From a virus, in the IMG/VR virus record IMGVR_UViG_3300027983_000118, positions 1 through 24,348 of that record: DNA of 24,348 nucleotides; one strand, given 5' to 3'. The translations under genes were made by a program, and so were the position numbers. Positions within the stretch are counted from its first letter, which is position 1, and the number at the start of each line of letters is the position of its first letter. Shown piece after piece: positions 1 to 24,348 of this stretch. Under the pieces are notes generated by a model. That model was not told the origin of the DNA, made no database searches, and saw only the letters and a program-made list of their open reading frames with translations.

Positions 1-398
1 TATTCCTGTAGCGACTTGATGCTTTTACCTTTGATAACAAAGTCAAAATCAAAGATTCCTTCTCTGTCCTCAACACCGAATGATGCTTTGGCCCAGAACT
101 GAAAGCTTTCTTGAGGGAAGACGCTTTCTTTCTCAGTAGCAAAGATTGATTCTCCTGCTGCTGCCCAGACTCCCGGCTCTCCATCGGAATCCTTAGAGAG
201 CTGAATAAAACCAGAGCCTGTGCCGTCCACATAGACAGACATTTCTCTCAAGACAGTATCGCCAGTGTTAAAGGCGTAAATCTTAATTGATTGGCCGTCT
301 CCAGAGGTGGGATCGCCAAGATCAAAATCTGCCAGAGCGATTCTTTCTACAGGCTCGGACATTTCTTGGTCGTGAAAAAGCTGTACTTCAGCCGACAT
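1..398 (-). CDS. Unknown phage protein, 3' end beyond the window
   Basis: The ATG is at 398, inside the end of the preceding gene (11-nt overlap), and the frame stays open to base 1, giving at least 132 residues without a stop. The sequence is acidic and rich in alternating hydrophobic and polar residues (for example KIYAFNTGDTVLREMSVYVDG), which suggests a beta-sandwich fold; no catalytic motif or membrane segment is visible. It follows the portal and another head-region gene in the same tightly overlapping transcription unit, so a structural role such as a head decoration or neck protein is possible. I do not recognise the family, and the role is inferred only from position. Confidence 0.75.
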   Translation of the reverse strand, partial: MSAEVQLFHDQEMSEPVERIALADFDLGDPTSGDGQSIKIYAFNTGDTVLREMSVYVDGTGSGFIQLSKDSDGEPGVWAAAGESIFATEKESVFPQESFQFWAKASFGVEDREGIFDFDFVIKGKSIKSLQE

Positions 399-1161
399 CT
401 TCTTCCTCAACAGACTGAATTAGACCAGTTTCAGGGTCGCGCCTAACGACCTTTTTCCCAGTTTTAGGCGCTTGAACAGTCACGTTGATAATAGGTTGAG
501 GAAGATTGGAAGCGATTTTCTGGGCCATCTCGACAGGGTTCACATTAAAACCTTGATCTGATTGATCTAAATCGTCCCAGTCTTCAGCAAAAAATAGATC
601 GTCCGTGACCCAATTGTTTGATTCAGACATCTCAGTTTGCTTAGCGTCTGCTTCAGCCATAATTTCTTCACTAAATTTCTTAGTGAAAAAAGTCTTTACG
701 TCTTGCTCTGAGTGGCCCATTGACTTAAGACGAAGAGAAACTTGGGCAATCGAATCAGAATCCATTGAGCGCAGTAGACGGCGCAAGTAACCTCGAGGGG
801 CAGAGACGCGCAACTTGCGGCGACCGCGCTTCAAAGGCCCTTGTGTGCGCAGGTGATTATCAAGCAAGTCAATCAGATCATTCTGTCTGTGTTCAAGTGT
901 CATATCCAGAAAGTTTTGTACGTCTACTTTCGATGGATCTTTCGCTCGACCGGCAACAAACTCACGAATATCGCCCTCAGTTGGGGTGTCGTACTCGCGA
1001 GCAGCCTCTCTAACAGCGTCCATCATCCTCATTTTCTCTGTCCTTGCTGCCGGTGAAACGTCACCTTCCTGAGACTTTGACTCTTTTGCCGGAGTGTCAA
1101 CGACTACAGCAGCAGGGGCTTCTGCGAGTCGTACTCCTTTTTCACTAAAGAAAACAGGCAT
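388..1161 (-). CDS. Unknown head-region protein, possible assembly or scaffold protein
   Basis: A 257-residue, strongly charged protein. The ATG shares one base with the portal stop codon (TAATG), implying translational coupling to the portal. The N-terminal 40 residues are Ala/Pro/Glu-rich and probably disordered. The middle (about 40-175) is helical and basic, including a RGRRKLR patch near 113-119. The last 30 residues contain VVRRDPETGLIQSVEEED, a short tail of the kind seen at the ends of several phage head and portal-associated proteins (basic, then D-x-x-G-x-I, then acidic). No protease or enzyme motif is visible. Its place directly after the portal makes scaffold, minor head protein or capsid-assembly factor the main candidates; this is inference. 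Confidence 0.8.
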   Translation of the reverse strand: MPVFFSEKGVRLAEAPAAVVVDTPAKESKSQEGDVSPAARTEKMRMMDAVREAAREYDTPTEGDIREFVAGRAKDPSKVDVQNFLDMTLEHRQNDLIDLLDNHLRTQGPLKRGRRKLRVSAPRGYLRRLLRSMDSDSIAQVSLRLKSMGHSEQDVKTFFTKKFSEEIMAEADAKQTEMSESNNWVTDDLFFAEDWDDLDQSDQGFNVNPVEMAQKIASNLPQPIINVTVQAPKTGKKVVRRDPETGLIQSVEEEDVG

Positions 1162-3488
1162 TACTGAATCTCGTCAAGAATAGATTTGATGATCTTCTTT
1201 TCAACCTCTGGGTCAATACCATCGCTCAAGCTGAGAGTCATAGTCTCTTCGTCCCAGACGGCGCCACCGGACACATCTTGATCGCGCTCGATCTCAAAAT
1301 TAGATGGAAGTGCTTTCCAAGCAACCATTCTGTTCGGGGCGAATATTACTTTCCGCGCCTCTTCGATGATGAACATTGTTCCGTCAAGGTCTGAGCCTTC
1401 TTCAATCGCTACAAGAATGTTTGCGCCTTCAGACTTGGCCGATAGAAATGCTTCCTCGTTATGAAGATTTCTAATAACTTTTACAGCGTCAGAAGCGGAA
1501 TGCCAATCGGCAAAGTCAGCAAAATGCTTGCGAGCAGCATCTGCTTCGTAATCCACAAGATAGTTGCTGACTTCTGAGCGAACAGTTTCTGTCGTCCTGG
1601 AAACAACATCAACTGATTCCTGCTTGGCCCAATCATCTACTTCAGAAGATGCTCCCGAAAGAATCAAACGAATATCTTCAACAGCAGAAACGATCCCGCT
1701 GTTGTCTAGGCCGTTATCTAGATCACTAATGTAAAACTCATACTGACTTTCATAGAAGTCAGTCAAGCGCGACTTCAGATCACGAGCCGCAATACGAGCT
1801 TGCTTGCTCGAGAAATGTGCGGTGTCAGGAAGAGAGCTAATGAAATCTGAGTCAGAATCCGAAAGGTAAATAACTTCTTTCGGCTGGATGTAAGAGAAGC
1901 CATTGCTAGAAGGAACAGTCCCGACTTGCTGGCCGGGTACAGGTGCAACTTCTCCAACACCGGCAGCAGACTGCTGGCTGGCAAGTTCCTGATCTCGCCT
2001 ATTTTGCTCTGCCCAAGGAACAATTGGCGTTCCGCGATCTTCAAGAACTTTCTGAAGATCTACCAATTTAATAATTTCCTTAGCGCCTGCTTCTTGCTGG
2101 CCAAGTAGTTGAACTAGCTGACGCATGAATTCTGTGTCCTCGTCGGCAAACCCTTGAATTATAATTTCCGCTGCTCCGCCAGCAGCAGCAAATTCAGGGT
2201 AGTTGACTGCGATCCATTGCGGGATCATGTAGCGGTTAATATTTTCTTGAATCTGCGCCGAAAGAACAGCCTGAGATTCGGTGAAAGAGTCACTCATCTC
2301 GGCGGCGACATTGCGACTTGAAGTTCCTCCGCCGCCTTCAATTAATGATTGTTCTGGAATAAATAAGGCCCGAAGCTTCATAATATCCAAGTATGAAAAA
2401 CTATTATCAAATGGATCGAAATTAATTGCGTCCTTAGTAAATTCTAATTCCCATTGACGAAGCGTTCCTCTTCCGTTAGCGTCCTCATAAGGCTCTGAAG
2501 GCAAAGCGATAACGCCGCCAGAACGCATACGCGAACCCATTTCTAGCGCGTACTCTTGATACGAAGTTTCAATTCCAGTTAGTGGGTCTTGGAAATAACC
2601 CTCTGGGTATCGGACAATAACTGACGGATCTGCTTTCCGTTCAAAGGCACGATCAGCAATGGCCCAGCGGAACCAATAACTCCACCAAAAGCGATACGCA
2701 TATCCGAGACGCGGATATCCAAAGATGCTGCCGAAAGCAGCTTCCTTCTCGTTAGTTACCCAGAGAGAATGGTCAAGGTCAATTTTATATGTGCTGTCCT
2801 GGTTCGATCCGCCCGAACCACCTGAAGTTGTGATACCAAGCGCAGTGTTCGCGTCAGAAGGAGAATAAAGAATTCCATCGAACTCGCCATCGTTATTCCA
2901 TTGAGGCTCAACGCCTTCAGGACGAAGGGAGATAAATTGCTTCCAAGCAATAGGGTCAATGCTGCCGCTTGACCAAATAGGTTTTTCTACTTGCTCGCCG
3001 CTTGTCGGATTAATTTCAACGTAAGTGCCTACTGGCTGGCGGAATTCAAAGCGCTTAGCAATTGCTTGAAACCCAAAGTCCAGCATGTTTGTATTTTGTA
3101 GTACAAAGCTTGGGTAAATACGGCGCAAATCGTGATCCAGATGTGCTGCAATTTGTGCATTTGGCCCCTTGCTATCTTTTGCGTTAATAAACCACTTAGC
3201 ACGAATGTGAGGGGTCTTAATAAAGCTAAGGCCAAAGCCGAGCATTGCATCACGACGCATCTGGCGCAATTTTGAAAGAGGAATTCTCTCTACTTCATAA
3301 GGACTGCCGAGCTGGTCAGAAACTTCTTTCCAGTTACCAAAGATAGATTGAACTCGGCTCGATGGGGCTACTTCTTTTTTGCCTACTGCTCCCCTTACGC
3401 GAGCAGCTTCTTCTGGCGTAATAGCGCTTACTGGGGCGCCATTACTTTTGGCGCCGCCGCCCTTTGAACTTGCTGGAACATTTGTCAC
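1161..3488 (-). CDS. Portal protein with long C-terminal extension
   Basis: A 775-residue protein starting at GTG 3488, 10 nt after the terminase stop. The portal forms the ring at the capsid vertex through which DNA is packaged. The call rests on position directly downstream of the large terminase and on portal-like sequence: an N-terminal region with RRDAMLGFGLSFIK, a central Trp/Tyr/Arg-rich block (RFWWSYWFRWAIADRAFERKA), and a later GGGGTSSRNVAAEMSDSF followed by a long helix, as in portal stem and crown regions. A Pro/Gln/Ser-rich linker near residues 510-535 separates about 230 further residues that go beyond a usual portal of roughly 450-550 aa. That C-terminal part is acidic and helical and could be a fused minor-head domain; I do not recognise it. 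Confidence 0.8.
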   Translation of the reverse strand: MTNVPASSKGGGAKSNGAPVSAITPEEAARVRGAVGKKEVAPSSRVQSIFGNWKEVSDQLGSPYEVERIPLSKLRQMRRDAMLGFGLSFIKTPHIRAKWFINAKDSKGPNAQIAAHLDHDLRRIYPSFVLQNTNMLDFGFQAIAKRFEFRQPVGTYVEINPTSGEQVEKPIWSSGSIDPIAWKQFISLRPEGVEPQWNNDGEFDGILYSPSDANTALGITTSGGSGGSNQDSTYKIDLDHSLWVTNEKEAAFGSIFGYPRLGYAYRFWWSYWFRWAIADRAFERKADPSVIVRYPEGYFQDPLTGIETSYQEYALEMGSRMRSGGVIALPSEPYEDANGRGTLRQWELEFTKDAINFDPFDNSFSYLDIMKLRALFIPEQSLIEGGGGTSSRNVAAEMSDSFTESQAVLSAQIQENINRYMIPQWIAVNYPEFAAAGGAAEIIIQGFADEDTEFMRQLVQLLGQQEAGAKEIIKLVDLQKVLEDRGTPIVPWAEQNRRDQELASQQSAAGVGEVAPVPGQQVGTVPSSNGFSYIQPKEVIYLSDSDSDFISSLPDTAHFSSKQARIAARDLKSRLTDFYESQYEFYISDLDNGLDNSGIVSAVEDIRLILSGASSEVDDWAKQESVDVVSRTTETVRSEVSNYLVDYEADAARKHFADFADWHSASDAVKVIRNLHNEEAFLSAKSEGANILVAIEEGSDLDGTMFIIEEARKVIFAPNRMVAWKALPSNFEIERDQDVSGGAVWDEETMTLSLSDGIDPEVEKKIIKSILDEIQ

Positions 3489-3498
3489 TTAAAGTCTC

Positions 3499-6400
3499 TC
3501 ATTTCTTAACCCGAGTTACAGGTTCACCTAGGCTTTTGCGCCAATTATCATAATCATCAGTCTGCCCTTTGAATCCTACTGGAGTTGGGCCTGCTGAACC
3601 TGTTTTACTGATTGTTGCTTGACGAGGTATGGTTTTAGCTGCGGGCAAATTGCCGGATATGCTTAGAGCGCGTTGCTTTATCTTCTTAATGTTAGCGACG
3701 GCGTACCTAAAATTGGACATACAGTTAGAACTTCTGACACTATCGGCAAAAAATTCATGGGCGCCATCAACTGTCAAGTCATAAACAGTTTCATTAGACA
3801 CTTTTCTTACCGACACCACAGGAACGAGAACAATATTTTCTGGGAACGTATTTGTTGCACTTAAATTCGCTTCCGCATCGCTCGCAATTCCTGATTTCGT
3901 CATCAACGCCAGCCGCCCTTCTGTGTGCAGATTTGCAGGCATTTGAACAGAATCTTGCTCTTCCAGACGGAGAAGTGTCTCCAAACTCATCTGCACACCA
4001 AACGCACGACTTTTGGAGTGGGTTTTGCTTAAGCGATTCGTGATATTTTCGATTTCCAATCGAGGCTTTGATTCTAGTTTCTGAATTGAGAAGATTTTCT
4101 GTGTGATTTTTTGGCCTAATCTTATCGAGATGATTTTTTCTTTTCTCGCTGCACGGTTGACCTTTATGAATCTCAATGTGTTCTTCTCTGGTAAGACAAA
4201 TAAGATTTTCAACATTGTTGTTGAGCGAGTCAAAGTCTGCGTGATGTATGTGGCAGCCCTCTGGAATATCGCCATTTTCTGCTTTCCAGACTTCTCTGTG
4301 TAAAGACTCAATCCCGAGATAAGCTTCTTGAATCCAAGGTCTGTAGTAGATGCGAGATGATTCATCTTTGGCTTTTGGGTAACGCCGAAACCAAATTCCT
4401 CTGAATTCGATGACTTCTGCTTTGCCTCTTGTGAAAGTTTCCATACTTGATCATTGTATCGGATATCAGAGGTATCAACCCAACCTTTTCCTTCTATCCA
4501 CCAAGGATGATCGCCAGTAGATTTAAGTGAAGTTCCGTCAGCTAACTCAATCTCATATACATCTTGATTAAATCTTGTAATGCCAGCAGCAGTTACTTGA
4601 TGGGGGCCAAAAACAGTATTGACGAACTGACCGACCTGAACATCTTCAATTGAAATATCGCCATCAACAGTGTTGACAATCGTTCCCGCTGGCAGGCAGT
4701 GGTTAAATTTATCGATTTGGCTACCTGTACGCGGATCAGCCCGCCAAGCCTTGATCTCTCTGACAAACATTGGGCAGGCTTCACCGTCAACAACAAAGAG
4801 GTCATCGTCAAACATTGAACGAACAGATTTAATGTGCTCGTCAAATTCTCTTGTTGCGTGCCACTTAGTCGGAAGACCCATTGCTTTCCAATCCATTCTG
4901 GCGGCCTTGCCCTGCGGGTCTGCAAATCTCTCGTAAACACGGAAACTATTGTGCTTGATAGCCCATCTTTTTTCTCTTTCTTGAACAAGCTTTCCTAATT
5001 GCTCATTGCCAATCTCAGAAATATAAATCTCGCCAAAACAAACTAGAGTCCCTTCCTTCAGGCGGCGCGTAATGATTTTATCTTCTGGGTGGTTCCAAAT
5101 TTCAACATCAACTTCAAAAGCTAGAAGCTGATACCAATTAACAGCGTGGGGATTAGTGTTGCCTGACCACACGGGCTTGCCATTGCGTCGAACATAAACC
5201 GTGTGGTGTTCAGGCAAATGGACGCAATAAACTTTACCCATATTCCATTCAGCAGAATTTACCTCAGACTTTACAGGCTTTTGCAAAGGCTTAGAGGCAA
5301 TTTGCGGTTCTAGCCGTTTCTCAATAAAACTCACAATGTACTGCGGCAATCTTGCATTGATCTTGCGCCCGTCAATGATGGAATCGCGTGGTTCACGCAT
5401 AGAAATTGTTGCTGCGCTTCCGGCGTACATGGTAATTTCCTGAAGATCATCAGCCAATTGCTTTGACCCTGTATAAATGCGCTTACTGTGATCGCGTTCG
5501 CCATCATTATCGATGTGGCCGTCGCCTCTCATATGCCAATCTAGATAAATCTTTAGCAAGCTTGCGTCCCACTGCTTCATATCATCGGGCAAGAATTTTT
5601 CACCAGCCTTGCCAAACTGCGCGAAATATGCGTAAAGGCGCGGATCACAAATCTTCAATTGTCCACGCTTAGGCTCGTAGCTGATGTGATCCAGAACTTT
5701 GAAATAACGCCCAGCAATACGCTTAATCTGCGTAATATTCTCGCGGTTGTAATGCGTAAACCCAACATCGCCCGACTGACGACGCTCACCGTGTTTGTTC
5801 TTTCCAAGGTGGGTGTGACCCTCGGCCATCCAAAAGCCTAAAAGCGCAGCCCAATCTTCGGGATCAATGATTACGTCAGGTAGAACACGACCGTCTGCTG
5901 CGGTAATGCCAGAGAGAACAAATGGAGCAAGCACTGCGTCTTCGCGACCCTTGCTGGTTCTGGTAACGCGCAGTCCATCTCCACGTTCGCCAATGCTGTC
6001 GGAACGAATGATTCGCCAATCATCGCGACCCTTGCCGCGTAATGGCGCCACAAGCATATTGTGATCAGCACTAACTAAAAGATCCACGGAACGGTTTTCA
6101 TATCGCTCCATGACCCCGCCGTACTCCTTCTTCACAACGGCTTCAGGCTTCTGAAAAATAACTTTATGCGTCTCGATATTCAGTGAAGCAAATTTGTCCT
6201 CTTCGGCTATTTCAGGAAAAGGAATCCAGCCTCGATCCGTAAGCACCTCTGTCTGTTCGTCATAGCAGCCGCCCCAATCAACTGAAAGAAAAATAGGGCC
6301 ATTTGCAGGATCTACTTCAAAGTTTCTAATGCAATGTCTGTCATCGCGCCATTGAGAAACGTAATGGTGGTGCATTTCTGGCTTAGCGCAGAGCTGCTGC

Positions 6401-8403
6401 ACTTCAAAAGTTACGCGGTCATTCTCGGTGAACTGTTTAACAAGATCGCTGTATGGCTGCCAGCCACGAGATTTATAAAAGTCGCCATTGCAAACATCGC
6501 GTAAAAGTCTTGGCGAACCGTCCTCCCATTCACCTTTACGAATGTTGTCGCATGGGCATCTAATTTCTTCAGCTAAGTCTGGATTCGCAATCTGACAATT
6601 CTTTTGTTGGCTTGCGGTTTCCTTAATACACCAGATATACAGCTTGCGAGGAGGCTTATAGCCCTCTGCAATCGCCTTTTCAATCTCGTCAATTAATTCT
6701 TGGACGCGACCAGACGGGCCTTTACGAGTTGATGTCGCAATGTCTTGCGGGCTAGCAATCGTCCCGTTCTTAATCTTCTTTGAGATCGTCATGTTGCGAC
6801 TGTTATGAGTAACGATAAAATCATTTGTCAAATAAGTGCTGTCGGCGTTATCAACGCCAATGCAACGTACTTTTGTTTTTCTGCTTGGTTTAATAGATTT
6901 AATACTGGGGTCAAGAGTTCTTTGTCGCATTGCCATTTTTTCTACTTTACGCGGAAGCGTAAAAGGCATCGTGAAATCAACAAATGAAATGTCAAGCGTG
7001 TAAAGAATTCCCTTAGACCACTCACTGTTAAAGTTTTTCTGTCGCAAAATTGCCCTGCCGCCAAGACTAAAAACAATCTCTCTGAGATCTAGCGCAAGTT
7101 GTTTAGAAACAGTTGCGTATTGACCAACGCAATTGTCTTGCATCGCGCACCCATCAGTATCCATTAGCCCGCGAATAATTTCTAAACGGTCTTTGGCCGA
7201 CGAAAACTTATAGAGATCAGGAATAAATTTGTCGTGACTTTTTTTGCTTTCTAATCCAATCGAGTCGATGACAGATTTAAATGTTCTGTCAGATCCAGAT
7301 CTAACAATATTGTGATTGGCATATTTGCCAGCAACACAAGAAGAAACTCTGTATTCATCTAAGAAGCTGTCAACTCGCTGAACAATGTGGTCGTCTACAG
7401 AACGAAAAGCGATATTTTTCCCAAGATATCCATCACCTAGCAAAACGCCTAAAACATATGGATGAATAGGAAGTTCAGAATATGAAAATTCAACAGGTTG
7501 ATTGGCGGGAACTCCATAACGGTATTGGCCTATTATTTTTGTTCCATTTTCAATCATTTCTGATGTTCTTACTGTTTTCCAAACGCCTCTCCGTCGTTGA
7601 GAACCACCGGCAACAGTCCAAAGGTGGTCTGCACAACATTCTGTTGATCTTCCGTCAGTGAGCGTCACTCGGTAAACATCACGTTCTCCATAGTCCATGA
7701 CTTTAATTACTTTTGTTGGCATACCATCGCGCCCGTAAACAAAATCTCCCAAACGCAAATCGCCCATCGCTTTATGACCAGTCGGCGTTGGAATTAAAGT
7801 GTCTAATGGTTGTGACTCAAGCCAAGTGTCATCGCGCATAAGCTCAATCTCGTCAGCGTGAGCAATCTGCGGGTGTGGCCCGTTCACGGCCTCGGGCGTG
7901 CTACCCAGCACTTCAATCTTTGATCCATTAGCAAAGACTGTTTCACGCATCAGAGAAGAAACAATCTCGGGCTTTTTATTGCCCTTATCATCAAACACCC
8001 AATGCTTCAGGTGGGCATAAGCGCGGAATGACTGAGCTTCGATGGCCCCGAAAGTACAGCTTTCAATCCCAGGCTTGAAGCGGGCGTTAATCCAATGGAG
8101 AACGGCTACAAGGAAGGTCTTGCTGCCACCACGATTTGCAACTGCCAACGCCGCGTCAACGCGATCAAAATAAAGATCTGCAAGAAAAGTAAATGGGGCG
8201 ACATGGTTCTCGCAAACAGCAGTTCGCGGAACGTCAATGCCAAGTTCGTAAATCAACCATTCATGTAGTTCATCATCGTTTTGAGGGCCATTTTCATTTA
8301 GTTGTTTTTCAAGTTGCTCTTGAGCTGACAACATCTCTTTAAGCTCATCGTCCGAAAGATTGCCGAGAATCTCGAGCATTTTTTCTGATTCGTTTTTACT
8401 CAT
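3499..8403 (-). CDS. terL: Terminase large subunit precursor with three inteins
   Basis: A 1634-residue precursor of the DNA-packaging motor ATPase/nuclease. A TTG immediately upstream (8406) could also start it, but ATG 8403 is preferred; it overlaps the small subunit by 8 nt. Visible motifs are a Walker A-like NRGGSKT (90-96), Walker B with D184-E185 (HADEIELM), the nuclease Asp in SVDWGG (709), and a C-terminal nuclease motif reconstituted as DKFNH-CMSNFRYA. Three inteins interrupt it: Ser197-Asn534 (+1 Ser), Cys713-Asn1082 (+1 Thr) and Cys1236-Asn1560 (+1 Cys). Removing them leaves about 601 residues, normal for a large terminase, and restores contiguous motifs such as SVDWGG-TNPHA. The inteins sit just after Walker B, at the first nuclease motif and in the last nuclease motif. 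Production of active packaging enzyme therefore needs three splicing reactions. Confidence 0.95.
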   Translation of the reverse strand: MSKNESEKMLEILGNLSDDELKEMLSAQEQLEKQLNENGPQNDDELHEWLIYELGIDVPRTAVCENHVAPFTFLADLYFDRVDAALAVANRGGSKTFLVAVLHWINARFKPGIESCTFGAIEAQSFRAYAHLKHWVFDDKGNKKPEIVSSLMRETVFANGSKIEVLGSTPEAVNGPHPQIAHADEIELMRDDTWLESQPLDTLIPTPTGHKAMGDLRLGDFVYGRDGMPTKVIKVMDYGERDVYRVTLTDGRSTECCADHLWTVAGGSQRRRGVWKTVRTSEMIENGTKIIGQYRYGVPANQPVEFSYSELPIHPYVLGVLLGDGYLGKNIAFRSVDDHIVQRVDSFLDEYRVSSCVAGKYANHNIVRSGSDRTFKSVIDSIGLESKKSHDKFIPDLYKFSSAKDRLEIIRGLMDTDGCAMQDNCVGQYATVSKQLALDLREIVFSLGGRAILRQKNFNSEWSKGILYTLDISFVDFTMPFTLPRKVEKMAMRQRTLDPSIKSIKPSRKTKVRCIGVDNADSTYLTNDFIVTHNSRNMTISKKIKNGTIASPQDIATSTRKGPSGRVQELIDEIEKAIAEGYKPPRKLYIWCIKETASQQKNCQIANPDLAEEIRCPCDNIRKGEWEDGSPRLLRDVCNGDFYKSRGWQPYSDLVKQFTENDRVTFEVQQLCAKPEMHHHYVSQWRDDRHCIRNFEVDPANGPIFLSVDWGGCYDEQTEVLTDRGWIPFPEIAEEDKFASLNIETHKVIFQKPEAVVKKEYGGVMERYENRSVDLLVSADHNMLVAPLRGKGRDDWRIIRSDSIGERGDGLRVTRTSKGREDAVLAPFVLSGITAADGRVLPDVIIDPEDWAALLGFWMAEGHTHLGKNKHGERRQSGDVGFTHYNRENITQIKRIAGRYFKVLDHISYEPKRGQLKICDPRLYAYFAQFGKAGEKFLPDDMKQWDASLLKIYLDWHMRGDGHIDNDGERDHSKRIYTGSKQLADDLQEITMYAGSAATISMREPRDSIIDGRKINARLPQYIVSFIEKRLEPQIASKPLQKPVKSEVNSAEWNMGKVYCVHLPEHHTVYVRRNGKPVWSGNTNPHAVNWYQLLAFEVDVEIWNHPEDKIITRRLKEGTLVCFGEIYISEIGNEQLGKLVQEREKRWAIKHNSFRVYERFADPQGKAARMDWKAMGLPTKWHATREFDEHIKSVRSMFDDDLFVVDGEACPMFVREIKAWRADPRTGSQIDKFNHCLPAGTIVNTVDGDISIEDVQVGQFVNTVFGPHQVTAAGITRFNQDVYEIELADGTSLKSTGDHPWWIEGKGWVDTSDIRYNDQVWKLSQEAKQKSSNSEEFGFGVTQKPKMNHLASTTDLGFKKLISGLSLYTEKSGKQKMAIFQRAATYITQTLTRSTTMLKILFVLPEKNTLRFIKVNRAARKEKIISIRLGQKITQKIFSIQKLESKPRLEIENITNRLSKTHSKSRAFGVQMSLETLLRLEEQDSVQMPANLHTEGRLALMTKSGIASDAEANLSATNTFPENIVLVPVVSVRKVSNETVYDLTVDGAHEFFADSVRSSNCMSNFRYAVANIKKIKQRALSISGNLPAAKTIPRQATISKTGSAGPTPVGFKGQTDDYDNWRKSLGEPVTRVKK
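3724..4698 (-). mobile_element. Intein 3 of TerL, hosting an out-of-frame HNH gene
   Basis: In the terminase frame this is a 325-residue intein from Cys1236 to Asn1560, with Cys as the first residue of the following extein. Block A is CLPAGTIVNTVDGDISIEDV; block B contains DGTSLKSTGDHPWW; blocks F and G are VSNETVYDLTVDGAHEFFAD and SVRSSN. The penultimate residue is Ser instead of the common His. Between blocks B and F (about residues 1322-1525) the terminase frame has no LAGLIDADG or HNH motif and no recognisable domain; it reads as a low-information basic linker. The same DNA encodes an HNH endonuclease in another frame. The splicing halves alone add up to a mini-intein of about 120 residues. 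Confidence 0.92.
3794..4444 (-). CDS. HNH homing endonuclease nested out of frame inside intein 3
   Basis: A complete 216-codon gene (ATG to TAA) on the same strand as terL, with its ATG beginning at the third base of a terL codon. The protein has an HNH core: LHREVW (48-53), HIHHADFDSLNNNVENL (66-82, His67/68 and the Asn cluster) and TREEHIEIH (85-93). Two treble-clef or zinc modules follow: CVWC (147-150) with FCSNAC (165-170), and CERC (187-190) with YCSRSC (204-209). This is the organisation of phage HNH homing endonucleases with C-terminal DNA-binding zinc fingers. It fills exactly the gap between the splicing blocks of intein 3 and its last codons overlap block F. No Shine-Dalgarno sequence precedes the ATG. 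It would act by cutting intein-free terL alleles; the activity is inferred from family knowledge. Confidence 0.88.
   Translation of the reverse strand: METFTRGKAEVIEFRGIWFRRYPKAKDESSRIYYRPWIQEAYLGIESLHREVWKAENGDIPEGCHIHHADFDSLNNNVENLICLTREEHIEIHKGQPCSEKRKNHLDKIRPKNHTENLLNSETRIKASIGNRKYHESLKQNPLQKSCVWCADEFGDTSPSGRARFCSNACKSAHRRAAGVDDEIRNCERCGSEFKCNKYVPRKYCSRSCGVGKKSV
5158..6267 (-). mobile_element. Intein 2 of TerL, with LAGLIDADG endonuclease domain
   Basis: A 370-residue intein, Cys713 to Asn1082, with Thr as +1 residue. Block A is CYDEQTEVLTDRGWIPFPEI and block B includes LLVSADHNMLVAP. An in-frame endonuclease domain shows two LAGLIDADG-type helices: LLGFWMAEGHTHLG (854-867) and LKIYLDWHMRGDGHID (950-965), each ending in an acidic-Gly pair. 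The C-terminal blocks are KVYCVHLPEHHTVYVRRNGK and PVWSGN; the penultimate residue is Gly rather than His. It splits the terminase nuclease motif SVDWGG from TNPHAVNWYQ, so the spliced product regains SVDWGGTNPHA beside the catalytic Asp. Both splicing and endonuclease parts look intact. Confidence 0.95.
6802..7815 (-). mobile_element. Intein 1 of TerL, Ser-1 type, with LAGLIDADG endonuclease domain
   Basis: A 338-residue intein, Ser197 to Asn534, with Ser as +1 residue. Block A reads SQPLDTLIPTPTGHKAMGDL; aligning it to the usual C-x-P-x-D-T pattern makes Ser the first residue and restores the extein DTWLE-SRNMT, typical of the region after Walker B in phage terminases. Block B includes STECCADHLW. 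Two LAGLIDADG-type helices are visible: YVLGVLLGDGYL (316-327) and IIRGLMDTDGCA (409-420). The C-terminal blocks include DSTYLTNDFIVTHN, with the standard His-Asn end. If Gln198 were the first residue, the extein would gain a Ser; the Ser-1 reading is preferred but not proved. Confidence 0.93.
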
Positions 8404-8863
8404 CAATGTCGATCTCTACAGCTTCGCCTTCAATCGTGTTGTACTCTTCAATTTGCTTACGAATTACTGTTGCGGTAGGCCCTTGAGTGAGCTTCTTGGA
8501 AAGCATCTCGATTAGTTCTTCTCGAGAATGCTGTGACGATTCGTGTGCTTCTTCTTGTATCTCAAGCCTTCCATGCTGAACAGCAATTTCTACCCAAGCT
8601 TGTGCGCCCTTAAGACGAACTGACATTGGTTGATTGGGGTCAATCGCATCCTTAAATACTTCAATGATCTGCCTTGCTGTGCGATCTACCTCGGCGGCCT
8701 CAGCAACCTTCTTAGAAATGCGCTTACTTTTCCTAGGGGTATTGCCGCCCTTAGCGCCAAAATCAGCGCCGCCCAGCTTGCCATCAGCATGACGCTGCTT
8801 AGCTAAGTCAGATAACTTTTGCCGTGATTCTGGCGAAAAGTTCTTTTTTGGTTTATCGGCCAC
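8396..8863 (-). CDS. terS: Terminase small subunit-like protein
   Basis: A 155-residue, highly charged, mostly helical protein immediately upstream of terL and overlapping it by 8 nt. Small terminase subunits bind the packaging site and hand DNA to the large subunit. The N-terminal 50 residues are basic and Gly/Lys-rich (SDLAKQRHADGKLGGADFGAKGG), followed by a helical region around RTARQIIEVFKDAID and an acidic C-terminus. The start is GTG 8863, which lies 6 nt after a -10-like TAAAAT with no Shine-Dalgarno sequence, so it is probably translated from a leaderless transcript. The assignment rests mainly on gene order and overall character; no HTH motif is certain. Confidence 0.72.
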   Translation of the reverse strand: MADKPKKNFSPESRQKLSDLAKQRHADGKLGGADFGAKGGNTPRKSKRISKKVAEAAEVDRTARQIIEVFKDAIDPNQPMSVRLKGAQAWVEIAVQHGRLEIQEEAHESSQHSREELIEMLSKKLTQGPTATVIRKQIEEYNTIEGEAVEIDIDE

Positions 8864-8898
8864 TAGATAATTTTACACATTGTATGTTATTTATACAA
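8864..8898 (-). promoter_or_regulatory. Leaderless sigma70-type promoter for the packaging genes
   Basis: On the minus strand, TTGTAT (8898-8893), a 17-nt spacer and TAAAAT (8875-8870) are followed after 6 nt by the GTG start of the small terminase. The spacing places the transcription start at or within a base or two of the start codon. This would give the packaging and head genes their own late promoter. It begins within the last codons of the upstream zinc-ribbon/HTH gene. Confidence 0.6.
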
Positions 8899-9699
8899 GT
8901 CTGGGTAGATCTCCCACAAGGCAGTGTTGCCCTCACGGGTAATTGCGACATCAACAGTGTGAAGAGGAATCATCGCAATAACTCTCTCTTTGCCTCTCTT
9001 ATCAATTTCTTTTCCACTTCTCCAGCGATGAATAGACCTTACGTTGGCGTCAACAGCTAATGCAAAACTTTCTATAGAGCCATAAACTTCTATTTTGCTT
9101 TCAATCCATTGCTGAAAAGGCTTTATCTCAATCAAATCACTGTCAGTGCTGCGCTTGTAGTTTGATTGTTTGACTTTTTTCCTTACTGCCGCACCGCGTT
9201 CTCTACGCTTTTGCTCTGCGTAAAACCTTTGATTCTCTCTATAGCGCTCGGCCCATACTGGATCTTCTTTGAGCTTTTTTCTTTGCCATTCATTCCTGGA
9301 CTTCCTGCGCCTAGCGGATCTTTCTTCAGCTAAGCAACTCTTATAAACGAGAGGCGCATAAGGCTTGTCTCTGCCATTTCTTTTGGCATTGCTTACGCGC
9401 CCATTTATTCTCTCACAAGTCCGGCAAATATTACGAAAGTATTGAGGCTCTTCGCGCACCGTTGGGTCTTTCCATTGAGCCACACAGAAATCAACCAAGT
9501 GCCGCCATTTTTTGCACTGGCTACAAGTGCGACGACCGCATGAGACACCTCTACGTTTATTCTTTTTGTCTTCCGGCTTAAGCTTGGGTGCCTTCTTCAT
9601 CTGCAATCTGTAGAGCCTGCTGTATTGTTGACATTTTTCGCAGGTATTAAATCCTTCTTTAGGCTCTCCTTTTTTGCAACGTGAGCATGAGTTACTCAA
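8887..9699 (-). CDS. Zinc-ribbon and helix-turn-helix DNA-binding protein
   Basis: A 270-residue basic protein. The start is TTG 9699, chosen because a strong AAAGGAG lies 7 nt upstream and the codon overlaps the RusA stop; no ATG fits. The N-terminal half has paired cysteines: CSRC (5-8) with CEKC (20-23), then CSQC near 60 with a downstream ICRTCERINGR, resembling the zinc modules at the start of phage HNH or endonuclease VII-like proteins. A long Arg/Lys-rich helix fills about 115-180. The C-terminal 70 residues (SIESFALAVDANVRSIHRWRSGKE onwards, ending EIYPDLYK) look like a helix-turn-helix domain. No HNH catalytic core is seen. It sits just before the packaging promoter, so a late regulator or packaging-associated DNA-binding protein is plausible. 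Confidence 0.75.
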   Translation of the reverse strand: MSNSCSRCKKGEPKEGFNTCEKCQQYSRLYRLQMKKAPKLKPEDKKNKRRGVSCGRRTCSQCKKWRHLVDFCVAQWKDPTVREEPQYFRNICRTCERINGRVSNAKRNGRDKPYAPLVYKSCLAEERSARRRKSRNEWQRKKLKEDPVWAERYRENQRFYAEQKRRERGAAVRKKVKQSNYKRSTDSDLIEIKPFQQWIESKIEVYGSIESFALAVDANVRSIHRWRSGKEIDKRGKERVIAMIPLHTVDVAITREGNTALWEIYPDLYK

Positions 9700-10123
9700 C
9701 GGTAAACTCCTTTATCTTAATTACTGTCTTAGGCCATTCTCCCCAATGGCGAATAACAGTTGCTTTAGCAATTTGAACATCATCCTTATATGCCTGTGAG
9801 TTTAAGGCGTCCATCACTAATTTTAGTGCGTTGTCAACGTCAGGCTTTTTATTTCTTGGAAGAGGGTGCCTTAGCCCCTCCGAAGAAAGGCCGCCGCTTT
9901 TCTTGAAATGAGATTGCGGCCTCTGCACAAAGAGTTCTACCACAATTTCAAGGGCAGCGTCCGGCATCCTTTGTTCGCCAGCCTCTCTCCAAGCTTGACG
10001 TATCTCTCTTTCCGCCAATACTGTTCCTTTTGGCGTAAAGGTGTGTCCTGTTTTAAGAACAAACGGCCTTCCCTTACCAGTTGGGTTGCCGTGTACCTCG
10101 ATATTGATTTCTTCCATAGTCAT
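9692..10123 (-). CDS. rusA: RusA-type Holliday-junction resolvase
   Basis: A 143-residue protein that would resolve four-way DNA junctions formed in recombination and replication before packaging. The N-terminal INIEVHGNPTGKGRPF matches the RusA opening strand and GKGRPR-like loop. The acidic active-site segment KKPDVDNALKLVMDALN with a downstream YKDDVQI carries the three Asp residues expected in RusA. ATG 10123 is preferred; a second ATG lies two codons later (10117), and a GTG at 10135 in the same frame lies inside a hairpin loop. None has a good Shine-Dalgarno sequence of its own. A 13-codon leader ORF with a strong site ends 4 nt before ATG 10123, suggesting translational coupling. Confidence 0.9.
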   Translation of the reverse strand: MTMEEINIEVHGNPTGKGRPFVLKTGHTFTPKGTVLAEREIRQAWREAGEQRMPDAALEIVVELFVQRPQSHFKKSGGLSSEGLRHPLPRNKKPDVDNALKLVMDALNSQAYKDDVQIAKATVIRHWGEWPKTVIKIKEFTVE

Positions 10124-10163
10124 AAGACTAACCACAAGCGCCGACAGCGGTTAGTCTTATGAC
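10119..10163 (-). repeat. Perfect 15-bp inverted repeat over the rusA start
   Basis: GTCATAAGACTAACC (plus strand 10119-10133) and its exact reverse complement (10149-10163) flank a 15-nt loop. In the minus-strand RNA, the 3' arm contains the rusA ATG (10123) and the stop codon of a short upstream ORF. There is no following T-tract, so it is not a standard terminator. It could hide the rusA start from ribosomes, act as an operator for a dimeric protein, or both. Confidence 0.85.
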
Positions 10164-10169
10164 GGACAT
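10128..10169 (-). CDS. Putative 13-aa leader peptide upstream of rusA
   Basis: A 13-codon ORF, MSVIRLTAVGACG, begins at ATG 10169 and stops with TAG at 10130-10128, 4 nt before the rusA ATG. It is preceded by AGAGGTGAT, an almost full complement to the 16S rRNA 3' end, 8 nt upstream of its ATG, while rusA has no such site. Its coding sequence runs through both arms of the 15-bp inverted repeat, so ribosomes translating it would open the hairpin and deliver themselves to the rusA start. It could also be a chance ORF that simply supplies a ribosome entry site. Confidence 0.45.
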   Translation of the reverse strand: MSVIRLTAVGACG

Positions 10170-10212
10170 CAGATAAATCACCTCTGAAATATCGGAGCGC
10201 CTAAGAAAAATC

Positions 10213-10419
10213 TTAGATTAAATTCCAGCTCCAATTAGCCAGTTTAATTAATGCATGAATGTAAACAGGCGCAGTTACAGCCAAGAAACAAAGCGTTATT
10301 GTGCCGCCTAAAAATCCAGCAATAGTTGACGAAGAAGAATTTTTACTATCTTTGATTTTGCTCTCTTCTACAAAAACTGTCTTTATACCGCCGGGCTGGT
10401 TATCAAAAATATTTGGCAT
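10213..10419 (-). CDS. Small single-pass membrane protein
   Basis: A 68-residue protein with a polar N-terminus (about 1-32) and one long hydrophobic segment near 33-60 (IAGFLGGTITLCFLAVTAPVY). A TGAGGCGA sequence precedes the ATG and it starts 8 nt after the stop of the upstream acidic protein. There is no signal-peptidase site or lipobox. In phages, small proteins like this may be holins, superinfection-exclusion proteins or of unknown role. It is far from the endolysin, so a holin is not favoured. A weak 6-bp hairpin (CTAAGA-TTTT-TCTTAG) overlaps its stop codon. Confidence 0.75.
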   Translation of the reverse strand: MPNIFDNQPGGIKTVFVEESKIKDSKNSSSSTIAGFLGGTITLCFLAVTAPVYIHALIKLANWSWNLI

Positions 10420-10426
10420 ATTCGCC

Positions 10427-11494
10427 TCACTTGTAGTTGGAGTTGCCAGAACGCTGCCACTCTTGCTGCCTCATCGTTTCAAACCTGCTCAGTGACTCTA
10501 CTAGCTTATACAAAGAATCACGCTCGCGTCTTGCTGAGGCGACATAGGCTTCGTGCCTCCTTTGAAGTCGGCGCCAATTAGAAACATTGGGGTCGGCTTC
10601 GACTTCCTTTTCAAGAAGCGTAAGCGTCTTGTGCTTGCCTTGATTGTCGTACTTCTCTATTGCTTTTAGAAGCTCATTGGCAATTTCCTCTGCCGCCCTT
10701 CTGCACTCCAAAGCAATTCTGTCTTCTCGCACGAGCATAAAACTCTTATAATAAGCAAGAAGTGAGTAATAAGAATACAAATTCTGTATTTCCTTATCAG
10801 AACATTTTGTCCAGTCCCAAGGAAGCTCTGGCACATCTGTCTCAGGAGGTTCAGGAAAGTGCCGTTTGTCTTTTGCCAGTTCGTTATCGACAAGTTCAAG
10901 AACGGAGTGATAATTATCGGTATTGCTAACAAGAACAGGCTCAATAACTATTTGCTCTTCTTCCGCTACCGCCTGATAAGAGTCTTCAATGCTGCTTGGA
11001 GTTTGAAGATCACTCTTCTCATCTTCTTCTGGTTCTTCTGGGTTGATATTTGCGGCGAGCTTGTCCAAACACTTAAAGACGCCTTGGCGAGACTTCGTGT
11101 GCGTTTCGTATTCCCACACAAGTCTAAGAAAGTCTTGTCGTGCATCACCACTAAGAGCAGAGACTTTTTCTAAGATCGAGTCAATAACTTGTCCTAATTT
11201 TTCATCTGCGTATCCGCCCCAAGGAGAAATAACGCCGCCTTCATCAGCTACTTCTTCAATCTCTGACTCTGGCTCGGTAGTTGTTTCTCCAGCAAACTCG
11301 TCGTCTGCAATTCTCAAAATTGCCTCTACCTCTGAGCCTCTAACGAATTGATCCCAAGCGTCACGCGCAAGATCAATTAACTTCTGCGCCTCTTCGATGG
11401 CCTTCTCATCTTCTTCTGGGATTGGGCCTTCGTAAATCTCTTCAATTAGTGCTTGAGCAATTATCGCTCTGGCTTTTTCTGGTTTCATAGTCAT
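10427..11494 (-). CDS. Unknown acidic protein with its own promoter
   Basis: A 355-residue acidic protein without recognisable catalytic motifs. The N-terminal half contains a helical stretch (about 1-65), an acidic linker near 70-85, a helical block KLGQVIDSILEKVSALSGDARQ, and a second long acidic linker near 150-195. The C-terminal third begins at PELPWDWTKCSDKEIQNLYS and is helical, with YYSLLAYYKSFMLVREDRIA and a long Glu/Arg-rich helix, suggesting a coiled coil. ATG 11494 is 6 nt after a TAAGAT element of a consensus promoter, indicating a leaderless start; a second ATG lies two codons downstream. I do not recognise the family. A role in replication or recombination is suggested only by its neighbours. 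Confidence 0.8.
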   Translation of the reverse strand: MTMKPEKARAIIAQALIEEIYEGPIPEEDEKAIEEAQKLIDLARDAWDQFVRGSEVEAILRIADDEFAGETTTEPESEIEEVADEGGVISPWGGYADEKLGQVIDSILEKVSALSGDARQDFLRLVWEYETHTKSRQGVFKCLDKLAANINPEEPEEDEKSDLQTPSSIEDSYQAVAEEEQIVIEPVLVSNTDNYHSVLELVDNELAKDKRHFPEPPETDVPELPWDWTKCSDKEIQNLYSYYSLLAYYKSFMLVREDRIALECRRAAEEIANELLKAIEKYDNQGKHKTLTLLEKEVEADPNVSNWRRLQRRHEAYVASARRERDSLYKLVESLSRFETMRQQEWQRSGNSNYK

Positions 11495-11529
11495 AGTGGG
11501 ATCTTATCAACTCTCATTCCATCTGTCAA
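11495..11529 (-). promoter_or_regulatory. Consensus leaderless promoter inside the exonuclease gene end
   Basis: On the minus strand, TTGACA (11529-11524, perfect -35), a 17-nt spacer and TAAGAT (11506-11501) with an extended TGA just before it are followed after 6 nt by ATG 11494. The -10 element and its flank (TAAGATCCCAC) are shared with the promoter before the MerR-like gene. It overlaps the last codons of the upstream nuclease gene. Confidence 0.72.
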
Positions 11530-12517
11530 GAACTCTTTTTCTTGATTCTTCGTATGAATAATCGTCCCGCACGAGCTTGGCACGATTGATTCCAACTGAG
11601 TCCTCAAGCTTGTCAATGCCTTGTTCAAAATCTAGCTTACAACTCTTTTTGTAGCTACACCACTGGCACGGTTGGTAGCTCCACTTCCACCCCATCGGGT
11701 GTTTTTTAGATGGATCTACTGAGACAAGATCGCCGTCAATAAACATCTTCTGCCATTCTTTCAGGCGCTCGATGCCAGCATCAAAAAACTGCTGATCTAG
11801 ATCAACCCTGAACTCCGCAGTTTCAAAGGGCTTATCTCTAGAGAGATAGTAAATAAAGCCGTGCGTAACGTGATCTAGATCTGACCACAAATCGCCATTG
11901 ACTTGCGCGTGTTTGATAAGGGCCAGCTGGACTTTGATTTGTGAGATATGGCCGGGGTCAGGTTTTTTGGCGCCGGTCTGCATTTCCTCAATAACGCTCT
12001 GATATTTGGACTTGATTTCAATCGGGAGTGGTCGCGTATACCCTTCTGGAAGCAAGACGCAATCAACGGAACCAGTAAGCCAGCCGTCAGGATAGGAAAA
12101 TCCTGTCTGCACTTCTGCATCTGGTGGAGCGCTGATCAGAATTCCAGCCTCGTTGAAAGTTGACACAAGCTCTTCTTCTACAGATTTGCCAGCAGCCATC
12201 ACGGTTCGTGCGCGCCTATTGAATGGTTCTGCGCTCGGAAGATCCATCAAACGATACATCGCTTGTCTTGGACAAGCCTTTGGGTCATCGCCAGGAAATT
12301 GACTGGCATGATTGCTCGTGTGCCAAGGGTTTCCGTGAGGGCTGTTGCCCTCGTTGCCTCGCCACTTACGCTCTTCGACCTTCTTATAGGCAGCAATAGT
12401 AATAGGCTCAACAGTACGGCTAACCTGTAGCCGTGTGAGCATTTCTGCGCGAGTAAGCTTGTCTATTTTAGAGCCGTTGAACCTCGTGGCAATTGCTGAT
12501 CTTCCGTTGTGCATCAT
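11507..12517 (-). CDS. Cas4/RecB-like Fe-S PD-(D/E)XK exonuclease
   Basis: A 336-residue protein started at ATG 12517 behind a good AAAGGAT site. The nuclease core shows GSVDCVLL (Asp152) and LPIEIKSKY (Glu167, Lys169), the PD-(D/E)XK pattern, followed by a helix with QIKVQLAL (Gln197). One cysteine before the core (ACPRQAMYRL, Cys82) and three after it (QPCQWCSYKKSC, Cys284, 287, 293) match the four-cysteine 4Fe-4S arrangement of Cas4 and AddB-type exonucleases. Such phage proteins resect DNA ends for recombination. It lies close to the RecA-like and RusA genes, which supports that role; there is no CRISPR array here. The 60-residue N-terminal extension is unexplained. Confidence 0.87.
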   Translation of the reverse strand: MMHNGRSAIATRFNGSKIDKLTRAEMLTRLQVSRTVEPITIAAYKKVEERKWRGNEGNSPHGNPWHTSNHASQFPGDDPKACPRQAMYRLMDLPSAEPFNRRARTVMAAGKSVEEELVSTFNEAGILISAPPDAEVQTGFSYPDGWLTGSVDCVLLPEGYTRPLPIEIKSKYQSVIEEMQTGAKKPDPGHISQIKVQLALIKHAQVNGDLWSDLDHVTHGFIYYLSRDKPFETAEFRVDLDQQFFDAGIERLKEWQKMFIDGDLVSVDPSKKHPMGWKWSYQPCQWCSYKKSCKLDFEQGIDKLEDSVGINRAKLVRDDYSYEESRKRVLDRWNES

Positions 12518-12532
12518 TTTATCCTTTAGTGC

Positions 12533-13078
12533 TTAGCGCTTTATGCCGTAAAAATATAAATCGCAAGCCTCTTTGTTTGTTATAAAATTCCAAGTCGAAA
12601 AAGTTTCTTCTATGTCTATGCAATTAACGATATCGAACTCAGTTAGATTCTTATAATAATTGCCCCACTCTTCTCCATACTTCTCTAAGAAGGGTGCGTT
12701 TTCTGGGGTCGTTTTGACTGTGCCGTGCTCGTCCCTACCAGCAGAAGCACATGTAAAAATCATAATCCCGCCACTCTTTAACAGCCTTACCATGTTTCTG
12801 ATTGTTTCTTCGTAATACATGTCGTGCTCAAAACATTCGCTAGACATAACTACGTCAAACTGAAATCCACATTCATACAGATGGCCCGGACAAACTAGAT
12901 CAACATTTGGGCCTTCATCAAGATCAAGCCCGACGTAATAGTACGGCTGATCAAAAAAGTGCTTCGTGTTTCCGTTGATATCGAGAGATCCAATATCCAA
13001 AACACGGACATTAGAAAACATTTTCGGAAACTGTGATTTTACTGATTCAAAAAAATCCTGCTGCTGCTTATGTGCCAT
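12533..13078 (-). CDS. Class I SAM-dependent methyltransferase
   Basis: With ATG 13078 the protein is 181 residues. This start is preferred over an in-frame upstream one (13168) because AAAGGA lies 8 nt before it and the upstream DNA encodes a separate 52-aa protein in another frame. Motif I is RVLDIGSLDINGN (about 25-37), the second strand ends in YVGLDLDEG (48-56), and FDVVMSSECFEHD (74-86) followed by LKSGGIMIFTC is typical of methyltransferase_11-type enzymes. No DNA methylase signature (DPPY/NPPY or PCQ) is seen, so the substrate is unknown; small molecules, wall components or nucleotides are possible. It sits between small genes and the exonuclease in one operon. Confidence 0.85.
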   Translation of the reverse strand: MAHKQQQDFFESVKSQFPKMFSNVRVLDIGSLDINGNTKHFFDQPYYYVGLDLDEGPNVDLVCPGHLYECGFQFDVVMSSECFEHDMYYEETIRNMVRLLKSGGIMIFTCASAGRDEHGTVKTTPENAPFLEKYGEEWGNYYKNLTEFDIVNCIDIEETFSTWNFITNKEACDLYFYGIKR

Positions 13079-13226
13079 CCTTCTTGTCCTTTTTCGTTTT
13101 CTTCTCTTGAGCGAGCGTATGTTTATAGGCCGGGGATGTTGGGCGACCTTCCCTTGCTGCGATTGCATCTAACCAAGGTAAGTCGCTTGCCCGGACCCTG
13201 CCGTGAACGCTGTCAACTAAGCTCAT
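13068..13226 (-). CDS. 52-aa small protein overlapping both neighbours
   Basis: An ORF from ATG 13226 to TAA 13068, encoding MSLVDSVHGRVRASDLPWLD and so on, ending in a Lys-rich tail (KKTKKDKKDGT). It overlaps the stop of the upstream 68-aa gene by 14 nt and the start of the methyltransferase by 11 nt, the pattern of this whole operon. Without it, a 134-nt gap would break the otherwise continuous coding. The sequence is soluble, with an ordered-looking first half and a basic tail; the family is not recognised. It also supports the shorter methyltransferase start. Confidence 0.65.
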   Translation of the reverse strand: MSLVDSVHGRVRASDLPWLDAIAAREGRPTSPAYKHTLAQEKKTKKDKKDGT

Positions 13227-13419
13227 TGTCGCTCAACTTGATCCAATCTTTCTTCCAGCGGTTTACAACCTTAATCTTACCACTAGAAATTAATTTTGCA
13301 AGGTCAGATTCTGGATCATCAATTCTTGATGCGTGGACAATAGACCCATTTGAGAGTTCTGCCATATCGCAAAGTCCCTCGTGCCTTGCCCGATCACACA
13401 GCCTGCAAAGTTTCGCCAT
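13213..13419 (-). CDS. Small zinc-binding-like protein
   Basis: A 68-residue protein beginning MAKLCRLCDRARHEGLCDM. The C-x2-C and following His/Cys could bind a metal ion. The rest contains a basic stretch KIKVVNRWKKDW. It overlaps the preceding gene by 26 nt and the next by 14 nt. Short zinc-knuckle proteins of this type are common in phage early operons; no specific role can be assigned. Confidence 0.65.
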   Translation of the reverse strand: MAKLCRLCDRARHEGLCDMAELSNGSIVHASRIDDPESDLAKLISSGKIKVVNRWKKDWIKLSDNELS

Positions 13420-13642
13420 TAGGAAGATTTCTCGCCGCCCTTGTGCGATTCATTTTCTTATAATGACCAATAACTTCATTGGCCTTACAACTATATCTAT
13501 TGCTTGCATTATGAAATGGCATAATCTTTAAAGAACTTTGCTTGCCTTCTATTTTTACAAATTCTTCGACGCGAGCAATAAATTTTGTTCCCCTAATATC
13601 AACTTCAACAATATCGCCAGCCCTTACAGATGAAATATTCAT
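13394..13642 (-). CDS. Small unknown protein, possible SH3-like barrel
   Basis: An 82-residue protein starting at ATG 13642, two nt after the RecA stop, with AGGT of the RecA terminal codons serving as ribosome binding site. The first 55 residues (VRAGDIVEVDIRGTKFIARVEEFVKI) alternate in the way of a small beta barrel, as in SH3 or KOW-like folds; the C-terminal 25 residues are basic (YKKMNRTRAARN). The basic tail and the place behind recA allow a nucleic-acid-binding role, but the family is not recognised. Confidence 0.65.
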   Translation of the reverse strand: MNISSVRAGDIVEVDIRGTKFIARVEEFVKIEGKQSSLKIMPFHNASNRYSCKANEVIGHYKKMNRTRAARNLPNGETLQAV

Positions 13643-13644
13643 TA

Positions 13645-14658
13645 TTACCTCATTGAGATTTCGAGCGCTTTCGCTCTGATTTCTTCCTGAAACGTAAGAT
13701 CGCCAGCGATAAATTCGCGCAGCTTCTTTTCGCCCTGGAACTTTTGATCGCCATAATAATAGTAGGCGCCCTTCTGTTGTACTAAACCGTAATAACGTGC
13801 AGCTTTGGAAACTTCAAACAGCCGATCAAACGTGAGTGAGTCAAGATCTAAGCGCATTGTAGCTGTCCGAAATGGACGGCAAACACGAGATTTTTGAATA
13901 CGAGCCTTGATCTCAACTCCGTCAGGTTCTGCTTGACCGCTCATTCCTTTGGTTTGCGTGGCCTTCTCGTCCAAACTACCTTCGCTGTTGCGAAACAACC
14001 AACTACCTTTCTTGAAGTGAACAGTCATTGACGACTGATGATCAAGAATTCTTCCGCCGGGAGCTTCTTCTGCCCCTGTGCGGAAGTTTGTACGCACCTG
14101 ATCAACCATAATAACTGTGTTCTCGGTAGCGTCAAAACGCTCGTTTAAGCGTCTAAAGGATTTGCCCCAAGAGCGAGCAGTAATGCCGGGCCGCCAGTCC
14201 CTTACGTCGGCATTAAGCTCGTCCTCAGAGACTGCTGCGGTACAAGAATCGACAACGTGAAGATGCACAACACTAAAGAGAGCCTCCATCTTATCTGTGA
14301 TCTCTTCGATTGTTGTTCCTTCAACAACAATTAAGTCATCTACGTTAACGCCAATTTTTTCTGCCGTGAACTTTGGATCGTATTGCTTTTCTACGTTGTA
14401 GTAAGCGCACTTCAAGCCTTGCTTCTGAGCTTCGCGGATTACTGATAACGCAGTAAGCGATTTGGCAGAAGAATATCCACCGAAAAATCTAGACCAGCGA
14501 CCGATTGGAAGACCGCCGCCCATAGCAACGTCAAGTTCAAGGCTGCCTGTTGAAATCCTCGCAGCACTTTCAAAATCATTTCCCATGCGAATTGAATTCT
14601 TGTACTTACTGTTGATTTTAGAAACAATTTCATCGTAATTTTCTGTGTTAACTGACAT
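13645..14658 (-). CDS. recA: RecA-like recombinase with altered Walker A
   Basis: A 337-residue recombinase that would catalyse homologous pairing and strand exchange. STGSLELDVAMGGGLPIGRWSRFFG leads into the P-loop GGYSSAKS (60-67), then AYYNVEKQYDPKFTAEKIGV (the RecA catalytic-Glu strand) and the Walker B strand LHVVDSCTAAV. A later IMVDQVRTN fits the RecA L1-side strand. The P-loop has Ala65 in place of the Gly normally before Lys (GPESSGKT in bacterial RecA), which is unusual though the Lys-Ser pair is kept. Its ATG overlaps the DnaE stop by 11 nt. The C-terminal part (about 270-337) is shorter than and unlike that of bacterial RecA, as in other phage RecA-like proteins. Confidence 0.9.
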   Translation of the reverse strand: MSVNTENYDEIVSKINSKYKNSIRMGNDFESAARISTGSLELDVAMGGGLPIGRWSRFFGGYSSAKSLTALSVIREAQKQGLKCAYYNVEKQYDPKFTAEKIGVNVDDLIVVEGTTIEEITDKMEALFSVVHLHVVDSCTAAVSEDELNADVRDWRPGITARSWGKSFRRLNERFDATENTVIMVDQVRTNFRTGAEEAPGGRILDHQSSMTVHFKKGSWLFRNSEGSLDEKATQTKGMSGQAEPDGVEIKARIQKSRVCRPFRTATMRLDLDSLTFDRLFEVSKAARYYGLVQQKGAYYYYGDQKFQGEKKLREFIAGDLTFQEEIRAKALEISMR

Positions 14659-17600
14659 CTAATTCCATTTCTTTAGCGAATTGTTCTACAGAAGCAGCGT
14701 GTTCGCAAACAACGCTAACTGTTCCTTGCCAAGAGTCTGTTGGCCCAGTGACCATGATCGTTTTCCCCTCTGAAAGCAAATCGCCATACATACCAAGCGA
14801 TTCTTTCCAGAATCTTACTCGCCATTCATTCAGGCCGTAGGCCAATATAACAGTCGCGAACGGGCTTCCGCCTTTTGTTCGCTTGCGGTCTACCTTAATG
14901 ATTTCCCCGCCAATAACAACATTCCCGCTTTCAGTTTCATTGACTTCTTCTTGACTAAAGATATTTGATTCAATTAGTTCAGAATACTTTTGAATGTCTG
15001 CGGTGACAGTCAAGTTCATCCCTAGGCGCTCCCGCTCCCAAATTGAAATCTCGCTTTCAGTTGCTTCATCGCGAGCGCCGCAAAAATCAAACGCGCCGGA
15101 TTCTTGAAGCGCCATAAGCGCAGTGTTATTAACTGCCCTTGCAGCAATTCTAGAACGAAAATTCTCCATTGAATCATAAATGCCTTTTTCTCTGTTGCTG
15201 ATAATTGATTTAGCGCCTACTTCACCAACTCCCTTGATGGCCAGCAGGCCAACACGAATTCCTTCATCATCAACAGACCAGCCAACTTCTGAGTTATTGA
15301 CGCACGGCGGTCTAATTTGTACGCCGCGCATCCTCGCTTCACGAATTACCTTAGAAACAAACTGTTGTTTCTCTTGAGGCTTTGACCCTGATGGGTAAGT
15401 CAAAACAGCGGCGTAAAACTCGAGCGGATACTTAGTTTTAAGGTACATATCTTGATAAGCCTGCAAAGCGTATGAGGCGGAATGCGACTTATTGAATCCG
15501 TAATTTCCAAACTCAAGAATTTTATGCCAAATCTCGTCTGCGGTCTTGCGATCAATACCTTTATTTTCGCAACCTTCAAACCATTTGACCTCAAAGCGCT
15601 TCATAAACTTTTTCGCAGCAGAACCGCCCTTAATTCTGTAAAGCTTGCCCATTGCCTTGCGTAAATCATCTGCCTCCCCGCCAGAGAAGCCGCCAATAGT
15701 CTTTGAAATCTCCATTACCTGCTCTTGATAGGTAACAAGCCCATAAGTCTCAGACAAGATCGGCTCAATAAGTGGGTGCCAAGTGTCGTACTCGCCACTT
15801 CGCTTGCGCTCGCCGTAATCCCAAGTAACCCCGCCTTTCATTGGGCCTGGCCGGTACAGAGCGTTTGCTGCTGCAAGATCAAGAGCGACATCAGGCTTGA
15901 TGTCTTTTAGCAGACCAGTAATCCCGCTACTGCCAAACTGGAAAATCCCAATCGTGTGGCCATTGCCGAATCCATTCATTACTTCTCTATCAACGTCGTA
16001 TGGATCTCTTAGCGGGCCGAGCGAGTAAAGATCAACTGTTTCTCCGTATCGCTTCTCAATCAAATTGCAAGCATAAGCGTGACGATCAAGACCAGTAATG
16101 CCAAGAGCATCAATCTTAAGAAAGCCGTAGTCAGAGACGACTGGAAAATCTGCTGCGTCTGACCAAGAGGTGACAAGATCGCCTTTTTTGCCTCTCTCCA
16201 AGGCTATGTATTCAACAACTGGGCCGGGAGTAATGATAATTCCAGCAGCGTGTTTGCCAGCGTTCTTAACAGATCCTTCGAGGCGCAAAGCGTGTTCCCA
16301 AATATCTGGATGTTTTTTCTTAAAGTCTTTTAGCCTGTTGTTGTTCGGAAGAATCTCTTCAAGTGTCGTGTCCTCGTCGTCTTGACGAATATCAATTGTG
16401 TCAGTTACAGCGTGTGCCTCGCCGTATGGGATATCGTAAACGCGACAGAGATCTTGGATGACAGATTTAGGCTGAAAGCGCGAGTGGGTGATGATGTCAG
16501 CAACGTGATCTGCACCATATTTGCTGGCAATATAAGCCTTTACCTCGCCACGCCTATTGCTCTGGAAGTCAAGGTCGATGTCTGGAAGCCCCTTGCGCTC
16601 AGGATTGAGGAAGCGCTCAAACAGAAGACCCCAAGCAATTGGGTCAATGGCGACAATTCCAACTAGATAAGAGATAAGAGAGCCAGCAGCAGACCCGCGA
16701 CCAAGACCGACTCTAATGCCAGTCTTTTTTGACCAGCGCACCACATCGCCAACCAGCACAAAGTAGTCAATAACTCCCTTGCTGGCAAGAATTTCCCACT
16801 CCATCGCGATCCGCTTTAAATAAACTTCTTTGGGCCATTTCTCCCAATGACTTTCTGGGTAATTGGTAAGAATTTTCTCTAGGCCGTCGTTGATCCATTC
16901 ACGCAAGATCTGTTCTGCTGTTATCTTCTCGCCGTCATCAATAACCTTTGGCAGTTTTGGAGATTTGTCCAAAAGAAATGGTGTTGCTTTTCTTACAAAC
17001 AGGCCAGTGTTATCAAGTGATTCTTGAACAAAAGATTCAGAAAGGCCAGGATGATTTTCTCTAAACCAGTCAAACATTTCTACTTCAGAAGAAAGATAAA
17101 GGGTTGGATTTAACTCTGCGAGATAAACAGGTTTCCCTTTTTCTCTGTCTTCCTCAACTCTTGCAAATGAAGTTGCTGCGCCACACATTTTTGCGATCCT
17201 GTGTGTTTCGGCCCATTCTTTGAATGGGAAGTGGGCGTCATTGGTGGCGATTACGCCAATCCCACGTTCCTTTGAAATACCAGCGATCTCGAGATTGAGA
17301 ATTTTCTGTTGCTCAAAATCGTGAGGCATAATCTCGAGCCAGAAGTCTTCACCAAAGATTGAAGTCATGGTGTCGATATATTCTCTGACGCTAACTGAGT
17401 CGCCGCCCTCAATAAGATTGTTCAACCAGCCAGAAACACAAGCGGAAGAACAAGCAAGACCTTCCGAGTGCCTGCGCAGAAGGTCGTAGTCAACGCACGG
17501 ATATTGGTAGTAGCCGCCGCCATCGTCAATTTCAGCGTAAGCAATACTGACAAGACGAAGAAGATTGTGCCAACCTCGAAGGTTCTTGGCAGATAAAACA

Positions 17601-17857
17601 AGATGCCAAGCCTGTCGTGTGTCTTTGCTGGAGCGATCCGGCCTGAAATAAGCCTCTACGCCAGAGATCGGCAAGATGCCGACATCACGGCAGGCTTCGA
17701 TGTGCTCTAGTGCTCCGCTGAGCGAGCCGTGATCGGTCTGCGATAGGGCAAACTGATTAAGCTCAGCTGCTCTTTCAGCATATTGCTTGGACGAGCCACA
17801 GCCGTCAAGTCGAGAATACTGTGAGTGCCGATCTTCGATGCAAGTGTACGAAGTCAC
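14648..17857 (-). CDS. dnaE: DNA polymerase III alpha subunit (DnaE-type), start region frame-shifted
   Basis: A C-family replicative polymerase of 1069 residues as read from GTG 17857. The N-terminal PHP domain shows HSQYSRLDGCG, TDHGSLSGALE, GVEAYF and IATNDAHF. The polymerase core shows GLGRGSAAGSLISYLVGI, the catalytic PDIDLDF (Asp426, Asp428), the third Asp in LKIDALG (583), and FNKSHSASYALQAYQ. A tandem HhH-like segment (LLAIKGVGEVGAKSI) and an OB-like C-terminal domain (VVIGGEIIKVDRKRTKGG) follow, as in DnaE. The natural start is probably ATG 17864, which overlaps the upstream stop as TGATG behind AAGGAAGGTGAT, but that frame reads FVHLH and then ends after 19 codons because of a 7-nt duplication. 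Read from GTG, the first conserved PHP histidine is lost. Confidence 0.93.
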   Translation of the reverse strand: MTSYTCIEDRHSQYSRLDGCGSSKQYAERAAELNQFALSQTDHGSLSGALEHIEACRDVGILPISGVEAYFRPDRSSKDTRQAWHLVLSAKNLRGWHNLLRLVSIAYAEIDDGGGYYQYPCVDYDLLRRHSEGLACSSACVSGWLNNLIEGGDSVSVREYIDTMTSIFGEDFWLEIMPHDFEQQKILNLEIAGISKERGIGVIATNDAHFPFKEWAETHRIAKMCGAATSFARVEEDREKGKPVYLAELNPTLYLSSEVEMFDWFRENHPGLSESFVQESLDNTGLFVRKATPFLLDKSPKLPKVIDDGEKITAEQILREWINDGLEKILTNYPESHWEKWPKEVYLKRIAMEWEILASKGVIDYFVLVGDVVRWSKKTGIRVGLGRGSAAGSLISYLVGIVAIDPIAWGLLFERFLNPERKGLPDIDLDFQSNRRGEVKAYIASKYGADHVADIITHSRFQPKSVIQDLCRVYDIPYGEAHAVTDTIDIRQDDEDTTLEEILPNNNRLKDFKKKHPDIWEHALRLEGSVKNAGKHAAGIIITPGPVVEYIALERGKKGDLVTSWSDAADFPVVSDYGFLKIDALGITGLDRHAYACNLIEKRYGETVDLYSLGPLRDPYDVDREVMNGFGNGHTIGIFQFGSSGITGLLKDIKPDVALDLAAANALYRPGPMKGGVTWDYGERKRSGEYDTWHPLIEPILSETYGLVTYQEQVMEISKTIGGFSGGEADDLRKAMGKLYRIKGGSAAKKFMKRFEVKWFEGCENKGIDRKTADEIWHKILEFGNYGFNKSHSASYALQAYQDMYLKTKYPLEFYAAVLTYPSGSKPQEKQQFVSKVIREARMRGVQIRPPCVNNSEVGWSVDDEGIRVGLLAIKGVGEVGAKSIISNREKGIYDSMENFRSRIAARAVNNTALMALQESGAFDFCGARDEATESEISIWERERLGMNLTVTADIQKYSELIESNIFSQEEVNETESGNVVIGGEIIKVDRKRTKGGSPFATVILAYGLNEWRVRFWKESLGMYGDLLSEGKTIMVTGPTDSWQGTVSVVCEHAASVEQFAKEMELDVS
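17829..17839 (-). repeat. Imperfect 7-nt tandem duplication disrupting the dnaE start
   Basis: On the minus strand, ATCGAAG is followed directly by ATCG. Removing one 7-nt unit joins the ATG 17864 frame to the main dnaE frame and yields FVHLHRHSQYSRLDG, which matches the canonical DnaE PHP opening (E. coli FVHLRVHSDYSMIDG). With the unit present, the ATG frame stops after 19 codons. Confidence 0.7.
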
Positions 17858-17863
17858 TTGGCA

Positions 17864-18049
17864 TCAGGCATCACCTTCCTTTTGCTTTAGTTTTGCCTCA
17901 TTGATGATTTCAGCTAATGCGTCAAGAGCCTCATAAGTGAACGGGATATGAACCATTGTTCCAGACTTTTCATCTAAGAAATTGAACTGAACACCTTCTT
18001 CTGTCTGGTCGCCACCCCACTTACAACTTTCAATAAAGATTCTAATCAT
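17864..18049 (-). CDS. Small unknown protein before dnaE
   Basis: A 61-residue protein whose ATG overlaps the dNMP kinase stop by 8 nt and whose TGA overlaps an ATG for dnaE (TGATG). The first 40 residues (IRIFIESCKWGGDQTEEGVQFNFLDE) look beta-stranded, followed by a helix YEALDALAEIINEAKLKQ. The family is not recognised. Its last codons, AAG GAA GGT GAT, provide the ribosome binding site for dnaE. Confidence 0.7.
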   Translation of the reverse strand: MIRIFIESCKWGGDQTEEGVQFNFLDEKSGTMVHIPFTYEALDALAEIINEAKLKQKEGDA

Positions 18050-18668
18050 TTTTAATCACCTTCTTTCTATGAACAGCCAGCTCCATTAAATAATAGATTT
18101 CGTTTTCATAATTCTTGATGTCGGCATTGATAACAGCTACATCGACAAGCGAATTAGTTATGCCTTGCTCGCTGCTGTGATTATCGAATAAGGCGTTTGC
18201 CCTTTTAACGCTCCAAATTGATCCACCAGCCTCTTTAATCCTTTGCGCCTCATTGTTGTATCGAACATCAGTGACGACGCAGATATCAGAAAGCTTACCT
18301 TCATCGGAAAACTTATCGCGCCAATCAGGAAGCGGAACGACCTGATTGAGCCAAAAGTCATCACCGAAGATTTCACGGTGAGCCTCAAACCCAAAATGTT
18401 GTAGAGCTTCTCGCCCGGTAACTTCGCAGCCATTTGCTGAAATGATTGAATTGATTTTCAATTCATCACACCAATCAACAGCAGCATCACAAGAAATATT
18501 TGGCTTAAATATTCTCGCAAAGCTCCACTTGATTGAATCAGCGAAAGCGCGGCGAGCGGGAATTAAACCATTACCTACAGACCATTCTTCAATGATCTTG
18601 TAGGCGGTATCTTTACCGCTGCCGCGCCCCCCTGTTATACCGATCAAGGTCGGTATTCGGCTAACCAC
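18042..18668 (-). CDS. Deoxynucleoside monophosphate kinase
   Basis: A 208-residue P-loop kinase that would phosphorylate dNMPs to dNDPs for phage DNA synthesis. The Walker A motif is GITGGRGSGKDTA (about 10-22), with Asp after Lys as in the phage T4 gp1-type family. ALQHFGFEAHREIFGDDFW (lid and substrate region), ICVVTDVRYNNEAQRIKEAGG and DNHSSEQG are typical of that family. The start is GTG 18668, with only a weak AAGG just upstream. It belongs to the replication operon between the AT-hook-like gene and dnaE. Confidence 0.87.
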   Translation of the reverse strand: MVSRIPTLIGITGGRGSGKDTAYKIIEEWSVGNGLIPARRAFADSIKWSFARIFKPNISCDAAVDWCDELKINSIISANGCEVTGREALQHFGFEAHREIFGDDFWLNQVVPLPDWRDKFSDEGKLSDICVVTDVRYNNEAQRIKEAGGSIWSVKRANALFDNHSSEQGITNSLVDVAVINADIKNYENEIYYLMELAVHRKKVIKND

Positions 18669-18678
18669 CTTGCGGCGG

Positions 18679-18969
18679 TCAGTCTACGCTCACGCGAACA
18701 CGCTTGGTCGTTTCGACCTTTGCGCGGATGCGAGAGATGTAACGTTCAGGGATAACGAAAAAAGGCTGATCTTTCAGCTTATCTTCATTCTCCTTTAGGA
18801 AATCGCTAGCTGCCGTCTCTGCGTTGCGTGCTTCTGCCGCGCCGAGAAGTACCAGCGTTCCGTCAGACCGCTCTTCATAAACGTGATACTTAGCGGTCTT
18901 AAGTGGATGCTTTCGCGGGCGACCGGGGCCACGACGCGAAGCTTCCTTTGTTTTGGTCATCTCTGCCAT
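18679..18969 (-). CDS. Small AT-hook-like DNA-binding protein
   Basis: A 96-residue basic protein with a strong AAAGGAGGT site before ATG 18969. The N-terminus has RRGPGRPRKHP (about 12-22), an AT-hook-type GRP core flanked by basic residues. The remainder folds plausibly as a mixed alpha/beta domain (KYHVYEERSDGTLVLLGAAE, then a helix and a basic C-terminal strand). It could bind the minor groove of AT-rich DNA and organise DNA or regulate replication; the exact role is unknown. Confidence 0.75.
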   Translation of the reverse strand: MAEMTKTKEASRRGPGRPRKHPLKTAKYHVYEERSDGTLVLLGAAEARNAETAASDFLKENEDKLKDQPFFVIPERYISRIRAKVETTKRVRVSVD

Positions 18970-18996
18970 TGCTACCTCCTTTGGTGATGAGTTGTT

Positions 18997-19722
18997 TTAT
19001 CGGTTGCGCATAAAGGGATTCACGGTTTGCTGCTGAACAGACTGTCCGTTGCCCCCTGTAGAACCACCGGCTAGTTCCGCAAGGAAGTCTTCGTAAGACT
19101 TCGGTGTGGTGAACTCGCTCAAGTCAAACTTTGCGCTTGCAAGCTCAAGTTCTGCCTTGTCTAGTTCCTGTGGGCCTGCGTCAGTATCAGCAGGTGAAAG
19201 CAAATACTTAGTATCAAGGCGCGAACCCTTACGCTTGACCTTAAACTTGCGCGACATTAGGCCCTTGTAGTTGGCATTGATTTCATCCAACTCTTCAAAT
19301 AGGCGGATGCCAGATGACCAGATCGCAACTTGAGGCTTATTCCCAAGGGTGACTGGATCTCCAGTGCTGTCACGAACGATCTTGCCGCCACCAGCTTCAT
19401 CGCGCTTGAAGATAGGAGCTTCGTCCCAAATCAAGTTAATGAATCCACGGAACTTGCGATCCATATCGCGCTCGCAGCCGGGGCATGGCGTTCCATCTTT
19501 TTGCTGATCAAGACACGGGGTTTGACGACCCCAAGCACGGCCTTCAACTGGAATCTCGTGCATCCAGCACCAAGCGATGTCATCGTCCTGCTCAAGAAAA
19601 CGAACAGTTGCCTCTTCGCCCTCAAGAAGACGGAAATAAAGAGCGCTCGGGCCATATTGCTTGCCTTTGCGTGACTCGATTTCTGCTCCTGCTTCTCTAA
19701 TGCCTGCAAAACCTTTGGACAT
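18997..19722 (-). CDS. Putative zinc-containing single-stranded DNA-binding protein
   Basis: A 241-residue protein behind a good AAGGAG site. The first half has strands of an OB-like domain (ALYFRLLEGEEATVRFLE, HEIPVEG) with a metal-site candidate CLDQQKDGTPCPGCERD (Cys70, 80, 83), like the zinc subdomain of gp32-type phage SSBs. The C-terminal 50 residues are Gly/Gln-rich and flexible, but end in NPFMRNR, without the usual acidic tip. Its place directly after the primase and before polymerase and recombinase genes fits an SSB. The identification is from pattern and context only. Confidence 0.6.
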   Translation of the reverse strand: MSKGFAGIREAGAEIESRKGKQYGPSALYFRLLEGEEATVRFLEQDDDIAWCWMHEIPVEGRAWGRQTPCLDQQKDGTPCPGCERDMDRKFRGFINLIWDEAPIFKRDEAGGGKIVRDSTGDPVTLGNKPQVAIWSSGIRLFEELDEINANYKGLMSRKFKVKRKGSRLDTKYLLSPADTDAGPQELDKAELELASAKFDLSEFTTPKSYEDFLAELAGGSTGGNGQSVQQQTVNPFMRNR

Positions 19723-19764
19723 GTTTTTCTTCTCCTTAGTGGTTATTTCTGATTGCTTGAGAGG

Positions 19765-19794
19765 ATCTTAGCAAAGTTCTAACTGAATTGACAG
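19765..19794 (-). promoter_or_regulatory. Promoter for the SSB-to-dnaE gene cluster
   Basis: On the minus strand, an extended -10 element TGCTAAGAT (TAAGAT at 19770-19765) lies 43 nt before the SSB ATG; its flank TTTGCTAAGATCC is identical over 13 nt to the promoter of the MerR-like gene. A -35 candidate CTGTCA (19794-19789) is 18 nt upstream and matches consensus at 4 of 6 bases. It overlaps the end of the primase gene. Unlike the others it has a leader of about 36 nt with a Shine-Dalgarno sequence. Confidence 0.55.
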
Positions 19795-20853
19795 CCAATG
19801 CGCGGAATCTTTCAAACAAGCAGCAATTTCATTATCACTCATTGAAGCCGGATCGCCCTCATGTGCAGGGCAAATACGAACATCAACGAAGTCTTTTAAC
19901 TCATCTACTATGCCGTTGTGATGACGGTTTTTACTGTCCTGCCAGCCCCATGTTGCTGATTCTCCGGCTGGATCAGAGTCTAAAAACAGAATAACTCTGT
20001 CACTCTTTTTCTTTATTACGTCTGCGTGAAAACTAGAAAAATAAGAGCCGTTGATCGCAACCGCCGTGTGACCAGTTTTCATATTGACCGAAACAGCATT
20101 GAGTTCGCCTTCGCAAACAACAACAAACTCTTCATCGCCTTTTACACGATCAGCGCCAAAGACAACTTGCGAAGTGTGATAACACGGGAAGCCGTATTTA
20201 ATCTCTTTGCCGGGCTTGTCGCCCAAAACAAAATACTTAGGGAGTTGACCCTCGCGCCAAGCGCGCCCTTTGAACCCAATCACTTTGCCTTGTTCTTCTC
20301 TGACAGTGAACACGGGCCGGTCAGAAATCTGGTCATATCCGAAATCCCATTCATTCAGCGTTGCCGCATCGAAGCCGCGCTCGATCATATAACTCAAAGG
20401 CTCAGGCACATACTGTTTGCGCCTAATAGCGAAATCAACTGATTCCCAATCGACTGCAATTTTTTCTACAAAGTTCTCGTCAATAATCGGCTGAATGATT
20501 TGCTCATTTTCAAAATTAATGATTTTTTCAATCTCTTTGAGAACATCTCTTTCATCAGGGTTAATCGCGCCCGGCTGATAACGCTGCCGCAGTAAGCGAA
20601 TTGCCTCAAGTGGGCTGATCCCTAAAACGATCTGCGTAAACGTGAGCGCATTACCTCGCTGCTTGCAGCCGTGACATAAGAAAGCAGACGTATCAACATT
20701 CATGTAGCAAGACGGATTCTGGTCTGCCCCGTCGTGATTCGGAAAAGGACAAGAAAAGCGCATTTCCTCTTCTGTCGCAAAAGAAAGATTGCGAACCTCA
20801 AGAGTATTTAAAAAATGTTCTACGTCTATGCAGGAAGGATCAAATGCTGACAT
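19768..20853 (-). CDS. dnaG: DnaG-type DNA primase
   Basis: A 361-residue primase that would make RNA primers for the phage fork. The N-terminal zinc domain has Cys35 and His40 (SCPFPNHDG) with Cys60 and Cys63 (FLCHGCKQRG), the CHC2 pattern. The catalytic Toprim region shows VVVCEGELNAVSV (Glu248) and ILFLDSDPAGESA (Asp292, Asp294), with GRAWREGQLPKYF before it as in DnaG. It is shorter than bacterial DnaG and lacks a long C-terminal helicase-binding domain. The ATG overlaps the preceding 103-aa gene by 14 nt and no separate ribosome binding site is evident, so translation is probably coupled. Confidence 0.93.
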   Translation of the reverse strand: MSAFDPSCIDVEHFLNTLEVRNLSFATEEEMRFSCPFPNHDGADQNPSCYMNVDTSAFLCHGCKQRGNALTFTQIVLGISPLEAIRLLRQRYQPGAINPDERDVLKEIEKIINFENEQIIQPIIDENFVEKIAVDWESVDFAIRRKQYVPEPLSYMIERGFDAATLNEWDFGYDQISDRPVFTVREEQGKVIGFKGRAWREGQLPKYFVLGDKPGKEIKYGFPCYHTSQVVFGADRVKGDEEFVVVCEGELNAVSVNMKTGHTAVAINGSYFSSFHADVIKKKSDRVILFLDSDPAGESATWGWQDSKNRHHNGIVDELKDFVDVRICPAHEGDPASMSDNEIAACLKDSAHWLSIQLELC

Positions 20854-21151
20854 CTTTGTATTCTGCCTCTACTTGTTCTGCGTTAATTTTTGAACAGTCA
20901 TATCCGTGTCTGTTAAATTTTCTCAGTATCTCTTGCGTTGAATAGGCTTCTTCCCAGTCCGGTCTAACAACATAAGTATCAACAACAGGAAAGCTTATCC
21001 CGTTCCTCATCGCCTTCTGAGGAGACTCCCCAATTCCAATTGTCAGCCGGTCGTAACGCACTCTCGCGTAGAGAAAATTACCATCTTCTAACTCGGCTTC
21101 CCATTGACAGGCATGAAACTCAGAAATTTTTGTAAGAGATATTATTTTCAT
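20840..21151 (-). CDS. Unknown small protein between helicase and primase
   Basis: A 103-residue protein whose ATG overlaps the helicase stop (ATGA, 4 nt) and whose end overlaps the primase start by 14 nt. The first half reads as beta strands (MKIISLTKISEFHACQWEAE, NFLYARVRYD) and the second as helices (SPQKAMRNGI, STQEILRKFNRHGYD). No catalytic motif or zinc site is seen. Its position suggests an accessory replication protein, but the family is not recognised. Confidence 0.75.
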   Translation of the reverse strand: MKIISLTKISEFHACQWEAELEDGNFLYARVRYDRLTIGIGESPQKAMRNGISFPVVDTYVVRPDWEEAYSTQEILRKFNRHGYDCSKINAEQVEAEYKDVSI

Positions 21152-22284
21152 TCTGGAATTTCAGGCTTATTAAATTTGTCTTTCAGAGTTAACTGGCGGA
21201 ATTCCATATTGTCGTGATCCCACCGTGCCATAAATTTACCAAGTCGCCCATCTCTATTTTTGTTGAGGCGAATCTCCATTTCTTTGCGCTCTCTCAATTC
21301 GTCATCAGCAAATAGACCAATCATAATATCTGAATCTTGCGCAACGGAAAGCGAATAGCCAATGTTATCTAGTTCTGCTCCCTCTTTCCCGCTAGAACGA
21401 TTTGTTTGCGCTGCTGCGACTATCGGTATTCCAAGTGTCCGAGCGTTCTGTTTGAGATCCTGAGTAATTTCAGTAAGTGATTGCCACATAGACATATTGC
21501 GACTAGCTCGACTGGTGCGAAGAAGACTCAAGTAGTCAACTAAAACTAAATCGGGCTTGTGCCGAACAGTTTCAGCAAAGATATGGTCAGGAGTGCATCC
21601 TCTGATCGAATCAACTACTGGTATATCGTGTGTCTTGTCTGAAATATCTTGGGCCGTCTTTCGCCAGTTCTTTATCTGATCTTGTGGAAGCTTTAACTGC
21701 TTAATCTTTGAGTAGTCAAGCGAGGCCGCCATCGCGTCAAACTTTCTCAGGATTGCGCCAGCCTCCATCTCAAGGGAGATGTAGAGCGGCGTATAGCCCT
21801 GTGACCAAGCGTTGAAGGCCAAAGCCATAAGCATCGTTGACTTCCCGAGTCCTGAAAATCCAGCTATTACCACAAGCTCATGTGACTGGATGCCGCCAGT
21901 CCATTCATCAAGAGTTGGAAAGCCAAATGGAACGCCAGTTATTTTGCCTTCTTTGACGCGCACTTCATAGTCATCAACGCGCTTATCCATATCTGAGAAC
22001 CTTGCCACCTTTGCAGATGGCACAAGGGTCGCCAGACGACGACTAATCTCCAGGAAGTGAAGATCAAGATCCGCCCCCTCATCAGGATCTTTTGTCAGGA
22101 CGGCAAGTTCAAGCAATGCCTCTTGCGATAAACGACGCTTGCAGGTAACTGTGAACTTATCTATCAGATACTCGAGCGGATCTTGAGAATGCTCGATTTC
22201 CCAATTCGGTCGGTCAGAAGCAACTGCACTTGTTGAAGGCGGGGACTTATAATTTCTAGCGTAATCAGTTATGTACTCAAACAT
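21148..22284 (-). CDS. dnaB: DnaB-type replicative helicase, N-terminus incomplete as read
   Basis: From the first usable start codon (ATG 22284) the protein has 378 residues. The RecA-like motor domain shows Walker A AGFSGLGKST (141-150), Walker B DLVLVDYLSLL, IVAAAQTNRSS and the arginine-rich LNKNRDGRLGKF typical of DnaB family 4 helicases. The preceding residues (PSTSAVASDRPNWE, DPLEYLIDKF) belong to an N-terminal domain that clearly begins further upstream: another 38 in-frame codons read like the start of this family but contain no ATG, GTG or TTG. It unwinds the fork with the adjacent primase. Confidence 0.92.
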   Translation of the reverse strand: MFEYITDYARNYKSPPSTSAVASDRPNWEIEHSQDPLEYLIDKFTVTCKRRLSQEALLELAVLTKDPDEGADLDLHFLEISRRLATLVPSAKVARFSDMDKRVDDYEVRVKEGKITGVPFGFPTLDEWTGGIQSHELVVIAGFSGLGKSTMLMALAFNAWSQGYTPLYISLEMEAGAILRKFDAMAASLDYSKIKQLKLPQDQIKNWRKTAQDISDKTHDIPVVDSIRGCTPDHIFAETVRHKPDLVLVDYLSLLRTSRASRNMSMWQSLTEITQDLKQNARTLGIPIVAAAQTNRSSGKEGAELDNIGYSLSVAQDSDIMIGLFADDELRERKEMEIRLNKNRDGRLGKFMARWDHDNMEFRQLTLKDKFNKPEIPE

Positions 22285-22398
22285 ATCTCGACATTCATCA
22301 TCGGCGAATAAATCTGGTCTTACGCCTTTTGATATCGCTTCTTCGAGTTGTCCTGTTGTGATTACCTTATTGATTAACGCTTTCTCAACATTGATAAC
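22285..22398 (-). other. Upstream in-frame extension of the helicase without a normal start codon
   Basis: These 38 codons translate to VINVEKALINKVITTGQLEE and continue to FADDECRD, joining MFEYITDYARNYKSPPS without a break. The amphipathic helix and LFADDE motif look like the usual first helices of a phage DnaB-like helicase. The frame is bounded by TGA at 22422-22420 and has no ATG, GTG or TTG. An ATG at 22391 is out of frame and reads only five codons. A one-base loss near that ATG, or an unusual start such as ATC, would explain it. Confidence 0.65.
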
Positions 22399-22742
22399 TA
22401 CACCACGCCTTTGCGATATTCATTAATGTCTTCGCTATTGAAGGTGAACTTAATAGATGTTGGGCGAGCAGTAATCTCAATCATCTTTCCTTCAATATCC
22501 TTAACAGGAATATCAAAATTGTTTTCTGGATTCCACTTTTCAGAATCAATGTGAACTGATCCTGTGCCGATCATTTGTTCAACGCGGCTGGGTGGCATTC
22601 CAAAAAGACCAGAGACAACGGACAGAATGTTTACAGTCTTGTTGTCGCCTCCAAAGTTTTCAATCTCAACCTTAAGCTCTTTTGGCTTGGCGGTCGAAGC
22701 TTTCTTCGGTGCCTTTGCCTCTGGCTGATCGTCAGTTTCCAT
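22398..22742 (-). CDS. Unknown acidic/basic protein upstream of the helicase
   Basis: A 114-residue protein overlapping the preceding gene by 11 nt. The first 25 residues are charged and Ala/Lys/Pro-rich, probably disordered. The remainder contains LKVEIENFGG, a helix SVVSGLFGMPPSRVEQMIGTG and strands VHIDSEKWNP and KMIEITARPTSIKFTF, consistent with a small alpha/beta domain. No catalytic motif is visible and the family is not recognised. It is translated just before the helicase. Confidence 0.75.
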   Translation of the reverse strand: METDDQPEAKAPKKASTAKPKELKVEIENFGGDNKTVNILSVVSGLFGMPPSRVEQMIGTGSVHIDSEKWNPENNFDIPVKDIEGKMIEITARPTSIKFTFNSEDINEYRKGVV

Positions 22743-23142
22743 TAGTTACCTGACCTTGCATTGACTCCATCACGAGATTGCGCTGAACAGCAACAACATC
22801 GCCTTCAACAATCGCGGCAAGCTCATTTAGAGCGGTCGCCATAGTGTTTCGCTGTTCGTCTGAAAAATAAACGTCGCCAACCTGATCAGCATCGACAAAC
22901 GCTGTAATCTGCGCCGGACCAATACTCACATTGGCGTACTGCCCTGTGGGAATAAGCTCAGCCGCCGTCATAGTGATTTTCATCATAGGCTGGCCGTTAA
23001 CCCCTGCTGGCCAGCTATCTGAATCAACCGTTTCTCCAACCTTCTTTGCCTGTGCCATTGCGATGCCTGCTTTCTGTTTGCTCTGCTTGTCAGCCTTACC
23101 AACCGATTTAGCAATGAATGGATTTGTCATTTCTTCTGCCAT
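22732..23142 (-). CDS. Unknown protein of the early operon
   Basis: A 136-residue protein with a strong AAAGGAGAC site before ATG 23142. The N-terminal 35 residues are Lys/Gln/Ala-rich. A central beta-rich part (MMKITMTAAELIPTGQYANV, then SIGPAQITAFVD) resembles a strand-rich nucleic-acid-binding or structural domain, followed by a helix with DEQRNTMATALNELAAIVEG. I recall similar-looking proteins in actinophage early regions but cannot name a family. It lies second in the operon that leads to the helicase and primase. Confidence 0.75.
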   Translation of the reverse strand: MAEEMTNPFIAKSVGKADKQSKQKAGIAMAQAKKVGETVDSDSWPAGVNGQPMMKITMTAAELIPTGQYANVSIGPAQITAFVDADQVGDVYFSDEQRNTMATALNELAAIVEGDVVAVQRNLVMESMQGQVTNGN

Positions 23143-23172
23143 TATTGTCTCCTTTATCTGCTTGTTAGATTT

Positions 23173-23478
23173 CTAAAGATTTACTTTCTTGCGCGGCGTT
23201 CGCATTGCGGCAATCGCCTTATCTAGCTCTGTTTCTGTTGGGTTGTAATGAGGAAGCCCCTTTCCGGGCCTTCTATCGGTGTCCCTGATCCACTTTCTGA
23301 TTCCTTCTAGTTGCTCAGGCGTCCAGTAGCGCCAATCGCGATCCCCTCTATGAGGAATCAGATGGCTAGGGATTACGCCAAGCTGCTCCCATTTTCGCAA
23401 TGTTGCCATGCGCCTGTTGAGCAATTGCGCTGCTTCTCTAATGTAAATCCTCTCAACTATCTGCTCATTTTCTATCAT
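23173..23478 (-). CDS. MerR-like helix-turn-helix DNA-binding protein
   Basis: A 101-residue protein starting at ATG 23478, chosen because it lies 7 nt after a TAAGAT promoter element; an in-frame TTG 36 nt upstream lies within the -35 box. The winged-helix motif is IYIREAAQLLNRRMATLRKWEQLGV followed by RYWTPEQLEGIRKWIRD, as in the MerR/excisionase superfamily. No effector domain is present; the C-terminal 30 residues are basic and Pro-rich. As the first gene of the replication operon it may regulate its own promoter or act as an excision-type accessory factor; both are inference. Confidence 0.85.
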   Translation of the reverse strand: MIENEQIVERIYIREAAQLLNRRMATLRKWEQLGVIPSHLIPHRGDRDWRYWTPEQLEGIRKWIRDTDRRPGKGLPHYNPTETELDKAIAAMRTPRKKVNL

Positions 23479-23514
23479 AGGTGGGATCTTAGCAAACCTT
23501 AAGACAGACTTCAA
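23479..23514 (-). promoter_or_regulatory. Leaderless promoter of the early operon
   Basis: On the minus strand, TTGAAG (23514-23509), a 17-nt spacer and TAAGAT (23491-23486), extended by TGC, are followed by CCCACCT and then ATG 23478. The 7-nt distance from -10 to ATG means transcription would start at the start codon. The element TTTGCTAAGATCC recurs upstream of the SSB gene, and TAAGATCCCAC recurs upstream of the gene at 11494. Confidence 0.68.
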
Positions 23515-23529
23515 GAAGAACTTTGTAAT

Positions 23530-23567
23530 TACGCCCCCGGTCGGAATCTACGCCCCCGGTCGGAATC
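23530..23567 (-). repeat. Two perfect tandem copies of the tRNA 3' end
   Basis: The 19-nt unit TACGCCCCCGGTCGGAATC occurs at 23530-23548 and again at 23549-23567 (plus strand). The second copy covers the acceptor 3' strand and half of the T arm of the tRNA; the first lies immediately downstream of the tRNA. This may be a duplication scar or a remnant of recombination at a tRNA 3' end; no integrase gene is in the window. Confidence 0.9.
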
Positions 23568-23623
23568 GAACCGACGACCTGCGGATTAGAAGACCGCTGC
23601 TCTATCCGCTGAGCTACAGGGGC
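23551..23623 (-). tRNA. tRNA-Arg (anticodon TCT)
   Basis: A 73-nt cloverleaf can be drawn by hand: acceptor GCCCCTG paired to CGGGGGC (one G-T pair), D stem GCTC/GAGC, anticodon loop CTTCTAA with TCT at the anticodon, variable loop AGGTC, and T arm GTCGG-TTCGATT-CCGAC. The discriminator base is G and CCA is not encoded. One T-T mismatch closes the anticodon stem. It reads AGA, and possibly AGG, codons. Its 5' end is only 4 nt after the endolysin stop, so it is probably cut from the same transcript by RNase P. Confidence 0.95.
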
Positions 23624-23627
23624 AAAC

Positions 23628-24348
23628 TCAAAGCGACGGAAGCTGCTTTGAAATATTCTGATCGACATTATCGGTCGAAACTCCGCTAACAGGGCCGCGA
23701 TCAGTGTGCTGCCAAATGGCCCAACCAGCGTGATTCCAAGCCGCAGGTAGATACTTGTCTGGGTTTGTTACATAGGCAGCAAGCCAGAGCGGGCAACCAA
23801 AGTTATTGCTGTAGGAATTAGTATTGGCGTCCCAGAAAGGACCCCCGGTATAAATGATTGGGGTTTTTCCAGTAATGGCTTTAAGCTCGTCAACTGCTGA
23901 ACTCAAGTAAGCAAGAACTTTTCCGCCTGACAGATCGCCATTTTCCTCAAAATCAATTACGGGCCGAAGGTCGCCTTCTTTTCCCCAACCGGCTGATTGT
24001 GCCTGCTTCATAAAAAACTTCATTTCCTCCGCGCCTGAGCGATCACGCCTGGGCCTTAGATAGTGATAAACGCCAACTTGGACTCCAGCTTTTCTCATTG
24101 CAGTAACCCGAGCTGAAGTCCAAGTCGAATCTTCCCAATCACCTCCTTCTGATGTCTTGCAAAAGGCGTAATCAATCCCGGCAGCTTTAACTTTGGCCCA
24201 TTCGACTGATCCGTTGTGTACCGAAACGTCAATGCCCTTTTTATGCTCACTCTTGTTTGTAGGGTGATTCAGAACCACCGGCTTTTTTGCTGGCGTCTTA
24301 GGGACAACTGGCTTCTTATCCCGAGTTGGAACGGGCGCTTTAGGGTGA
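23628..24348 (-). CDS. GH25 lysozyme-type endolysin, N-terminal part outside the window
   Basis: The catalytic domain is a glycoside hydrolase 25 muramidase that cleaves the peptidoglycan glycan strands at lysis. It shows KGIDVSVHNGSVEWAKVKAAG, AFCKTSEGG, VGVYHYLRP, the acidic pair in RPVIDFEENG, IIYTGGPFW, and the C-terminal WAIWQHTDRGPVSGV with VDQN. A GTG at 24278 could start a 216-residue form, but the frame stays open to the window edge through a Pro/Lys/Val-rich stretch (VPTRDKKPVVPKTPAKKPVV), a typical inter-domain linker. A second N-terminal domain is therefore likely beyond the window. The catalytic domain ends just before the tRNA. Confidence 0.9.
   Translation of the reverse strand, partial: HPKAPVPTRDKKPVVPKTPAKKPVVLNHPTNKSEHKKGIDVSVHNGSVEWAKVKAAGIDYAFCKTSEGGDWEDSTWTSARVTAMRKAGVQVGVYHYLRPRRDRSGAEEMKFFMKQAQSAGWGKEGDLRPVIDFEENGDLSGGKVLAYLSSAVDELKAITGKTPIIYTGGPFWDANTNSYSNNFGCPLWLAAYVTNPDKYLPAAWNHAGWAIWQHTDRGPVSGVSTDNVDQNISKQLPSL

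Follow-up and report, generated by a model that had tools for sequence, protein, structure and literature searches.

Inteins normally carry LAGLIDADG or HNH domains in frame. Split inteins with a free endonuclease between their halves were reportedly described by Dassa and colleagues in 2009 as 'fractured genes'. Two systems from mycobacteriophages are also close to the locus analyzed here. In the ShiLan domain, an insertion in a methylase, an HNH gene lies out of frame, and its authors considered the insertion to be neither an intein nor an intron (Arsenault, Gosselin and Gogarten, 2025; PMC11855218). In the large subunit of the terminase (TerL), some mycobacteriophage inteins were active both in splicing and in cutting their target DNA (Kelley et al., 2016; PMC5050341). 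Among the open-access papers searched, hidden out-of-frame HNH genes appear only in PMC11855218 and its companion papers, none of them in an intein. In the same papers we found neither an intein with its endonuclease as a separate overlapping gene nor a size for such a family.

Here we describe a locus in a 24,348-nucleotide stretch of viral DNA (hereafter, the window) that resembles each of these systems and departs from each. We interpret it, with a probability of about 0.88, as a mobile mini-intein whose endonuclease is encoded by a separate overlapping gene, and inteins with an HNH gene nested in this way apparently form an undescribed class. As in the ShiLan insertion, an HNH with zinc modules occupies the third frame of an in-frame insertion, the host frame is free of stops, and the distribution is patchy, suggesting homing; the out-of-frame HNH in an insertion with an open host frame that typifies ShiLan is thus found in the window. 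However, the ShiLan insertion has no detectable splicing domain and sits in a non-essential methylase, whereas here a complete and conserved mini-intein surrounds the HNH gene, and the host gene encodes the essential terminase; the phages concerned belong to bacteria of many phyla. The mycobacteriophage inteins of PMC5050341 share the location in terL, but their endonuclease activity was ascribed to the intein's own domain and they are all inserted in the ATPase domain; in the window, the nuclease has its own gene, which overlaps the intein, and the insertion is at nuclease motif III. With the fractured genes the locus shares a free-standing endonuclease at the intein's endonuclease slot, and relatives of the HNH do occur in split terL inteins of that kind. 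In contrast, the window and 180 others (among the matches listed) have an intein made as one continuous chain, with translation passing through the HNH gene. Ordinary large inteins likewise combine a splicing domain with a homing endonuclease placed, as here, between blocks B and F, but in the window the HNH is in the +2 frame, the intein frame contains no endonuclease, and the nuclease is not part of the intein protein.

The third terL intein and its nested HNH gene

The terL gene of the window is a single open frame that runs from 8403 to 3499 (minus strand, as are all features below) and has three inteins inside. The N and C halves of the third intein are therefore not on separate polypeptides, as they would be in a split intein. 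The gene was identified from its neighbors, a portal gene (phrog_113) and a terS-like ORF, and from terL relatives; its Pfam and PHROG matches are the inteins themselves. Intein 3 (3724..4698) has 325 amino acids, from C1 to N325, and is inserted at TerL nuclease motif III (KFNH/C...SSN/CMSNFRYA, with slashes at the intein boundaries). It matches Pfam Intein_splicing in the terL frame (E = 2e-13) and has the features of a class 1 intein: C1, T61 and H64 (the Thr-x-x-His of block B), block F, N325, and a Cys at position +1 of the C-extein (codon 3721..3723). C1, T61, H64 and N325 are invariant across 28-30 aligned family members, and C1, the block B Thr and His, block F, the terminal Asn and a +1 Cys, Ser or Thr are kept in all or nearly all members. 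The intein ends in SSN, not HN; LVSN is frequent in the family.

The N-terminal splicing half, with blocks A and B (residues 1-90; 4429..4698), was modelled by AlphaFold at pLDDT 94-98, and the C-terminal half, with blocks F and G (residues 283-325; 3724..3852), at 92-98 from about residue 290 onward. A Foldseek search with the model supports a Hint fold: 25 of the top 26 PDB matches (E<0.001) are inteins, intein-like or hedgehog Hint domains. The closest solved relatives of the two halves are the gp41-1 and NrdJ-1 inteins, both also matched by the N-terminal half, and the TM score against gp41-1 is 0.86 by target length. Between the halves lie residues 94-282 (3853..4419), the intein-frame reading of the HNH gene, which are predicted to be disordered (pLDDT <50).

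The HNH homing endonuclease gene (3794..4444) comprises 216 codons in the +2 (-1) frame relative to terL, opens with ATG and closes with TAA, its start lying shortly after block B and its end shortly before block F; the third frame across it has 15 stops. Its product matches HNH_3 (E=3e-14) and phrog_15471 (E=5e-26) and, modelled alone, reaches a pLDDT of 87.5. The catalytic core (residues 47-93; 4166..4306; Pfam match 48-89) has the HNH-N-H motif, with H65, H67, H68, N76 and H89 invariant in relatives. Two zinc-type modules follow, C147 C150 C166 C170 (3935..4006), with Cys invariant in relatives, and C187 C190 C205 C209 (3818..3886), invariant in A5. The first-pass annotation had reported both the intact splicing blocks and an out-of-frame HNH ORF with two zinc modules between blocks B and F, and all of this is confirmed here. 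I-HmuI is the sole PDB sequence match to the HNH protein (E=0.0014); a fold search of the HNH model against the PDB returned nothing below E=0.001, the best being again I-HmuI (0.27).

The two other inteins of this terL look different. Intein 1 (approximately 6802-7812) is class-3-like in appearance, with no Cys1, a PLDTLIPTPTG start, a DHLW block and a VTHN/S end, and has a LAGLIDADG_3 domain in frame. Intein 2 (5158-6267; SVDWGG/C...WSGN/T) apparently has an in-frame LAGLIDADG-like domain and lies at TerL nuclease motif I, so that the terL inteins break up terminase active-site motifs. Elsewhere in the window (13645-17857), a RecA-like gene is immediately succeeded by one resembling DNA polymerase III alpha, a call made by eye from the translations.

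Distribution of the nested arrangement and an empty site

We surveyed annotated phages by tblastn with the HNH protein and found three unrelated phages with the same terL layout: Acinetobacter phage Highwayman, Tetrasphaera phage TJE1 and a Rhodobacteraceae phage. In all three, terL is annotated just as 'terminase large subunit'. A scan of IMG/VR with an HNH alignment gave at least 80 loci, in most of which the HNH gene is in +2 relative to an uninterrupted terL-intein frame. Since classing loci by openness would be circular, they were classed by matching their N and C splicing blocks to profiles, ignoring openness. In this first set both blocks were found in 78 loci and shared a frame in 74; the HNH gene was in +2 in all 74, and 73 were free of stops. 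In GTDB genomes both blocks occurred in one frame in 11 cases, nine of them stop-free, including the Frankia sp. AgB32 assembly. An intein-led scan that did not require the HNH yielded 67 new loci, 66 of which had a hidden HNH in +2 and zero stops; its tblastn query contained the hidden stretch, making it HNH-independent and not perfectly blind.

Viral contigs, phage records and genomes, including two further scans, were pooled and clustered at 95% HNH identity, giving at least 240 clusters. Among the matches listed, 181 of 240 clusters have the HNH gene nested in +2, with both intein halves in one frame and zero stops in it, which supports the proposal that selection keeps the intein frame open. 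In none of these 240 was a nested HNH in frame, and in none was it open in +1. The rest consists of 32 split or interrupted inteins, 22 clusters without an intein (those inspected adjoin terL) and five with one block only, four of which lie at contig ends. The form without an HNH, for which a homologue search had been proposed, is represented by the one remaining locus of the intein-led scan, a 146-residue mini-intein at the same terL site (L188, about 2983-3453). Highwayman, Tetrasphaera phage TJE1 and Frankia sp. AgB32 are cultured members. The arrangement is a large mobile-intein family, not a quirk or an error. We found no close relative of the window phage, including any with an empty site, and selection was measured on relatives.

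One pair of Acinetobacter phages has nearly identical terL genes with and without the element. The flanking terL of Highwayman and Acba_21 is 99.4% identical over 1214 nt, and Highwayman has an in-frame unit of 981 nt that is absent from Acba_21 (IDA/C...N/CRYAIE versus IDA/LRYALE). This unit holds both the intein and the HNH gene. The first 1052 nt of the flank are identical, and all seven mismatches fall in the last ~165 nt before the insertion. A second mismatch cluster lies at the other edge, where the +1 Leu is replaced by a splicing-competent Cys. This is the pattern that homing with co-conversion would leave, and as a single pair it is strong evidence for mobility in this case rather than general proof.

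Selection, stop avoidance and expression in the two frames

Differences between nested HNH genes pile up at HNH codon position 3, which is terL position 2. Across the twelve nested pairs that were computable or nearly so (one was saturated), dN/dS in the HNH frame was 0.09-0.34; most terL-frame values were 0.6-1.9, and a single outlier came near 7. This marks the HNH as a genuine gene kept by purifying selection, and what selection demands of the intein frame across it is essentially that it stay open. The description of the DNA as dual-coded thus holds in a lopsided sense: the HNH frame encodes a conserved protein, but the intein frame across the same stretch is mostly just stop-free and its product is predicted to be disordered. 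With selection on the HNH frame and a near-identical phage that lacks exactly the intein and HNH unit, the earlier suggestion that a separate endonuclease mobilizes the element gains support. Several nested pairs had terL-frame dN/dS of 0.6-1.0 versus 1.4-1.8 in split pairs, and amino-acid constraint on the intein-frame loop was considered on this basis and dropped, the pairs being too few to claim it.

The openness of the intein frame had been put at once in 10^4 by an equal-base estimate. Openness beyond chance is upheld, but the figure is replaced here by codon-level shuffles, in which the HNH protein was fixed and codons were either drawn as GC-matched synonyms or permuted among the gene's own, with free and split relatives as controls. 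For the window, 7.8 stops are expected in the terL frame from GC-matched codons (zero was reached in 0 of 300 draws) and 1.2 from own-codon permutation. For the first 74 nested genes the expectations are 414 and 149 stops, respectively, and none was observed. This set of 74 had been picked by openness, which is why the block-based classing and the controls were added. In the third frame of the same genes, 1374 stops were observed versus 1456 expected; in 10 non-nested relatives, 63 versus 66. In split or free-standing relatives near terL, the intein frame contains about as many stops as chance predicts. Stop avoidance is suggestive at the window locus alone, and the family-wide pattern is overwhelming.

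Only two kinds of site can give a stop in the +2 frame: a Leu, Ile or Val codon whose last base is A or G, when certain bases follow, and an ATG followed by A. Stop-making contexts number 0 of 1800 in nested genes versus 88 of 429 in split or free relatives (for ATG before A, 0 of 100 versus 15 of 34), and nested genes still use A/G-ending codons where these are harmless. This suggests why +2 is the permissive frame: just aliphatic and Met codons would need adjusting there, and in +1 the conflict would be with Lys, Glu, Asp, Asn, Ser and Arg codons, which are plentiful.

In the window, the HNH frame is closed by a TGA (4451..4453) three codons 5' of the HNH ATG (TGA-TCA-AGT-ATG). At 65 other loci the corresponding stop lies a median of five codons before the start, and a start codon is present in nearly all nested HNH genes. 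A start this soon after a stop in its own frame favors internal initiation and leaves little room for frameshifting, and internal initiation is probably how the HNH is made. The window ATG has no Shine-Dalgarno match. Among the loci, Shine-Dalgarno enrichment was found in a first set (P=2e-9) and, more weakly, in a second (P=0.003), part of the signal coming from conserved intein Gly-Asp codons. With shuffled intein codons as the control, the excess was modest (mean -4.5 vs -3.7 kcal/mol, P=2e-5), and there was no excess of loci in the lowest 5%.

Alternative explanations and split relatives

From these features we infer protein splicing, HNH translation, DNA cleavage and homing, which would be connected as follows. 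The terL frame would produce a splicing mini-intein with a Hint fold, its endonuclease slot filled by a disordered loop of ~190 residues, and the intein would excise itself together with this loop from the terminase post-translationally. Translated in the +2 frame from an internal start codon, the DNA of the loop would also yield a free-standing HNH homing endonuclease that carries the two zinc modules. This enzyme may cut intein-less terL near nuclease motif III, and repair would then copy the whole unit.

If a -1 ribosomal frameshift occurred during terL translation, the product would instead be a fused TerL-IntN-HNH and no free enzyme would be made. The HNH gene is always in the frame that a -1 shift reaches, but this constant relation is also accounted for by codon chemistry, as only Leu, Ile, Val and Met codons make stops there. 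Moreover, the HNH-frame stop just 5' of the start confines any shift to a few codons, and the presence of a start codon in nearly all loci, with some Shine-Dalgarno signal, points away from a fusion; we consider a frameshift unlikely. Somewhat less probable again is a dead or passive intein, in which a free-standing HNH homing gene would reside in a decayed intein and TerL would tolerate the unspliced insertion. The ShiLan methylase insertion, apparently without a splicing domain (PMC11855218), offers a precedent, and the little amino-acid constraint on the terL-frame loop would fit. Against this, the splicing residues are conserved in all or nearly all members, the Hint fold model is confident, and, with the insert interrupting the third catalytic motif of TerL's nuclease, an unspliced product should be inactive.

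Two further readings are very improbable, and about equally so. Sequencing or assembly errors, in the form of compensating indels that hide an HNH truly in frame, would restore the textbook layout. The same +2 frame, however, recurs in 181 distinct clusters (among the matches listed) from many data sets and cultured phages, with none in frame, and compensating errors cannot account for ~180 independent cases. As for a group I intron in place of an intein, HNH genes of this kind are common in phage group I introns, but no Rfam group I match was found in the window, even at E<1, or in 14 relatives at the gathering level, and the protein frame with its intein blocks is uninterrupted. The first-pass annotation had also allowed for two halves acting as a split intein in homologues; split relatives do exist, as a separate arrangement that is absent from the window.

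About 30 relatives, many from Bacillota, have an N half that ends ahead of the HNH gene and a C half with its own ORF, which begins within the 3' end of the HNH gene; in these relatives the intein frame carries stops. In L061, L065, L071, L083, L094, L098, L102 and L104, terL is present as three overlapping genes (N-extein with N-intein, HNH, and C-intein with C-extein), and a locus from Staphylococcus borealis (L095) is also among the three-gene cases. In Brochothrix phage BL3 (L001, 1918-2604; annotated as gp2 and gp3), a truncated HNH remnant and two stops lie between intein halves in one frame, and this locus may be a decayed or newly split form. Free-standing members of the HNH family are located directly downstream of an intact, intein-less terL in L006, L007, L014, L016, L054, L070 and L248.

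A single stop or frameshift in the intein frame would turn a nested locus into N half, endonuclease and C half as three separate genes. The C half is still in +2 relative to the HNH in 29 of the 32 split or interrupted cases (among the matches listed), as expected if these descended from nested forms; the three that differ are L300, L317 and L251. In the HNH tree, which is unrooted and so gives no direction, the layouts are mixed with several changes, split forms appearing at more than one position. Tentatively, and at slightly less than even odds, we propose that an HNH gene nested in a mini-intein is both a stable, widespread mobile form and a stepping stone to naturally split inteins.

For the separate-gene reading that we prefer, an intein can be mobile without containing its own endonuclease: one DNA stretch serves as splicing loop and homing gene in separate frames, and the evolution of splicing is decoupled from that of the nuclease. 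Hundreds of terminase inteins appear 'endonuclease-free' under in-frame annotation. The family also supplies naturally occurring dual-frame sequences together with their own controls (nested, split and free), and it suggests a route, open to testing, by which split inteins, much used in biotechnology, could arise.

What the first reader, a model, noticed from the sequence alone, without database searches (positions are those of the whole stretch)
3499..8403. Three inteins in one terminase, each at a different catalytic motif
The terminase precursor has inteins just after Walker B, at the first nuclease Asp motif and in the last nuclease motif, together 1033 of 1634 residues. The three differ in first residue (Ser, Cys, Cys), +1 residue (Ser, Thr, Cys), penultimate residue (His, Gly, Ser) and endonuclease type (LAGLIDADG, LAGLIDADG, out-of-frame HNH), so they look like independent invasions. 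Inteins in phage terminases are known; three in one protein, at these three sites, is uncommon as far as I know.
Basis: partly seen in the sequence, partly recalled or inferred. Interest (0 to 1): 0.7.

Follow-up and report, generated by a model that had tools for sequence, protein, structure and literature searches.

The report
Hidden second-frame nuclease inside terminase intein
A phage DNA-packaging enzyme is interrupted by three self-removing protein inserts, and the third carries its DNA-cutting gene hidden in a different reading frame of the same DNA, a layout that turns out to be common in environmental phages but that I could not find described.

Summary
Confirmed: the minus-strand terL ORF (window 8403-3499, 1634 aa) holds three inteins of 338, 370 and 325 aa (1033 in all), and the four closest intein-free relatives have all three sites empty. 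The inteins are not copies of one another.

The larger finding is intein 3. Its homing endonuclease (216 aa, HNH plus zinc fingers) is not a domain of the intein. It is a separate ORF (4444-3794) lying wholly inside the intein in the -1 frame. This is not a quirk of the window. In an HNH-based set, 71 of 104 loci have it. In a set fetched by splicing domain only, 70 of 80 do, all in the same register and none in frame. Synonymous codons there avoid stops in the intein frame (0 seen, 138.5 expected). Substitutions follow HNH codon positions. AlphaFold gives a good HINT domain at both intein ends, a poor middle, and a good HNH fold in the other frame. One phage pair differs by an in-frame 573-bp loss of this nuclease. 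Relatives also carry the same HNH between halves of split inteins, or free beside intein-free terL.

Best reading: a TerL intein family with an overprinted homing endonuclease gene. Splicing, translation and cutting are inferred, not shown.

The parts
3499..8403 (-). terL precursor ORF, 1634 aa, with three in-frame inteins
   Evidence: portal-like gene downstream, PHROG terminase hits of the intein-free relative L184
7816..8403 (-). extein 1 (N-terminal ATPase part)
   Evidence: aligned with uninterrupted relatives L184-L187; weak Pfam TerL_ATPase E 0.29
6802..7815 (-). intein 1, 338 aa, Ser1...His-Asn|Ser, LAGLIDADG
   Evidence: site empty in 4 of 4 intein-free relatives
6268..6801 (-). extein 2
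5158..6267 (-). intein 2, 370 aa, Cys1...Gly-Asn|Thr, LAGLIDADG, in the VDWGG|TNPH motif
   Evidence: site empty in 4 of 4
4699..5157 (-). extein 3
3724..4698 (-). intein 3, 325 aa, Cys1...Ser-Asn|Cys; HINT halves at residues 1-95 and about 290-325
   Evidence: Pfam Intein_splicing 2.7e-11; AlphaFold pLDDT 95-98 at both ends; Foldseek to solved inteins; site empty in 4 of 4
3794..4444 (-). overprinted HNH homing-endonuclease gene (216 aa) in the -1 frame, wholly inside intein 3
   Evidence: Pfam HNH_3 2.7e-14, phrog_15471 4.7e-26; AlphaFold mean pLDDT 88.6; all invariant His, Asn and Cys positions present; same register in 70 of 80 loci fetched by splicing domain alone
3502..3723 (-). extein 4 (C-terminal end of TerL after the last nuclease motif)
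1161..3488 (-). portal-like gene downstream of terL (context)
   Evidence: Pfam Portal_Mu 6e-9; phrog_113 4.7e-11
8396..8863 (-). 155-aa ORF upstream of terL; small terminase only by position (inference)
   Evidence: no confident family

Best explanation
The terL gene makes one precursor from which three cis-splicing inteins excise themselves to leave a 601-aa terminase. Inteins 1 and 2 are ordinary inteins with an in-frame LAGLIDADG domain. Intein 3 belongs to a widespread family of phage TerL inteins in which the homing endonuclease is not a domain of the intein but an independent HNH/zinc-finger gene, translated from its own start codon in the -1 frame and overlapping the intein from the end of the N-terminal HINT half to the start of the C-terminal HINT half. 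In the intein frame that stretch is a passenger linker, kept free of stop codons so that the ribosome reaches the C-terminal splicing half; in the other frame it is a conserved nuclease that cuts intein-less terL at the conserved nuclease motif, so that repair copies intein and nuclease gene together. SHOWN here: the two overlapping ORFs, their constant register across phages, coding constraint on the HNH frame, stop avoidance for the intein frame, intact splicing and nuclease motifs, empty sites in relatives, and a natural pair with and without the HNH. INFERRED: splicing, HNH translation (internal initiation), target specificity, homing.
For: Register: HNH-based set, 71 of 104 loci have the HNH inside a longer open frame, always HNH frame +1. 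Splicing-domain-based set, 70 of 80 have an HNH at the same register, 0 in frame, 0 in the third frame. Stop avoidance by synonymous shuffling in the intein frame: first set 0 observed vs 163.4 expected over 14000 codons, against 187 vs 186.8 in 32 non-nested HNH genes; second set, not chosen for openness, 0 vs 138.5 over 11040 codons in 63 distinct genes. Substitutions fall at HNH codon positions 3>1>2 in nested pairs (77788, 52330, 45622; 678 pairs) as in non-nested pairs (10929, 7376, 6593; 109 pairs), and the intein-frame reading is no more conserved in nested than in non-nested genes (24% vs 23%). HNH active-site His/Asn and zinc Cys invariant in 55 proteins and present in the window's. 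AlphaFold: intein frame 95-98 at residues 1-90 and 291-326, about 40-79 in between; HNH frame mean 88.6. Foldseek: intein model matches solved inteins, e.g. NpuDnaB 4o1r TM 0.84 and NrdJ-1 8ubs TM 0.77 by target length. L131 vs L127/L128: flanks 96-98% identical, the latter lack 573 bp (191 codons) of the HNH, keep its 3' remnant and an open 138-aa intein. Ribosome-site-like match of 4 or more nt near the HNH start in 46 of 70 nested loci vs about 20% of random start codons.
Against: No splicing, translation or cleavage data. The window's own HNH start has only a 3-nt Shine-Dalgarno-like match. The Shine-Dalgarno comparison takes the best of several candidate starts, which inflates it. The second set was fetched with a pattern from ten nested inteins, so it leans to their kin. 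The constant register may mean only that this register tolerates openness: shuffles give about 1.2 stops per 100 codons there but about 10 in the other frame. Deep branches of the HNH tree are unresolved, so one or several origins cannot be told apart.
Confidence: 0.85

Rival explanations
1. Assembly or sequencing error: the HNH is really in frame with the intein and two indels shifted it.
For: A pair of indels could give this picture in a single contig.
Against: The same register in 70 of 80 loci fetched by splicing domain alone and 0 in frame, also in complete isolate genomes: Acinetobacter phage Highwayman, Tetrasphaera phage TJE1, a Rhodobacteraceae phage, and a Halobacterium plasmid. The HNH frame has its own start and its own stop before the C-terminal splicing half.
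Confidence: 0.02
2. The HNH is a dead remnant and intein 3 is effectively a large mini-intein.
For: Weak Shine-Dalgarno in the window; a long end branch for the window in the tree; L127/L128 show that the HNH can be lost.
Against: All invariant catalytic and zinc residues are present in the window's copy; the family shows codon-position constraint; 216 codons open from an ATG with no stop.
Confidence: 0.1
3. The HNH is made as a fusion to the N-terminal half of the precursor by -1 ribosomal frameshifting rather than from its own start.
For: The HNH is in the -1 frame and directly follows the N-terminal splicing half.
Against: In the window the HNH frame has a TGA three codons before its ATG, leaving two codons for a slip and no slippery heptamer by eye; ATG is the first start near the HNH in 49 of 70 nested loci.
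Confidence: 0.05
4. Insertion 3 is a self-splicing intron or an unspliced insertion like the ShiLan element, not an intein.
For: ShiLan-type out-of-frame HNH insertions are known in phage methylases and do not splice detectably (PMC11855218, parts 1-4 of 6 read).
Against: Full intein motifs at both ends, Pfam Intein_splicing, HINT model and Foldseek hits to inteins; Rfam at gathering scores finds only a tRNA in the window.
Confidence: 0.03
5. Each nested case arose separately by a free HNH gene dropping into a mini-intein at the one register that stays open; there is no coherent family by descent.
For: Nested and non-nested HNH genes are interleaved in the tree (13 changes at least; unresolved); only this register tolerates openness.
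Against: Splicing halves of nested inteins are mutually similar and 64 of 66 distinct junctions of the first set sit in the same TerL motif; nested labels are more clustered than in any of 500 shuffles.
Confidence: 0.3

Closest known systems
ShiLan domain / Pacc40 gp60 out-of-frame HNH insertions in phage DNA methylases (PMC11855218, parts 1-4 of 6 read; also PMC12613952, passages)
   Same: An HNH gene in another frame inside a host ORF that stays open; homing-like, patchy distribution.
   Different: Those lack any intein splicing domain and are thought to stay in the protein; here the HNH lies inside a bona fide intein that should remove the passenger stretch from the terminase.
Mycobacteriophage TerL inteins (PMC5050341, abstract and passages read)
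   Same: Inteins in phage large terminases.
   Different: The passages place those inteins in the N-terminal ATPase domain at seven sites; two of the window's three are in the nuclease motifs. The passages mention no out-of-frame endonuclease (term count 0).
Cyanophage vB_AphaS-CL131 dCTP deaminase intein with HNH_3 (PMC6293099, passages)
   Same: Intein with an HNH_3 nuclease, shown to self-excise in E. coli.
   Different: There HintN and HNH_3 are given as domains of one protein, i.e. in frame.
Split inteins with a free endonuclease gene between the halves ('fractured genes', Dassa et al. 2009; title seen in a reference list, paper not held, content recalled)
   Same: Endonuclease gene separate from the intein halves; 20 of the 104 loci fetched here have at least one such TerL half next to this HNH.
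   Different: In the window the intein is continuous and overlaps the gene.
Natural split TerL inteins AceL-TerL, GOS-TerL, Cat-TerL (PMC11766414, passages)
   Same: Inteins in phage terminase.
   Different: Split near the N-terminus (25-37 aa N part); no HNH mentioned.

Membership tests
Intein (cis-splicing) | Nucleophile at residue 1 and Asn followed by Cys/Ser/Thr at the C-terminal junction | tested here: met
Intein (cis-splicing) | HINT fold of the two ends | tested here: met
   intein 3; inteins 1 and 2 by sequence only
Intein (cis-splicing) | Absent from close homologues at a precise site | tested here: met
   4 of 4 intein-free relatives at all three sites
Intein (cis-splicing) | Protein splicing | not testable with these tools
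   needs expression
Intein with fused homing endonuclease domain | Endonuclease in the intein's own reading frame | tested here: not met
   intein 3: HNH in the -1 frame. Inteins 1 and 2 meet it (LAGLIDADG_3)
ShiLan-type out-of-frame HNH insertion | HNH ORF in another frame, host frame open | tested here: met
ShiLan-type out-of-frame HNH insertion | No intein splicing domain (as reported for ShiLan) | tested here: not met
Split intein / fractured gene | Intein halves on separate ORFs | tested here: not met
   window ORF is continuous; met in relatives
HNH homing endonuclease | HNH active-site residues and DNA-binding zinc ribbons | tested here: met
   no solved structure matched by sequence or by fold at E 0.001 (I-HmuI 1u3e at E 0.75)
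HNH homing endonuclease | Cleavage of the empty terL site | not testable with these tools
   needs protein
Group I/II intron | Rfam intron model match | tested here: not met

The most novel reading that the evidence does not exclude
Overprinted endonuclease genes are a missing step between ordinary inteins and split inteins. Because the nuclease lives in another frame, the intein frame across it is free passenger sequence; one nonsense mutation plus a start near the C-terminal half turns a continuous intein into a split one with the nuclease gene between the halves, without harming the nuclease. The same HNH at the same TerL motif in all three states (continuous and overlapped, split, free beside empty terL) would be this path caught in progress, and would explain how 'fractured' genes arise.
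Probability: 0.35. Interest if true: 0.85.

Novelty: new variant of a known kind. Interest (0 to 1): 0.7.

Why it matters
Intein endonucleases are described as domains nested inside the intein protein (PMC6801210, abstract and passages: all such domains sit at one conserved site). Here, at that kind of position, a whole family carries the nuclease as a separate overlapping gene. Annotation pipelines and intein surveys that read only the host frame miss it: the public records call the whole stretch 'terminase large subunit' or 'Hint domain-containing protein'. It is a compact natural case of two genes in one stretch where one frame is needed only to stay open, it makes the origin of split inteins testable with natural alleles, and it supplies ready-made inteins whose linker tolerates arbitrary sequence.

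Tried and rejected
Rejected ideas. In-frame HNH with compensating indels: refuted by the other genomes. Intron: no Rfam match. Frameshift fusion: TGA just before the HNH start in the window. Dedicated promoter for the HNH: 2 promoter-like sites in 3700-5200 against 2.2 in shuffles, i.e. nothing. Recent copying among the three inteins: no.

What led nowhere. P0002 alone as query in viral contigs found one weak locus. The eight-protein alignment had no stretch fit for scanning. The quick tree leaves 44 of 87 inner branches open and warns of long branches, among them the window's, so I do not say how often the nested state arose. Foldseek of the HNH model gave no confident match.

Rows dropped. 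From the 104 HNH loci, L102 was set to non-nested by hand (short match, frame open only around it), L043 was skipped in the shuffle test because of an N, L102, L103, L104, L012, L006 and L043 were left out, those plus L085 and L055 out, and L102, L103, L104, L012, L006, L043, L100 and L085 out of the tree. In one search the junction pattern failed or erred for L067 and L085 (N-terminal end not found), L047, L066 and L083 (wrong place, mended by hand). Of the 33 non-nested loci I count 20 with at least one TerL split-intein half, 7 free beside an intein-free terL (L031, L043, L068, L086, L097, L009 by reading; L007 by annotation), L002 upstream of the small terminase, L011 unclear, and 4 weak matches. 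Ten of the 80 splicing-domain loci lie on contigs already in the first set (by contig names), and near-copies occur in both sets.

Papers. PMC11855218: parts 1-4 of 6 read. PMC5050341, PMC10448857, PMC6801210, PMC6293099, PMC11766414, PMC12613952, PMC7344957: passages only. Not held, so not read: bioRxiv 10.1101/2025.01.02.630785 on actinobacteriophage inteins with 'non-canonical architecture' (title seen in a reference list), which may describe such cases, and Dassa et al. 2009. My statement that I found no description rests on searches of an open-access library only.

Full report
OBSERVATION. Its 1634 residues hold three in-frame insertions at P0001 residues 198-535, 714-1083 and 1237-1561 (338, 370, 325 aa; 1033 in all). 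Inteins 1 and 2 match LAGLIDADG_3 and intein 3 matches Intein_splicing across its two ends. A scan with extein 2 found five relatives: L183, 99.97% identical over 6646 bp and bearing inteins 1 and 2 up to its contig end, and L184-L187 (88, 88, 85, 65% over extein 2), whose terL is uninterrupted at all three sites. The insertions are therefore real and recent relative to these terminases. The +1 residue of site 3 is Cys in three of these four and Ala in L185. The inteins are only distantly alike.

THE HIDDEN GENE. Inside intein 3 lies P0002 (4444-3794), an HNH_3 protein with two C-terminal CxxC pairs of zinc ribbons. It covers intein residues 85-302 in the -1 frame. In the phage records, tblastn with P0002 gave 28 records. 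In Acinetobacter phage Highwayman, Tetrasphaera phage TJE1 and a Rhodobacteraceae phage the match lies inside a gene annotated terminase large subunit, in another frame of it, always the same offset. A Halobacterium plasmid with phage genes has it inside a 'Hint domain-containing protein'.

HOW COMMON. A viral-contig scan with an alignment of three of these HNH proteins returned 80 loci (430 confirmed, capped) and a genome scan 11. With the phage and plasmid loci and the window, 104 HNH loci were examined. In 71 the HNH is covered by a much longer open frame, always the frame one base on from the HNH's, never the other (L102 set aside by hand). The pattern search found the N-terminal Cys in 69 of these 71; +1 was Cys in 62 and Ser in 6, the one Thr being a pattern error; penultimate His 44 and Ser 18. 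After mending three rows, 64 of 66 distinct junctions lie in the last TerL nuclease motif (RY-like residues at +2, +3, +5 or +6: 7, 1, 18, 38) and 2 in another form. Host identity: 59 of 70 sequences scanned (66 N-exteins and four whole relatives) match one terminase PHROG.

A SAMPLE NOT CHOSEN BY HNH. To avoid choosing on the nuclease I scanned with the N-terminal splicing domain of ten of these inteins: 80 loci, 10 of them on contigs seen before. An HMM of the HNH found it in 70 of 80, every time at the same offset; none in frame, none in the third frame. Of the other ten, two run off the locus, five are mini-inteins of 126-138 aa, one is 249 aa and two (402 aa) are a different kind. Four distinct junctions of this set lie at the first nuclease Asp motif, the motif of the window's intein 2 (L108, L132, L144, L147). 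The probe came from nested inteins, so the 70 of 80 is a share among their kin, not among all TerL inteins.

IS THE OVERLAP SELECTED? Shuffling synonymous codons within each HNH gene keeps its protein and codon use. In the intein frame the nested genes of set one have 0 stops where 163.4 are expected (openness was the criterion there); non-nested ones have 187 against 186.8. In set two, where openness was not a criterion, 63 distinct genes have 0 against 138.5 expected; the third frame has 1204 against 1196.5. For the window alone the result is not significant (0 against 1.1, p 0.17). So the family-wide intein frame is kept open by selection. Yet its sequence is not conserved: nested pairs at 45-60% HNH identity share 24% in the intein frame, the same as non-nested pairs (23%), and changes fall at HNH codon positions 3>1>2 in both. 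The HNH frame is the constrained protein; the intein frame is a passenger that must only stay open. Because the third frame would hold about 20 stops per gene, this register may simply be the only one possible, so its constancy alone does not prove common descent.

STRUCTURES. AlphaFold with 52 intein rows gives pLDDT 95-98 for residues 1-90 and 291-326 and about 40-79 between; with 47 HNH rows the other frame gives mean 88.6. Foldseek matches the first to solved inteins, the HINT domain. The HNH model has no match at E 0.001; I-HmuI is second at E 0.75.

A NATURAL DELETION. L131 and L127/L128 are 96-98% identical around the intein. L127/L128 lack 573 bp, exactly 191 codons, of the HNH gene, keep its last stretch and have an open 138-aa intein with both splicing ends. 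The 3' remnant shows loss, and the multiple of three shows that the intein frame mattered. This is what a dispensable nuclease over an essential splicing frame predicts.

THREE STATES. Of the 33 non-nested loci, 20 show at least one half of a split TerL intein beside the HNH: TerL plus N-intein ending within or just before the HNH, and/or a short ORF with C-intein and C-extein beginning inside its 3' end, often with a Shine-Dalgarno-like start. Lactobacillus phage CL2 and Brochothrix phage BL3 (HNH broken) are named examples. Seven more have the HNH as a free gene right behind an intein-free terL with an empty motif. One nuclease family, one target motif, three arrangements: this is the basis of the novel case. 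That nested forms turn into split ones is a hypothesis; the tree is too poorly resolved to test it, and the split forms I read carry a longer, different-looking N-intein.

HOW IT MOST LIKELY WORKS. Shown: the overlapping ORFs, constraint and openness, intact motifs, empty relatives. Inferred from established intein biology: the precursor splices three times to a 601-aa terminase; the HNH is started at its own codon within the terL message (ATG in 49 of 70; Shine-Dalgarno-like match of 4 or more nt in 46 of 70 against about 20% of random starts, though only 3 nt in the window); it cuts intein-free terL of a co-infecting relative and is copied in by repair.

COMPARISON. The nearest published case is the ShiLan element, an out-of-frame HNH in a phage methylase without splicing domains (PMC11855218). 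Here the same trick sits in a true intein, which removes the passenger stretch from an essential protein. Intein HNH domains are otherwise reported in frame (PMC6293099). Ten searches of an open-access library found no account of an out-of-frame endonuclease within an intein; a directly relevant preprint was not held, so priority is uncertain. I file it as a new variant of a known kind.

Noticed in passing
L183 end, window about 5156: The near-identical contig L183 stops 2 nt past the 3' junction of intein 2, as an assembler might if part of the population lacks that intein; could also be chance.
   Followed up: no
L131 750-1740; L127 4001-4420; L128 3451-3870: Closely related phages with and without the HNH in the same intein: a ready pair for bench work.
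   Followed up: yes
L013 (Halobacterium plasmid pGSL19_54.9) 3469-5781: The same layout in a haloarchaeal plasmid with portal and capsid genes, likely a provirus.
   Followed up: partly
L177, L178: 402-aa inteins without the HNH, found by the same splicing-domain probe, in what look like non-terminase host genes.
   Followed up: no
L006 727-2607 (Brochothrix phage BL3): Annotated gp2 (large terminase) and gp3 are the two halves of a split TerL intein with a truncated HNH between them.
   Followed up: partly
window 14648-17857 and 13645-14658: Reading the translations, a DnaE-like polymerase III alpha subunit (1069 aa) and a RecA-like protein; no family search was run on them.
   Followed up: no
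window 23550-23624: tRNA-Arg (anticodon TCT) on the minus strand.
   Followed up: no
window 8887-9699: 270-aa basic protein with CxxC pairs upstream of the packaging genes, no Pfam, PHROG or NCBIfam match.
   Followed up: no
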